Origin: Blastococcus mobilis
GTDB lineage: Bacteria; Actinomycetota; Actinomycetes; Mycobacteriales; Geodermatophilaceae
DNA: 64,000 nt
NCBI RefSeq assembly: GCF_900188025.1
Contig: NZ_FZNO01000023.1
Location: 1 to 64,000 of the forward strand
Reading direction: 5' to 3'
Shown: positions 1-64,000 of the stretch, in pieces
How the letters are laid out: the number at the start of each line of letters is the position of its first letter
How positions within the stretch are numbered: the first letter of the stretch is position 1
Program-made: the position numbers and the translations under genes
The notes under the pieces: model-generated
What the model saw: the letters and a program-made list of their open reading frames with translations, nothing else
What the model was told of the DNA's origin: nothing
Databases searched by the model: none

Positions 1-95
1 CACCGTTAGTGCGTGAAACAGCACCCGATCCAGCGCATCCGCGCAGCTCAGCGACCTGCCGACGAGATCATCATGACGCCGTGAGCCAACTCAGG

Positions 96-752
96 TCAGG
101 TGTCGACGCGACCCGTCTCGTAGGCCCACATGACGATCTCCACGCGGTTGCGAGCATTGAGCTTGCGCATGAGAGCGGCGATGTGCGTCTTGACGGTGCT
201 GAGGCTGATGGACAGCTCGTCGCCGATCTCGCCGTTGGTCCGCCCGCGAGCGGCAGCAAGCAAGACCTGTTCCTCTCGAGCGGTGAGCGCCTCGACAGGC
301 TCGGGTGGCATCGACCGCGAGCGCCTGTTGGCGAAGGAGGACAGGAGCCGAGCCGTGATGCTCGGTGCGATCAGGGCGTCGCCACGGGCAGCGGCATGGA
401 CGGCCTGGGTGAGCATTTCCGTACCGGCGTCCTTGAGCAGAAAGCCGCGGGCGCCTGCCTTCAGCGCGCCGTAGACGTAATCGTCGAGGTCGAATGTGGT
501 GATGACAACGACGGCCAGAGGATCGGCGACGTCGGCTCCGGCGAGTTGCCGAGTGGCCTCGATCCCGTCGACCTCGGGCATGCGGATGTCCAGCAGGCAC
601 ACGTCGGGGCGTAGCGAACGGGCCATGGCGATCGCCTGCCGGCCGTCGGCGGCTTCGCCGACGACGGCGATGCCCGGTTGGGCGTCGAGGATCATGCAGA
701 GCCCTGCCCTGACGATGTCCTGATCGTCAGCGACGAGTACGCGGATCGTCAT
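96..752 (-). CDS. LuxR/NarL-family response regulator
   Basis: A 218-residue cytoplasmic response regulator. Residues 1-120 form the receiver domain: acidic pocket DD at 9-10, phospho-acceptor Asp55 in CLLDIRMP, switch Thr in ITTFD near 85, and Lys in FLLKDAG near 106. A NarL/FixJ helix-turn-helix follows at about 150-212 (LTAREEQVLLAAARG, then STVKTHIAALMRKL). It would bind DNA as a dimer after phosphorylation by the kinase encoded just upstream, whose stop overlaps this start by 4 bp, so the two are translationally coupled. The target is not identifiable from the sequence; no transporter or stress operon is adjacent. The pair lies in the accessory stretch left of the tRNA-Ala integrase and may be cargo of that element, which is inference. 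Confidence 0.93.
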   Translation of the reverse strand: MTIRVLVADDQDIVRAGLCMILDAQPGIAVVGEAADGRQAIAMARSLRPDVCLLDIRMPEVDGIEATRQLAGADVADPLAVVVITTFDLDDYVYGALKAGARGFLLKDAGTEMLTQAVHAAARGDALIAPSITARLLSSFANRRSRSMPPEPVEALTAREEQVLLAAARGRTNGEIGDELSISLSTVKTHIAALMRKLNARNRVEIVMWAYETGRVDT

Positions 753-1882
753 GACGCGCGCACCGTCCGAGGAAGCGAGGCGTCGACACTCCAGCCGCCG
801 CCTGGGTCAGGTCCGGCCCGCAGGGTGCCCCCGAGCAAGCTCGCCCGCTCAGCCATGCCGCGCAGCCCGTATCCATCTTGCGAGGGGCTGGTCGTACTCG
901 CCTCGCCGTCGTCGTGCACCCGCAGGTGCACCTGGCTGCGGCCGGTGGTGACGTCCACGCTGACGTGGGTGGCGCCTGAGGCGTGCCGGGTCGCATTGGT
1001 GACCGCTTCGGCGGCGATCAGGTAGAGGGCGGTGCTGACCGCTGGGTCGATGGCCTCGATGTCACCGGCGACCTGCACGCGGACGCCGAGCACCTCGCCG
1101 CCGGGACGAGCGAGTCGTTCGACGTCCACCACCCCCCGCCGGGGGGCGAGATCGGCGTCCGTTCCGTCACGAAGCACGCCCACGAGGGCTCGCATCTCCT
1201 TGAGCGTCCGGGACGCCTCTTCTTCGATGGTGATCAGAGTGGCCAGCGCGCGCTTCGGATCTGCAGCCGACAGCGCGCGACCTGCCTGTGCTTGGACGGC
1301 GATGGCCGAGACGCGGTGGCCGACCGTGTCGTGCAGCTCGCGGGCGAGCTCGTTGCGCTGGCGCAGCCGCACCTGCTCGATCTCGCGGTCGTGGCTTCTG
1401 GTGCGGTAGCGCACTGCCGCGCCGAGCGCGGCCGAGAACAGGAAGAAGCCGTAGCCGGCGACCATCTCCGCGGGTGAGGCCGGGTTCGCGATGAGGGTGA
1501 CGGGTAGCCAGATGAGGATGATGCCGAGTCCGAGGACAGCCTCGCGACCTGCCCCCCAGCGCAGTAGGGCGTAGGGCAGTACGAGCAGCCCTGCGATGCT
1601 CTGCAGGCCGGTGGCATCGATGGCCACGATCCTGGCGAGGTCGAAGGCGAGGACGGCTCCGAAGGCCACGGCGACCGCGGCCAGCGGCCGCGTGCGCCGC
1701 CACAGCAGGCACGCCGCGACGACGACGCTGACACCGACCACCACAGGCGCCCATGCCCTGTCGTCGCGCAGCAGCACCTCGACGAGCGAGATCGCGACGA
1801 GACCCGAGAAGAGCGCCCAGTCCCGCCAGACCCGCACCGGCGGGCGCGCGGGGCGAGGCTCAGCCCAGATCCCAGCAAGCAT
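749..1882 (-). CDS. Two-component sensor histidine kinase (HisKA_3 type)
   Basis: A 377-residue membrane sensor kinase, partner of the response regulator it overlaps. The N-terminal half (about 22-160) contains roughly five to six hydrophobic helices and no obvious extracytoplasmic domain. A short helix leads to the HisKA_3 dimerisation/phosphorylation motif RNELARELHDTVGH with phospho-acceptor His184. The HATPase_c domain spans about 275-370: N-box AEAVTNATRHA, G-box residues GYGLRGMAERA, and GGGWSVDASLP at the end. This layout matches the NarL-linked kinases common in actinobacteria (DesK/LiaS-like). Such kinases often sense envelope stress, but the signal here is unknown. The start is the only ATG before the first helix. 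Confidence 0.93.
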   Translation of the reverse strand: MLAGIWAEPRPARPPVRVWRDWALFSGLVAISLVEVLLRDDRAWAPVVVGVSVVVAACLLWRRTRPLAAVAVAFGAVLAFDLARIVAIDATGLQSIAGLLVLPYALLRWGAGREAVLGLGIILIWLPVTLIANPASPAEMVAGYGFFLFSAALGAAVRYRTRSHDREIEQVRLRQRNELARELHDTVGHRVSAIAVQAQAGRALSAADPKRALATLITIEEEASRTLKEMRALVGVLRDGTDADLAPRRGVVDVERLARPGGEVLGVRVQVAGDIEAIDPAVSTALYLIAAEAVTNATRHASGATHVSVDVTTGRSQVHLRVHDDGEASTTSPSQDGYGLRGMAERASLLGGTLRAGPDPGGGWSVDASLPRTVRAS

Positions 1883-2054
1883 GCTTCCCCCTCCCGGCCA
1901 ACGTAGAGGGGCCGCCGCTCGGACGGATCAGCCGAAAGTACTGCGGATGTGCCGTCCCTGCGGCCAGGACGGCTGGAGCCCGCAGGCGGATGTGCCCGCC
2001 GCCGGCATCCGTGAAGGTGGAAGCACCCACCCAATCAAGGCAAGGAGCAATCTG

Positions 2055-2558
2055 ATGAGAACGCCTCAATCCCACACCGCACGAGAAAATCTGCCATCCC
2101 GCAGCGCGCTGGAAGATCTGCGCATGCCCCTGCAGGCCAAACTCGCAGCCGCATGGACGAGCTTCATGTTCCTGTACATCTACGTCGACTACCTCGCCCT
2201 GTACAAGCCCGGCTTCATCGACGAAATCCTGGTCGGCGTCGTCCATGAGTTCGACACCGGCCCAACCTTTGTCGCCCTTGCGCTCACGCTCATGGCCATC
2301 CCGATCCTCATGATCCTGCTCTCCATGACACTGCCCGCCCGTGTCAACCGCGCCACCAACCTCGTCGTGGCAACGCTCTACATCCCCGTCTCGATGTACA
2401 ACGTGGCCGGCGAGGAGTCCTGGACCTACTTCTACTTCTACGGCCTCTCCATCGGACTCGAGGTGCTACTTCTGGCCTTCATCCTGCGCGCCGCCTGGAC
2501 CTGGCCCCGGACCGCCCGAGCAACCGTGGAGCACGCACGCGTCCGAGCGCACGCATGA
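2055..2558 (+). CDS. Small four-helix membrane protein (DUF6326-like)
   Basis: A 167-residue integral membrane protein of unknown function. The ATG at 2055 is preceded by AAGGAG at 2042-2047, which decides the start against longer upstream readings. After a polar N-terminus (about 1-30) come four hydrophobic segments: about 35-55 (SFMFLYIYVDYLALY), 75-97 (FVALALTLMAIPILMILL), 105-122 and 130-150 (FYFYGLSIGLEVLLLAFIL). I recall similar proteins grouped as DUF6326 but could not check. It is transcribed away from the two-component genes, 172 bp from the kinase start, so it may be regulated by them; that is inference from position only. The leader just before the start is repeated before the next gene. 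Confidence 0.7.
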   Translation: MRTPQSHTARENLPSRSALEDLRMPLQAKLAAAWTSFMFLYIYVDYLALYKPGFIDEILVGVVHEFDTGPTFVALALTLMAIPILMILLSMTLPARVNRATNLVVATLYIPVSMYNVAGEESWTYFYFYGLSIGLEVLLLAFILRAAWTWPRTARATVEHARVRAHA

Positions 2559-2805
2559 GCTCGGGTCTGCCCGCCGTGGCCCGCCGCTGCGTGCTGGTCG
2601 CCCGGTTCAGTGGCGACGGTGCACGTCATCCACGGGCCGGGGCCTCCGGAAGCAGACCGAGGGGTGCCTCGGATGGGGCTACGACGTGGCCGTCATGGTG
2701 CTGCACATCCACCGTCACTCCCGGAAGCCGGGTTCTTCTGGTAGCGGCCCGTCGTCGGCGCCTGCTCAGCCCCCGCCCACGGCGGCCCCAGACGGGAGCA
2801 ATCTG

Positions 2806-3468
2806 ATGACAGAGACCCAGCAGCCTCCGTTCGACCCGCTGGGCAGCGTGACGTGGCCGGTCAGGACCGCCCGCCTGCTGCTCCGCCGCGCCGAGCCCCG
2901 TGATGCTGAGGCCACCTGGACGTACCGGCAACTGCCCGAGTTCGCCCAATGGCAGTCCGGCGCGCCGGCCACTTTCGCGACGTACGCCGCGCAGTTCGAG
3001 CAGCCCGGATCCTTGGCCAAGACCCTGGTGGTCGAGCTCGACGGGACAGTCATCGGCGACCTCCTGATCTCGGTTCAGGACGCGTGGGCGCAGGACGAAG
3101 TGACGGAGCAGGCGCGCGGCGTACAGGCCGACCTCGGCTGCGGCCTGCACCCTGCGCACAACGGTCATGGCTACGCCACCGAAGCGCTCGGCGAAGTGCT
3201 CCGGCTCTGCTTCGACGAGTTACAACTCCGCCGCGTCACCGCCGACTGCTTCGCCGACAACACAGCTTCCCGGCGGCTCATGGAGCGGGTAGGCATGCGG
3301 CGCGAGGCGTACACCGTTCGGGACTCCCTGCACAGGTCCGGGGCGTGGCTGGATGGAACGGCCTACGCGCTGCTGCAAGAGGAATGGAGGCGGAAAGGCC
3401 CCCTTCCCTTCATTGTCGCCGAGTGTCGTTCCTGCAGGTCAGGACCGGTGCAGGGTGACACGTCCTGA
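2806..3468 (+). CDS. GNAT-family N-acetyltransferase (RimJ/RimL-like)
   Basis: A 220-residue GNAT acetyltransferase that would transfer acetyl from acetyl-CoA to an amine, either a protein N-terminus or a small molecule. The fold is recognisable: RTARLLLRRAEPRDAEATW at the N-terminus, the core strand LVVELDGTVIGDLLISV, then the acetyl-CoA loop around LHPAHNGHGYATEALGEVLRL (the Q/RxxGxG/A loop reads HNGHGYA), and the C-terminal RRVTADCFADNTASRRLMERVGMRREA typical of the RimJ/RimL branch. The ATG at 2806 follows GGGAGCAATCTG, so the start is well supported. The substrate cannot be told. It lies 247 bp after the membrane-protein gene and may share its transcript. Confidence 0.88.
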   Translation: MTETQQPPFDPLGSVTWPVRTARLLLRRAEPRDAEATWTYRQLPEFAQWQSGAPATFATYAAQFEQPGSLAKTLVVELDGTVIGDLLISVQDAWAQDEVTEQARGVQADLGCGLHPAHNGHGYATEALGEVLRLCFDELQLRRVTADCFADNTASRRLMERVGMRREAYTVRDSLHRSGAWLDGTAYALLQEEWRRKGPLPFIVAECRSCRSGPVQGDTS

Positions 3469-3883
3469 CGGCTGGTGCAACGGCGTGTCGCCGAAGTTGT
3501 GAGCATTCTGTGAGCAGGGGCAGTGCCTGTTTCTCCGTCAGGCGATCTTGCAGCCACCACGCCGGCCGAATCGGAGTGCGAGTCGCCGGCGTGAGCGAAC
3601 TGCTGTCCTGAGCTTGCGCCTCTCCCCGTCGTGCTCCGGCGGGTCTTGGCTAAGAGGATGACCTGCAGTCGAGAAGCGATATCGCCCTTGCTCAACAACT
3701 CGGCCAGAATCAAGCTGAGCTCCAATAGCAACCAGCAATTTCCGTCAATGTCCAAGTCTTTACTGAAGAACGGCACGCATGCTACCAATAGGGGTAGTCC
3801 GGGCCTCGCTTCGCGGGGCCCATCGCCGTTTCTAGGGGTGACCTGTTGGTCATTGTTGGGTGGCGTTGAGAATGCGCGGTGGA
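3469..3883 (+). other. Gene-less, less GC-rich interval before the relaxase
   Basis: About 400 bp without a convincing reading frame. Base composition is visibly less GC-rich than the flanks, especially about 3650-3800, which suggests foreign or recombined DNA. A hairpin at 3801-3821 lies at its right end. No exact copy of the tRNA-Ala 3' end was found here by eye, so the left attachment site of the element is not placed. Confidence 0.5.
3801..3821 (+). other. Hairpin upstream of the MobF relaxase, candidate oriT
   Basis: Arms GGGCCTCGC (3801-3809) and GCGGGGCCC (3813-3821) pair over 9 bp with one T-G wobble and a TTC loop. It sits about 60 bp before the relaxase start. Relaxases of this class often nick next to an inverted repeat near their own gene, so this is a candidate part of oriT. 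A terminator is equally possible; there is no known nic sequence I can recognise. Confidence 0.25.
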
Positions 3884-6673
3884 ATGAAGGTGTACGCCGG
3901 GTCGGCGGCGGCCGCCCGGGCGTATCTGGAAGCCGACCGCGGCCGGGCCGATGACTACTACCTGACCGAGGGCACCGGCCTGGCCCGCCGCTTCGTGGCC
4001 CGCGACGGACGGGTGGCCGAGCCGGCGCCGCTCACGGGAGAGACCTACGAAACCTGGGTGGCCGGCCGCGACCCGGACACCGGCGACCCACGGGGGCGGC
4101 TGCGGACCGACGAGCGCGCGGTGCGGTTCGTCGAGGTGGTGGTCAACGGCCCGAAGTCCTGGTCACTGGCCGCCGCGATGCACTACGACGTCGCGGACGC
4201 CTACGACGCCGCCCAAGACCGCGCCGCCGTCCAGATCGTCGGCTGGCTCGCCGACCACGCGACGACCCGGGTCGGCCCGCGTGGCGGCCAGGTCCAGGTG
4301 CCGGTGGAGATGCTGGAGGCGGTGTCGGTGCGGCACTACACCTCCCGCGCCGGAGACCCGCACCGGCATCTGCACCTGCAGATCGGCGCCCGGGTGTTCG
4401 CCGCCGAACAGTGGCGCGGGCTGCACACCGTCGGCGTGCGTGACTTCCTCGCCGCCATCAACGGAATCGGGCACGCCGCGGTGGCTTGCGATCCGCAGTT
4501 CCGGACCGCACTCGCCGCGCACGGCTACACCCTGGACGCGACTGCAGAAATACAGGAGCTTTCCGACTATGTGGGCCCGTTCAGCGCGCGGGCGGCACAG
4601 ATCGGGCGCAACCTGGACCGCTACGAACGCGACTGGATAGCGGCGCACCCCGGAGAACAGCCCGGTCCGGCGCTGCGGCGGGCCTGGGACGCCCGCGCCT
4701 GGGCCGAGGGGCGCCCGGACAAGGTCATCCCCCGCTCCGGGACCGACCTCGTGGCATGGTGGCGAGCCGAGCTGGGGTCACTGGGCTATCTCGATCCCGC
4801 CCACCCCGTCTCACTGGCGCCGACTCCGATCGGCGTGCTCGATCGCGAGGCTGCCGTCGACACCGTGCTGAACCGGCTGGCCGCCGGCCGCTCGGCCTGG
4901 AACGCGGCCGACGTCCGCGGCGAGGTCGAGCGGCTGATCGCCGCGGAGGGCATCGTCGCCGACACGGCGGTGCGCCTCGAGTTGGCCGAGGACCTCACCG
5001 CCCGCGCTCTCGACCGGTGCGTTCCCCTGGTGGACCGGGAGGGAGTGCCGGAACACGTCCGGTCCTGGACCTCGCGGCCGGTGCTCGACGTGGAGGCCGA
5101 CCTGCGCATCCGGTTCGCCGCCCGCGCCGGTCAGCCACCGCCGGGTGCACCGCGGCTGGCGCCTCTGCCGGCCGGCGTTGTCGGGGGCCTGGACCCCGGT
5201 CAGGCCGCCGCGGTCGCCTGCCTGGCCGGCGACCGGCGGTTGATGGTCGTGGAGGGCGCGGCCGGGGCGGGCAAGACCACCACGCTGGCCGCTGCCCATG
5301 ACCTGCTGCAGCGGCAGGGACGGCGGCTGATGGTTGTCAGCCCGACGCTGAAGGCCGCCCGGGTCGCCCGCGCGGAGGTGGGAACGAGCGCCGGGTCTGC
5401 AGCGTCGCTCGTCTTCGCCCACGGCTGGCGCTGGAACGAGCACGGCGAGTGGACCCGACTCGTCCTCGGTGAGGTCGACCCGGTCACCGGCCGCATCCAC
5501 ACCGGGCCGGCGGAGGGGAGCCGGCTGCGGCCAGACGATCTGCTGATCGTCGATGAGGCCGGCATGCTCGACCAGGACACCGCGCGCGCTCTGCTCACCG
5601 TCGCCGACGAGGCCGGGGCGCGGCTGGCGCTGCTGGGGGACCGCCACCAGCTCGCCGCGGTCGGCCGCGGCGGTGTCCTGGACCTGGCCGCCGCTCAGGT
5701 CGACCCGGCCGCCTGCCTGACATTGGAGTCGGTGCACCGCTTCACCCGCACCGACAGCACCGGCCAGTCGGTTCCGGACGGTGAGTACGCCGAGCTGACG
5801 ATCGCGATGCGGCGGGGTGACACCCCGGGTGTGGTGTTCGACGCCCTCCTCGCCCGCGGCCGGATCCACCTGCACCCCGACCACGCAGCGCTGCGGGACG
5901 CGCTGGCCGCGACCGCCGCCCACGACCCCCAGGCGGCCGACGTCGCAGTGGTGGCGGACACCCGCGAGCAGGTCAACGAGCTCAACGCCGCCATCCGCAA
6001 CCGGCTGGTCACCGACGGCCGCGTCGACGACGTCCAGGTCGTGACCACGCGGGCGGGTCAGCGGATCGGCGCCGGCGACCGGATCGCCACCCGGCGCAAC
6101 GACCGCGACCTGGAGGTGGCCAACCGAGACACGTGGACCGTCACCGCGGTCGGCCGACGCGGTGGGCTGCTGGTCACCGCCGGCACGGCCACCGGTGACG
6201 TCCCCCGGGGCGATGTCACCCCGGCCGGCGCACGGGTCCGGGTGCTGCCCGCCGACTACGTCACCCGGCACGTGGAGCTGGCCTACGCCAGCACCGCGTA
6301 CGGCGTGCAGGGTGACACCGTTCCCGCCGCGCACGTGGTGATCGGTGACCAGACCGGCGCGGCCTCGGCCTACGTCGGCATGACCCGCGGACGGTTGTCC
6401 AACACCGGGCACCTCGTCGCGGCCGACGTGGCCGAGGGCCGGGCTCAGTGGATCGCCGTCTTCGGGCGCGACCGGGCCGACCTCGGCCCCGGTCGCGCGG
6501 CCGAGCTGGCCGCTCGCGAAGCCGCCCGCGAACGCCAGAACCGGTCGCTCGACCGGACGGCAGCCGCTCGCTCGCGGCCGGTCGCATCGGAACAGAGCGT
6601 CCCCCGGCCCGAGGCGGAGCGGCGGGGACCATCCCTCGCCCGTGGAGGCGCCGCGCCGGGCATCGGTCGATGA
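3884..6673 (+). CDS. MobF-type conjugative relaxase with helicase domain (TrwC/TraA-like)
   Basis: A 929-residue relaxase-helicase that would nick one strand at oriT, attach to it covalently and unwind it for transfer. The TrwC relaxase domain is at about 1-300: tyrosine pair in DDYYLTEGTG near 29 and the metal-binding three-histidine motif PHRHLHLQ near 165. The RecD2/TraI-like helicase follows: Walker A GAAGAGKTTT near 460 and Walker B LLIVDEAG near 560, then GDRHQLAAVGRGG and a C-terminal motif AYASTAYGVQGDT. A charged tail has no recognisable domain. Starts at 3860 (GTG) and 3872 (ATG) are also possible; 3884 is preferred because the family begins near MKxYxGSAAAAR. No mating-pore or coupling genes are visible, so the element is at most mobilisable within this window. 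Confidence 0.93.
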   Translation: MKVYAGSAAAARAYLEADRGRADDYYLTEGTGLARRFVARDGRVAEPAPLTGETYETWVAGRDPDTGDPRGRLRTDERAVRFVEVVVNGPKSWSLAAAMHYDVADAYDAAQDRAAVQIVGWLADHATTRVGPRGGQVQVPVEMLEAVSVRHYTSRAGDPHRHLHLQIGARVFAAEQWRGLHTVGVRDFLAAINGIGHAAVACDPQFRTALAAHGYTLDATAEIQELSDYVGPFSARAAQIGRNLDRYERDWIAAHPGEQPGPALRRAWDARAWAEGRPDKVIPRSGTDLVAWWRAELGSLGYLDPAHPVSLAPTPIGVLDREAAVDTVLNRLAAGRSAWNAADVRGEVERLIAAEGIVADTAVRLELAEDLTARALDRCVPLVDREGVPEHVRSWTSRPVLDVEADLRIRFAARAGQPPPGAPRLAPLPAGVVGGLDPGQAAAVACLAGDRRLMVVEGAAGAGKTTTLAAAHDLLQRQGRRLMVVSPTLKAARVARAEVGTSAGSAASLVFAHGWRWNEHGEWTRLVLGEVDPVTGRIHTGPAEGSRLRPDDLLIVDEAGMLDQDTARALLTVADEAGARLALLGDRHQLAAVGRGGVLDLAAAQVDPAACLTLESVHRFTRTDSTGQSVPDGEYAELTIAMRRGDTPGVVFDALLARGRIHLHPDHAALRDALAATAAHDPQAADVAVVADTREQVNELNAAIRNRLVTDGRVDDVQVVTTRAGQRIGAGDRIATRRNDRDLEVANRDTWTVTAVGRRGGLLVTAGTATGDVPRGDVTPAGARVRVLPADYVTRHVELAYASTAYGVQGDTVPAAHVVIGDQTGAASAYVGMTRGRLSNTGHLVAADVAEGRAQWIAVFGRDRADLGPGRAAELAAREAARERQNRSLDRTAAARSRPVASEQSVPRPEAERRGPSLARGGAAPGIGR

Positions 6674-6835
6674 GCAGGGGCGCCTCCACCGGCCGGCCGC
6701 GGGCCCGGACACCGGCAACAGGAGGAGGACTAGAGAATTTCGGAAGCCATCGGTGGTCGGCTGTCACCAATCGCGCGCAAATGGCGCCTTCTCCCGTGAG
6801 GGAGCACAGCCCATCCGAGCCCAACGGAGCCAGCC

Positions 6836-7060
6836 ATGACCGACGATCCCGCCCGCCGCGAGCCCGAACTGTTCACCATCGCCGAGGCCGCCGAGCTGCT
6901 CCGCGCCTCCGTCGCCACGCTGCGGTACTGGCGCCACCTGGGCACCGGCCCCCGCAGCTTCCGCCTCGGCCGCCGCGTCCTCTACCGCTACGACGACCTC
7001 CGGAGCTGGACCGACGCCCGGCATGGCGAGGCCGTCCCCGGCCCAGGAAACCGGCCGTGA
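6836..7060 (+). CDS. Excisionase-like MerR/Xis helix-turn-helix protein
   Basis: A 74-residue DNA-binding protein. The core FTIAEAAELLRASVATLRYWRHLG is the winged-helix DNA recognition unit of the MerR/excisionase superfamily (HTH_17), followed by GPRSFRLGRRVLYRYDDLRSW. Such proteins direct the paired tyrosine integrase towards excision or repress the element's promoters. It lies between the relaxase and the integrase, the usual place in actinobacterial integrative elements. The ATG at 6836 follows GGAG with a 6-nt spacer. Confidence 0.85.
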   Translation: MTDDPARREPELFTIAEAAELLRASVATLRYWRHLGTGPRSFRLGRRVLYRYDDLRSWTDARHGEAVPGPGNRP

Positions 7061-7222
7061 GCTGCCCGACCGCCGGCGCGGACAGCAGTCCACAGAATGC
7101 GGTCAGCCCACCAGAGAAGCAGGCGGCTGACGGCAAGGTGGCTCCCGTGATCAGCGCGCCGGTGATGGAGCCCCGCCTCCGCAGTCCGCGGCCCGGGATC
7201 GAGGAGATGGAGGTGGTCGGTG

Positions 7223-8437
7223 ATGGCCTCGATCGCGAGGAGGCCTGACGGCACGTACCGGCCGCGGTACCGCGACGAGCACGGCAAGGAACACGCCCGG
7301 CACTTCAAGCGCAAGGTCGACGCCCAGCGATGGCTCGACGAGGTCACCGCGGCCGTGCAGACCGGCACCTACGTCGACCCCAAGCGGGCCAGGACGACCG
7401 TGGGCGAGCTGGCCGACGTCTGGCTCGCCGGGAAGATCAACCTCAAGCCCACCAGTCGTGCCCGCTACGCCGACGTCCTCAAGACCCACGTCCTGCCGCG
7501 CTGGGGGAACATCGCGCTGATCCGGGTGACCCACGGCGACGTGCAGGCCTGGCTGTCCGAGCTCTCCGACCGGGGGCTGGCCGGGGCCTCGGTCCGCAAG
7601 GCGCAGGGCGTCCTGTCCGGCATCCTCGGCCTCGCGGTGCGCGACCGGCGCCTGGCCGTCAACCCCGCGCTCGGCGTGGCCCTGCCCCCGATGCAGGAGA
7701 AGCGCCGCCGGTACCTGACCGCCGAGCAGCTGGAGGCGCTCGCCGACGCTGCCGGGCCCGGCCGGGTCGCCGTCCTGGTGCTCGGCTACTGCGGGCTGCG
7801 CTGGTCGGAACTGGCGGCGCTGCGGGTGCGGCACTTCGACCTGCTGCGCCGGCGGGTGCTCGTCGAGGAGGCGGTCACCGAGGTCGACGGCTCCCGCCTG
7901 GTGTGGGGCACCCCCAAGACCCACGGCCGCCGCTCGGTGCCGCTGCCGCGGTTCCTCGTCGACGAACTCGCCCGGACGGTGGTGACCCGCCCTGCCGACG
8001 AGCTGGCCTTCCCCTCGCCGCAGGGCGCGGTGCTGCGCAACCGGAACGCCCGGTCCGCCTGGTTCGACGCCGCGGCCCGGGCCATCGGAGAGCCCGGACT
8101 CACGCCGCACGAACTCCGGCACACCGCGGCGTCGCTGGCGATCAAGGCCGGCGCCAACGTCAAGGCGGTGCAGCGGATGCTCGGGCACGCGTCGGCGGCC
8201 ATGACCCTGGACCGCTACGCCGACCTGTTCGACGACGACCTGGACGACGTCGCCGACCGATTGGACGCCCTGCGGGCGTCGTCCCGCGGACGAGTTGCGG
8301 ACTTTTTGCGGACTGGGACCCCTGCGGAGGGCTCGTTCGAGCCGTCGCCGGAGATGAAACCCCAGGTCAGAGAAGTGGAGACGAGGGGAATCGAACCCCT
8401 AACCCCCGCCTTGCAAAGGCGGTGCTCTGCCAATTGA
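7223..8437 (+). CDS. Tyrosine-recombinase integrase, 3' end inside tRNA-Ala
   Basis: A 404-residue site-specific recombinase. An N-terminal arm-binding segment (about 1-60) and SAM-like core-binding domain (about 62-145, TVGELADVWLAGK) precede the catalytic domain (about 165-340). Catalytic residues are visible: Arg in GLRWSELAAL, HELRH, GHAS, and nucleophile Tyr in LDRYADLF. GGAGGT at 7209-7214 fits the ATG at 7223 (GTG at 7220 is an alternative). The last ~20 codons (VETRGIEPLTPALQRR) are read from the antisense of tRNA-Ala, so the C-terminal tail is supplied by the attachment site. In the unintegrated circle the protein would end differently. The tRNA 3' end faces the integrase, as expected for insertion at a tRNA 3' end. 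Confidence 0.93.
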   Translation: MASIARRPDGTYRPRYRDEHGKEHARHFKRKVDAQRWLDEVTAAVQTGTYVDPKRARTTVGELADVWLAGKINLKPTSRARYADVLKTHVLPRWGNIALIRVTHGDVQAWLSELSDRGLAGASVRKAQGVLSGILGLAVRDRRLAVNPALGVALPPMQEKRRRYLTAEQLEALADAAGPGRVAVLVLGYCGLRWSELAALRVRHFDLLRRRVLVEEAVTEVDGSRLVWGTPKTHGRRSVPLPRFLVDELARTVVTRPADELAFPSPQGAVLRNRNARSAWFDAAARAIGEPGLTPHELRHTAASLAIKAGANVKAVQRMLGHASAAMTLDRYADLFDDDLDDVADRLDALRASSRGRVADFLRTGTPAEGSFEPSPEMKPQVREVETRGIEPLTPALQRRCSAN

Positions 8438-8448
8438 GCTACGTCCCC
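8376..8448 (-). tRNA. tRNA-Ala (anticodon TGC)
   Basis: Complete 73-nt cloverleaf on the minus strand: acceptor GGGGACG pairs with CGTCTCC plus discriminator A; D arm GCTC/GAGC; anticodon stem CCGCC/GGCGG with loop TTTGCAA giving TGC; T arm AGGGG-TTCGATT-CCCCT. CCA is not encoded. It is the attachment site of the integrase encoded on the opposite strand, whose stop lies at 8437 within this gene. Confidence 0.97.
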
Positions 8449-8474
8449 GGCGGGCTGCGGGCAGCCCGGGTGGT

Positions 8475-8618
8475 TCAGCGGTTGGTGGGTGTACTCACGG
8501 CGTCGGGACCGCGCGTGGCCTCGTGCCACAGGTCGGCCTCTGCCTTGCCGCCCGAGCGCTTCCGCACGGCGGCCAGGGCACCGGCGGCGACGGCGGCCAG
8601 GGCAAGCTTCTTCAGCAC
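8475..8618 (-). CDS. DLW-39 family small protein
   Basis: A 47-residue protein read from a GTG at 8618, with AGGAGG placed 8 nt upstream, which fixes the start; a longer frame reaching 8711 lacks such a site. The sequence begins LKKLALAAVAAGALAAVRK, one short membrane-like helix with a basic end, and contains the ADLWHEAT motif that names the actinobacterial DLW-39 family. Function unknown. It lies between tRNA-Ile and tRNA-Ala, as part of the conserved gyrA-DUF3566-tRNA neighbourhood. Confidence 0.85.
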   Translation of the reverse strand: MLKKLALAAVAAGALAAVRKRSGGKAEADLWHEATRGPDAVSTPTNR

Positions 8619-8716
8619 GCGGGGTACCTCCTCGACCGCTCGGCGCACCGCCGGGACGGTGACCGCTACGGCGCTCGGCGCCGGAGGCTTGTGCAACCGG
8701 CGAGCTGGCACACGGG

Positions 8717-8790
8717 TGGGCCTGGGAGGACTTGAACCTCCGGCCTCATCCTTATCAGGGATGCGCTCTAACCATCTGAGCTACAGGCCC
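8717..8790 (-). tRNA. tRNA-Ile (anticodon GAT)
   Basis: Complete 74-nt cloverleaf on the minus strand: acceptor GGGCCTG/CAGGCCC plus A; D arm GCTC-AGATGGTTA-GAGC; anticodon stem CATCC/GGATG with loop CTGATAA giving GAT; T arm GGAGG-TTCAAGT-CCTCC. CCA is not encoded. It stands downstream of DUF3566 and gyrA, as in mycobacteria. Confidence 0.97.
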
Positions 8791-8906
8791 GTGAACCTCG
8801 AACAGCTTACCTGGAGGCGGCAGACGATCTGACGCCACCCCCGGATCGCGCCGAGTGGGCCCCGGAGGGGGTCCGGCGCAGGCGCGACTCCACGGCTCAG
8901 CTCACG

Positions 8907-8950
8907 CGGGGGACGGCTCGTGGCCGCGGTGTCGTCCGGAGGACGACGGT
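8907..8950 (+). repeat. Repeat family 2, copy 1 (after DUF3566)
   Basis: Contains GGACGGCTCGTGGCCGCGG followed by GTCGTCCGGAGGACGAC, the latter a 7-bp hairpin (GTCGTCC/GGACGAC, 3-nt loop). It ends a few bases from the DUF3566 stop and may serve as its terminator. Near-identical copies are at 34893-34940 and, inverted and more diverged, 23915-23957. Confidence 0.6.
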
Positions 8951-8953
8951 GTC

Positions 8954-9700
8954 CTAGTCGCGCTCGGAGAGCGTTACTTCCAGGCCGCCGACCAGGTCGG
9001 CGCAGAGGTTGTAGATGAACGTGCCGACCGTGCACAGCGCCGTCATCAGCACGATGTTGATCGCGCCGATGACCGCGGCACCCCAGAACACGACGCTCCA
9101 CGTGACGACGTCGCCGCCGTTCTCCGCCCCGGACGCCGAGCCGATCTGCCCGAACAGGTCGTTCAGGGTGTCGAAGACCCCGAGCGTGCTCAGCACGCCG
9201 TAGAGGATGCCGACGGCGACCATCCAGATGAAGAAGAGCGCGATCGACAGGACCAGCGAGATCTTGAGCGCCGACCAGGTGTCGATGTGGCGCAGCTGCA
9301 GCCGTGCCCGGCGCGGGCCACGACCGCCGGAACGCGACGGCGCACGCCCGGCGGTGCGCGCACCGGCGGCGCTGCCACCCTCGGCCCCGGCCGTCCCCGG
9401 CCCCGTTCCGGTCGACGGGGAGACGCCGGTGGACGGGGAGACGCCGGTCGACGGCGGCACGGGGGGAGCGCCCGCGGGGCCGCCGGTCGGCTGCCCGGTG
9501 GGGGCACCGGTCGGGGTGGCGGCCGTGGCCCCTGCCGGCGTGCTACCGATGGCAGGCGCCTGGGCGCGCTGGCTGCCCGTCGTGGGGATCGCCTGTGTCG
9601 CCGAGACCGGCGGAGCAACCGCGGGGGCCGTGCCGCTCGGCGCGGCGACGTCCCCGGAGGGGGACTCGGTGCGCACCGAACCCTGCGTCCGGTCGCTCAT
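8954..9700 (-). CDS. DUF3566 transmembrane protein
   Basis: A 248-residue membrane protein. Residues 1-130 are low-complexity, rich in Ala, Pro, Gly and Thr, with short near-repeats of GVSPSTG. The conserved DUF3566 domain covers the C-terminal ~115 residues: LRHIDTWSALKISLVLSIALFFIWMVAVGILYGVL (helix 1), an amphipathic stretch around FDTLNDLFGQIG, then VFWGAAVIGAINIVLMTALCTVGTFIYNLCADLVGGLEVTL (helix 2). It follows gyrA by 77 bp on the same strand, the conserved actinobacterial arrangement (Rv0007 in M. tuberculosis). Function is not established; its constant link to gyrA suggests co-transcription. GGGGAG with a short spacer precedes the ATG. Confidence 0.9.
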   Translation of the reverse strand: MSDRTQGSVRTESPSGDVAAPSGTAPAVAPPVSATQAIPTTGSQRAQAPAIGSTPAGATAATPTGAPTGQPTGGPAGAPPVPPSTGVSPSTGVSPSTGTGPGTAGAEGGSAAGARTAGRAPSRSGGRGPRRARLQLRHIDTWSALKISLVLSIALFFIWMVAVGILYGVLSTLGVFDTLNDLFGQIGSASGAENGGDVVTWSVVFWGAAVIGAINIVLMTALCTVGTFIYNLCADLVGGLEVTLSERD

Positions 9701-9777
9701 GCCAGTCTCCCCATCCCCGGGCGGCGCAGGCCGCTCCCCAGCGGGACCGGGCTGGTCCCGCTGCCATCTTCACCAGA

Positions 9778-12246
9778 TTAGGCGTCGGGCTCGTCGTTGT
9801 CCGTCGTACGGGCGATTGCCACGATCGTCACGTCCTCCGGCAAGTTCATGAGCTTGACACCCATCGTTGCCCGGTCCTTGTTGTGCCGGACGCCGTTGAC
9901 CGGCGTCCGGATGACGCCACCCCCCGAGGTGATGGCGTACAGCTCGTCGCCGAGGGTCACGGCCAGGGCCCCGACCAGCGCACCCTTGCGGGCCTTCGGG
10001 TCGGCGGTGAGCACGCCCTTCCCGCCGCGCCCCTGGTTCGGGTAGTTCTCGATGCCCGTGCGCTTGGCGAAGCCGCGCTCCGTGGCGACGAGGACGTCGA
10101 CGCCCTCCTGCACGACCATCATCGACAGCAGCCGGTCGTCGTCGCTCAGCGAGATGCCACGCACGCCCTCGGTGGCCCGGCCCATGGGGCGAAGCGCGGT
10201 GTCGTCGGCCTTGAACCGGATGGACATGGCCTTGCGGGTGACCAGGAGCAGGTCGGACTCGTCGTCGATCAGCGCCGCGCCGACGAGCTCGTCCCCGTCC
10301 CGCAGGTTGATCGCGATGACGCCGCCCTGGCGCGGGGAGTCGAAGTCGGTCAGCCGGGTCTTCTTGACCTGCCCCTTCCCGGTCGCCAGCACCAGGTACG
10401 GCGCGACCGAGTAGTCCTTGATCTGCATGACCTGGGCGATCCGCTCGTCCGGCTGGAACGCGAGGATGTTCGCCACGTGCGCGCCCCGGGCGGTGCGGTT
10501 GGCCTCGGGCAGCTCGTAGGCCTTGGCCCGGTAGACCCGGCCCTTGTTCGTGAAGAACAGGATCCAGTCGTGGGTGGAGCCCACGAAGAAGTGGTCGACG
10601 ATGTCGTCCTGCTTCAGGGTCGCGCCCATCACGCCCTTGCCGCCACGGCGCTGCGAGCGGTAGAGGTCGCTCTTGGTCCGCTTCGCGTAGCCGGTGCGGG
10701 TGATGGTGACGACGACCTCCTCCTCCGCGATGAGGTCCTCCATCGACACGTCGCCCTCGTTCGCCACGAACTTGGTGCGGCGGTCGTCGCCGTACTTCTC
10801 GACGATGTCGGCGAGCTCGTCCTTGATGATCTGCCGCTGCCGCGCCGGGTTGGCGAGGATGTCCTGCAGGTCGGCGATGCGGGCCTCGATCTCGGCCAGC
10901 TCGTCCATGATCCGCTGGCGCTCGAGGGCGGCCAGCCGGCGCAGCTGCAGGTCCAGGATTGCCGTCGCCTGGATCTCGTCGACGTCGAGCAGCGCCATCA
11001 GCCCGGCGCGCGCCTCGTCGGCCGACGGGCTGCGGCGGATGAGCGCGATGACCTCGTCGAGGTGGTCGAGAGCCTTGGCGTAGCCGCGCAGGATGTGCGC
11101 GCGCTCCTCGGCCTTGCGCAGGCGGTACCGCGTGCGCCGCTGGATGACCTCGATCTGGTGGTTGACGTACTCGCGCACGAGCTCGTCGAGGCGCAGCGTC
11201 CGCGGGACGCCGTCGACGATCGACAGCATGTTGCAGCCGAAGGTCGTCTGCAGCTGGGTGTGCTTGTAGAGGTTGTTCAGCACGACCTTGGCGACGGCGT
11301 CGCGGCGCAGCGTAAACACCAGCCGGCGGCCGACGCGGTCGCTGGACTCGTCGGCGATCTCGCTGATGCCCTGCAGCCGGCCGTCCTTGATCGACTCGGC
11401 GATCGACTCGGCCAGGTTGTCCGGGTTGACCTGGTAGGGCAGCTCGGTGACGACCAGCTGCACCCGACCCTTGGTGTCCTCCTCGACGGTGACCACGGCG
11501 CGCATGCGCACCGAGCCCCGGCCGGTGCGGTAGGCGTCCTCGATGCCCTCGCGGCCGACGATCAGGCCGTGCGTCGGGAAGTCGGGGCCCTTGATCCGCT
11601 CCATGCACGCAGTGAGCGCCTCCTCGGCCTCCGCGTCGGGGTGGTCGAGCATCCAGAACACCGCCTCGGCGACCTCGCGGAGGTTGTGCGGCGGCATGTT
11701 GGTTGCCATGCCGACGGCGATGCCGGCGGAGCCGTTGATCAGCAGGTTGGGGATGCGCCCGGGCAGGACCAGGGGCTCCTGGTTCTTGCCGTCGTAGTTG
11801 GGCTGGAAGTCGACGGTGTCCTCGTCGATGTTGGCCAGCATCTCCATGGCCAGCGGCGTGAGCCGGGCCTCGGTGTACCGCATCGCCGCGGCCGGGTCGT
11901 TGCCCGGCGATCCGAAGTTGCCCTGCCCGTCGACCAGCGGGTAGCGCATGGCCCAGGGCTGGGCCAGCCGCACCAGCGCGTCGTAGATCGAGCTGTCGCC
12001 GTGCGGGTGGTAGTTACCCATCACCTCACCGACGACGCGGGCGCACTTGACGTAGCTGCGGTCGGGGCGGAAGCCCTGGTCGAACATCGCGTACAGGACG
12101 CGGCGGTGCACCGGCTTGAGGCCGTCGCGGACCTCGGGCAGCGCCCGGCCCACGATGACGCTCATCGCGTAGTCGATGTAGCTGCGCTGCATCTCCTGCT
12201 GGAGGTCGACCGGCTCGACGCGGTCGCGGAAGGGGGTCTCCGTCAC
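9778..12246 (-). CDS. gyrA: DNA gyrase subunit A
   Basis: An 822-residue breakage-reunion subunit of DNA gyrase, acting as A2B2 to introduce negative supercoils. Active-site Tyr124 is in [10 protein letters not shown]. The quinolone-resistance region reads [15 protein letters not shown], with Ser85 and Asp89 at the positions where resistance changes arise, so the sequence looks wild type and sensitive. The C-terminal DNA-wrapping domain includes the GyrA box QRRGGKG near 515 and beta-propeller blades to the end. A GTG start has GGAG 9 nt upstream. It lies 102 bp downstream of gyrB; that gap holds a hairpin repeat and a near-DnaA box (GGTGGACAA, 12277-12285). Confidence 0.98.
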
Positions 12247-12290
12247 GGTTCAGGTCTCCACAGGTCGGTGCACAGAGGTGGACAATCGAA

Positions 12291-12347
12291 GGACCCCTTG
12301 CTCCCCACCACTCGCACGCTCGCGGCGGGTCCCTGCAAGGGGCCGGG
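12291..12347 (+). repeat. Hairpin repeat family 1, copy A (gyrB-gyrA)
   Basis: Outer arms CCCCTTGC (12294-12301) and GCAAGGGG (12335-12342) pair perfectly. Between them is the family core: CCCCACC, then the near-palindrome CTCGCACGCTCGCGG, then CGGGTCCCT. It starts with the family's GAAGGACC. It sits directly after the gyrB stop but points the opposite way to the gene. A terminator or attenuator between gyrB and gyrA is possible. Confidence 0.75.
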
Positions 12348-12348
12348 A

Positions 12349-18077
<5,729 letters not shown>

Positions 18078-18100
<23 letters not shown>

Positions 18101-19037
18101 CGACGATCGCGGTCAGCAGCCGGCTGTGGTGCTCGATCAGCTGGGGACGGTGGCCGTCGAGCCGGACCGCGGCGAGGTGGCCGGCACCGGTCCAGAACTC
18201 GTCACCGTCGTCGGTGCCCAGCAGCAGCCCCTGCACCGCCGGGTCCTGGACCAGGCGACGTACCTGGGGCCCGTCCTCGGCGGCGAGGAGTTGCCAGCGG
18301 CTGTCGAACGCCTCGTTCCCGCTGACCACCGGGAGCAGACCGCCGGTGCGGTGCTTCCACAGCCGCGTCGGGGAGAGCCGGAACGTCGGCACGGCGCCCA
18401 GCATCGGCGCCGCGGTGATCGCGTACTTCGCCACCCACTGGCGGCCCACCGGATAGACGACGTCGAAGGCGACGAGCTCCACCGCACCCGCCCGGCCGCG
18501 CAGCACCCCGGCCGGCCGCGCCTCCTTGCCCGGCCGCACCGGCGCGGTCTCCAGCAGGCCCGTCAGGACGGCGTCCTCGGGACCGCTGCCGTCGGTGATC
18601 GTCCAGCCGTGCTGCAACGCCCAGCTCTGCGCCCCGAGCGGGTCGCCCTCGTAGGTGAACGCCCGCTCCATCTCCGGATCCCGGGCCGTCTGCCGGGAGC
18701 CGAACAGGCCGCCGCGCGGCCGGTCGGGGGCGGAACCCGGAGGGGGCCCGGGGGGCGGGGAAGCGGGGGGCGGGGAAGCGGGGGGCGTCCAGGACGGGTC
18801 GACCTCCGGTGACCGATCGCGGTCAGGGGAAGCCGTCGGCAGGTCCCAGCCCGGCGGCCGCCAGGTCTCGCGGTCGGAGGTCTGGTCGCTGTCCCTGGGT
18901 CGCTTCCTGCGGTCGGCGATGTTGGGCTCGACCCCGTCCTGCTCGCCGCCCAGGTGGGCCGGTTCCTGCCAGTGGCTGCCGTCGTCGCGGCGGCCCTGGA
19001 AGGCGTCGTCGGGGTCGGGGTCGCGCGGGCTGCTCAT
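18078..19037 (-). CDS. Uncharacterised protein with proline-rich N-terminus
   Basis: A 319-residue protein I do not recognise. The first ~140 residues are hydrophilic and disordered-looking, charged then proline-rich (SPPPASPPPGPPPG). Residues about 150-319 look globular: ERAFTYEGDPLGAQSWALQHGW, GAVELVAFDVVYPVGRQWVAKY, VPTFRLSPTRLWKHRTGG, and FDSRWQLLAAEDGPQVRRL. No signal peptide or membrane helix is seen. The ATG at 19037 is preceded by GAGAGG; an upstream in-frame start at 19142 would overlap the DUF721 gene. It lies between DUF721 and the exporter on the same strand, probably one operon. Confidence 0.75.
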
Positions 19038-19062
19038 CGCTGCCTCTCGATCATGGGGCGTC

Positions 19063-19563
19063 CTATCCGTACGTGTCGCGCGGTCCCCGCCCACGCACCG
19101 AGCGTGGGCCCTTCTTCCAGCTGGGGGCCGTCGGTCCGACAACGCGCAGCCGGGTCACGACGTCCCCGCCGACCTGGGCACGCAGCTTGCCGAGGATCGA
19201 CGGTGCCAGCAGCCGCAGCTGGGTGGCCCAGGCGGTGGACTCCGCCACGATCAACAGCTCGCCCTCGGTGAGCGTCTCCGGGCGGCAGTGCTCGGCGATG
19301 TCGGGCCCGACGAGCGCCGACCAGCGCCCGAACACGGCACCGACCCGGGTGCGCTCGGCCCAGTCCTGCTCCGTCACCAGCGAGTCGACCAGCCGGCCGA
19401 GGGGCTGCGGGTCGTCGGCGCCGGGCCCGGCGCCGGTCCATGTCCGGCGCGGGCCGGCGATACGACGCCGGGTGGGTTGCGGGCGCGCGGCCGAGGCCGC
19501 CCGCGCCGCCTCCAGCGCAGCTCGGGCGATGTCACTGGGCCGTGCGGGCCGCTCGTCGGTCAC
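19063..19563 (-). CDS. DUF721 protein, DciA-like helicase loader
   Basis: A 166-residue protein. The DUF721 domain (about 55-150) carries the family signature: [46 protein letters not shown], then [20 protein letters not shown]. In bacteria lacking DnaC/DnaI, DUF721 proteins named DciA load the DnaB helicase; this is established in other actinobacteria and proteobacteria and inferred here. The N-terminus is Ala/Arg-rich and basic. The GTG start overlaps the recF stop by 4 bp. Position after recF matches Rv0004 in mycobacteria. Confidence 0.9.
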
Positions 19564-20738
19564 GGCACCCTCTCCTCACCCACCGGGACCGCGTCCTTGA
19601 CCATGACGGCGAAGCCGTCGGCGACCTCGACACGGGCACCGCGCAGCTCGGCAGGCACGTCCTCGAGCACCGCCGCGGTGATCAGCGTCTGCTCGGCCGA
19701 ACGGGCAACAGCGGCCAGCGCCGCGCGTCGCTCGGCGTCGAGGGTCGCGAAGACGTCGTCCAGGATCAGGATGGGGTCCTCGCCCTCACCTCTCAAGAGG
19801 GCGAACGTGGCCAGCTTCAGCGCCAGCGCCAGCGACCAGGACTCGCCGTGGCTGGCGAACCCCTTGGCCGGTGCGGGCCCCAGATGGATGACCAGGTCGT
19901 CGCGGTGCGGCCCGACCAGCGTCATCCCCCGGTCCAGCTCGTCCGCCCGCCGCTCGGCGACCCGCTGCTGCATCGCCGCAGTCAGCTCCTCGGCCGAGCA
20001 CACCCGGGCCCCGGGGGACACGGCGGCGCCGTCCCCGGCGAGAGGGACGGTGGCGGAGTAGCCCAGCCCGGCCGGCGCGGCCCCCTCGCCGGCGACGTCG
20101 GCGTAGGCCTGCGCCATGTGCGGCGCGAGGTCGGCGATCAGCTGCAGCCGGGCGGCCAGGAGCTGCCCGCCCAGGTCGGTCAGGTGACCGTCCCAGACGT
20201 CGAGGGTCTCGATCGCCTTGCCGCGAGCCAGGCGCGCGGTCTTCAGCAGGGCGTTGCGCTGCTTGAGCACCCGGTCGTAGTCGGCCCGCACCCCGGCCAG
20301 CCGCGGCATGCGGGTCACCAGCAGATCGTCGAGGAAGCGGCGCCGCTCGGTGGGGTCGCCCCGGACCAGAGCCAGGTCCTCCGGGGCGAACAGCACCGTG
20401 CGGACGAGGCCCAGCAGCTCACGTGGGCGTGGCAGCGGGTTGCGGTTGATCCGCACCCGGTTGGACCGGCCCGGATTGATCTCGATCTCGACCAGCAGCT
20501 CGCGGTCACCGCGCCGCAGCGCAGCCCGCACCACCGCCTGCGGATCGCCGTGGCGCACCATCGGCGCGTCGCCGGCGACCCGGTGGCTGCTCATCGTCGC
20601 GAGGTAGCCGACGGCCTCGACGAGGTTGGTCTTGCCCTCGCCGTTGCGGCCCACGAACACCGTGGGCCCCGGGCCCAGGGCGAGATCCACCCGCTCCCAG
20701 CTGCGGAACGACCCGAGCTGCAGATGCCGGACGTACAT
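19560..20738 (-). CDS. recF: DNA replication and repair protein RecF
   Basis: A 392-residue SMC-like ATPase that with RecO and RecR loads RecA at single-strand gaps. Walker A is [17 protein letters not shown] near 30. The signature and Walker B regions are [15 protein letters not shown] and [17 protein letters not shown] near 330. The typical start, [19 protein letters not shown], confirms the N-terminus. It is in the usual dnaN-gnd-recF-DUF721 order and is coupled to DUF721 downstream. No clear ribosome binding site precedes the ATG. Confidence 0.97.
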
Positions 20739-20807
20739 GTCAGCAACGGCCGCCCTTCAGGGCAGGCCGTGTCCGGGGCACCGCCCCGAGCCTGCGAGGG
20801 GTCTTGA

Positions 20808-20908
20808 GGCCTCGGTGCAGGGTCCCACCGCGAACTTGCGAGTGGTGGGGGGCAGCGAGGTCCTTCAGGGGGTCCTTCCCCGAGGCGTGGGGGGAAGGGT
20901 GGTCCTCT
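20808..20908 (-). repeat. Hairpin repeat family 1, copy C with extra hairpin
   Basis: Lies between gnd and recF. The main hairpin has arms CCTCGGTGC (20810-20818) and GCAGCGAGG (20852-20860) with one internal mismatch, around the core CACCACTCGCAAGTTCGCGG on the minus strand. Between it and the gnd stop is a smaller hairpin, CCTTCCCC (20874-20881) with GGGGAAGG (20891-20898). Further family-like sequence continues to about 20764, so this looks like a tandem of partial copies. Confidence 0.7.
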
Positions 20909-20909
20909 T

Positions 20910-21842
<933 letters not shown>

Positions 21843-21903
21843 GACGGCGTCCCCTCTCAGCGTTCCCTCGGAAGTCGGTGCTTCATCGTGCTCGTAGTTC
21901 CCC

Positions 21904-21963
21904 GGCCCTGCTGCAGGGGCCCGCCGCGAGCCTGCGAGCGGTGGGGGGCAGCAGGGTCCTCTT
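21904..21963 (-). repeat. Hairpin repeat family 1, copy D (after dnaN)
   Basis: Starts at the dnaN stop with AAGAGGACC on the minus strand. Outer arms CCCTGCTGC (21906-21914) and GCAGCAGGG (21948-21956) are perfectly complementary, around the core CACCGCTCGCAGGCTCGCGG. This is the cleanest copy in the window. Confidence 0.85.
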
Positions 21964-23118
21964 TCAGCCGGGCAGCCGTACCGGCATGATCAGGTAGCGG
22001 TAGCTCCCGCTGCGCTCGGCCGGGCGGTCGTCGTCGTCGGCCGCCGGCTCGTCGACGCCGGAGAGCACGGCGGGCTTCAGCGGGCTGGTGAAGTCCATGC
22101 GGGCCCGCTCGGTGTGCACGGCGGCCAGTCCGTCGAGCAGGAACGTCGGATTGAAGCCGATGGTCAGCGGCTCGCCGTCGAACTCGACGTCGCAGCGCTC
22201 CTCGGCCTGCCCCTCCTCGTCGGTCCCGCCCGCGCGCAGGGTGACCTGACCCGGGGTGAACTCGCACCGCAGCGGGGTGCCGCGCTCGGCGACGAGGGCC
22301 ACGCGCTTCGCGGCGTCGGTGAACAGGCCCACGGGAAGCGTCGCGTGCGAGTTCGACTCGTTCGGCATGATCGCGCGGTACTTCACGAACTCCGCATCGA
22401 GGAGCCGGGTCGTGGTCTGCCGGTCCTTGCCCGACAGGCCCAGGATGCCCTCACCGGAGCTGCCCGAGGACAGGGAGAGCACGATCTCCGGCCCGCTCGT
22501 CAGCGTCTTCGCCGCGTCGGCGAGCGTCCGCGCCGGCACGAGCACCGCGGCGGACACCCCCGAGGTCTCCGGGCGCCACGCGAATTCGCGCACGGCCAGC
22601 CGGTAGCGGTCGGTGGCCGCCAGGGTGATCAGGTCGTCCTCGATCTCCAAGCGCACGCCGGTGAGCATCGGGAGGGTGTCGTCGCGACCGGCGGCGACCG
22701 CGACCTGTCCGACCGCCTCGGCGAACACGTCGCTGTCGACGAGGCCGGCCGACGAGGGCATCGACGGCAGAGACGGATAGTCCTCGACCGGCAGGGTCGG
22801 AAGGCTGAACCGTGCGTTGCCGCAGGTGATGGCCAGCCGGGGGCCCTCGGCGGTGATGTCCACCGGGTGCGGCGGGAGGGCGCGGGTGATCTCGGCCAGC
22901 AGGCGGCCGGGCACCAGGACGCGACCGCTCTCGGTGGCCTGCACGTCGACCTCCGCTCGTGCGGACACCTCGTAGTCGAAGCCGGAGACCGACAGCTGGT
23001 TCCCCTCGATCTCGAGGAGGATCCCGGCCAGGACCGGTACCGACGGCCGCGGCGGCAGGCTGCGCGCCGTCCATGCGACGGCGTCGGCGAGCACCTCACG
23101 TGCCACCCGGAACTTCAT
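21964..23118 (-). CDS. dnaN: DNA polymerase III sliding clamp (beta)
   Basis: A 384-residue ring-forming processivity clamp for the replicative polymerase. The three beta-clamp domains are visible: MKFRVAREVLADAVAWTARSL with LEIEGNQLSVSGFDYEVSARA, then FAEAVGQVAVAAGRDDTLPMLTGVRLEI and TDRYRLAVREFAW, and the C-terminal domain ending YRYLIMPVRLPG, which forms the partner-binding pocket. The ATG at 23118 matches the family start; a GTG 12 bp upstream is a weaker alternative. Lies downstream of oriC on the same strand as dnaA. Confidence 0.97.
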   Translation of the reverse strand: MKFRVAREVLADAVAWTARSLPPRPSVPVLAGILLEIEGNQLSVSGFDYEVSARAEVDVQATESGRVLVPGRLLAEITRALPPHPVDITAEGPRLAITCGNARFSLPTLPVEDYPSLPSMPSSAGLVDSDVFAEAVGQVAVAAGRDDTLPMLTGVRLEIEDDLITLAATDRYRLAVREFAWRPETSGVSAAVLVPARTLADAAKTLTSGPEIVLSLSSGSSGEGILGLSGKDRQTTTRLLDAEFVKYRAIMPNESNSHATLPVGLFTDAAKRVALVAERGTPLRCEFTPGQVTLRAGGTDEEGQAEERCDVEFDGEPLTIGFNPTFLLDGLAAVHTERARMDFTSPLKPAVLSGVDEPAADDDDRPAERSGSYRYLIMPVRLPG

Positions 23119-23888
23119 CTCTCGACCCACCCCAGCTCTGCGTGCCGCCCCTCTCGCGGGGACGGCTCCTCATGGACCCGGCAACTGGGCGCAGGTGCGC
23201 CCGGCGTCGGTGCGGTGTTCATCGTGCCTGCTGGAGTCCCCCGGGGGGAAACCCCGTCCCTCGATGAGCTGGTCCTCCCCCTTCCCGGGCAGCACGGCGA
23301 GCTCGATCCGGTGCCCGGATCCGTTCCTCGCTGCGCTCCTCCTGGGGCTCCCAGGAGCAGCGTCCCCACCCAGAGTGGGGTTCGAGAAACTCCGAGATAA
23401 CTCCCTCATCCTCGTCATCACGGGTGTGGATGTTGGGGATCGGGCTCGTTCGTGCTGGTCAGCGGCCGGTTCGCCCTGTTGGCCTCTTGTGGGTGGTCAG
23501 CGTCCTCCTGTTGTCGACACGTGGACATCTCGACGGCTGTGCACCGTCGCCTCGCCGTGTCCACCCTGTGTCCCCTGTGTCTCCCGGCTGCATCCCCAGG
23601 TCGTGCCCAGGTCCCGGGGGCGACCGCCCACCGGGATCGCGGCCGATCGGCGGGCGCGGCAGCATCGCTGCAGGTCAGCGGCCTGTCACGACCGTCGACC
23701 CGGGGTGCGGGGCACGGTTCGCGGGCCGAAGTCCGATGACCGGCCGTGACCCGCCGGGCACGGGATCTCCCCAGCCTGTGCACATTCCTGGGGACAACTT
23801 CTCGATGAGTCGATGACGGTCACCGGTCGGACACCGGTGGCTACCGCGTTCGTCGAGGGCACTGCCTGTGTCGACATCTGTCCACCGC

Positions 23889-23897
23889 TGTGGACAA
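23889..23897 (-). promoter_or_regulatory. Exact DnaA box in oriC
   Basis: TGTGGACAA on the plus strand, reading TTGTCCACA on the minus strand, which is the consensus DnaA box of high-GC actinobacteria. A degenerate box follows 13 bp later (TGGGACAAC). Confidence 0.75.
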
Positions 23898-23914
23898 CTC
23901 CTGGGACAACAACC

Positions 23915-23957
23915 CTGTCGTCCTCCGGACGGCCCCGCGGCCAATGGCCGTCCCGCA
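23915..23957 (-). repeat. Repeat family 2, copy 3, inverted (oriC-dnaA)
   Basis: On the plus strand GTCGTCCTCCGGACG followed by CCCCGCGGCCAATGGCCGTCC. Aligned with the inverse of copy 1 it keeps GTCGTCCTCCGGACG, CCGCGGCCA and CCGTCCC with only a few changes. Confidence 0.5.
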
Positions 23958-24067
23958 GGCCGTTGAGCCGTTGAGTCGCGCCTGCGCGGACCCTCCGGGC
24001 CCACTCGGCACGACAGGTGCCGTCCCCGACCCGCTCGGAGCCACTACCCCCGACCGGTGCGGTCCGG

Positions 24068-24125
24068 ACGGCCCCGTCCAGGGAACCGCCCCGAGCGCGC
24101 GAGGGGTGGGGAGGGCGGGGTCCTT
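24068..24125 (-). repeat. Hairpin repeat family 1, copy E (after dnaA)
   Basis: Begins at the dnaA stop with AAGGACCCC on the minus strand. The outer stem CCCCG/CGGGG is short and the centre (CCCCTCGCGCGCTCGGGG) is itself a hairpin. A diverged member of the family. Confidence 0.6.
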
Positions 24126-25883
24126 CTACTGCCGAGCGCGGCTCTTGATGCGGGCGGTGAGCTCGGTGACCTGCGTGTACGTCGCGCGGCGCTCGCTCAT
24201 CAGGTTGGTGATCTTCTTGACCGCGTGCATGACCGTGGTGTGGTCCTTGCCGCCGAAGGAGGCGCCGATCCGCGGCAGGGAGAGCTCGGTGAGCTCCCGG
24301 CACAGGTACATGGCGATCTGCCGGGCGTTGACGAGGGTCCGGCTGCGGTTGGATCCCTGCAGCTCCTCCATCGTCACGGAGAAGTACTCCGCGGTCGCGG
24401 CCATGATGATCGCCGCGGTGATCTGCGGACCCTGCTCGTCGCTGATCAGGTCCTTGAGCACCAGCTCGGCGAGCGGCAGGTCGACCTGCTGCTTGTTGAG
24501 GCTGGCGAACGCCGTGACCCGGATCAGCGCGCCCTCCAGCTCGCGGATGTTGGTCTGCACCTTGCTGGCGATGAACTCCAGCACCGCGTCGGGCACCTGC
24601 AGGCGCTCGCCCCACGCCTTCTTCCGGAGGATCGCGATACGGGTCTCGAGGTCGGGCGCCTGGACGTCGGTGATCAGACCCCACTCGAACCGGGTGCGGA
24701 GCCGGTCCTCCAGCGTCGTCAGCTTCTTCGGCGCCCGGTCGGAGGTGATCACGATCTGCTTGCTGGCGTTGTGCAGCGTGTTGAACGTGTGGAAGAACTC
24801 CTCCTGCGTGCGCTCGGCCCGCTCGAGGAACTGGATGTCGTCGATCAGCAGGAAGTCGATGTCCCGGTAGCGACGGCGGAAGTCCTCGGCCCGGCCCGAG
24901 TGCACCAGGTTGATGAACTCGTTGGTGAACTCCTCGGTGCTGACGTAGCGCACCTTCACGTTCGGGAACATCCGCGCCGCGTAGTGCCCGATGGCGTGCA
25001 GCAGGTGGGTCTTCCCCAGCCCGGACTCCCCGTAGATGAACAGCGGGTTGTAGGCCCGGGCCGGCGCTTCCGCGACGGCCACGGCCGCGGCATGGGCGAA
25101 CCGGTTGCTGTTGCCGATGACGAAACTGTCGAAGACGTACTTGGCGTTCAACCCGGGAGTCAACCCGGCCGGGCGGCCCGACTCCGGACGGCGTCCCCGG
25201 CCCGTCCCACCACCGGTGGCCCGGCCGCGCTGCTCCGCTGCAGGACCGTCGAGGTCGAAGGGCAGGACGTCGGCCGACCGGCCGTCGTCGGAACCGCCCC
25301 AGTCGCGGCCGGTGCCCGGTTCGGCGCCCCACGTCGTGGTCGCCCAGTCCTCGGGTGCCCCGCGGTCGACCGGCGCGCGGTCGGGCGGGCGCAGCTCGCG
25401 CACCTCGGGGTCGACCCGGGCGGTCACCTCGTCCGAGGATTCCCGATCCCAGGGCGCGGATCGGACCGCGTCGGTCCGGACGCCGAATGCGCTGCGCCCG
25501 TCGTCGGCGCGGTCGCGGCTGGCGCGGTCCTCCTCGGCGCGCCGTGCTTCCAGCGCTGCCTCGGCCGCCGACCACGGACGGCGGGTCGGCCCCTCGTCGC
25601 GGGACTCGGGCGCCGACTCCGGTGGCGAGTCCTCCAGCTGCACGGCGACGCGGATGTCGCGACCGAACTGCTCGGACAGCGCCTCGGCCAGCACCCGGCG
25701 CATGCGCGACTCGAGCACGGTCTGGGTGAACTCGTTGGGAGCAGCGAGAACGGCGGTGTCCTCCACCAGGCCCAGTGGGCGGGTGAGGTTGAGCATCGCG
25801 TTCTGCTGAGGGGACAGGCTCGTCGCCAGCCGCTCGCGGATCTGGTCCCAGACGGTCGCCAGGTCCAGCGTGGCATCGGCCAT
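24126..25883 (-). CDS. dnaA: Chromosomal replication initiator DnaA
   Basis: A 585-residue AAA+ initiator that binds DnaA boxes and opens oriC. Domain I (about 1-90) begins [19 protein letters not shown]. Domain II (about 95-250) is a long, charged, variable linker, typical of actinobacteria. Domain III has Walker [16 protein letters not shown], Walker [25 protein letters not shown] and sensor motifs. Domain IV ends with the DnaA-box recognition signature [18 protein letters not shown]. The frame is open upstream, but GGGAGG ten bases before the ATG at 25883 fixes the start. DnaA-box-like sequences at 26002-26042 upstream suggest autoregulation. Confidence 0.98.
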
Positions 25884-26573
25884 GCCGTTTCTTCCTCCCG
25901 ATGGTGTCGACCCCGGCGGTTCCGGGTCCTTCCGGCGCACCCGCTCGTCCGCTCGCGCCCGGCACCTCCGACACCGGGCGGCGGTCGGCCGGACCACCCG
26001 TTGTGGATGAACGGACGCACTGCGTCCACACGGGTGTCCACAGGCTGTGCACGCCCGGCGACGGATGCTGCCCGGCCTCGCTCCGGGCACGGCCCCGTCT
26101 GCATCTCTGCAGGTCAGGGGCCGGTTCGGACGGACGAACGGACGATTCGGCGGTCGGTTGACCGACGGGGTCGGCCCGCGCGCCGTGACCCTGTCGTCCG
26201 ACGCGGAGCGACGGCGACGCTAACAGCCCCGTCCACAGCCCGGCAACGCTCGGCCGCCGCGCCCCGGCGCGGCGGCTGCGGCGTGCCGCTCGCGGCGGGG
26301 TCCCTCTCGGGGGAATCATCGGTGGTCGCGATCCGCCCGGTCTCCGGCAGCAGCGCATCCTCGGCTATGCTGGCGGGAGTCTGTGGACGGTTCCGGACGC
26401 CGTGTCCATCCGTGCAGCCCCGCTGCGCAGATGGCGGGTGCAGTGTTCCGCTCCGCAGTGACCAGCTTTCGGGGTCGTCGGGATGCGGCACGTCGCCGTG
26501 GGTTCCGGCCACCCTCCGCACGCCCGCCTACCGGCGGGTGTGCACCGCCGATGTCGTGTAGTGGGAGTACCTC
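25884..26573. promoter_or_regulatory. Divergent dnaA-rpmH promoter region with DnaA boxes
   Basis: About 690 bp without a supported gene between dnaA (minus) and rpmH (plus). DnaA-box-like sites cluster at 26002-26010 (TGTGGATGA), 26022-26030 (GCGTCCACA) and 26034-26042 (GTGTCCACA), each one or two bases off consensus. A -10-like TATGCT lies at about 26365 before rpmH, leaving a leader of roughly 200 nt. This arrangement fits DnaA control of its own gene and possibly rpmH. Confidence 0.6.
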
Positions 26574-26711
26574 GTGAGCAAGCGCACGTTCCAGCCGAAC
26601 AATCGCCGCCGGTCGAAGACCCACGGCTTCCGGCTGCGGATGCGCACCCGCGCGGGCCGGGCGATCCTCGCCGGCCGTCGGCGCAAGGGTCGCGAGAAGC
26701 TCTCCGCCTGA
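26574..26711 (+). CDS. rpmH: 50S ribosomal protein L34
   Basis: A 45-residue, highly basic ribosomal protein of the large subunit. Translation from the GTG at 26574 gives [19 protein letters not shown], then [23 protein letters not shown], the full L34 sequence. GGGAG precedes the start. It heads the conserved rpmH-rnpA-yidD-yidC-jag-rsmG cluster; rnpA begins two bases after its stop codon. Confidence 0.97.
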
Positions 26712-26712
26712 C

Positions 26713-27120
26713 GTGTTGCCCGCGCAGGCACGCCTGCGCCGGCGTCCGGAGTTCACCGCGGTCGTCCGGTCCGGCAGGCGCGCCGGGCGGCCGACCATGG
26801 TGCTCCACTACCTCTCTGAACGGCCCGAGCAGTCGGGCGGTGGTCCTGTGTCCGATGCTCATGCGTCGAGCACCGTGCCCCCGCCCGGCGCCCGGGCCGG
26901 TTTCGTGGTCGGCAAGGCTGTCGGCAACTCGGTGGTCCGCCATCGCGTGACCCGGCGCCTGCGCGCGGTGGTGCGGGAAGAACTGCACCGGCTGCCCGGG
27001 TCGGCCGACCTCGTGGTCCGTGCCCGCCCGGAGGCCGGGACGGCGTCGTCGGACGTGCTGCGCCGCGACCTCACCGCCGGCCTCGACCGGCTGCTCGGCA
27101 GCGGGGTCACCCGCTCATGA
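26713..27120 (+). CDS. rnpA: Ribonuclease P protein component
   Basis: A 135-residue basic protein that binds the RNase P RNA and helps process tRNA 5' ends. It starts [26 protein letters not shown] and contains the RNR signature region [28 protein letters not shown] ~20-residue insert (about 35-56) separates the first strands, common in actinobacteria. The GTG at 26713 lies 1 bp after the rpmH stop, so translation is likely coupled. The stop overlaps the yidD start by 4 bp. Confidence 0.95.
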
Positions 27121-27470
27121 TCGCCAGAGCGCTGATGTCGGCCATTCGCTTCTACTCCCGGGCCATCAGTCCGGCACTGCCGCCGCGCTGCCGCTTCCAT
27201 CCCACCTGCAGCGCCTATGCGGCCGAGGCCGTCGAACGCCACGGGGCCGCCCGCGGGACGTGGCTGGCGCTGCGCCGGCTCGTCAAGTGCGCCCCCTGGC
27301 ACCCCGGCGGCGTCGATCTCGTCCCGGGGACCGACCGCCGTCCCGGAACCGGAGAGGCGGGTCACTCGTCGAGCACAGCGGTGCCCGCCCCGGGAGCCAC
27401 CGCCCGACGTTCCCACCGAGCCACCCCGCGGGACCTCCGCCGGGCGAACGAGGAGTCCTCCGTTGCTTGA
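27117..27470 (+). CDS. yidD: Membrane protein insertion efficiency factor YidD
   Basis: A 117-residue protein thought to assist YidC-dependent membrane insertion. The conserved core [57 protein letters not shown] (about 11-67) is complete, including the three cysteines. The C-terminal ~50 residues are a polar extension longer than the usual 70-90-residue protein. Overlaps rnpA at the start and yidC at the end (8 bp), so it is translationally coupled. Confidence 0.94.
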
Positions 27471-28515
27471 CTGGTTGTACACCGCGATCTCCTGGGTGAT
27501 GGCGCGGTGGCACTCGCTGTGGAACCTCGTCTTCGGTGACCCCCCTCCCGAGTCGGGCCTGGGTGGCCTGACCTGGGTCCTGGCGATCGTGTTCCTCGTC
27601 GTCACCATCCGGGTGATCCTCTTCCCGCTGTTCGTCAAGCAGATCAAGTCGCAGCGGGCGATGCAGGAGCTCCAGCCGGAGATGGCCAAGCTCCGCAAGC
27701 AGTACGGCAGCGACCGGCAGGGCCTGAGCCAGGCGATGATGGCGCTGCAGAAGGAGCGCGGGGTCAATCCGCTGGCCGGCTGCCTGCCGATCCTGCCGCA
27801 GATCCCGGTCTTCCTCGCGCTCTTCCACGTCCTCCGCAGGCTCGCCCCCGGCAAGGAGGGCCTGTACAGCTGGTCCGACGAGCTGACCGACGAGGCGGCC
27901 AAGGCAAAGCTCTTCGGCGCGCCGATCTCGTCGTCGTTCAACATGGACGGCGCCAAGGAGCAGGCGATCCTCGACATCGAGGGCGTCACCTACACGAACA
28001 TCCGCATCGTCGCGTTCGTGCTGATCGTGATCATGTGCTTCACGACGTACTTCACGCAGAAGCAGATCATGAAGCGCTCCGGCCCGGTCGAGGGTCAGGC
28101 CGCGATGGTGCAGAAGATCCTGCTGTACGTCATGCCGGCCGGCCTGTTCGTCTCGGGCTTCCTCTTCCCGATCGGCGTCCTCCTCTACTGGTTCACCAAC
28201 AACCTGTGGACTCTGGGCCAGCAGTTCTTCATCCTGCGCAAGATGCCCCCGCCCGGATCCGACGCCGCGAAGGCCAAGGCCGCCGCGGAGAAGCCGGCCA
28301 TCGACCCGAAGACGCTGGCCCCCAAGCCGGGTGCCAAGCCGGTCCGTCCCAAGGGCGGTCGCCCGGCCACCCCGCCGACCACCCCCCCGGTCGGCGGAAG
28401 CGCACCGTCGGCGGACGGTGGCACCGGGAACGGCAGGCCGTCGGGCGGGAAACCCGGGGGTTCGACCGCTGCGGGTCAGTCACCGCCGAACCGGGGCAAG
28501 CGCAAGCGCCGCTGA
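27463..28515 (+). CDS. yidC: Membrane protein insertase YidC/Oxa1
   Basis: A 350-residue insertase of the Oxa1 type, without the large periplasmic domain of Gram-negative YidC. The TTG at 27463, seven bases after AGGAG, is the start (product [24 protein letters not shown]). Helices occur near 32-55 ([22 protein letters not shown], with the hydrophilic-groove Arg), 105-120, 185-205 and 225-255. The cytoplasmic coiled region [21 protein letters not shown] lies between the first two. The C-terminus (about 275-350) is Pro/Gly-rich and ends in a basic cluster RGKRKRR suited to ribosome contact. Confidence 0.95.
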
Positions 28516-28612
28516 CCCGCTTTCCGCGTCCTGACCGACGCCCGCCGGCTCCGCCGGCCCACCGACCACCGGGTTCGCCCGGCCGCCCGCACCGACCTGG
28601 GAGGAACCCCCC

Positions 28613-29281
28613 GTGAGTGCTCCGCAGCAGCCCACCGACGGCGCGCAGCCGACCATGCTGACCGCTGAAGCCACCAGCGACACCGTCCTCAGCCCGTCCC
28701 CCGACGCCGAGGCCGGCAGCGGAGACCCGGCCGAGTCCGCGCTGCCGGACGCCGACGCGATCAGCGACGATGCCGTCGTCGAGCCCGTGACCACCGGGAC
28801 GGATGAGGCCGAAGGGGACGACGACCTGCTCGTGCGGGAGGGGGACGTCGCCGGCGACTACCTCGAGCGCCTGCTGGACATCCTGGACAAGGATGGCGAC
28901 ATCGACCTCGACGTCGAGGGCGACCGCGCCTCGGTGGCGATCGTCGGGGGAAAGCTGACCGACCTCATCGGTCCCGACGGGGCCACGCTGGAGGCTCTCC
29001 AGGAGCTGACCCGGCTCGCCGTGGCGCAGTCCACGGGCGTGCGCAGTCGCCTCATGCTCGACATCGGTGAGTTCCGGGCCAGGCGCCGTGCCGACCTGAC
29101 CGCGTTGGCCGGGGAGACCGCCCGCCGGGTTGCAGCCAGCCGGCAGCCGGAGCGTCTCGCGCCGATGAACCCCTTCGAGCGCAAGGTCGTGCACGACGTC
29201 ATCGCGTCGTCCCCGGGGGTGCACAGCGAGTCCGAGGGCGAGGAGCCGAACCGTCGCGTCGTGGTCCTGCCCGACAAGTGA
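28613..29281 (+). CDS. Jag/KhpB RNA-binding protein (KH and R3H domains)
   Basis: A 222-residue cytoplasmic RNA-binding protein. The N-terminal ~75 residues are acidic and disordered. The KH domain (about 85-150) contains GGKLTDLIGPDGATLEALQEL, and the R3H domain (about 155-220) ends ERLAPMNPFERKVVHDVIASSPGVHSESEGEEPNRRVVV, with the R-x3-H arrangement. In other bacteria this protein works with KhpA on cell elongation and division mRNAs; its role here is inferred. GGGAGGA precedes the GTG. The stop overlaps rsmG by 4 bp (GTGA). Confidence 0.92.
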   Translation: MSAPQQPTDGAQPTMLTAEATSDTVLSPSPDAEAGSGDPAESALPDADAISDDAVVEPVTTGTDEAEGDDDLLVREGDVAGDYLERLLDILDKDGDIDLDVEGDRASVAIVGGKLTDLIGPDGATLEALQELTRLAVAQSTGVRSRLMLDIGEFRARRRADLTALAGETARRVAASRQPERLAPMNPFERKVVHDVIASSPGVHSESEGEEPNRRVVVLPDK

Positions 29282-29955
29282 CCGCGCGTGCCGCCCCGGC
29301 AGGGGACGAGCCGCCGCCGCCCCCACCGAGCGCGGAGCGGGTGTTCGCTGGCGCTCTGCCGCTGGCCGAGGAGTACGTCGCCCGGCTCGCCTCCGGCGGG
29401 GTCGTCCGGGGCCTGATCGGTCCACGGGAAGTGTCCCGGCTGTGGGAGCGGCACGTGCTCAACAGCGCCGCCGTGGCCGAGGCCGTTCCCGAGGGTGCCC
29501 GCGTGGTCGACGTCGGCAGCGGGGCCGGCCTGCCGGGGATCCCCTTGGGGCTCGCCCGGCCGGACGTCGCCCTCACCCTGGTCGAGCCGATGGCACGCCG
29601 CGTGGAGTTCCTCGAGGAGGTCGTCGCAGCCCTCCCGCCGGAGGGTCGGCGGCGCTGGCGGGTGCTCCGCGGGCGCGCCGAGGAGCGTGCCGTGGCCGCC
29701 GCGGTGGGCGAGATCGACGTCGTCACCGCACGGGCCGTGGCGCCCCTGCCGCGGCTGGTGGGCTGGTGCCGCGGCCTGATGCGACCGGGCAGCCAGCTGG
29801 TCGCCCTCGTGGGCGCCCGCGCGCTCGAGGAGCTCCCGGGCATGGTCGCCGAGCTGGAGGCGGCAGGAATGCGGAACGTGCATCCGCGGGCCGTCGGCGC
29901 GGAGCTGGGCAACGCTGCCACTACCGTGGTGGTCATGACGCGCGGGGCACGGTGA
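29278..29955 (+). CDS. rsmG: 16S rRNA m7G527 methyltransferase RsmG (GidB)
   Basis: A 225-residue SAM-dependent methyltransferase acting on G527 of 16S rRNA. The SAM-binding motif VVDVGSGAGLPGIPLGLARPDVALTLVEP is intact (about 75-102), after the conserved RLWERHVLNSAAVAE. The later DVVTARAVAPLPRLVGWC region also fits. Loss of this enzyme gives low-level streptomycin resistance in related bacteria. Coupled to the jag gene upstream. The parA genes follow after two parS sites. Confidence 0.96.
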   Translation: MTARAAPAGDEPPPPPPSAERVFAGALPLAEEYVARLASGGVVRGLIGPREVSRLWERHVLNSAAVAEAVPEGARVVDVGSGAGLPGIPLGLARPDVALTLVEPMARRVEFLEEVVAALPPEGRRRWRVLRGRAEERAVAAAVGEIDVVTARAVAPLPRLVGWCRGLMRPGSQLVALVGARALEELPGMVAELEAAGMRNVHPRAVGAELGNAATTVVVMTRGAR

Positions 29956-29985
29956 CGGCGCCCGCGCACCCGACGCCCGGTCGCT

Positions 29986-29999
29986 GTTCCACGTGGAAC
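29986..29999 (+). promoter_or_regulatory. parS site 1 before parA
   Basis: Perfect palindrome GTTCCACGTGGAAC, one of two ParB-binding sites in the rsmG-parA gap. Differs from the B. subtilis-type consensus TGTTTCACGTGAAACA at symmetric positions. Confidence 0.92.
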
Positions 30000-30022
30000 G
30001 GGTGCAGCCACTCGTCACCGGC

Positions 30023-30036
30023 GTTCCACGTGAAAC
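30023..30036 (+). promoter_or_regulatory. parS site 2 before parA
   Basis: GTTCCACGTGAAAC, a parS with one asymmetric base, 23 bp after site 1. It ends 22 bp before the parA ATG and overlaps its probable promoter, so ParB binding could repress parAB. Confidence 0.9.
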
Positions 30037-30058
30037 GGATCGGCAGGAAGGACCCGCG

Positions 30059-31126
<1,068 letters not shown>

Positions 31127-31154
31127 GCAACCCACGGGTGAGCGGAGAGCGGTC

Positions 31155-32240
31155 ATGAGCAAGCGCGGCGGACTGGGCCGGGGCCTGGCGGCCCTCATTC
31201 CCACCAGCGCTCCCCCGGCCGAATTCCCGGCAGCGGCCGCACCCGCGACGGCAGCACCGCCGTCCGCCACGCCGGATGCTCCGGCGGTCGCGCTGGTGCC
31301 CGCTCCCCCGGCGGCCGAGTCGAGCCCCGAGATGACGCGCCAGCCGACGCCCCTGACGATGCCCGAGACGGCCACGCCCGCAGTGGACGACGGTGTCGGC
31401 GCGGTCGGCGTGCCCGGCGCGCAGCTCCGCGAGGTGTCGGTCTCCGACGTCGTCCCGAACCCGAAGCAGCCTCGGCAGGTCTTCGACGACGAGGCCCTGG
31501 AGGAACTCAGCCACTCGGTGCGCGAGTTCGGTCTGCTCCAGCCGATCGTCGTCCGCGAGACCGCCCGGGACGACGGCGGAGTCGGCTACGAGCTCATCAT
31601 GGGCGAGCGCCGGCTACGGGCGGCGCGTGCGGCCGGTCTGGACACGGTACCCGCGATCATCCGGGACACCACTGACGACGCCATGCTCCGCGACGCGCTC
31701 CTGGAGAACATCCACCGCGTCCAGCTCAACCCGCTGGAGGAGGCCGCGGCCTACCAGCAGTTGCTGGAGGAGTTCGGGGCCACCCACGAGGAGCTCGCCA
31801 GCCGGATCGGCCGCAGCCGCTCGCAGGTCACCAACACCATCCGCCTGATGAAGCTGCCGGTGAAGGTGCAGACCCGCGTCGCTGCCGGTGTCATCTCCGC
31901 CGGTCACGCCCGGGCGCTCCTCGGCCTACCGGACGCCGAGGCGCAGGACGCCCTCGCCACGCGCATCGTCGCCGAGGGGATGTCGGTCCGGGCCACGGAG
32001 GAGGCGGTCGCGATGGCCGCCGCCGAGCGGCCGACCGCCAAGCGCCGTGCCCGCAACATCAGCGCCCCGGGGGTCGAGGAGCTGGGGTCCCGGCTGTCCG
32101 ACAGGTTCGAGACGAAGGTCAAGATCCAGATCGGCCGCGCCAAGGGTCGCATCGTCGTCGAGTTCGGATCCGTCGACGACCTCCAGCGGATCATCGGCGT
32201 CATGGCCCCGGAGATCACCGGTCGCCGCCCCGAGGCCTGA
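31155..32240 (+). CDS. parB: Chromosome-partitioning protein ParB
   Basis: A 361-residue CTP-dependent DNA clamp that loads at parS and spreads. It begins [15 protein letters not shown], then a ~80-residue Ala/Pro-rich linker. The ParB/Srx CTPase domain has [27 protein letters not shown], then the CTP motif [14 protein letters not shown] and [14 protein letters not shown]. The helix-turn-helix [26 protein letters not shown] contacts parS. The C-terminal dimerisation domain ends the protein. GGAGAG precedes the ATG at 31155; longer in-frame starts overlap parA. A strong hairpin terminator follows. Confidence 0.96.
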
Positions 32241-32260
32241 TCTTCGACCGCCCTCACGAT

Positions 32261-32297
32261 GAAGGCCGACTTCCGTCACTGACGGAAGTCGGCCTTC
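32261..32297 (+). terminator. Terminator hairpin after parB
   Basis: A perfect 17-bp stem: arms GAAGGCCGACTTCCGTC (32261-32277) and GACGGAAGTCGGCCTTC (32281-32297) with a 3-nt loop. There is no T-tract, as is common for actinobacterial terminators. It sits between the convergent parB and ddl genes and can act in both directions. Confidence 0.88.
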
Positions 32298-32310
32298 GGC
32301 CCAGGGCCAG

Positions 32311-32362
32311 GGCCGGGCCCCTGCAGGGGTCCTACTACGAGGGGTGGGGAGGACGGGTCCTC
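32311..32362 (-). repeat. Hairpin repeat family 1, copy F (after ddl)
   Basis: Begins at the ddl stop with AGAGGACCC on the minus strand, followed by CCTCCCCACCCCTCG and ending at GACCCCTGCAGGGGCCC. The family framework is kept but the central GCTCGCGG part is lost, so this is a diverged copy. Confidence 0.55.
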
Positions 32363-32363
32363 T

Positions 32364-33362
32364 TCAGTGCGCGGACGCCGCCCGCCGACCGAGCAGCTGG
32401 GCGAAGACCTCACCGAGGTCGAAGCCGGCCGCCTCCAGCGCCATGGGGAACATGGAGGTCTCCGTGAGCCCGGGCGAGACGTTCACCTCGAGGAAGTGCA
32501 CCGCACCGTCCGGGGAGACGATCGCGTCGGTGCGGGACAGGTCGGCCAACCCGAGCGCCTGGTGCACCTGGACCGCGAGCGCCGCGGCGCGCGCAGCGAC
32601 GTCGTCGGAGACGCGCGCCGGCACGTGGTACTCGGTGAGCCCGGGGGTGTAGCGCGCGGTGTAGTCGAAGACCCCTGACGCGGGGACGATCTCGACGGCC
32701 GGCAGGGCCTGCGGCCCCTCCCCCAGGTCGACGACGGAGATCGCGAGCTCGGTGCCCTCGATGTAGCGCTCCACCATGACCGTGTCGCCGTAGGCGAAGC
32801 AGCTGACCATCGCGGCCGGCAGCTCCTCCACGCTGCTCACCTTCTGCACCCCGAGCGCGGACCCGCCGGATGCCGGCTTGACGATCAGCGGCAACCGGAG
32901 CCGGGCGACCATCAGGTCGAGCACGGCACCGGCACCCAGCTCCCGGAACGTGCTGTGCGGCAGCGCGACCCAGTCGGGCGTGGTGGCCCCGGCGGCGCGG
33001 ACGACGGACTTCGCGGCCGGCTTGTCCCACGCCAGCCGGCACGCCGCGGCCGGGGAGCCGACGTACGGGACACCGGCCATCTCCAGCACTGCCCGGAGGG
33101 CGCCGTCCTCCCCCGTCGCCCCGTGCAGGGCGATGAACACGGCGTCGGCGGGGGACGCGGCCAGGCCCGGGAGGAGGTCGGGGTCGGCGTCCCGGATCTC
33201 GGCGTCCAGGCCGGCACGGGTCAGCTCCTCCACCACCTGGGTGCCCGAGGAGAGGCTGACCTCCCGCTCGAAGTTGAGCCCCCCGCTGAGGACGACGGCC
33301 CGCAAGCCGGAACGCGCCTCCCCGGCCGGTGCGGCGGCGGATGCGGGGGCGGTGTCGCTCAT
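32364..33362 (-). CDS. D-alanine-D-alanine ligase family protein
   Basis: A 332-residue ATP-grasp ligase, probably joining two D-alanines for peptidoglycan precursors. Motifs: VVLSGGLNFEREVSLSSG at the N-terminus, FIALHGATGEDGALRAVLE, ATP-grasp lid LIVKPASGGSALGVQKV, and metal site HFLEVNVSPGLTETSMFP. Similar ATP-grasp ligases use other amino acids, so the substrate is probable rather than certain, and a second Ddl may exist elsewhere. The ATG at 33362 overlaps the aminotransferase stop by 4 bp, giving a coupled pair. Confidence 0.85.
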   Translation of the reverse strand: MSDTAPASAAAPAGEARSGLRAVVLSGGLNFEREVSLSSGTQVVEELTRAGLDAEIRDADPDLLPGLAASPADAVFIALHGATGEDGALRAVLEMAGVPYVGSPAAACRLAWDKPAAKSVVRAAGATTPDWVALPHSTFRELGAGAVLDLMVARLRLPLIVKPASGGSALGVQKVSSVEELPAAMVSCFAYGDTVMVERYIEGTELAISVVDLGEGPQALPAVEIVPASGVFDYTARYTPGLTEYHVPARVSDDVAARAAALAVQVHQALGLADLSRTDAIVSPDGAVHFLEVNVSPGLTETSMFPMALEAAGFDLGEVFAQLLGRRAASAH

Positions 33363-34786
33363 CGGCGGTCCTCGTAGGTGTCGCTGTTGGCCGGCCCGAC
33401 GATCGTCTCGGCCGCGTCTCCGGCGCCGGGGCGGGCGATGGCGCGGAAGGTGCCGGTGTCGACGGTGTCGAAGGTGGAGTGCAGGTCCAGCTCGGCCTCG
33501 ATGACGCGAGCCAGCCGGCGCACGCCCTCGCGGATCTGGTCCGGCTCGGGGTAGCAGTAGGACAAGCGCATGAACTCGCGACCGTTGCCGTCGGCGAAGA
33601 AGCCGATGCCCGGCACGTACGCCACGTGCGCGTTGACCGCACGCGGCTGCATGAGCTTGGCGTCCAGCCCGTGCGGCAGCTTCAGCCACACGTAGAAGCC
33701 GCCGTCGGGTCGGGTCCAGGCGGTGCCGGCCGGCATGAGCGCGGCCAGGGACTCGAGCGTGGCGTCGCGGCGTTCGCGGTAGAGCTCGGTGAACAGCTTG
33801 ATCTGCTCCCGCCACGGCTGGGTGTCCAGATAGCGGGCGACGGCGTACTGGGTCAGCGACGGGGGGCAGAGCACCTGCGCCTCGGTGGCCAGCACCAGCT
33901 TCTCCCGGACGGCGAGCGGCGCGAGCACCCAACCGACGCGCAGGCCCGGGGAGAACGTCTTGGAGAACGAGCCCAGGTAGACGACCCGCTGGTTGTTGCG
34001 GGCCCGCAGGGCGCGCATCGGCTCGTGCTCGAAGCCGAGCAGACCGTAGGGGTTGTCCTCGATGATCAGCAGGTCGTGCTTCTCGGCGATGGCCACGATG
34101 GCCTCGCGGCGCGGCTCGGAGAGGGTCACGCCGGCCGGGTTGTGGAAGTTGGGCACGGTGTAGAGGAACTTGACCCGGTCGCCATTGGCGCGGCAGTCGA
34201 CGAGCGCCTCCTCGAGCGCCTCGGGGATCAGCCCGTGCTCGTCCATGGGGACGTGCCGGACGCGGGCCTCGGCCGCCTGGAAGACGCCGAGCGCCCCGAC
34301 GTAGGAGGGGCCCTCGGCCAGGATGACGTCGCCCGGGTCGCAGAACACCCGGGTGACCAGGTCGAGCCCCTGCTGCGAGCCCACGGTCACGACGACCTCG
34401 CTGGGTGAGGCGTCCGTGATCCCTTCCAGGGCCATCACGTCGCAGATGCGCTCGCGCAGCCGAGGATCGCCCTGGCCGGAGCCGTACTGCAGGGTCTGGG
34501 CGCCCATGCCGGACACGAGCTCACCGATCATCGAGCCCACGGCGTCGAGGGGCAGGGCGGTCACCGCCGGCATGCCGCCGGCCAGGGAGACGACCTCCGG
34601 CCGGCTCACCACGGAGAACAGTGCCCGGATCTCCGAGCTCTTCATGCCGTGGGTGCGTGCTGCGTACCGGTCGGCCAGGGGGTCCAGCCGCGGGTGCCGC
34701 GGCACGACATGGGGATGCGCACCGTGCGTCAGGTGCGTCCCCGGCTGACCGGAACCGGCAGGCGAGCCGGACGGGGTGGTAGGCAC
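33359..34786 (-). CDS. PLP-dependent aminotransferase (fold type I, MocR/LysN-like)
   Basis: A 475-residue aminotransferase resembling 2-aminoadipate or aromatic amino-acid transaminases. Recognisable parts: RYAARTHGMKSSEIRALFSVVSRPEVVSLAGGMP near the N-terminus, GSQQGLDLVTRVFCDPGDVILAEGPSYVGAL, NFHNPAGVTLSEPRR, and the PLP-lysine site YLGSFSKTFSPGLRVGWV. No GntR DNA-binding domain is present. The GTG at 34786 lies 7 nt after the -10-like TACACT, indicating a leaderless start. Coupled to the downstream D-Ala ligase gene, which suggests a shared cell-wall amino-acid role (inference); other amino-acid substrates are possible. Confidence 0.87.
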   Translation of the reverse strand: MPTTPSGSPAGSGQPGTHLTHGAHPHVVPRHPRLDPLADRYAARTHGMKSSEIRALFSVVSRPEVVSLAGGMPAVTALPLDAVGSMIGELVSGMGAQTLQYGSGQGDPRLRERICDVMALEGITDASPSEVVVTVGSQQGLDLVTRVFCDPGDVILAEGPSYVGALGVFQAAEARVRHVPMDEHGLIPEALEEALVDCRANGDRVKFLYTVPNFHNPAGVTLSEPRREAIVAIAEKHDLLIIEDNPYGLLGFEHEPMRALRARNNQRVVYLGSFSKTFSPGLRVGWVLAPLAVREKLVLATEAQVLCPPSLTQYAVARYLDTQPWREQIKLFTELYRERRDATLESLAALMPAGTAWTRPDGGFYVWLKLPHGLDAKLMQPRAVNAHVAYVPGIGFFADGNGREFMRLSYCYPEPDQIREGVRRLARVIEAELDLHSTFDTVDTGTFRAIARPGAGDAAETIVGPANSDTYEDRR

Positions 34787-34892
34787 CTTCACGAGTGTAG
34801 GGAGAGGCGTCGTCGCCTCACCGACTCGCCCCAGGAGCAGCCGGCCCGGGGTGACCATCAGGAATCGCGCAGGCACGATGCAGCGGCTCGGC

Positions 34893-34940
34893 GGCCGGGG
34901 GACGGCTCGTGGCGGCGGTGTCGTCCGGAGGACGACAGCG
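34893..34940 (+). repeat. Repeat family 2, copy 2
   Basis: GGGGGACGGCTCGTGG, then CGGCGGTGTCGTCCGGAGGACGAC: 36 of the ~38 conserved positions match copy 1, same orientation. It lies in the 190-bp gap between the amidase stop and the aminotransferase start. Confidence 0.6.
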
Positions 34941-34976
34941 TGATGCCCTCCGACCCCACCGGGCGCGACCAGTCGG

Positions 34977-36140
34977 TCAGACGCCCGGCAGGACGAACGT
35001 TCCCGTGGGGGGGTCGGCCTCGGCGGGCAGGTAGAGGCGCTGGACGGCGGCGAGGACCGCGGAGGCGATGGCGCTGCGCACCCGGGCGTCGAGCAGCAGC
35101 AGGCGGTCGACCGAGTGGGAGAGGTAGCCGCAGTCCAGCCGCACCGCCGGCATGCGGGTCATCCGCAGCAGGTCCCAGGTCTTGGAGTGCGAGCCCAGGT
35201 CGAGCATGCCCGTGCGCGCGACGACCTCCCGGCGGGCCAGGTTGGCGAACTGCTCCCCGACCGTCGAGGACGCCCCGGAGCCGGTGCCGTAGTAGTAGCT
35301 GGCGACCCCGCGGGCGTGCTCGGAACTGTGGGCGTCCAGGTGCAGGGCGATGAACAGGTCCGCGCGGGCGTCGTTGGCGAAGGCGGTGCGCTCGGCCGGA
35401 GACGGGTTCTGGTGGCGGCCCCTCGTGAGGTACACCGTCGCGCCCGCCGCCGCCAGCCGTCCCTCGATCCGCGAAGCGAGATCGAAGACCAGGTCCGCCT
35501 CGGTGGTCTCCCCCTCCGTGTAGCCGGTGTCCTCGCCGCCGTGCCCCGGGTCGACGACGATGCGACGACCGATCAGGTGCGGCCCGCTGTCCACGAACGA
35601 AGCGCTCTGCCGGAGCAGCTGTGGCCGACCGCCGGTCACCTTGCGCCCGAGCTGGCGCAGCGCACGCAGGGTGGCCGGGCCGCACGTGCCGTCGGCGGTG
35701 AGCCCGTAGTCGCGCTGGAAGGCCCGCAGGCCGACTTCCGTCTCGGGACCGAAGACGCCGTCCACCGGTCCGGCGTCGTAGCCGAGCTCGTGCACCCGCT
35801 CCTGCAGGCTGATCACGTCGTCGCCCCGGATCGGCCGCTCGGGGTCGTAGCGCAGGAGCCGGTCACCCAGGGACCAGCGGGCCTCGTTCAGCGCGCGGTA
35901 GGTCTCCTCGCCGACCCGGCCGTCGACCGAGAGGCCGCGCACCTGCTGGAAGTGCCGGACGGCCAGCTCGGTCGCGGCGTCGAACTCGGCGTGCTCGAGG
36001 ATCGGCTCGGCGGCCGTCATCCCGCCCGTGGCGCCGTCGGCAGGAAGGAGGCCCAGGCTGCGCAACGCGGCGTGGACGTCTGCCACCGCCGGGCCACGGT
36101 CGCCGAGCCTCAGGATCTGCATGCGGCTGTCGGTTCCCAT
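34977..36140 (-). CDS. CwlM-like N-acetylmuramoyl-L-alanine amidase family protein
   Basis: A 387-residue protein with two peptidoglycan-binding repeats (about 10-80 and 95-165, GPVDGVFGPETEVGLRAFQRDYGL) and an Amidase_3 domain (about 195-375). Zinc-site histidines appear in VVDPGHGGED and ALHLDAHSS, but the catalytic Glu of the usual VEVGF motif is Asp here (VRLDCGYLSH). Together with the trxB-trxA-cwlM order this matches mycobacterial CwlM, which acts in the cytoplasm as a regulator of MurA rather than as a wall hydrolase; that role is inferred. There is no signal peptide, consistent with this. A -10-like GACAAT lies 9 nt before the ATG. Confidence 0.88.
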   Translation of the reverse strand: MGTDSRMQILRLGDRGPAVADVHAALRSLGLLPADGATGGMTAAEPILEHAEFDAATELAVRHFQQVRGLSVDGRVGEETYRALNEARWSLGDRLLRYDPERPIRGDDVISLQERVHELGYDAGPVDGVFGPETEVGLRAFQRDYGLTADGTCGPATLRALRQLGRKVTGGRPQLLRQSASFVDSGPHLIGRRIVVDPGHGGEDTGYTEGETTEADLVFDLASRIEGRLAAAGATVYLTRGRHQNPSPAERTAFANDARADLFIALHLDAHSSEHARGVASYYYGTGSGASSTVGEQFANLARREVVARTGMLDLGSHSKTWDLLRMTRMPAVRLDCGYLSHSVDRLLLLDARVRSAIASAVLAAVQRLYLPAEADPPTGTFVLPGV

Positions 36141-36245
36141 CGTGGAGCGATTGTCGTCCCCCCCTGTCCGGCCGGCCCGGTGGGGGCCCCGGAACGCCGT
36201 CGGGCCCACCTGTCCGAGTGGGACGGGTGGGCCCGATCAGGCCGT

Positions 36246-36298
36246 GGCCCCCTGCAGTGCCCCGACGCGAGCTCGCGAGTGGCGGAGGGCAGGGGGTG
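36246..36298 (-). repeat. Hairpin repeat family 1, copy G (after trxA)
   Basis: Arms CCCCCTGC (36248-36255) and GCAGGGGG (36289-36296) pair perfectly, around the core GCCACTCGCGAGCTCGCG on the minus strand. Follows the trxA stop by a few bases. Confidence 0.8.
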
Positions 36299-36302
36299 TT
36301 TG

Positions 36303-36629
36303 TCAGATGTAGTCGGCGAGGTCGCTCAGAATGGCGCCCTTGGGCTTCGCTCCGATGATGCTCTTCACCGGCTTGCCGCCCTGGAAGACGGTCATCGTCG
36401 GGATGGACATGACCTGGTAGTCCCGGGCGATCTGCGGGTTCTCGTCGATGTTGAGCTTCGCGATCGTCAGCTTGTCGCCGTGCTCGGCGGCGATCTCCTC
36501 GAGAACGGGGGCGACCATCTTGCAGGGGCCGCACCACTCCGCCCAGAAGTCCACGAGCACGGGCTTGTCGCTGCCCAGCACATCGCTGGCGAAGCTGGTG
36601 TCGGTGACCGTCACAGTGTTGCCTGCCAT
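36303..36629 (-). CDS. trxA: Thioredoxin
   Basis: A 108-residue thioredoxin with the active site WCGPCK near 33-38 and the cis-Pro in MSIPTMTVF. Full-length and cytoplasmic; reduces protein disulfides using electrons from the thioredoxin reductase encoded just upstream. A 132-bp gap containing a family 1 repeat separates the two genes. Possibly co-transcribed from the SigR-type promoter before trxB. Confidence 0.97.
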   Translation of the reverse strand: MAGNTVTVTDTSFASDVLGSDKPVLVDFWAEWCGPCKMVAPVLEEIAAEHGDKLTIAKLNIDENPQIARDYQVMSIPTMTVFQGGKPVKSIIGAKPKGAILSDLADYI

Positions 36630-36701
36630 GGGTCGTTCTTCCTCTCGTTCGACTGCCTGACGTCCTGTGGGGTCAACCCGCAGAACGGTGGTTCTATGCC
36701 C

Positions 36702-36760
36702 GGAAGGACCGCCCTGCCCCCACCGCTCGCGAGCTCGCGACGGGCGCCGGCACGGCGGCC
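36702..36760 (+). repeat. Hairpin repeat family 1, copy H (trxB-trxA)
   Basis: GGAAGGACCGCCCTGCCCCC, then CACCGCTCGCGAGCTCGCGA. The outer stem is reduced to CCGCC/GGCGG. It points opposite to trxB and ends next to its stop codon. Confidence 0.65.
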
Positions 36761-36761
36761 G

Positions 36762-37772
36762 CTAGCGCTCGTCGAACGTCTCGGCGAGCCAGCGCTCGGC
36801 GTCGATCGCGGCCGCCGCACCCGTGCCGGCCGAGGTGATCGCCTGGCGGTAGATGTGGTCCACCACGTCACCGCAGGCGAAGACGCCGTCGATGTTGGTG
36901 CGCGTGGTGGGGTGCTCGACCTGGATGTAGCCCTCGTCGTCCAGCTTCAGCTGGCCGGCGAACAACTCGCTCCGTGGGTCGTGACCGATGGCGACGAACA
37001 GGCCGGTGACCGGCATCGTCTCGGTGGCGCCGCTCTCGACGTCGGTGATCTGGACGCCGTCAACGGTGGTCTCGCCGAGCACATCGGTGACCTGCTTGCC
37101 CAGCGCCCAGCGGATCTTGGCGTTGTCCTGCGCGCGCTTCTGCATGATCTTGGACGCGCGGAGCTCGGGCCGCCGGTGGACGACGGTGACGCTCTTGGCG
37201 AAGCGGGTGAGGAAGGTGGCCTCCTCCATCGCGGAGTCACCACCACCGACGACCACGATGTCCTGGTCGCGGAAGAAGAAGCCGTCGCAGGTGGCACAGG
37301 CCGACACACCGCGGCCCAGCAGACGCTGCTCGTTCTCCAGACCCAGGTAGCGGTACTTGGAGCCGGTGGCGACGATCACGGCGTGGGCGCGGTGCACCTC
37401 GCTGCCCACCTTGACGATCTTCGGGTCGACGGTGAGGTCGACCTCGGTCACGTCGCGGGCGACCAGCTCGGCCCCGAAGCGCTCGGCCTGGGTGCGCATG
37501 TCGTCCATGAGCTGGGGACCCTGGATGCCCTCGGGGAAGCCGGGGAAGTTCTCGACCTCGGTGGTGGTCATGAGCGCGCCGCCGAACTGCGATCCTTCGA
37601 ACACCAGGGGGTGGAGGTTCGCGCGGGCGGCGTACGTGGCCGCGGTGTAACCGGCGGGCCCGGAGCCGATGATGATGAGGTCACGGATGCCGTCGCGCTC
37701 GGCCGGCGGGATCACGGGGTCCTCGATCTCGCCGGTGGTCACGGCGGGGCCAGGGCTGGGATGGTTCGTCAC
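36762..37772 (-). CDS. trxB: Thioredoxin reductase
   Basis: A 336-residue FAD/NADPH flavoenzyme. FAD loop [21 protein letters not shown], redox disulfide [13 protein letters not shown] loop [20 protein letters not shown] with the following HRR, and the C-terminal FAD motif [37 protein letters not shown] are all present. The start is taken as GTG 37772, ten bases after the promoter -10 and hence likely leaderless; GTG 37781 is an alternative. SigR control of trxBA is known in Streptomyces and fits the promoter seen here. Confidence 0.95.
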
Positions 37773-37781
37773 GGGCGGCAC

Positions 37782-37807
37782 AACGAGGATCGTAGGGGCG
37801 GCATTCC
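37782..37807 (-). promoter_or_regulatory. SigR-type promoter of trxB
   Basis: On the minus strand GGAAT (37807-37803) and GTT (37784-37782) are separated by exactly 18 bases. That is the oxidative-stress SigR consensus GGAAT-N18-GTT known from Streptomyces trxBA. It lies just before the trxB GTG. Confidence 0.75.
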
Positions 37808-37857
37808 CCGGCCTCCTGTCAGCGACCCCCTCCCGGGACGGGGTCCTTCCACCTTCC

Positions 37858-39585
37858 TCAGCCGGCTGCGTGGACGGTGACCTCGGCGATGTCCGCGGAG
37901 AAGCCGTTCTCGCTGGGCACCAGCCCGGTGATCCAGACCAGCACGTAACGGGCGGAGACCGGCTCCTCGAAGCTGAGCTGCGTCTCCTCCTCGACCGTCC
38001 CGTCGGCGGCGACGGCGAAGTCGTCCAGGTCGCCGTCGGGGGAGTTCCCGGTGCGGATCTCCACCGTCGCACCGGGGGCGGAGCTGGTGAGGGTGACCGC
38101 CCCGAGCTCCTGCTTCTGCCCCAGGTCCAGCAGGAGCCCGACGCCGTCCTTGAGGTTGCCGAAGGCCGGTGAACCGCGGTACTCCAGGGTCGACCATGAG
38201 GTGGAGGGGTCGCCGTCGAAAGCACGCGGGACGGCGCGGGTGTTCTCGGGCTCGCCGTCGCCGCCCGGGTCGTACACGGCGCCCGAGGCGATCGGCACGG
38301 TCTCCCCGGCCGGGACGGCGGCGCCCCCCGTCTGCGGCGCGGGCGCGCTCACCGAGGGGGTCGAGCCGGGAACCTCCTCGACCTCCCCGGCGACGGACAG
38401 CACCTTGTCGCCGATCCACCAGGCGAGCGCCACGACGATCAGCAGGGCGAGCAGCGGCAGCGCGATGAAGAGCATGCGGCGGCGCTTGGCCGCGTCGTCG
38501 TCGAGATCGTTCTCACCGGTGGCCGGCCCCTCGTGGTCCGCTGCGTCGCCGAGCACCGCGAGGGATTCGTCGTCGTAGCGGTCGGGGGTGGCGGAGACCG
38601 ACCCGGCGTAGGCGCCGGTGGCCGGGGCGACGGTGTCGGCGTCGATCGTGTCGCCGCCGAGGGAACCGGGGGCCGGCGGGGCGCTGGTGACCGGCCGCAC
38701 GGGAGGAACGGGCGGTCGCGCGTGCGGGTGGAGACGGACGGGCTCGGCGCTCGCCACGGCGCGCGTCGCGCCCCCGCCGTCGGGGTGGTCGGAGGCCTGG
38801 TCGGGCCGGCGGTCGCGCAGCCGGCGCAGCCAACCGCTGTCGGTCTCCTCCGCGCGGGCGGCCGGGGTGAGGGGGCCGGGGCGGGACCGCTCCGCGAGCA
38901 GCGAGGCCATCGCGGCGACGCTGGACAGGCCCTGTCCCGGTTCGGTGGACCGGGCGCGGCGGACCAGCGCCACGAGGTCCGACGGCCCCGAGACGGTGCG
39001 CGGCCCGGGGTGGGCCGGGTCCAGGCCGGTCAGACAGGCCTCGAGGAGTGCGCCGAGGGCGGCGATGTCGCCGTCGATGCTGCCGGTCGCGGCGGGAACG
39101 GCCCGCAGGCCGACGAGGCCGTTCGGGCGCAGGACGACGTTGTCGGGGGTGAGCCCGCCGACGGCGAGGCCGACCCGGTGTGCTTCGGCGACCCCCTCGG
39201 CGAGGCGTCGCAGCACCGTCCGGGCCTCGCGATCGGGCATCGGGCCGCGGGCGAGCCGCTCGGCGAGGGTCTCGCCGTCGATCCACTCGTTGACGACGTA
39301 GGCGGCGCCGCCCGGGGTCTGCGGGTCGCCGGAGCCTTCGGAGGCGTCATAGACCATGGCCAGAGCCGGGGTGGCCAGCCCGCCGGCGGTCAGCGCGCGG
39401 CTGATCCAGGCGTGTGCGGCGGGGCCGGCCGGGGTGTGCACCCGGATGGCGACGTCGCGGTTGAGGACGCGGTCCTTGGCCCGCCAGCACTGGATGACGC
39501 CGGTGGGAGTGGGCTCGTCGGGGCCGACCTGGTCGAGTGGGCGGTAGCGGTCGGGAAGGCCGGTGGTCGTCGATGTCATCGACAC
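37858..39585 (-). CDS. MurJ-associated pseudokinase with membrane helix and discoidin-like domain
   Basis: A 575-residue protein. Residues 1-260 have a protein-kinase fold but lack key residues: the VAIK lysine is Arg (VAIRVHTP), the catalytic HRD loop reads [13 protein letters not shown], and no DFG is seen. A long disordered linker (about 270-395) precedes a single helix, [22 protein letters not shown] (about 400-422). The extracytoplasmic part (about 445-575) resembles an F5/8-type (discoidin) domain: [32 protein letters not shown]. In M. tuberculosis a similar pseudokinase is fused to MurJ (Rv3910) and recruits FhaA when phosphorylated. Here it is a separate gene 77 bp after murJ. GGAGG six bases before the GTG at 39585 decides the start. 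Confidence 0.85.
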
Positions 39586-39662
39586 TGTCGACCTCCTGTC
39601 CTGTTCCGACCGCCGGCGCGAGCGCTCCGGAGACGGCGGCGTCACATCCCGCGTGGGTCCGG

Positions 39663-41663
39663 TCATCCGCGTCCCGTCCGGGCCCTGATCGCTGCCAGGG
39701 GCTGCTTGATCTCCGGGACGCGGGCCAGCACCAGACCCGCGAGCGCCACGCCGCCGATGACCACGGTACCGACCAGCACCGTCACGAGCGAGCCTGTGGC
39801 GGACGTGCCGACGAGGTCATCGGTCACGTTCCGGACGAGCAGCCCCGCGCCGCCCGCGATCAGCGCGGCCGCGGCCATGCGCAGGACCGGCCCGAACGTC
39901 TCCCGCGTGCGCAGGCCGCCGAGCCGGCGGCGGAGGGCGACGTCGCCGATCACCCAGCCGACCACGTAGGTGATGCTGGTCACCAGCATCAGGCCGGCGA
40001 CGACCAAGTCGGGCCCGACGACCGCCGGGACGGCCAGCAGCAGCGGTACGCGGACGGCGACCATGCCGATCTGGATCAGCGTCGGGGTGCGGGCGTCCTT
40101 CATCGCGTAGAAGACCCGCAGCTGGAGCAGCGTCACCGCCATGGGCAGCAGTCCGAAGGCCCCGATGGCCAGGGCCGTGCCGATCCCCGCGGCCTGTTCG
40201 GCCGTCGTCTCGCCCCGGGCGAAGGCGAGGACGCCCAGTGCGGGGCCGAGGACGATCAGCGCGGCGGTGACCGGCAGGAGCCCGAGGGCGGAGAGCCGGG
40301 TGCCGAGCGAGAGGTCCTGGATCACGGCCGGGAAGTCGTGCCGCGCAGCGGCGCGGCTCATGCGGGGCAGGAGCGCGGTGAGGAGTGCGACGCCGATGAT
40401 CCCGTAGGGCATCTGGAACAGCAGGCTCGCGTTGGCGAACGCCAGCGAGCCCAGGCCGCCGGCGCGCCCGGCGGCGTTGGCGATGCGCATCGCCACGGCG
40501 ACGCCGATCGCGCTGACCGCGGAGTACCCGATCACCCAGAGCCCCAGCGTGCCGGCCTCGCGCAGCCCGGTGTTCTTCAGGCCCCAACGGGGACGCACCG
40601 GGACACCGACGCCCCGCAGCAGCGGCAGCAGGACCAGCGCCTGGACCGCGATGCCGAGCGTGGTGCCGATCCCGAGCAGCCAGACCTGGCCGGGCGTGAT
40701 GGTCACCGGGGTCAGCTCCCCGGGGCCGCCGGCGGCCAGGAAGAGCAGGCCGGTGGCGATCACGACGACGTTGTTGAGCACCGGCGCCCACGCCGGCGGC
40801 CCGAAGACGCCGCGGGAGTTCAGGATCGCCTGGGCCAGGGCGCCGACGCCGTAGAAGACGATCTCGACCAGCAGGATGCGGGCCAGCCAGTTGGCCAGCC
40901 GCACCTGTTCCGGGTCGTCCACGATGCCGTAGAGCCGGGTCAGGAGCGGAGCGGCCAGGATGGCCACCGCCGTCACGACGACGAGCCCGCTGAGCGCGAT
41001 CGTGCTCAGCCGCTGCGCGTAGGCCGTGCCGCCGTCGCTGTCGCGCTCCTGGGCGTGCACCAGCAGCGGGACGACGACGGAGGCGAGCACGCCCCCCAGG
41101 AGGAGTTCGTAGACGATGTTCGGCAGGGTGTTCGCGGTGTTGTAGGCGTCCCCGACCGCGCCCACGCCCAGCGCGGCGACCAGGACCATCGTCCGGAGGA
41201 GGCCGGTGATGCGGGAGACGAGCGTGGCGACCGCCATCGTCCCCGCGGCGCGCAGGATCCCGCCCGCCGCACCCGGTGCGCCCTCGCGCCGGTCGGCGTC
41301 CTCGTCGGTCTCCGCTGCCGGCCCGCGCGGGACCGGGGGGAGAGACGTCATCACCTGCGTGTGGCTGTCGTCCGCGGCAGGCACCCAGCGCCCCCGGGCC
41401 GCGCGCAGGGGCGGCAGGGGCGGCAACGGCCGTGGCACGGGCCGTGGCGCGGGCTGCGGGGATCCGTGTGTCGGGTCGGCGAACGGCGCCGACGGCGGCG
41501 GAGCGGCGCGGTAGGGGGGAGGCGGCAGGGCCGGGCCGTCGGCATTGGCGGGGGCCCGGCGAACCGGTGGAGGTACCGGCGGGCGCCCGCTGCGCACGTC
41601 GTCCTCGGCCAGGCCGCCCGGGTCGGGGGCCACGGGTCGTTCGTCCTCCGGATCGGCCCTCAC
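39663..41663 (-). CDS. murJ: Lipid II flippase MurJ (MviN)
   Basis: A 666-residue MOP-family flippase that moves lipid II across the membrane for peptidoglycan synthesis. The first ~145 residues are a Pro/Arg-rich cytoplasmic extension. The MurJ core follows with about 14 helices: ATLVSRITGLLRTMVLVAALGVGAVGDAYNTANTLPNIVYELLLGGVL is the diagnostic start, and LVVAGLMLVTSITYVVGWVIGDVAL lies near the end. The start overlaps the DUF6049 stop by 4 bp (ATGA), indicating coupled translation. Confidence 0.95.
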   Translation of the reverse strand: MRADPEDERPVAPDPGGLAEDDVRSGRPPVPPPVRRAPANADGPALPPPPYRAAPPPSAPFADPTHGSPQPAPRPVPRPLPPLPPLRAARGRWVPAADDSHTQVMTSLPPVPRGPAAETDEDADRREGAPGAAGGILRAAGTMAVATLVSRITGLLRTMVLVAALGVGAVGDAYNTANTLPNIVYELLLGGVLASVVVPLLVHAQERDSDGGTAYAQRLSTIALSGLVVVTAVAILAAPLLTRLYGIVDDPEQVRLANWLARILLVEIVFYGVGALAQAILNSRGVFGPPAWAPVLNNVVVIATGLLFLAAGGPGELTPVTITPGQVWLLGIGTTLGIAVQALVLLPLLRGVGVPVRPRWGLKNTGLREAGTLGLWVIGYSAVSAIGVAVAMRIANAAGRAGGLGSLAFANASLLFQMPYGIIGVALLTALLPRMSRAAARHDFPAVIQDLSLGTRLSALGLLPVTAALIVLGPALGVLAFARGETTAEQAAGIGTALAIGAFGLLPMAVTLLQLRVFYAMKDARTPTLIQIGMVAVRVPLLLAVPAVVGPDLVVAGLMLVTSITYVVGWVIGDVALRRRLGGLRTRETFGPVLRMAAAALIAGGAGLLVRNVTDDLVGTSATGSLVTVLVGTVVIGGVALAGLVLARVPEIKQPLAAIRARTGRG

Positions 41664-44035
41664 ACCGGGCTCCGGTTGGGCGGTGGCTGGAGGGCGGCGC
41701 CCTCCGGCGCTACCGCCGGCGGAGCGGCGTCCGCTGCCGCCCGGCGGCGCCGGAGGACGAAGTGGACCAACCGGCGGAGGAAGAGCAGGCCGAGCAGGGC
41801 GGCCGCCCCCACGGTGATGATGAGCGAGATCGGGCCGTACGCGGTGCTCTTGACCTGCAGGGAGATCTGGTCGCCGAGCGGGCCGCCGGCGGGCGTCGTC
41901 AACTGTGCGCGGACGGCGAATCCGCCGGACTGGTGCACCTCGGTGGGCACCTGGAGGGTGGAACGCTCACCCGGGGCCAGCGTCTGGAGGCCGATCTCCC
42001 CGATGGACAGGCCACGGCTCCCGCGGGTCCGAACGTCGAGCAGCACCTGCACGGTCACCGGGAGGTCGTTGCGCACAGTGAGCACGAGCGGCGCCTCGCT
42101 GGAGCCGAGGCTGTAGGTGCCATCGGCCGGGGCCAACAGCGTCACCTGGCCGCGCAGTTGCTCCAGGAAGGTGCGCAGGGAGTTCGCGACCGCCCGCATC
42201 TCCTCGGGGTCGTCCCGGCGGCCTGCGGACGCGGCCCGCGAGATCGCCGCGTCGTAGCTGCGCAGGGCGGTGTCGGCGTCCCCGACCACCGCACCGGCCA
42301 GGTCGTCCCGGACCGCGACGCCCGCCACCACATCGGCCATCCCGGCGGGGTCCAGGCCAGGCGCGTCGGCCGGATCGGCGAGCTCACCGGCCGGCGCCGC
42401 GGCGCCGGCGGACAGCTCCGCCACGGTCGACGGGCGCAGCCACGGCAGGCTGCCGATGTCGGTCATCATCGCGCCGGCGCCCTCGGGCACGGCGTCCACC
42501 TCGCGGGGCGGGGCGACCAGCACGGTCTGTTCCGTCCCGTCCGGAGCCTGCATGGTGAGGGCGGCGAGCTCGGCGAGGTAGCGCTGCTCAGCCATGCGCG
42601 CGCCACCGGCTGCCTCCTCCACGGAGCTGACGAGACCACCCAGCCCGGGGTCGGCGACGAGGACGTCGAGCGGCCCCTCGGCGGTGGCCACGGTGGTCCG
42701 GGCGGTCGCGGTCGGGTCGGAGAGGCCGACCGCGTCGTCCCCGTCGGTCAGCCCGCCCGCGCCCAGGACGACCTGGCCGACACCGCCGGCCTGCAGGGTC
42801 GGGAGGGTGCCGGCGCGGAACGATCCCCCCGGGGCCCAGGCGAGGTCCGTGCGCGGCTCGACGTCGAGGGCCTCGGCGAGGATGGCCGCTCCGGCACCCT
42901 CCGCCGACTCCTCCGTCTCCGGTGCTGCGGCGTCCGTGGGCCCCGTGGCGGAGGACGTCGCCGCGGCACCGTCCTCGGTCGGGGTGGTCCCCGGTGGGTC
43001 CTGGGCGGTTCCGTCGGGCGTGCCGGGCAGGCTGCGGGTGAGGACGTCGGGAATCCCGGCGCCGACCAGAGCGTCGGCGTCCACGTCGCCGTAGGGCAGG
43101 GCGACCACCGGGTGGACGGCCGCGACCGCGGTGAGTCGCTCGAGGAACGCCGCGGCCGCCTCGGTACCCCGTCCTGCCTCGCCGCCGACCTCGTAGGGCC
43201 CGCCGGCCATCAGCTGCAGCTCCTCCACCAGCGCCGGGTCGACGGCCAGCGTCACCTCGATCGGCGGCGCGTCGCTGCCGCCGGCCGGCAGCCCGCCGGG
43301 CAGCCGCTCGATCACGGCCAGCGCACGGTCCAGGCGTCCACCGGTGTCGACGGACTCGGCGAGCCCGTCGTCCCGGAACCCGCCCGAGGGCTTGCGGTGC
43401 GAGGGCTCGGCGATGGGCCACAGCCAGGCGACGGCGGTCCGTGTGGTGGGCACCGGCGGCTGCTGCACCACGTACGTGGGCAGCTCACCGACCCGCCGCT
43501 GCTCGACGCCGTCCACGGCCCCGTTGACGTTGAGCAGCACCGGGTAGACGCCGTCCTCGGCGAGCCGGAGTTCCTCGGCGGGCAGCGTGTAGTTGAACGC
43601 GAGCTCGTCGCCCGGGGCGAGCTCGCCGGGAACCTGCTGGAACGGCGGCACCACGGCGGTCGCCGGGTCGGGGTCCTCCTGATCGGCGGCCAGCTCGGCG
43701 CGCGTCGTGAGGACGGCGCCGCGCTGCAGCCGCAGGCTCAGATCGGTGATCGTGGTCGGCCCCGTGTTGGTCAGTGTCCCGGTGACGGTCACGACCGACC
43801 CGGGGGTGATGGTCCGCGGCTCGAAGCGGCCGACCGCGATCCGGACGGGCCGGTCGACATCGGTGGCGACGTTCGGGGCTGCGCTCTCCGCGGGAGCGGC
43901 CACGACCGGGATGTCGGCGGGCGCGGCGAGCGCCGGCGCGGCGGGGACGCCGAGCGCCAGACCCAGCGCGGTGACACCCACCGCCGTGGCGGACAGGGGG
44001 GCGGCGGCGGCGCGGAACAGCGCCGTCCGCGTCAC
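41660..44035 (-). CDS. DUF6049 secreted membrane-anchored protein
   Basis: A 791-residue protein related by position and make-up to Rv3909 of M. tuberculosis. A signal peptide (TRTALFRAAAAPLSATAVGVTALGLALGVPAAPALA) precedes a large extracytoplasmic region with Ig-like stretches (SVVTVTGTLTNTGPTTITDLSLRLQ near 90 and VLTVRNDLPVTVQVLLDVRTRG near 680). A C-terminal helix, ISLIITVGAAALLGLLFLRRLVHFVL, anchors it. Function is unknown; the fixed location between mutT4 and murJ suggests a role in wall assembly. The GTG at 44035 follows GGAGG closely; a GTG at 44104 has no ribosome binding site. Confidence 0.88.
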   Translation of the reverse strand: MTRTALFRAAAAPLSATAVGVTALGLALGVPAAPALAAPADIPVVAAPAESAAPNVATDVDRPVRIAVGRFEPRTITPGSVVTVTGTLTNTGPTTITDLSLRLQRGAVLTTRAELAADQEDPDPATAVVPPFQQVPGELAPGDELAFNYTLPAEELRLAEDGVYPVLLNVNGAVDGVEQRRVGELPTYVVQQPPVPTTRTAVAWLWPIAEPSHRKPSGGFRDDGLAESVDTGGRLDRALAVIERLPGGLPAGGSDAPPIEVTLAVDPALVEELQLMAGGPYEVGGEAGRGTEAAAAFLERLTAVAAVHPVVALPYGDVDADALVGAGIPDVLTRSLPGTPDGTAQDPPGTTPTEDGAAATSSATGPTDAAAPETEESAEGAGAAILAEALDVEPRTDLAWAPGGSFRAGTLPTLQAGGVGQVVLGAGGLTDGDDAVGLSDPTATARTTVATAEGPLDVLVADPGLGGLVSSVEEAAGGARMAEQRYLAELAALTMQAPDGTEQTVLVAPPREVDAVPEGAGAMMTDIGSLPWLRPSTVAELSAGAAAPAGELADPADAPGLDPAGMADVVAGVAVRDDLAGAVVGDADTALRSYDAAISRAASAGRRDDPEEMRAVANSLRTFLEQLRGQVTLLAPADGTYSLGSSEAPLVLTVRNDLPVTVQVLLDVRTRGSRGLSIGEIGLQTLAPGERSTLQVPTEVHQSGGFAVRAQLTTPAGGPLGDQISLQVKSTAYGPISLIITVGAAALLGLLFLRRLVHFVLRRRRAAADAAPPAVAPEGAALQPPPNRSPV

Positions 44036-44110
44036 CACACCTCCTCGCCGGCGCTCACCGGCCACCTGACGCGGGGCCGTGCCGTGCCTGTCTCGACCTC
44101 GCACGCCCGG

Positions 44111-44587
44111 TCAGGCGCTGTCGGCCAGCAGTGCGGGCGCGCGCTCGACCAGTGCTCGCTCGTCGGCATAGGCCAGCCGGCCACTCAGCTCGTCGAGGGG
44201 GACCCAGGCGACCTCGGTCACCTCGACGTCGGCATCGGACAGGGCGCCGCCGATCGCGCGAAGGAGGAAGTGGTGCACGGTCTTGTGCACGCGCCGGCCG
44301 TCGGCGACGAACCAGAAATCGATGATTCCCAGCGGAGCGACGACCTCGCCGACGATCCCGGTCTCCTCCGCCACCTCGCGGACCGCGGTGTCCGCGGGGG
44401 TCTCGCCCGCCTCGATGTGCCCCTTGGGCAACGACCACAGGAGCCTGCCCCGGCGGTCGGTGCGGCCGATGAGGGCGGCGCGGGGCCCGGTGACACCGTC
44501 GTCGGCCACCACCAGGCCCCCGGCAGACGTCTCGTCGACCCGGCGCAGCCGGCGGCCGGGGCGCCCGCGCCCGCCCGTCCCAGCCAT
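44111..44587 (-). CDS. NUDIX hydrolase (MutT4-like)
   Basis: A 158-residue hydrolase of nucleoside diphosphate-linked compounds. The Nudix box is complete: [23 protein letters not shown] (G-x5-E-x7-REUxEExGU). The His-rich strand [14 protein letters not shown] follows. Position next to pcnA and DUF6049 matches mutT4 (Rv3908). The ATG at 44587 lies 6 nt after a -10-like TACCCT, so the message is probably leaderless. Substrate is not determinable. Confidence 0.9.
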
Positions 44588-44651
44588 ACCAGGAGGGTAG
44601 CGCGCGTCCGGCGACAGCTCAGGGAGCATCGCAGCGAGGAACGAGCTCAGT

Positions 44652-44704
44652 GGCCGCGCTGCAGGGTCCCGCCGCGAGCGAGCGGTGGGGGGCAGCGGGG
44701 TCCT
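44652..44704 (-). repeat. Hairpin repeat family 1, copy I (NUDIX-pcnA gap)
   Basis: Minus-strand copy: AAGGACCCCGCTGC, core CACCGCTCGCTCGCGG, then GACCCTGCAGCGCGG. The stem CGCTGC/GCAGCG is intact. Unusually it lies between two divergent starts, not after a stop codon. Confidence 0.75.
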
Positions 44705-44762
44705 TACGCGGAGCGCGGAGCCGGACCAAGGCGGCTGAGCGACGGCACTAGTCTGGCTGGTC

Positions 44763-46280
44763 GTGTCCGCAGAGCCCCCGCGTCCCACGACTGAGCCCGC
44801 GAGTCGTCCGCACGCCGAGCCGGTCCCCCCGGCCGTTCAGGCGACGGTGCGGGAGCTGGTCGACCTCTCCCCCGTCCTGACCGAGCTCGGGCAGCGCTTC
44901 ACCGCCGCGGGTTTCGAGGTCCACCTCGTCGGAGGCTCGGTACGGGACGCGTTGCTCGCCGCGGCCGCGCCCGCGCACGACCCGACCCACCCGCCCGGCG
45001 ACCTCGACCTCACCACCGACGCGCGCCCCGAGCAGGTCCTCGAGCTGCTCCGCGGATGGGCCGGTTCCACGTGGAACACGGGCATCGCGTTCGGCACGGT
45101 CGGTGCCGAGGTCCGCGGATCGCGGCTGGAGATCACCACGTTCCGGGCCGACCGCTACGACCGGGAGTCCCGGAATCCGGAGGTGGCCTGGGGGAACTCG
45201 CTGGTCGACGACCTTCGACGTCGGGACTTCACGGTGAACGCCATGGCGGTCTCACTGGGCCCCGACCGGACGGTGACCGACCCCTTCGGAGGTCTGGGCG
45301 ACCTGATGCGCGGGCGGCTGCGCACGCCTGGTCCGGCCGTGGAGTCCTTCGCCGACGACCCGTTGCGGATGCTGCGCGCCGTCCGGTTCGTGGCCCAGCT
45401 GGGCCTCGTCCCCGAGGACGACGTCGTGGCGGCGATGACCTCGCTGAGCGGTGAACTCGGCCGGATCACCCCCGAGCGGGTGCAGGCGGAGCTGTCCAGG
45501 ACGCTGCTCCAGGACGCCCCGAGGGCGGCGCTGGAGCTCTTCGTCGACACCGGGCTGTCCGACGTGGCGCTCCCGGAGCTCTCCGCCCTGCGGATGGAGA
45601 TCGACGAGCACCACCAGCACAAGGACGTCTACACGCACTCGCTGACGGTGCTGGACCAGGCCATCGCTCTGGAGAAGGCCGACGCGGAGGCGCCGTCGCC
45701 GGACCTGGTGCTCCGGCTGGCCGCGCTGCTGCACGACATCGGAAAGCCGGCGACCCGCCGGCACGAGCCCCGCGGGCGGGTGTCCTTCCACCACCACGAG
45801 GTGGTCGGCGCCAAGCTGGTGCGCAAGCGGCTGACCGCGTTGCGGTACTCCAAGGAGATCGTCGAGGCGGTGTCCCGCCTGACCTTCCTCCACCTGCGCT
45901 TCCACGGGTACGGCTCCGGCGAGTGGACCGACTCCGCGGTCCGCCGGTACGTCACCGACGCCGGAGACCTGCTGCCCCGCCTGCACAAGCTGGTGCGGTC
46001 GGACTCCACGACGCGGAACAAGCGGCGGGCGGCCGCGCTCTCGGCCACCTACGACTCGCTCGAGGCGCGGATCGCCGAGATCGCCGAGAAGGAGGACCTG
46101 GCGCGGGTGCGCCCGGACCTCGACGGCAACGCGATCATGGAGATCCTCGGACTCCGCCCCGGTCCGGATGTCGGGCGCGCCTGGCAGTTCCTCAAGGACC
46201 TGCGGCTCGAGCGAGGTCCCCTCGACCCGGACGACGCCGAGGCCGCGCTCCGGGACTGGTGGGCGGCTCAGCAGGACTGA
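44763..46280 (+). CDS. pcnA: CCA tRNA nucleotidyltransferase / poly(A) polymerase family
   Basis: A 505-residue enzyme that builds or repairs the tRNA 3' CCA end (tRNA genes here lack encoded CCA, consistent with need). The nucleotidyltransferase head has [13 protein letters not shown] and the metal-binding [21 protein letters not shown] and [18 protein letters not shown] follow. A C-terminal HD domain ([14 protein letters not shown], then [11 protein letters not shown]) gives phosphohydrolase features. The GTG lies 8 nt after a -10-like TAGTCT and no ribosome binding site is seen. A parS palindrome at 45064-45077 is read as GSTWNT inside the catalytic head. Confidence 0.94.
45064..45077 (+). 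promoter_or_regulatory. parS site inside pcnA
   Basis: Perfect GTTCCACGTGGAAC within the coding sequence, about 15 kb right of parAB. Confidence 0.85.
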
Positions 46281-46329
46281 ACCTGCCTCCGGACTGCAGG
46301 TAGCGCGGCGTCCTGCCGACAATCCCGAC

Positions 46330-47328
46330 GTGGACGACCACGAAACCGCCGGCGGCGAACCGGCCGGACCGGTACCCACCTCGCCGACCGGACGGGTGCC
46401 GGAGTGGGTGCTCCACGAGGCGGCCGGCCGACCGGTGCAGTCGGTCCCCTGGCGCTCGGACAGGGCGGGGCCCGCACGGCGCCGCGGCCGCACCGTGCTG
46501 CGTGCGCTGGTCGTCGTCCCGCTGGTGATCCTCCTGAGCCTCGGCGCCGCCGTGCTGGTGGGTCCCAGCTCCTGGCCGTGGAGGCCGGTGGCGCCCGAGG
46601 CCGCACCGCCGGCGGCACCCTCGGTCACCCCGCCGACGCTCACCACACCCCCGGACCGGCCGACCGCGGGCCGCGAGGCGGCCCGCAAGCCGCTCGGTCG
46701 GCCCCTCCCGGCGCCACCTGAGGGAGGCGCGCACGCCTTCATCGCACTGCAGGCCGACGGTGTCACGCCGGTCGCCTACGACCCCTGCCGCCCGGTGTAC
46801 TACGTCATCCGCCCCGACAACGCCCCCGCAGGTGGGGATCAGGCCGTGCACGAGGCGTTCGCGCGACTCTCGGAGGTGACCGGTCTGCAGTTCCGCTACG
46901 ACGGGGTCAGTGACGAGTCCACGACCCTCGACCGGCCCATCTTCCAGCCCGAGCGGTACGGGGACCGGTGGGCGCCGGTGCTGGTCGCCTGGGAGAGCGA
47001 GGAGCAGAACCCGGCGCTGGCCGGTGACACGGTCGGTCAGGCCGGCAGCGTGGCCGTCTCGCTCGGCGACGGGCCGCGGGTCTTCGTCACGGGAACGGTC
47101 TCCCTGGATGCCGGCCGGATGCCGGAGATCCTGGCCATGCGGGACGGCGCCGCCACCGCGCGCGCGATCATCCTGCACGAGATCGGCCACCTGGTCGGCC
47201 TTGCGCACGTCGACGACGGGGAGCAGCTCATGTACCCGGAGGCGCGGCGGGAGGTTCCCGACTTCGCGCCCGGCGACCTGACCGGCCTGGCCGTCCTGGG
47301 CGACGGGCCCTGCGTGCCGGAGCTCTGA
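46330..47328 (+). CDS. Membrane-anchored matrixin-like zinc protease
   Basis: A 332-residue predicted type II membrane protein. A basic segment is followed by one helix (about 60-80, LRALVVVPLVILLSLGAAVLV), then a Pro-rich stalk and an extracytoplasmic domain. The zinc site HEIGHLVGLAH fits HExxHxxGxxH of metzincins, and the Met in EQLMYPE may form the Met-turn. The domain opens with VAYDPCRPVYYVIRPDNAPAGG, as in secreted matrixin-like proteins of actinobacteria. Target unknown. The GTG at 46330 lies 6 nt after GACAAT, again a leaderless pattern. Confidence 0.82.
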   Translation: MDDHETAGGEPAGPVPTSPTGRVPEWVLHEAAGRPVQSVPWRSDRAGPARRRGRTVLRALVVVPLVILLSLGAAVLVGPSSWPWRPVAPEAAPPAAPSVTPPTLTTPPDRPTAGREAARKPLGRPLPAPPEGGAHAFIALQADGVTPVAYDPCRPVYYVIRPDNAPAGGDQAVHEAFARLSEVTGLQFRYDGVSDESTTLDRPIFQPERYGDRWAPVLVAWESEEQNPALAGDTVGQAGSVAVSLGDGPRVFVTGTVSLDAGRMPEILAMRDGAATARAIILHEIGHLVGLAHVDDGEQLMYPEARREVPDFAPGDLTGLAVLGDGPCVPEL

Positions 47329-47335
47329 CCGGCGG

Positions 47336-48622
47336 TCAGTGCTGCCCGGCCGTGCGGAGGTAGGCGATGGCGGCCAGCAGGTAGCCGACGGCGACCCCCA
47401 CCGGCACCGCCGAGGAGACGCCCGACTCCGGCAGGATGGCGGCCCCCACCCCGAGCGCGAGCACGAACGTCATGTTGAAGAGCGTGTCGTAGACCGAGAA
47501 GACCCGTCCGCGGTAGTCGTCCTGGACCGTCTCCTGCAGTGTGCTGTCCACGCAGATCTTGACCGCCTGGGCCACGAACCCCAGCAGCAGCCCGGCCAGG
47601 ACGACGGTGACGGGTGAGAGCCACGGACCGAGTGCCGCCTGGACCACCCCGCCACCGGTGAGCAGGAGCGGGATCCACTGCGTGGTCCCCAGGCGCCGCA
47701 CGGCGGGAGGCGTGACGACGGCGGCGAGGAGCGTGCCCAGGGCGGCGGCGGCCACGACCTGCCCCAGTCCGAGGATCCCGCCCGGGAACAGCCCACCCTT
47801 TTCCTCGAAGGTGTTGCGGTAGAGCAGCAACGTCATGAGCGTGAAGACGCCGTAGTAGAGCCGGTGCAGGCCGATCGCCAGGAGTGCGGCGGCCGCCGGG
47901 GGCCGGGCGGCGACGTGCCGCGTTCCGGCGACCATGCCCAGGAGCGTGTCCCGGATCGAGTCGCCCGCCGACATCGGGACGGAGCCGGCCACGTGGTCCG
48001 GCCCCAGATGGGTCCGGGAGAACCTGCCGACGACGGCCGCGGCGCCCAGGTAGGGGACCGCCGCCGCAAGGGCCATCGCGGCGTAGCCGGCGTTCCCCGA
48101 GCCGATCCCCTCCAGCACCAGGACGGCGACGGTCCCACCGGCGACCGTGGACACTCCTCCCGACGTCGTCGACAGGGCGTTGGCCGGGACGAGGGACGCC
48201 TCCTCGGTGGTGTGCGGGAGACCCACGGACAGCGCGGAGAGGACGAACCGGTTGACCGAGAACACCGCCAGCCCGGCCGTGTAGAAAGCGGCCCCCTCCA
48301 CGCCGCCGAGGATCAGAGCCGCGACGACGGCCACCAGTCCCGCCCGCACCACGTTGGCGCGCAGCAGCACCTGCCGGCGACTCCACCGGTCCAGCCAGAC
48401 GCCGGCGAACGGCCCGACGAGGGAGTAGGGCAGCAGGAGCACGGCGAAGCCGGCGGCGATGTCGACCGGGTCCGCGGCCCGCTGCGGGTTGAACAGCACG
48501 GTGCCGGCCAGCGCGGCCTGGAACACGCCGTCCCCGAACTGGCCGAGCAGGCGCGTTCCCAGCAGCCGGCGGAAGTCGCCGCGGCGCAGTACGTGGGCGA
48601 CAGGCGTCCCGACCTCCGGCAC
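47336..48622 (-). CDS. MFS transporter
   Basis: A 428-residue major-facilitator permease with about 12 helices. FAGVWLDRWSRRQVLLRANVVRAGLVA is the loop 2-3 signature region, and DDYRGRVFSVYDTLFNMTFVLALG lies in the C-half. Closest in style to the MFS_3 group of enterobactin or macrolide exporters; substrate unknown. It converges with the protease gene, the stops being 7 bp apart. The GTG lies 6 nt after TAGGGT, a leaderless arrangement, and its promoter faces away from the yqgE promoter. Confidence 0.9.
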   Translation of the reverse strand: MPEVGTPVAHVLRRGDFRRLLGTRLLGQFGDGVFQAALAGTVLFNPQRAADPVDIAAGFAVLLLPYSLVGPFAGVWLDRWSRRQVLLRANVVRAGLVAVVAALILGGVEGAAFYTAGLAVFSVNRFVLSALSVGLPHTTEEASLVPANALSTTSGGVSTVAGGTVAVLVLEGIGSGNAGYAAMALAAAVPYLGAAAVVGRFSRTHLGPDHVAGSVPMSAGDSIRDTLLGMVAGTRHVAARPPAAAALLAIGLHRLYYGVFTLMTLLLYRNTFEEKGGLFPGGILGLGQVVAAAALGTLLAAVVTPPAVRRLGTTQWIPLLLTGGGVVQAALGPWLSPVTVVLAGLLLGFVAQAVKICVDSTLQETVQDDYRGRVFSVYDTLFNMTFVLALGVGAAILPESGVSSAVPVGVAVGYLLAAIAYLRTAGQH

Positions 48623-48734
48623 GCGGCCACCCTACGGTCCGCGGACCGCCACACCGCTCGGCTCCGACCAGCCGGTTGTCGAAGGGGTGGAGGGATGTCC
48701 CTCCGGTGCGCGTCGGTGGGGCACACTGGTCGGG

Positions 48735-49403
48735 ATGACCCCGGCGCCCTCGTCACCCGACCCCGAGTCCGGTCCGCCAGCGCGGCCCGCGACCGGTCGC
48801 AGGCGCGCCCCCGCGGTTCCTGCCCTGGCCATCGGCTCCCTCGACGACGTCCGTCCGGGGGCCCTGCTGGTGGCCATGCCGGCACTCAGCGATCCCACGT
48901 TCGCGGGCACGGTGATCTACGTCCTCGACCACTCCGACACCGGAACACTCGGCGTCGTCCTCGGCCGCCCCAGCCAGGTCGAGATCCGCGACGTGCTGCC
49001 CGGCTGGTGCGACGTCGCCGTCGACCCCGGGGTCTTCCACGTGGGCGGGCCCTGCGAGACCGACACGGCACTGTGCCTCGCCGTCTCCCCCGGCGCCGTC
49101 GCGACGGGGGACAGCCCGTTGCGCCGCGTCGCCGGTGACGTCTACCTGGTGGATCTGGACAGCGACCCGGCGGACCTGGCCGAGGAGCTGAACGGGTTGC
49201 GGGTCTTCGCCGGGTACGCCGGCTGGTCCCCCGGCCAGCTCGCGGGGGAGATCGCCGAGGGGGCGTGGGCCTGTGTGCCCGGCCGGCCGGGTGACGTGCT
49301 GAGCCCGGCGTCGGGGCCCGATCTCTGGCGTCAGGTGATGGGCCGGCAGACCGGCCGGCTGGCCGTGCTCTCCACCGCCACAGCGGACCCATCCGTCAAC
49401 TGA
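48735..49403 (+). CDS. YqgE/AlgH family protein (UPF0301, DUF179)
   Basis: A 222-residue cytoplasmic protein. After a Pro-rich ~35-residue start, the DUF179 fold is complete: VRPGALLVAMPALSDPTFAGTVIYVLDHSDTGTLGVVLGRPS, VFHVGGPCETDTALCL, and LRVFAGYAGWSPGQLAGEIAEGAW. Function is not settled; AlgH was linked to alginate regulation in Pseudomonas. In actinobacteria it lies near the origin (Rv0038). The ATG is 7 nt after CACACT, so probably leaderless. A canonical terminator follows 40 bp after its stop. Confidence 0.9.
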   Translation: MTPAPSSPDPESGPPARPATGRRRAPAVPALAIGSLDDVRPGALLVAMPALSDPTFAGTVIYVLDHSDTGTLGVVLGRPSQVEIRDVLPGWCDVAVDPGVFHVGGPCETDTALCLAVSPGAVATGDSPLRRVAGDVYLVDLDSDPADLAEELNGLRVFAGYAGWSPGQLAGEIAEGAWACVPGRPGDVLSPASGPDLWRQVMGRQTGRLAVLSTATADPSVN

Positions 49404-49442
49404 GGGGTGCCGTGATCGCCCCGATCTGGTAGGAAGGACTCG

Positions 49443-49481
49443 GGAGAGGGCGGTCTGGGGAAGAGGCCGCCCTCTCCTTTT
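49443..49481 (+). terminator. Intrinsic terminator after yqgE
   Basis: 11-bp stem GGAGAGGGCGG (49443-49453) with CCGCCCTCTCC (49467-49477), a 13-nt loop and a TTTT tract at 49478-49481. It is the only clear stem-plus-T-run terminator I found in the window. Confidence 0.9.
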
Positions 49482-49507
49482 ACGTCTGCGTCCCCGTCCC
49501 GGGCGGC

Positions 49508-49562
49508 GGCCCCTCCGCGGGCTCCCGCCGCGAGCTTGCCGACGGTGGGGGCAGGGTCCTCC
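49508..49562 (-). repeat. Hairpin repeat family 1, copy J (after lipoprotein)
   Basis: Minus strand: stop codon, GGGAGGACCCTGCCCCCACC, then GTCGGCAAGCTCGCGGCGGG. The core is recognisable but the distal outer arm is degraded (CCGCGGAGGGGCC). Confidence 0.65.
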
Positions 49563-49563
49563 C

Positions 49564-50337
49564 TCAGATCCCCAGCGAGGCCGCCACGTCGGCGTGCTGG
49601 GCCGCGTCGGCGGTCTCCTCGTCGGCCGGTAGGTCGATCCTGCGGGTGCCGTGCTCGGACAGGGTGATCGTGACGTCGAACTCGGTGTCGGCGAGCGTCG
49701 TCACGAACTGGGTCAGCAGGTCGTCCGCAGCGGCCACGGCGACGATCTGGCCGTCGGGCAGTCCGAACAGGGTGGCCAGGCGGCTGTCGATGGAGCGCTG
49801 GCCCTGCCAGGTGTAGTCGCGGTCGAGAAAGGCGCGCGGGTCGTCGGCCGTGTGCGCCGACAGGTTCAGGACCACCTCGATGAGGACGTCGACCAGCACC
49901 GGTGTCCCGTCCTCCGTGCCGGTGCTCACCGGACGGCGCAGATAGGCCGCCTGCGGGGCGCCGCCCTCCGCGAGGGCGTCGGTCAGGCCGGCGACGTCAC
50001 CGACCCAGACGTCCTCCGACGTGAAGAAGAGGGTGCGGGTGTCCTCCGGGCGCCCGTCAGCGAAGCTGGTCACCGCCTGCGCCCGGCCGACGTCCTTCCG
50101 GAAGTCCACCGAGCCGGTCAGGGTGAGCAGCCGGTCCTCGCCGTACGGGGCGGTCACGACGAAGTCGGCACCGCCGCGCTGCTCGTTGCGCTGCAGGAGG
50201 GCGGCCAGTGCCGCCGCCTCTTCCTCGGTGACCGGGTCGCCGGCCTTCCGCTCGGCGTGGCCGCCGGTGGTGCATCCGGTGAGCAGCGCCAGCGTCAGCC
50301 CCAGCGTGAGGGGCAGGAGTCGGGCGCGGGACGGCAT
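49564..50337 (-). CDS. LppX/LprG-type lipoprotein
   Basis: A 257-residue lipoprotein. The signal peptide ends in the lipobox LLTGC (Cys22), followed by a flexible acidic stretch. The mature domain resembles the LppX_LprAFG fold of mycobacteria that carries hydrophobic lipids: DFVVTAPYGEDRLLTLTGSVDFRKDVGRAQ, TRTLFFTSEDVWVG, and FDVTITLSEHGTRRIDLPAD. The fold call rests on overall pattern, so it is moderate. The ATG at 50337 lies 7 nt after TACGCT, a leaderless arrangement. Confidence 0.8.
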   Translation of the reverse strand: MPSRARLLPLTLGLTLALLTGCTTGGHAERKAGDPVTEEEAAALAALLQRNEQRGGADFVVTAPYGEDRLLTLTGSVDFRKDVGRAQAVTSFADGRPEDTRTLFFTSEDVWVGDVAGLTDALAEGGAPQAAYLRRPVSTGTEDGTPVLVDVLIEVVLNLSAHTADDPRAFLDRDYTWQGQRSIDSRLATLFGLPDGQIVAVAAADDLLTQFVTTLADTEFDVTITLSEHGTRRIDLPADEETADAAQHADVAASLGI

Positions 50338-50390
50338 GCGGTGCAGCGTATGCAGCAGCGGGCCGATCCCCCGGTACGACGCGACAGCGA

Positions 50391-50450
50391 AAGGACCGCC
50401 CTGCCCCCCACCACTCGCAGGCTCGCGGCGGGGCCCTGCAGGGCGGCCGC
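50391..50450 (+). repeat. Hairpin repeat family 1, copy K
   Basis: Outer arms CCGCCCTGC (50396-50404) and GCAGGGCGG (50438-50446) pair over 9 bp around the core CACCACTCGCAGGCTCGCGG. A further partial copy (GTCCTCCTGC preceded by GGTGGGGGGAGAGGG) runs to the IS boundary. Before insertion these would have directly followed the ino1 stop. Confidence 0.85.
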
Positions 50451-50497
50451 TGACGATGGTGGGGGGAGAGGGGTCCTCCTGCTAGTGGTCCTGCCTG

Positions 50498-50848
50498 TTA
50501 GTTCGTCGGCGTATCCGGCAGCCAGGCGGTCGGGTCGTTGAGATAGAGGCCGCAGGCGCAGTCCAGGGCCTCCTGGGGGGTGCCGGCGGTGTCTCCGCTG
50601 GGTAGGTAGCTGTCCTGGTAGTCGTCGTGGCTGGCTCGGTAGAGGGCGAAGCCCCAGCGGCTGGCCGACCCGGAGTAGCGCAGCCGGAACAGCGGCAGCA
50701 CCTCACCGTCGGGCAGGCGGCCGTCGACGTAGGCGAACTGGCCGCGGAAGCGGACCTCGACCTTGGCCAGCGCCGGCCAGCGTTCCCGGGCGTGGGCGTT
50801 GAGCCGCTGGCCGAGACTGGTCTTGGTGGAGGTCGGCGGGGTCGGCAT
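50498..50848 (-). CDS. Small protein carried by the IS630-type element
   Basis: A 116-residue protein of unknown function. The sequence has a compact beta-rich look: LAKVEVRFRGQFAYVDGRLPDGEVLPLFRLRYSGSASRWGFALYRASHDDYQDSYLPSG, then ALDCACGLYLND. Its stop codon is read from inside the left inverted repeat and it begins 18 bp after the transposase, so it is part of the element. I recall similar proteins beside IS630 transposases in actinobacteria. A helper or regulatory role is only a guess. Confidence 0.8.
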   Translation of the reverse strand: MPTPPTSTKTSLGQRLNAHARERWPALAKVEVRFRGQFAYVDGRLPDGEVLPLFRLRYSGSASRWGFALYRASHDDYQDSYLPSGDTAGTPQEALDCACGLYLNDPTAWLPDTPTN

Positions 50849-50866
50849 TCGTCGATCCTGCCGCGT

Positions 50867-52021
50867 TCAGGCCGCCAGCGCGGAGGTGTCGGCGGGCCGG
50901 TGAGCGTCGATGCGGCGCAGCAGGTCGGCCAGCTCGCGTCGGCCGAAGCGCCAGTCGAACGGGGTGGCGGTGGCGTTGAACCGGGGCTCGAAGGCGGTCA
51001 GCCGTTCGGCCAGCGCGTCGAGGTCGGCGAAGTCGGCCGGTCGCAGCACCTTGCGCCCGATGATGGAGAAGACGATTTCGATCTGGTTCAGCCAGGAGGC
51101 GTGCACCGGCAGGTGCACCAGGCAGGCGGTCGGCCAGGCCGCGCGCATCCGCTCAACCGAGCGTGCGCCGTTGTGCGACGAGCCGTTGTCCACGATCCAG
51201 AACACCCGCGCCGCCGAGGCGTAGGGCTCGGTGGTCATCACCTTCTCCACCAGCTGCCCGAACGGGGCGATGCCGGTGGTCGGCGCGATGGTGCCGAGCA
51301 GCTGGGCGCGGTGGACGTCGTAGGCGCCGAAGTAGGCCAGCGTGCCACCGCGGCGGTACTCGAACTCCACCCGCCGGGTACGTCCCGGGCCGGGCGGCAG
51401 CTCCGGATGGCGGCGGCGCAGGGCCTGCAGCTGGGACTTCTCGTCGGCGCTGATCACGTATTCGTCGTCGCCGAGCTCGACGCCGTGCCAGATCCGGGCG
51501 TAGAGGTCGAGCACCCGGGCGGCCTTGGCCGCGAAGTCCGGATCGCGGGGGAAGATCCAGGAGCGGTGCTGCCAGGGCTTGATCGCGTCGTCGTGCAGCC
51601 AGCGGCGGACCGTGGACGCCGACACCGACACCGTCAGTCCCTCGGCCACCGCCTGGGCGGCCAACTCCGCCGAGCTCCACCGCGACAACGGCACGTCCCG
51701 CGCCTCGGGCGGCTCGCAGGCCATCGCCTTGACCTCGGCGACCACCGGCGCCGGAAACGATCGTGGCCGGCCCGAACGCGACCGGTCGGCCAGCCCGTCC
51801 AGACCTGCCTCGGTGAACCGCTGGCGCCACCGGCTGACCACCCCGACATGCACGTCCAGCCGCGCGGCGATCGCGCTGTTGGACTCGCCATCGGCGGCCA
51901 GCAACACAATCTTGGCCCGGACCACCTCGGCGAAGGGCGCGGTGTAGGTACGGGCACGCGCCTCGAGCACCGCCCGATCCGCCCCGGACAACACGATCAC
52001 GAACGGGGACTGACGGGTCAT
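50867..52021 (-). CDS. IS630-family DDE transposase
   Basis: A 384-residue, apparently intact transposase. Helix-turn-helix DNA-binding regions occupy about 25-125 (SAIAARLDVHVGVVSRWRQRF, then ASTVRRWLHDDAI). The DDE catalytic triad is in place: Asp in ISADEKSQLQAL, Asp in FWIVDNGSSHNGA, and Glu in SWLNQIEIVFSIIGRKVL. Arrangement and spacing fit IS630. No frameshift is seen, so a single protein is produced, and the element may still be active. Confidence 0.95.
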   Translation of the reverse strand: MTRQSPFVIVLSGADRAVLEARARTYTAPFAEVVRAKIVLLAADGESNSAIAARLDVHVGVVSRWRQRFTEAGLDGLADRSRSGRPRSFPAPVVAEVKAMACEPPEARDVPLSRWSSAELAAQAVAEGLTVSVSASTVRRWLHDDAIKPWQHRSWIFPRDPDFAAKAARVLDLYARIWHGVELGDDEYVISADEKSQLQALRRRHPELPPGPGRTRRVEFEYRRGGTLAYFGAYDVHRAQLLGTIAPTTGIAPFGQLVEKVMTTEPYASAARVFWIVDNGSSHNGARSVERMRAAWPTACLVHLPVHASWLNQIEIVFSIIGRKVLRPADFADLDALAERLTAFEPRFNATATPFDWRFGRRELADLLRRIDAHRPADTSALAA

Positions 52022-52125
52022 CGCAAACCAGGCCTCCGCGCAGGCACAGCAAGATCACGGAGGCTCGGCGCTTCCCCTCGCCGAGACGAACTCAACTTAC
52101 GACGCTGTACTTACGGGCGCGACCA

Positions 52126-53205
52126 CTAGCGCTCGACGTCACCCCTGATGAACGCCTCGACGGCGTCGCGGGCCTCGCTGTCGTCGTACTGCACCGGCGG
52201 GCTCTTCATGAAGTACGACGACGCAGACAGGATCGGGCCGCCGATGCCGCGGTCCTTGGCGATCTTCGCGGCGCGGACGGCGTCGATGATGATCCCGGCC
52301 GAGTTCGGGGAGTCCCAGACCTCGAGCTTGTACTCCAGGCTCAGCGGGACGTCGCCGAACGCGCGCCCCTCGAGACGGACGTAGGCCCACTTGCGGTCCG
52401 AGAGCCAGGGCACGTGGTCCGAAGGGCCGATGTGCACGTTGCCCACGCCCATGTCGCGGTCGACCTGGCTGGTGACCGACTGGGTCTTCGAGATCTTCTT
52501 GGACTCCAGGCGCTCGCGCTCGAGCATGTTCTTGAAGTCCATGTTGCCGCCCACGTTGAGCTGCATCGTCCGGTCCAGCTGGACGCCGCGGTCCTCGAAG
52601 AGCTTGGCCAGCACGCGGTGGGTGATGGTTGCGCCCACCTGGCTCTTGATGTCGTCACCGACGATCGGCACCCCGGCGGCGGTGAACTTGTCCGCCCACT
52701 CCTTGGTGCCGGCGATGAAGACCGGCAGCGCGTTGACGAACGCGACACCGGCGTCGATGGCGGCCTGGGCGTAGAACTCCGCGGCGTGCTGGGAGCCGAC
52801 GGGGAGGTAGCAGACGAGGACGTCGGCGCCGGACTCCCGCAGCGCCGCGACCATGTCGACGGGCTGCTCGTCGGACTCCTCGACCATCTCGCGGTAGTAC
52901 TTCCCGAGACCGTCGAGGGTGGTGCCGCGCTGGACGGTGACCCCGAGCGGCGGGACGTCGCAGATCTTGATCGTGTTGTTCTCGCTGGCGACGATGGCCT
53001 CGGAGAGGTCACGGCCGACCTTCTTGGCGTCCACGTCGAACGCGGCGACGAACTCGATGTCGGAGACGTGGTACTCGCCGAAGCGGACGTGCATCAGCCC
53101 CGGAACGGAGGTGCTCGCGTCCGCGTCGCGGTAGTAGTGCACGCCCTGCACGAGCGAGGCGGCGCAGTTCCCGACGCCGACGATGGCGACCTTCACTGAT
53201 CCCAT
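52126..53205 (-). CDS. ino1: Inositol-3-phosphate synthase
   Basis: A 359-residue NAD-dependent enzyme converting glucose-6-phosphate to inositol-3-phosphate, the first step to phosphatidylinositol and mycothiol. NAD loop [20 protein letters not shown], then [38 protein letters not shown] and [20 protein letters not shown] are characteristic. It is full-length. The stop codon TAG overlaps the IS630 end, so the coding sequence is unaffected but the old 3' flank is moved 1.6 kb away. AGGAGAG precedes the ATG. padR lies 94 bp upstream on the same strand. Confidence 0.96.
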
Positions 53206-53299
53206 GACTCTCCTTCTCCCTGGACCGGCTGGCCCGTGTACGTGAACCGCGAGCGGTCCGGTGGTGACTGTTGACGGGGCCGGACACCCCGTCGCGTGC

Positions 53300-53917
53300 T
53301 CAGGCGGGGTTCGACCGATCCCCGTCGGGTGGGTCGGGCAGCGCTGCTGCCCCCGAGGTCCCGGACGCCTCACGGCGTTCGGTGTCGATGAGCTCCGAGA
53401 GCCAGCGGACCTCCCGGTCCACCGACTCCAAGCCGTGGCGCTGCAGTTCCAGCGTGTAGTGGTCGAGGCGCTCCCGGGTCCTCGCCAGTGAGGACCGCAG
53501 CCCTTCCCGCTGCTGCTCGACGGTGCGACGGCGGCCCTCGAGGATCCGCAGTCGCACGTCCGAGGCCGTGTGGCGGAAGAAGGCCAGGCGGACGCCGAAG
53601 AGCCCACCGTCGTCGTAGGCCTCCGGGCCGGTCTGGCCCACCAGCTCGTGGAAGCGCTCCTTCCCCTCCGCGGTGATCGTGTAGACCACCTTCCCGCGGC
53701 GGCCGGTGAGCGGCGGTGCGTCGGCCGGCAGCAGCGCGTGCGGGTCGGGCTCATCGGTGGAGATGAGCCCGGCTGCGCGCATCCGCTTGAGCGCGGGGTA
53801 GAGGGAGCCGTAGGAGATGCTCCGCATCCCGCCGAGCACCTCGGCCAGTTGTTTGCGCAGTTCGTAGCCGTGCATCGGGGACCGGTGCAGCAGGCCCAGG
53901 ATGGCGAACTCGAGCAT
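53300..53917 (-). CDS. PadR-family transcriptional regulator
   Basis: A 205-residue repressor. The PadR winged helix is at about 1-90: [45 protein letters not shown], and the wing [15 protein letters not shown]. The C-terminal coiled-coil (Vir_act_alpha_C-like, about 100-190) gives dimerisation. The ATG at 53917 follows GGAGGG; an upstream ATG at 53962 would overlap the operator palindrome. Immediately upstream is a perfect inverted repeat, so it probably represses itself and perhaps ino1 downstream (94 bp) and DUF5318. Position equals Rv0047c. Confidence 0.93.
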
Positions 53918-53943
53918 TTCGCCCTCCTGGACCCGTGTCCTCG

Positions 53944-53962
53944 ATGTATCGGGACGATACAT
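53944..53962. promoter_or_regulatory. Palindromic operator upstream of padR
   Basis: ATGTATCG-GGA-CGATACAT, a perfect 8-bp inverted repeat. ATGT/ACAT half-sites are the known PadR-type recognition pattern. It lies 27 bp before the padR start. Confidence 0.8.
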
Positions 53963-54071
53963 TGCGTCGATGGGTCAGCGGAAACCGGCCGCGGCGCGGA
54001 CCCCGTGGGACGGCGGGCCTCCCGCGTCGTGGACAGGCCGCTGGCCGGGCCGAGTGCGTACATTGGCCGCC

Positions 54072-54485
54072 GTGCCCGGACGTCGATCCGTCGTGGACTA
54101 CTCGCTGCAGCGGCGAGCCGTGCTCGCCGACGTGTACGCGGGCCGCACGGGTCTGTTCGAGGTGTGCGACGCCAGCCCCTACCTCTCCCGGGCGGCGAAG
54201 TACCACGGCGAGGTGACCTCGGTCGCTTGCCCGGTCTGCCGCAAGGAACGCCTGACGCTCGTGAACTACGTGTACGGCGACCACCTCGGACCGACGTCCG
54301 GGCAGGCCAAGACCGAGGTCGAGCTCGCACGGATGGACGCCGCGCAGGAGGAGTTCACGGTGTACGCCGTCGAGGTGTGCCGCAGCTGCGGATGGAACCA
54401 CCTCGACTCCTCGTACGTCCTGGGTGCCGAGCCCGTGCCGGGGCAGCAGCCCCGCCGGGGACGGCGTCGGGCCGCCACGGAGTAG
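54072..54485 (+). CDS. DUF5318 zinc-ribbon-like protein
   Basis: A 137-residue protein. The characteristic start [32 protein letters not shown] and two Cys pairs, CPVC and CRSC (about 59 and 104), suggest a zinc ribbon. Function unknown; homologue of Rv0049 in the same position before ponA. The GTG at 54072 lies 7 nt after TACATT, a leaderless start. Ends in an Arg-rich tail. Confidence 0.88.
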
Positions 54486-54685
54486 GCCTCGGCGCCGGGA
54501 GGTCGGCCGTCCCGGCAGCCCCTCCGGTCGCAGCAGTCCCCACCGGGCACCGCTGCGTGGGGTCCTCCCCCGCTCCCACACCTGAAGACGCCACGCTCAC
54601 GGACAACGCTCACGAACAACGCTGCGACCGGTACACCGGCTCGCCGACGAAGACTGAAGACAGACCTGACAGAGAGGGGGTCCTC

Positions 54686-57118
54686 GTGCCACACGACGAG
54701 ACCTCGCCCGTCGCGCCCCGCGCCGGATCGGTCCGCCGTCCGCCGCCCGCGCGGACCAGGAGCACCGGCGGAGGTGGCCGTGGATCGGGCCGTCCCCCGG
54801 CCGGTGGCCGCGCCCGCACGACGGCCGCCCGCTCCGGCACGCCGACCCCACCGCGCCCCGCGGGTGGCCGGCCGGGCGCCCCGGGCGCCAAGGCCTCGGC
54901 CGGCAAGGCCAAGGGTGCGGCGGCCCGGAACACGAAGCAGAAGCGCAGGCGCAGGCTGAAACTCGCCGGTGCGCTCGCCGCCGGGATGCTGGTCCTGCTC
55001 GGCGTCTTCGTCGGTGTCGTCTACGCCAGCACCGACGTGCCGAGCCCCGACTCGATCACCACCGCGCAGACGACGGTCATCTACTACTCCGACGGCACCA
55101 CCGAGATGGCCCGTCTCGGCGACGAGAACCGGACGAACGTCGCCCTCGACCAGATCGCGGAGCCTGCGCAGCAGGCCGTGCTCGCCGCGGAGAACCGGAG
55201 TTTCTACACCGACCCGGGCATCTCCCTCACCGGCATCACCCGAGCCACGTGGAACAACCTCACGGGTGGCTCGACCCAGGGTGGCTCGACCATCACACAG
55301 CAGTACGTGAAGAACGCGATCCTGCAGAACTCGGACCAGACGTTCAGCCGCAAGTTCCAGGAGCTGTTCCTGGCCATCAAGCTGGACAACAACTACACCA
55401 AGAAGCAGATCCTCGAGAACTACCTCAACACCATCTACTACGGCCGCGGCGCCTACGGCATCGAGGCGGCGGCCAACACCTACTTCGGCGTCCCCGCCGC
55501 GCAGCTGACCGCCCAGCAGGGCGCGGTGCTCGCCGTCCTCATCCGCAGCCCCTCGCGCTACGACCCCGAGGTGAGTCCCGAGGACGCCCAGGACCGCTGG
55601 GGCCGGGTGCTCGACGCGATGGTCGAGGAGGGCTGGCTGACCGCCGAGGAGCGCGCGGCGTCGGTGTACCCGCCAGTGCTGCCGAAGGCCGGATCGTCCC
55701 TGGGCATCCCCACCGGTCCGGAGGGGCTGATCGTCAACCGGGTGCTCTCCGAGATGGAGAACAAGCACGGCTACGACGAGCAGCAGATCCGCGCCGGAGG
55801 CCTCCGGATCACCACCACCGTCGACGCCGGTGCGCAGAACGCCGCGGTGACCGCCGTGAACGAGGTCATGGACGGGGAGCCGGAGGGCCTGAGGGAGGCG
55901 CTCGTGGCCGTGGACCCGCGCACGGGTGGTGTGCGGGCCTACTACGGCGGTGCGATCGGAGCCGGCGACGGCGCCATCGACTACGCCCGCGCGCAGCGCC
56001 AGCCCGGCTCGTCGGTGAAGCCCTACGTCCTGGCGACGGCGCTCGAGCAGGGCATCAGCGTCACCGCCCGCCGGGACGGGAGCTCGCCGCAGGAGTTCCC
56101 GGACCGCGAGAAGCCGGTGGTGAACTCGGGCGGCGCCTCGTGCTCTTCCTGCACCCTGCAGGAAGCCATCACCCGGTCGCTGAACACCACCTTCTACGGA
56201 CTGGCCTACGAGGTCGGCCCGGAGAAGGTGGCGGATGTGACGCGCAAGGCCGCGGGGCTGCCCGACGTCTGGGAGGAGGGCAACGACCTCCTGGTCGGGC
56301 GACCGACGCTGGCGAACCCGACCACGGGGAACGTCGGTTCCTCGATCGGCATCGGTGAGTACGAGATGCGACCGATCGACCAGGCCGTCGGCTTCGCCAC
56401 CCTGGCCAGCGGTGGCATCCAGCGCGATCCCCACTTCGTGGCGAAGGTCGCCAACAACGAGGGCGCGGTCCTGCTGGAGAACGCCGGCGACCCGGGCGAG
56501 CAGGTCATCGACCCCGCCGTCGCGTCCGACGTGACGTACGCGATCAAGGGCGTGGCCTCCTACTCCAAGCGTGCTCTCGACGGCGGGCGCGAGGTCGCCA
56601 GCAAGACCGGCACCCAGGGGCTGAACGCCAAGGACAACTCCGACGCCTGGATGGTGGGATACACGCCGTCCCTGTCGGCGGCGGTCTGGATGGGCAACGA
56701 CAACCCGAACGAGCCGATCGTCAACGCGCGCGAACAGATCATCTACGGCTCGGGTCTGCCCGGCGCGATCTGGCAGCAGTTCATGAACACCGTGCTCGCG
56801 GGCACGCCGAAGGAGGACCTGCCGGACAGGCCGTCCATCCGGGGCGACTCCGGCGAGGGCGTCCCGGAGCCCACCCCGACCCCCACCCCCACGCCCGAGG
56901 CGCCCGAGCCGACTCCCACCCCCACTCCCGAGGCGCCGGAGCCGACCCCGACCCCGACGCCGACCCCGACGCCGACGCCGTCCGTCGTGGTGCCACCGGG
57001 AGGCGAGGGCGACGGGAACGGCGACGGCAACGGGAACGGCAACGGGAACGGGAACGGGGGCGGTGTCCCCGGGCTTCCCGGGGAGCCGGAGGAACCCGAG
57101 AGGCCTCCGGGCGGCTGA
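54686..57118 (+). CDS. Class A penicillin-binding protein (PonA-like)
   Basis: An 810-residue bifunctional peptidoglycan synthase. A ~90-residue basic, Gly/Arg-rich cytoplasmic tail precedes the membrane helix LAGALAAGMLVLLGVFVGVVYAS. The glycosyltransferase domain (about 135-310) has AAENRSFYTDPGIS, GGSTITQQYVKN and NTIYYGRGAYGIEAAANTYFG. The transpeptidase domain has QPGSSVKP (SxxK), SLNT (SxN) and SKTGTQG (KTG). The C-terminus is a Pro/Thr/Glu repeat followed by a Gly-Asn repeat, a surface-exposed low-complexity tail. The GTG at 54686 follows GAGAGGGGG. Matches ponA1 (Rv0050) in context. Confidence 0.94.
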   Translation: MPHDETSPVAPRAGSVRRPPPARTRSTGGGGRGSGRPPAGGRARTTAARSGTPTPPRPAGGRPGAPGAKASAGKAKGAAARNTKQKRRRRLKLAGALAAGMLVLLGVFVGVVYASTDVPSPDSITTAQTTVIYYSDGTTEMARLGDENRTNVALDQIAEPAQQAVLAAENRSFYTDPGISLTGITRATWNNLTGGSTQGGSTITQQYVKNAILQNSDQTFSRKFQELFLAIKLDNNYTKKQILENYLNTIYYGRGAYGIEAAANTYFGVPAAQLTAQQGAVLAVLIRSPSRYDPEVSPEDAQDRWGRVLDAMVEEGWLTAEERAASVYPPVLPKAGSSLGIPTGPEGLIVNRVLSEMENKHGYDEQQIRAGGLRITTTVDAGAQNAAVTAVNEVMDGEPEGLREALVAVDPRTGGVRAYYGGAIGAGDGAIDYARAQRQPGSSVKPYVLATALEQGISVTARRDGSSPQEFPDREKPVVNSGGASCSSCTLQEAITRSLNTTFYGLAYEVGPEKVADVTRKAAGLPDVWEEGNDLLVGRPTLANPTTGNVGSSIGIGEYEMRPIDQAVGFATLASGGIQRDPHFVAKVANNEGAVLLENAGDPGEQVIDPAVASDVTYAIKGVASYSKRALDGGREVASKTGTQGLNAKDNSDAWMVGYTPSLSAAVWMGNDNPNEPIVNAREQIIYGSGLPGAIWQQFMNTVLAGTPKEDLPDRPSIRGDSGEGVPEPTPTPTPTPEAPEPTPTPTPEAPEPTPTPTPTPTPTPSVVVPPGGEGDGNGDGNGNGNGNGNGGGVPGLPGEPEEPERPPGG

Positions 57119-57153
57119 GCCGCCTCGGCGCCGCGGTCCCGCACACTGGGCTC

Positions 57154-58731
57154 GTGAGCACCACCTCCACGGACCCCTCCGGAACGTCTTCGGAGGGGTC
57201 CGTGCTCGTTCCACGTGGAACGAGCACGCCCGGTCCCGGCGACCCGATCCGACCGGACCGGGTCGTGCCCTCATGGGTCGACCCGGTGGTCGCCCAGGCC
57301 AGCGAGGCAGTCGGCGGTCCGTGGGGCCGGCACGCGGTGACCGGCCGTGCGCCCTTCTGGACGCCGCTGCGGGTGTGCCTTCTCTTCGTCACCTCCGTCC
57401 TCGCGGTGGCATGGGGCAAGCAGGCCCCCTGCGCGAGCGGTGACTGGAGCGGATCCCGCCAGTACACGCACCTCTGCTACTCCGACGCGGTGCCGCTCTT
57501 CGGCAGCTACGGCCTCGATCAAGGCGCGCTGCCCTACCTGGACGCGACCGTCGAGTACCCGGTGCTCACCGGTGCGTTCATGGTGCTGGCCGCCGCCGGT
57601 GCGCGGCTCTACGACGGCGTGGCCGAGCGGCTCGGGCTGCTTCCCGACGTGCCCGCGGTGCAGAGCTACACCGTGCTGACCTGCCTGCTGCTGTCGGTGT
57701 GCGCGCTGCTGCTCGTCCGGGCCGTCCTGGGGTTGTCGGGTCGTCGTCCCTGGGACGCCGCCATGATCGGGCTGTCCCCCGTCCTGCTGGTGCACGCGTT
57801 CACGAACTGGGACCTGCTCGCCGTCACCCTGGCTGCCTTCGGGATGCTCGCCTGGGCCCGGTCGCGGACCGTGCTGGCCGGCGTCCTCCTCGGTCTCGGG
57901 GTCGCGGCCAAGTTCTTCCCGCTGCTGCTGCTCGGCGTCCTCTTCGTGCTCTGCCTGCGCGCCGGCCGGCTGCGTGCCTGGGCGACCACGGTGGCTGCCG
58001 CCGCGGGCGCGTGGGCCGCGGTCAACGTGCCGGTCGCCGCCCTCGCCTTCGACAACTGGGCGTGGTTCTTCGTCTTCAGCAGGCAGCGGCCGGCCAACCC
58101 CGAGTCGATCTGGAACATCGCGTTGCACGCGACCGACCGACGGATCCTGGACGGCCCGCTGGCCGCGGGGCAGACGCCCACCGTGCTCAACGCGGTCGTC
58201 GCCGTCAGTCTGCTGGTCCTCGCGGCCGGCGTCGCCTGGCTGGCGCTGGCCGCCCCCGTTCGGCCGAGGGTGGCCCAGCTCGCCTTCCTGCTCGTCGCGG
58301 GGTTCCTCCTGCTGAACAAGGTGTGGAGCCCGCAGTTCTCGTTGTGGCTCCTGCCCCTGGCCGTGCTCGCCCGGCCGCGGTGGCGGTCCCTGCTGCTGTG
58401 GCAGGCGACCGAGGTGCTGGTGTGGGTCGTGACGATGCTGCACTACCTCGGCACGGACAACCGCGGCATCGAGGTCGAGTGGTTCTTCCTCGGCGTCCTG
58501 CTGCGTGACATCGCCGTCGTGGTGCTCATGGCCCTCGTCGTGCGCGACGTGCTCCGCCCGGACGGCGACGTCGTCCGCACGTCCTGGCCCGGAGTCGACG
58601 ATCCGTCCGGAGGCCCGCTCGACCACGCCCGCGACCGCTGCACCCTCCACGCGTGGCCCAGGACGATCAGGTCACCTGATCGTTGTGGTCCTGGCTCAGC
58701 GTCGATGGGGAGCCAGGACCCCACCAGGTGA
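57154..58731 (+). CDS. GT87-type membrane mannosyltransferase-like protein
   Basis: A 525-residue polytopic protein with about 10-12 helices from residue 68 on. Family clues: EYPVLTGAFMVLAAAGARL, FTNWDLLAVTLAAFGMLAWARSRTVLAGVLLGLGVAAKFFPLLLLG, and NKVWSPQFSLWLLPLAVLARPRW, as in polyprenol-phosphate-mannose-dependent DUF2029/GT87 enzymes that extend lipomannan. Homologue of Rv0051 by position. Start GTG 57154 lies 6 nt after CACACT. A long parS palindrome falls in its first 25 codons. The last ~20 codons run through two hairpins, so the true tail may be non-conserved. Confidence 0.87.
   Translation: MSTTSTDPSGTSSEGSVLVPRGTSTPGPGDPIRPDRVVPSWVDPVVAQASEAVGGPWGRHAVTGRAPFWTPLRVCLLFVTSVLAVAWGKQAPCASGDWSGSRQYTHLCYSDAVPLFGSYGLDQGALPYLDATVEYPVLTGAFMVLAAAGARLYDGVAERLGLLPDVPAVQSYTVLTCLLLSVCALLLVRAVLGLSGRRPWDAAMIGLSPVLLVHAFTNWDLLAVTLAAFGMLAWARSRTVLAGVLLGLGVAAKFFPLLLLGVLFVLCLRAGRLRAWATTVAAAAGAWAAVNVPVAALAFDNWAWFFVFSRQRPANPESIWNIALHATDRRILDGPLAAGQTPTVLNAVVAVSLLVLAAGVAWLALAAPVRPRVAQLAFLLVAGFLLLNKVWSPQFSLWLLPLAVLARPRWRSLLLWQATEVLVWVVTMLHYLGTDNRGIEVEWFFLGVLLRDIAVVVLMALVVRDVLRPDGDVVRTSWPGVDDPSGGPLDHARDRCTLHAWPRTIRSPDRCGPGSASMGSQDPTR
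57202..57227 (+). promoter_or_regulatory. parS inside a 26-bp perfect palindrome
   Basis: The core GTTCCACGTGGAAC (57208-57221) is extended by GTGCTC on the left and GAGCAC on the right, so all 26 bases are self-complementary. It lies 48 bp after the GT87 start codon. Confidence 0.85.
58663..58720. terminator. Bidirectional double hairpin between GT87 and endonuclease IV
   Basis: First hairpin: ACGATCAGGT (58663-58672) and ACCTGATCGT (58674-58683), one base between the arms. Second: GGTCCTGGCTC (58687-58697) and GAGCCAGGACC (58710-58720). They lie between convergent genes and overlap the GT87 3' end. The half-site GAGCCAGGACC occurs again just after, at 58730-58740. Confidence 0.75.
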
Positions 58732-58744
58732 GCCAGGACCCGTA

Positions 58745-59569
58745 TCAGGCCAGTGCTTCGCGCAGCAGGGTGATCTCCTCGGCGTGGGACGCCGCGTCGC
58801 CGGGGGTCTCGAGCACGATCGGGCAGTCGGCGACGCGCGCGACCTCGACCAGGAGCTCCGCCGGGATCTCGCCCTCGCCCAGCGGCGCGTGGCGGTCGCG
58901 GCTGGAGCCGTGCGGGTCGCGGCTGTTGTTCAGGTGCACCAGGTCCACCCGTCCGGTGACGGCGCGCACGTCGTCGACCGCCGTGGCGAGGTCCCAGCCC
59001 GCGGCCCACGCGTGGCAGGTGTCGAGGACGAACCCGGCGCCGAACTCCCCCACCGCCTCCCAGAGCCGGGCGATGGCGTCGAGGTCGCGCGCCATGGCGT
59101 TGCCGCCGCCGGCGGTGTTCTCGATCAGCAGCGGAACGGTGAAGCCACCGTCGTCCGCCTGCCTGGCGAAGGTCTTGCGCCAGTTGTCCACGCCCACCCC
59201 GGGGTCGTCCTTGGCCAGGACGTGCCCGCCGTGGACGACCATGCCCACCGCGCCGATGGCGCCGGCAGCCCGCGCGTGCCGGTCCAACAGCTTGCGGCTG
59301 GGGATGCGGATCCGGTTGTTCGTCGTCGCCACGTTGAGCACGTAGGGCGCGTGCACGACGACCATGACCTCACCGGTCAGCAGGTCCTCCGCGTCGGGCC
59401 GGGGCTTCGGGGCCGTCCACCCCTGCGGATCGGCGAGGAAGACCTGGACGCCGTCGGCGTCCATCTCCGCCGCCCGGGCGAGTGGCCCGCCGTCGTCGAG
59501 CTCGTTGTCCTCGGTCAGACCTGGGCCGACGTGTACGCCGATCGGGTGTCGCACGGAGGGGGTCGCCAC
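58745..59569 (-). CDS. nfo: Deoxyribonuclease IV / AP endonuclease family 2
   Basis: A 274-residue TIM-barrel, three-zinc endonuclease that cuts 5' of abasic sites. Metal-binding signatures: VVHAPYVLNVATTN, MVVHGGHVL, LLIENTAGGGNAMAR, VLDTCHAWAAGWDL and VHLNNSRDPHGSSRDRHAPLGEGEI. All the expected His, Glu and Asp residues are visible. The GTG at 59569 lies 8 nt after TAGGGT, a leaderless arrangement; upstream in-frame starts are less likely. Single-gene unit between convergent and divergent neighbours. Confidence 0.92.
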   Translation of the reverse strand: MATPSVRHPIGVHVGPGLTEDNELDDGGPLARAAEMDADGVQVFLADPQGWTAPKPRPDAEDLLTGEVMVVVHAPYVLNVATTNNRIRIPSRKLLDRHARAAGAIGAVGMVVHGGHVLAKDDPGVGVDNWRKTFARQADDGGFTVPLLIENTAGGGNAMARDLDAIARLWEAVGEFGAGFVLDTCHAWAAGWDLATAVDDVRAVTGRVDLVHLNNSRDPHGSSRDRHAPLGEGEIPAELLVEVARVADCPIVLETPGDAASHAEEITLLREALA

Positions 59570-59689
59570 GGCCACCGACCCTAGTTCGTACAGAACTCGG
59601 CGTTTAGCCGTAACTCCGATCACACATCATCGTTGGTGCAGCGTGACGGGGGTTACTTCCCAGCGTCGAGTCGGAGGTAGGGGCAGAGC

Positions 59690-60706
59690 ATGGCAACCGG
59701 TCGGATCCGTCGAACAGCGCAGCGGGGCATCGCCGCGGCCGTCCTCGGCTGGCTGGGGGTCGCCGCCGTCTCGGTCCTGACGGCCCCGAGCGCCGCTGCG
59801 GCACCCGCGCGAGCCGTCACGGTCGAGATCAAGAACGTGACACCGCCCGCGGCCAGCGTGGAGCCGGGCGGCACGGTGACGTTCGTGAACAGGATCCCGG
59901 CCCAGAACAAGGGCGGGATCTCCGTGCCCCTGGTGGGCAGCGTCTCCGCCACGGTCTTCACCGACGTGTCGGTGACCTTCTTCGGCCAGCAGCGGAACCT
60001 CGCGCCGGACCAGAGCGCCCAGTGGACCTTCACCGCCCCGGCCACGACGGGCACCCTCACCTACACGTACCGCATCGTCCCCCAGGCGGGTCTGGCGGCG
60101 AACGTGGCCGACCAGGTGGTGAACACGGTGGCCGGCACGCTTCCGGCCCTGCCGGCCCAGACGCCGTACATCGTGCAGACCGTGGCTCCGGCCCTGCCGA
60201 AGCTCCCGGCCGCGAACCTGCCGCCGCTGCCCACGGTGGAGCTGCCGCCCCTCGGCGGCGACGAGAACCCTCCGCCCACGCCGCCGACGACCCCGCCCAC
60301 CACGCCTCCGGACGACACCGACGACGGCGTCGACCCCGTCCCCACCGGCGACCAGTACGCCTACAACACCGGTGGCGGCGCACCCCGGCTGTCGCCGTCC
60401 GACGTCGTCGCCGCGTCCGCCTTCGACCCGTCGCGCTACTTCGTCCCCGGCCGGAGCCTCGGCGGGGTCGACCGCGGGGGAGCCGGCGGCGCGCCGGGCA
60501 GCTACGACGGCGCCTCGGTACCCGTCTTCGGGCAGCTCGCCGGCCTGGACGGCTCCGCACTCGCGGAGGACTCCGTCTCGGAGGCCGCTTCGGAGTCCAC
60601 CCGGGCCCAGACGCTGCCTGCGGCCGCGCTGGCCGCCGTCGTGGCCCTCGTCGCGGTGACCGCCGCGCTCGTCCGCACCCAGCAGGCCTCCCGCGCCTCG
60701 CGCTGA
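59690..60706 (+). CDS. Secreted cell-surface protein with cupredoxin-like fold
   Basis: A 338-residue exported protein. Signal peptide to about AAAAPA (residue 38). Residues about 40-150 look like a plastocyanin-type beta sandwich (VTVEIKNVTPPAASVEPGGTVTFVNRI, TFTAPATTGTLTYTYRIVP) but no copper ligand set is clear. A Pro-rich stretch (about 150-220) and a low-complexity Gly/Ser region follow. The C-terminus ends TLPAAALAAVVALVAVTAALV then RTQQASRASR, a sorting-signal-like or simple anchor. GGAGGT is upstream of the ATG, though far. Function unknown. Confidence 0.75.
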   Translation: MATGRIRRTAQRGIAAAVLGWLGVAAVSVLTAPSAAAAPARAVTVEIKNVTPPAASVEPGGTVTFVNRIPAQNKGGISVPLVGSVSATVFTDVSVTFFGQQRNLAPDQSAQWTFTAPATTGTLTYTYRIVPQAGLAANVADQVVNTVAGTLPALPAQTPYIVQTVAPALPKLPAANLPPLPTVELPPLGGDENPPPTPPTTPPTTPPDDTDDGVDPVPTGDQYAYNTGGGAPRLSPSDVVAASAFDPSRYFVPGRSLGGVDRGGAGGAPGSYDGASVPVFGQLAGLDGSALAEDSVSEAASESTRAQTLPAAALAAVVALVAVTAALVRTQQASRASR

Positions 60707-60947
60707 CCTGCTCGCCGCTCCCGCTCGCCACCGCCGGCCGCCGTCCTCCGGGACGGCGGCCGCGGTCGTCCCGGCGCCGGAGGCCGGCCCTGTGGACTGC
60801 GCGGACGGGCGATCCCTCCGACGCTGGTAGCCTGACCCTGCGCGTTCTGCCCGCCGCTGTGCGGCGGCCGGGGCGCGCGACGCATGTACGACCCTCCTGC
60901 TGCAGATGTACTGCAGCCGCCAAGACCAGAGGAGGTGGGGTTTCTCC

Positions 60948-61235
60948 ATGCGCAACTACGAACTGATGGTCATCCTCGACCCCGAGCTCGAGGAGCGCAC
61001 GATCGCTCCCTCGCTCGACCGGTTCCTCACCGTCGTCACCAAGGCCGGTGGCACCGTCAAGACCGAGATCTGGGGCCGTCGGCGCCTGGCCTACGAGATC
61101 AAGAAGCAGGTCGAGGGCATCTACGCCATCGTCACGATCCAGTCCGAGCCCGCTGCGGTCGCCGAGCTGGACCGCCAGCTCAACCTGAACGAGTCGGTGC
61201 TCCGCACGAAGCTGATGCGACCCGAGGTCCACTGA
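60948..61235 (+). CDS. rpsF: 30S ribosomal protein S6
   Basis: A 95-residue ribosomal protein binding S18 and 16S rRNA. Full S6 fold: [73 protein letters not shown] lies about 11 nt before the ATG. First gene of the rpsF-ssb-rpsR-rplI operon; a possible -10 TAGCCT is at 60828-60833. Confidence 0.97.
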
Positions 61236-61237
61236 TC

Positions 61238-61738
61238 ATGGCCGGCGAAACCGTCATCACCGTCATCGGCAACCTGACCGCCGATCCGGAGCTGCGCTTC
61301 ACGCCGTCGGGTGCTGCCGTCGCCAACTTCACCGTCGCGTCCACGCCGCGCACCTTCGACCGTCAGTCGCAGGAGTGGAAGGACGGCGAGGCGCTGTTCC
61401 TCCGCTGCAACGTCTGGCGGCAGGCGGCCGAGAACGTCGCCGAGTCGCTGACCCGTGGTTCGCGGGTCATCGTCAGCGGGCGGCTGAAGCAGCGCTCCTT
61501 CGACACGAAGGAAGGCGAGAAGCGCACCGTCATCGAGCTCGAGGTCGACGAGATCGGCCCGTCCCTGCGTTACGCCACCGCGAAGGTCACCCGTGCCTCG
61601 CGTGGTGAAGGCGGCGGCAGCTTCGGCGGAGGCGGCGGCGGTGGCGGCTTCTCCGGCGGCGGCGGCGGCGGTGGTGGTGGCGGGGCGAGCGACCCCTGGT
61701 CGACGCCCGCAGGCCCGTCCGACGAACCGCCCTTCTGA
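61238..61738 (+). CDS. ssb: Single-stranded DNA-binding protein
   Basis: A 166-residue SSB. The OB fold (about 1-110) reads [71 protein letters not shown] Gly-rich linker of long Gly runs follows, and the acidic tail ends SDEPPF, which binds partner proteins. It starts 2 bp after the rpsF stop; spacing implies translation follows rpsF closely. The stop is followed at once by a family 1 repeat. Confidence 0.97.
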
Positions 61739-61742
61739 AAGT

Positions 61743-61803
61743 AGGAGGACCCTCCTGCCCCCCACCGCTCGCAAGCTCGCGGCGGGACCCTGCAGGTGGG
61801 CCA
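61743..61803 (+). repeat. Hairpin repeat family 1, copy L (after ssb)
   Basis: Arms CCCTCCTGC (61750-61758) and GCAGGTGGG (61792-61800) with one mismatch around the core CACCGCTCGCAAGCTCGCGG. It lies inside the ribosomal operon between ssb and rpsR. Confidence 0.8.
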
Positions 61804-61848
61804 CCTTCCTCACACACCTTCTGAACCATCTAGCCCTGGAGAACTCCG

Positions 61849-62085
61849 GTGCCCAAGCCCCCCATTCGCAAGGTCAAGAAGAAGGTCTGCCAGTTCTGCA
61901 AGGACAAGGCGACCTACGTGGACTACAAGGACACGACGCTGCTGCGGAAGTTCATCTCCGACCGCGGCAAGATCCGTGCCCGCCGCGTCAGCGGCAACTG
62001 CAGCCAGCACCAGCGTGACGTCGCCGTGGCCGTGAAGAACAGCCGCGAGATGGCACTGCTGCCCTACACCTCGACGGCGCGCTGA
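61849..62085 (+). CDS. rpsR: 30S ribosomal protein S18
   Basis: A 78-residue ribosomal protein. [72 protein letters not shown] is complete. The CxxC (CQFC) with a later Cys and His suggests the zinc-binding C+ type of S18. Actinobacteria often keep a C- paralogue used under zinc limitation; none is visible here. GTG start. rplI follows 2 bp after. Confidence 0.97.
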
Positions 62086-62087
62086 TC

Positions 62088-62543
62088 ATGAGCACGATGA
62101 AGCTCATCCTCACCCAGGAGGTCACCGGTCTCGGCTCCTCCGGGGACACCGTCGAGGTCAAGGGCGGCTACGGCCGCAACTACCTCCTCCCCCGCGGCCT
62201 GGCCATCGTGGCCACGCGAGGGGCGGAGAAGCAGATCGAGTCGCTCCGCCGGGCGCGTGCCGCCCGGGACGTGCGCTCGCAGGAGGAGGCGACCGCCGTG
62301 GCCGGGCAGCTGTCCGGTCTCACGGTCCGCGTCCCCGCCCGCGCCGGTGAGGGCGGCCGCCTGTTCGGCCGCGTCACCACCGCCGACGTCGCCGCTGCGG
62401 TGACCGCTGCCGGTGGCCCGGAGCTCGACCGTCGCCGGATCGAGTTGCCCAGCAGCATCAAGACCACGGGCGAGCACACCGTCACCGTGCGGGTGCACCC
62501 CGAGGTCACCACCAAGCTGACGATCGAGGTCGTCGCCGGCTGA
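62088..62543 (+). CDS. rplI: 50S ribosomal protein L9
   Basis: A 151-residue two-domain ribosomal protein: N-domain MKLILTQEVTGLGSSGDTVEVKGGYGRNYLLPRGLAIVAT, a connecting helix, and a C-domain with EGGRLFGRVTTADVAAAV. The ATG at 62088 or 62097 could be the start. Last gene of the operon, followed by a hairpin terminator. Confidence 0.96.
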   Translation: MSTMKLILTQEVTGLGSSGDTVEVKGGYGRNYLLPRGLAIVATRGAEKQIESLRRARAARDVRSQEEATAVAGQLSGLTVRVPARAGEGGRLFGRVTTADVAAAVTAAGGPELDRRRIELPSSIKTTGEHTVTVRVHPEVTTKLTIEVVAG

Positions 62544-62655
62544 ACGAGCACCCCTCTGTGAGCCGTTCGTAGCAGGATCCCGACCTGGGTTCCTGCGCAG
62601 GCTCGGGCAGGCCCCGGACGGGGCCGCGCCACGAGGGGGCCGCTCTGCACCGCCC

Positions 62656-62691
62656 GGAAGGGGCGTCGGACTCCGGTCCGGCGCCCCTTCC
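62656..62691 (+). terminator. Terminator hairpin after rplI
   Basis: Arms GGAAGGGGCG (62656-62665) and CGCCCCTTCC (62682-62691) pair perfectly, extended inward by CGGA/TCCG across a T-G wobble. No T-tract. Confidence 0.8.
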
Positions 62692-62981
62692 CGCGTCGTG
62701 GGGCCCGTAGGTCCTCTGGCGGCGGTCGACGGTGCCTGCCAGCCGCCGTCCCGCGCAGCTCGGCGCCGGTCGCCGACCATGCGGCATCTGTGGACGTGTG
62801 ACCGTTGGGACGGGTGGGTCCTGGCCGCGACACGCCGGGACGCGACACCCGGCGTTTCCCCAGAATTTCTTTCGTCCACACCCGGTGCACGGCCCCCGCG
62901 CAGGTCAGCGGCGAGACAGGCGGCACAGCCCACCTGTGTCCCCTGCTGTCTCCACATGTCGACACGTCTGCGTCCACCGAC

Positions 62982-62990
62982 TTGTCCACA
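62982..62990 (+). promoter_or_regulatory. Exact DnaA box upstream of dnaB
   Basis: TTGTCCACA, followed by AGTTGTGCA. The surrounding stretch also contains GTCGACACGT and CGTCCACCG, resembling oriC sequence at 23512-23528. Confidence 0.65.
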
Positions 62991-63102
62991 AGTTGTGCAG
63001 AACCGGACGCACACCGGTGTTGGACTGGTCCGTCCGCTGTTCCTAACGTCCTCCCCAGCGGTTAGCGGAGCGGTTCTGTCACTGCCCCGGGCTAGCTTCT
63101 AC

Positions 63103-63118
63103 TCGAACATCCGTTCGA
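63103..63118 (+). promoter_or_regulatory. LexA-type SOS box upstream of dnaB
   Basis: TCGAACATCCGTTCGA matches the actinobacterial SOS box TCGAAC-N4-GTTCGA, with the symmetry extended by AC/GT on both sides. It lies 98 bp before the dnaB start. Confidence 0.7.
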
Positions 63119-63216
63119 GTCAGGTGTACGTCGTTCTGGTGCTTCCCCCACCAGGCCCCGGCCGATCGGTCGGGGCCTGTTCGCGGGTGCGCCGGTGAGT
63201 GGATGGAGGAACCACC

Positions 63217-64000
63217 GTGGCGGTGGCCGACGACTTCAGCCGGCCCTCAGCGACGGCGCCGGCCTACGACCGGCAGCCGCCGCAGGACATCCCCGCGGAG
63301 CAGTCCGTGCTCGGCGGCATGCTGCTCAGCAAGGATGCGATCGCCGACGTCGTCGAGGTGCTCCAGGGTCCGGACTTCTACCGGCCGGCGCACCAGGTCA
63401 TCTTCGACTGCATCCTCGACCTGTACGGCCGCGGCGAGCCCGCGGACGCGATCACCGTCGCCGCCGAGCTCAACCGCACCGACCAGCTGTCGAAGATGGG
63501 TGGCGCGGTCTACCTGCACACCCTCATCGCGTCCACGCCGACCGCCGCCAACGCCGGCTACTACGCGGCGATCGTCGCCGAGCAGGCCGTGCTGCGGCGC
63601 CTGGTGGAGGCCGGCACCCGCGTCGTCCAGCTCGGTTACGGCGCGGCCGGTGGCAAGGGCGACGTGGACGACATCGTCGACCGGGCGCAGCAGGAGATCT
63701 ACGACGTCACCGAGAAGCGGATGAGCGAGGACTACTCCCGCCTCGAGGACATCCTCCAGCCGACGATGGACGAGCTGGACGCCATCGCCTCCCGGGGCGG
63801 GGTCAGCCGCGGTGTGCCCACCGGCATCCGTGACCTCGACGAGCTCACCAACGGCCTGCAGGCCGGTCAGATGGTGGTCATCGCCGCTCGTCCCGGTGTG
63901 GGCAAGAGCACCCTGGGTCTGGACATCGCCCGGTCGGCCTCGGTCAAGCACCACCTGCCGGCCGCCATCTTCTCCCTGGAGATGAGCAAGCACGAGATCA
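63217..64000 (+). CDS. dnaB: Replicative DNA helicase DnaB (5' part)
   Basis: The N-terminal 261 codons of the replicative helicase; the gene continues past the window. Domain: IPAEQSVLGGMLLSKDAIADVVEVLQGPDFYRPAHQVIFDCILDLYGRGEPADAITVAAEL, then GVPTGIRDLDELTNGLQAGQMVVIAARPGVGKSTLGLDIARSA with Walker A intact. No intein is present at the Walker A site, a common insertion point in related genes. GGAGGA six bases before the GTG supports the start. Probably loaded by the DUF721/DciA-like protein. Confidence 0.96.
   Translation, partial: MAVADDFSRPSATAPAYDRQPPQDIPAEQSVLGGMLLSKDAIADVVEVLQGPDFYRPAHQVIFDCILDLYGRGEPADAITVAAELNRTDQLSKMGGAVYLHTLIASTPTAANAGYYAAIVAEQAVLRRLVEAGTRVVQLGYGAAGGKGDVDDIVDRAQQEIYDVTEKRMSEDYSRLEDILQPTMDELDAIASRGGVSRGVPTGIRDLDELTNGLQAGQMVVIAARPGVGKSTLGLDIARSASVKHHLPAAIFSLEMSKHEI

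Follow-up and report, generated by a model that had tools for sequence, protein, structure and literature searches.

Replicative helicases are usually regarded as constitutive, and the DNA upstream of dnaB in the soil actinobacterium Blastococcus mobilis raises the question of whether the supply of this helicase is linked both to replication initiation and to DNA damage. We analyzed a 64-kb window (the whole stretch of DNA under study, 64,000 nucleotides) of the 5.09-Mb genome, for which a sequence-only reading had proposed joint control of dnaB by DNA damage and DnaA. At the level of conserved sequence organization this proposal has good support, but the damage input does not appear to be LexA alone, with a PafBC-type promoter lying beneath the LexA box. 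With a probability of roughly three in four, the sequence at 62.9 to 63.2 kb would constitute a two-promoter dnaB control region composed of a DnaA-tuned promoter P1 and a promoter P2 governed by PafBC and LexA (Table 1). Both of these predicted promoters had previously been overlooked.

Organization of the dnaB leader

The gap between rplI and dnaB measures 673 nt (62544-63216), close to the 670 bp proposed before, and no Rfam family was found in it. The hairpin sequence behind rplI is found again at this place in most same-genus genomes and, as a putative terminator, probably sets dnaB apart from the rpsF-ssb-rpsR-rplI operon. It is followed, in 5' to 3' direction, by DnaA-like words, the exact DnaA box, the weaker TTGTGCAGA, P1, P2, the LexA box, an untranslated region with a second hairpin, the ribosome-binding site, and dnaB. 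In an alignment of 12 same-genus leaders, extended stretches between 62936 and 63118 are invariant.

Table 1. Features of the dnaB leader and its surroundings (window coordinates).
Feature	Position	Strand	Basis
oriC region between dnaN and dnaA (comparison only)	23131..24125	.	gene order and DnaA boxes
rplI (ribosomal protein L9), upstream neighbor	62088..62543	+	Pfam PF01281/PF03948
Hairpin 3' of rplI, 16-bp arms, 4-nt loop, probable terminator	62656..62691	+	inverted repeat, 94% complementary
Upstream DnaA-like box TCGTCCACA, 1 mismatch	62872..62880	+	(C/T)GTCCACA conserved in genus (alignment)
Conserved block with DnaA-box-like words and P1	62936..63059	+	BLAST match in family genomes
Conserved word CTCCACATGTCGACA	62950..62964	+	invariant in 12/12 same-genus genomes
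Exact DnaA box TTGTCCACA	62982..62990	+	family and class conservation of TTRTCCACA
Second, weaker DnaA-like box TTGTGCAGA	62993..63001	+	invariant in 12/12 same-genus genomes; predicted DnaA assignment
P1, housekeeping (sigma-A)-type: TTGGAC 63020-63025, 18 nt, TAACGT 63044-63049	63020..63049	+	predicted promoter activity
P2, PafBC/RecA-NDp-type: TGTCACTG 63077-63084, 8 nt, TAGCTT 63093-63098	63077..63098	+	family conservation
LexA operator TCGAACATCCGTTCGA, over expected P2 start site	63103..63118	+	consensus match, family conservation
Strong hairpin in 5' UTR between LexA box and dnaB	63152..63177	+	repeat and fold
Ribosome-binding site GGAGG	63205..63209	+	GATGGAGGA conserved in same-genus genomes
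dnaB (replicative helicase), GTG start, continues beyond window end	63217..64000	+	Pfam DnaB, DnaB_C; conserved start

The hairpin in the 5' UTR (around CAGGCCCCGGCCGATCGGTCGGGGCCTG) is identical in sequence in one relative (L274), while other same-genus genomes carry a different, weaker hairpin and its sequence is unconserved in most of them; such a structure between P2 and dnaB could provide a further level of control, e.g., as an attenuator. The N-terminal part of DnaB shares 89-98% identity with its closest relatives in Blastococcus and other Geodermatophilaceae. In several relatives (L012, L014, L016, and others) the DnaB match is interrupted near residue 242 and picks up ca. 0.8-1.3 kb further on, which, together with open frames of 800-1200 amino acids (888 in B. 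mobilis, whose own dnaB starts at 63217), suggests inteins in dnaB.

A putative LexA operator on a PafBC-type promoter

The palindrome upstream of dnaB had been described as a near-perfect LexA box and is stronger than that, matching the actinobacterial consensus TCGAACN4GTTCGA at all 12 specified bases. Its end lies 98 nt before dnaB, exactly as proposed, given the GTG start at 63217 with its conserved ribosome-binding site. It is the sole perfect match in the window, and pattern searches across the whole genome returned seven such sites compared to none for the reversed pattern. Three LexA boxes, one of them with 1 mismatch, precede lexA itself (Pfam LexA_DNA_bind and Peptidase_S24; L001:2826-2921), where they adjoin a divergent LysM-domain open reading frame, and the region upstream of recA combines a LexA box with 1 mismatch (CCGAACACCTGTTCGA) with the same PafBC motif as the dnaB leader. 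The boxes before lexA and recA identify TCGAACN4GTTCGA as the LexA motif of this organism. Besides LexA and RecA, the genome encodes an adjacent pafB-pafC-like pair of two neighboring WYL-domain genes (G000:C66:89492-90651).

Conservation was assessed in 81 family leaders, i.e., 80 named leaders from Geodermatophilaceae and that of B. mobilis. Absence of the palindrome from all close relatives had been named as grounds for giving up the joint-control proposal, yet CGAAC-N4-GTTCG is kept in 65 of the 81 leaders (0.03 in shuffles). All 65 share a spacer of 4, with other spacers occurring 0-1 times, and their central tetramers come in 25 different versions. An intact box is missing from the remaining 16 leaders, comprising Klenkia, Goekera, several Modestobacter, and a few others, in some cases due to one changed base; its absence from these lineages indicates that dnaB can do without control by LexA.

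RecA-NDp/PafBC promoters reportedly follow a consensus, ascribed to Gamulin 2004, of TGTCRGTG, 8 nt, and a TA-type -10 element. The B. mobilis dnaB leader differs from TGTCRGTG by a single mismatch. Within one mismatch, TGTCRGTG-N8-TA was detected in 73 of the 81 family leaders (0.33 in shuffles), exact matches in 36 (none in shuffles), and always with a spacer of 8. The distance from its TGTC to the LexA box amounts to 25-27 nt in 62/62 leaders that have both. Since the LexA box begins 5 nt downstream of the -10 element of P2, it covers the expected P2 start, and LexA would be expected to block this promoter.

In a different view, PafBC alone would drive damage induction, and the LexA box would be weak or a relic in decay. 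The PafBC motif is indeed commoner than the LexA box (73 vs 65 of 81), and whole lineages do without the box, with Klenkia, some Modestobacter, and Goekera, and most of the 16 leaders without an intact one, retaining a PafBC-like motif. Furthermore, mitomycin C induces dnaB in M. tuberculosis, where the gene carries a putative SOS box, depends partly on PafBC, and is still overexpressed in a recA-deleted, pafBC-depleted strain (PMC8151990). In most lineages, however, the arms of the box are perfect and its spacing is fixed while the central bases change, which argues for continuing selection on the box and makes a relic unlikely.

DnaA boxes at a predicted housekeeping promoter

Exact TTRTCCACA occurs in 71-72 of the 81 family leaders depending on which of two search lengths is used (0.12 in shuffles). 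Together with the pattern seen for the palindrome, this comparison indicates that the LexA box and the DnaA box upstream of dnaB are under selection. Across the B. mobilis genome, TTRTCCACA is found 10 times compared to 13 for the reversed control, i.e., without any excess, so that the significance of the box derives from its position and conservation and not from genome-wide counts. The DnaA box had been placed 110 bp above the LexA box; the box itself stands, and the gap is 112 nt. Any DnaA "cluster" depends in part on degenerate words, as the B. mobilis leader holds one exact box and family leaders have 0-2 boxes within one mismatch. Beyond the box, BLAST recovers the conserved block of Table 1 from 91 of 112 family genomes and from 86 of the 96 good ones.

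Downstream of these words, the strict P1 pattern TTGGAC-N18/19-TA[AC]CGT is present in 56/81 family leaders. The end of the DnaA box is separated from TTGGAC by 29 nt in B. mobilis and by the same distance in 46 of 55 measurable family leaders. As expected of a DnaA-regulated promoter, a conserved DnaA box thus stands at a fixed place relative to the -35 element of P1.

The resemblance of the leader to oriC is limited. TTGTCCACA has two exact copies in the window, one in the dnaB leader and one in oriC, and the proposed recurrence of neighboring bases is borne out by the 10-mer GTCGACACGT, which occurs exactly twice in the 64 kb, once in the leader at 62958 and once at 23513 within oriC. Beyond this 10-mer the similarity is weak, with a best local score of 36; 1 of 300 shuffled leaders and none of 60 other 995-bp stretches (best 35) reached this value. 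Compared with the dense DnaA-box array of an oriC, the leader offers one exact and one 1-mismatch DnaA box alongside this weak similarity. Its description as "oriC-like" appears overstated. A second origin or strong oriC homology at dnaB was rejected based on the weak similarity and the lack of a sharp GC-skew switch at the site. Elsewhere in the genome, two exact DnaA boxes on the same strand lie 18 bp apart and 53 bp upstream of a leftward open reading frame (L181:1569-1595; G000:C34:59568-59594), a possible further DnaA target in B. mobilis.

In a few relatives, the dnaB block, in some copies with P1, forms a separate module before other genes. In two genomes (L070:2215-2268 on the minus strand and L071:2059-2110 on the plus strand), a dgt-like dNTPase gene is closely preceded by a diverged version of the block with a perfect LexA box (TCGAACCACGGTTCGA / TCGAACCAAGGTTCGA), and a 27-amino acid open reading frame separates the two; the L070 gene has HD and HD_assoc domains, and the arrangement is an apparent promoter capture. 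A few Geodermatophilaceae genomes encode, behind a conserved hairpin, a membrane protein-like open reading frame of 53-73 amino acids (MKHR..., motif like TGSVxDGILAVSAVA). Copies were seen at L066:2069-2492 (-), L068:2466-2940 (+), and L069:1784-2200 (+) as well as in L072 (-) and L314 (-), and most of them are preceded by a duplicate of the DnaA-box block of dnaB, some with P1. This frame has no Pfam family above cut-off and was not found in the B. mobilis genome; its patchy occurrence (about 7/108 genomes) suggests a mobile unit.

The DnaA boxes might also serve in DnaA titration or as a DnaA-ATP/ADP control site near oriC, similar to datA or DARS, without any regulation of dnaB and separate from a LexA/PafBC promoter. 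Such a role would fit the distance of only ca. 39 kb between the site and oriC and the small degree to which its words resemble those of oriC. It does not explain the fixed 29-nt distance to a conserved promoter or why block and promoter occur together before other genes. In addition, the M. tuberculosis DnaA mutant I282T binds less upstream of dnaB and under-expresses this gene (PMC7738170). We consider a pure titration or control site unlikely.

Conservation beyond the family

The same motifs were searched upstream of dnaB in 60 Actinomycetes genomes from 32 families outside Geodermatophilaceae. Within 580 bp of dnaB, at least one exact TTRTCCACA was detected in 40 of these genomes (18 of 32 families), compared to 0.34 in shuffles and 1/60 in farther-upstream control sequence, and no other 9-mers are as frequent in these regions as those of the DnaA box. 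LexA boxes (6/60 genomes, 4 families) and exact PafBC motifs (9/60, 4 families) are rarer, with shuffles near zero for both. From these counts, the DnaA input on dnaB appears to be ancestral or repeatedly kept across the class, with a patchier damage input.

A chance origin of the motifs was rejected on the basis of shuffled sequences, counts of reversed patterns, and controls for spacer length and far-upstream DNA. A role of the palindrome as an RNA hairpin or terminator-like leader element, and not as a LexA operator, is very improbable and was rejected, because, although the B. mobilis sequence can fold into a stem of 8 bp closed by a loop of 4 nt, CGAAC/GTTCG is invariant without covariation in all 65 leaders having the box, non-pairing C/A (12) and G/A (6) combinations are found at the outer position, and the palindrome is the known LexA consensus that recurs before lexA and recA.

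A two-promoter model for dnaB

The sites, their conservation, their fixed geometry, and the presence of lexA, recA, and pafBC genes are established, and we infer protein binding, promoter activity, whether DnaA activates or represses, and an AND-type logic of P2. In the two-promoter model, P1 would act as a housekeeping promoter, and its DnaA sites would lie ca. -55 to -75 from the start, a typical activator position. This position and the phenotype of the mycobacterial DnaA mutant make DnaA most likely an activator of P1, where it would probably link helicase synthesis with replication initiation.

PafBC is activated by binding single-stranded DNA and then redirects the sigma-A polymerase, a mechanism known as sigma adaptation (PMC11804915). 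At P2, PafBC activated in this way would enable use of the promoter by sigma-A polymerase, and LexA would block it until RecA filaments trigger LexA cleavage. Bound at its operator, LexA may also act as a roadblock to P1. Together, the two promoters would provide dnaB with basal, DnaA-linked transcription and a damage-induced boost for replication restart. Because both damage sensors read single-stranded DNA, P2 would be expected to form a coincidence gate. More tentatively, and at somewhat less than even odds in our estimate, P2 may be a true AND gate that requires PafBC activation and RecA-mediated removal of LexA at the same start, ca. 50 bp below a DnaA-controlled P1, so that helicase supply integrates initiation and fork damage, with the DnaA input being class-wide in Actinomycetes.

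Relation to known systems and implications

Joint control of dnaB had been called unusual, but each input is known from mycobacterial dnaB (PMC7738170, PMC8151990) and the DnaA input also from Caulobacter (PMC8203912). The region upstream of dnaB is among the five most strongly bound by M. tuberculosis DnaA in vitro and by M. smegmatis DnaA in ChIP-seq (PMC7738170). As predicted for B. mobilis dnaB, the mycobacterial gene (M. tuberculosis Rv0057/dnaB, M. smegmatis) combines upstream DnaA binding with a damage input. These inputs come from separate studies and the SOS box is putative, whereas in Geodermatophilaceae all sites fall within ca. 140 bp in fixed order and spacing and, unlike in mycobacterial dnaB as reported, the LexA box of B. 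mobilis lies directly on the PafBC-type promoter.

Both PafBC and LexA motifs are present on some genes (PMC8223512). Mycobacterial recA resembles the B. mobilis dnaB leader as one damage gene with PafBC activation and LexA repression, both of them predicted for dnaB. It has a separate PafBC-dependent P1 and LexA-controlled P2 (PMC8223512, PMC11804915), whereas at B. mobilis dnaB the LexA box overlies the PafBC-type start and DnaA sites are present as well. Caulobacter crescentus dnaB likewise has predicted DnaA boxes upstream, belongs to the DnaA regulon, and shows DnaA-dependent transcription (Hottes 2005, as relayed by PMC8203912 and PMC7738170), but this organism is of a different phylum and these secondary accounts describe no LexA or PafBC input. 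In Streptomyces venezuelae, dnaB is not among the entries in the accessible part of the LexA ChIP-seq table (PMC9380542).

Our search of the literature, which covered open-access work and little of the subscription journals, returned no description of a LexA operator fixed on a PafBC-type dnaB promoter or of class-wide DnaA-box conservation before dnaB. With the separate inputs known from mycobacteria, what is new here would be the predicted overlay of LexA on the dnaB PafBC-type promoter and the finding that the DnaA box is conserved throughout the class, which suggests that the mycobacterial-type DnaA input on dnaB is general in Actinomycetes. The predicted P2 would offer a compact natural construct for testing PafBC activation and LexA repression on one promoter. 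If the two-promoter model is true, helicase supply would depend on initiation as well as on fork damage through a promoter region, conserved family-wide, at which the initiator and both actinobacterial damage pathways have sites.
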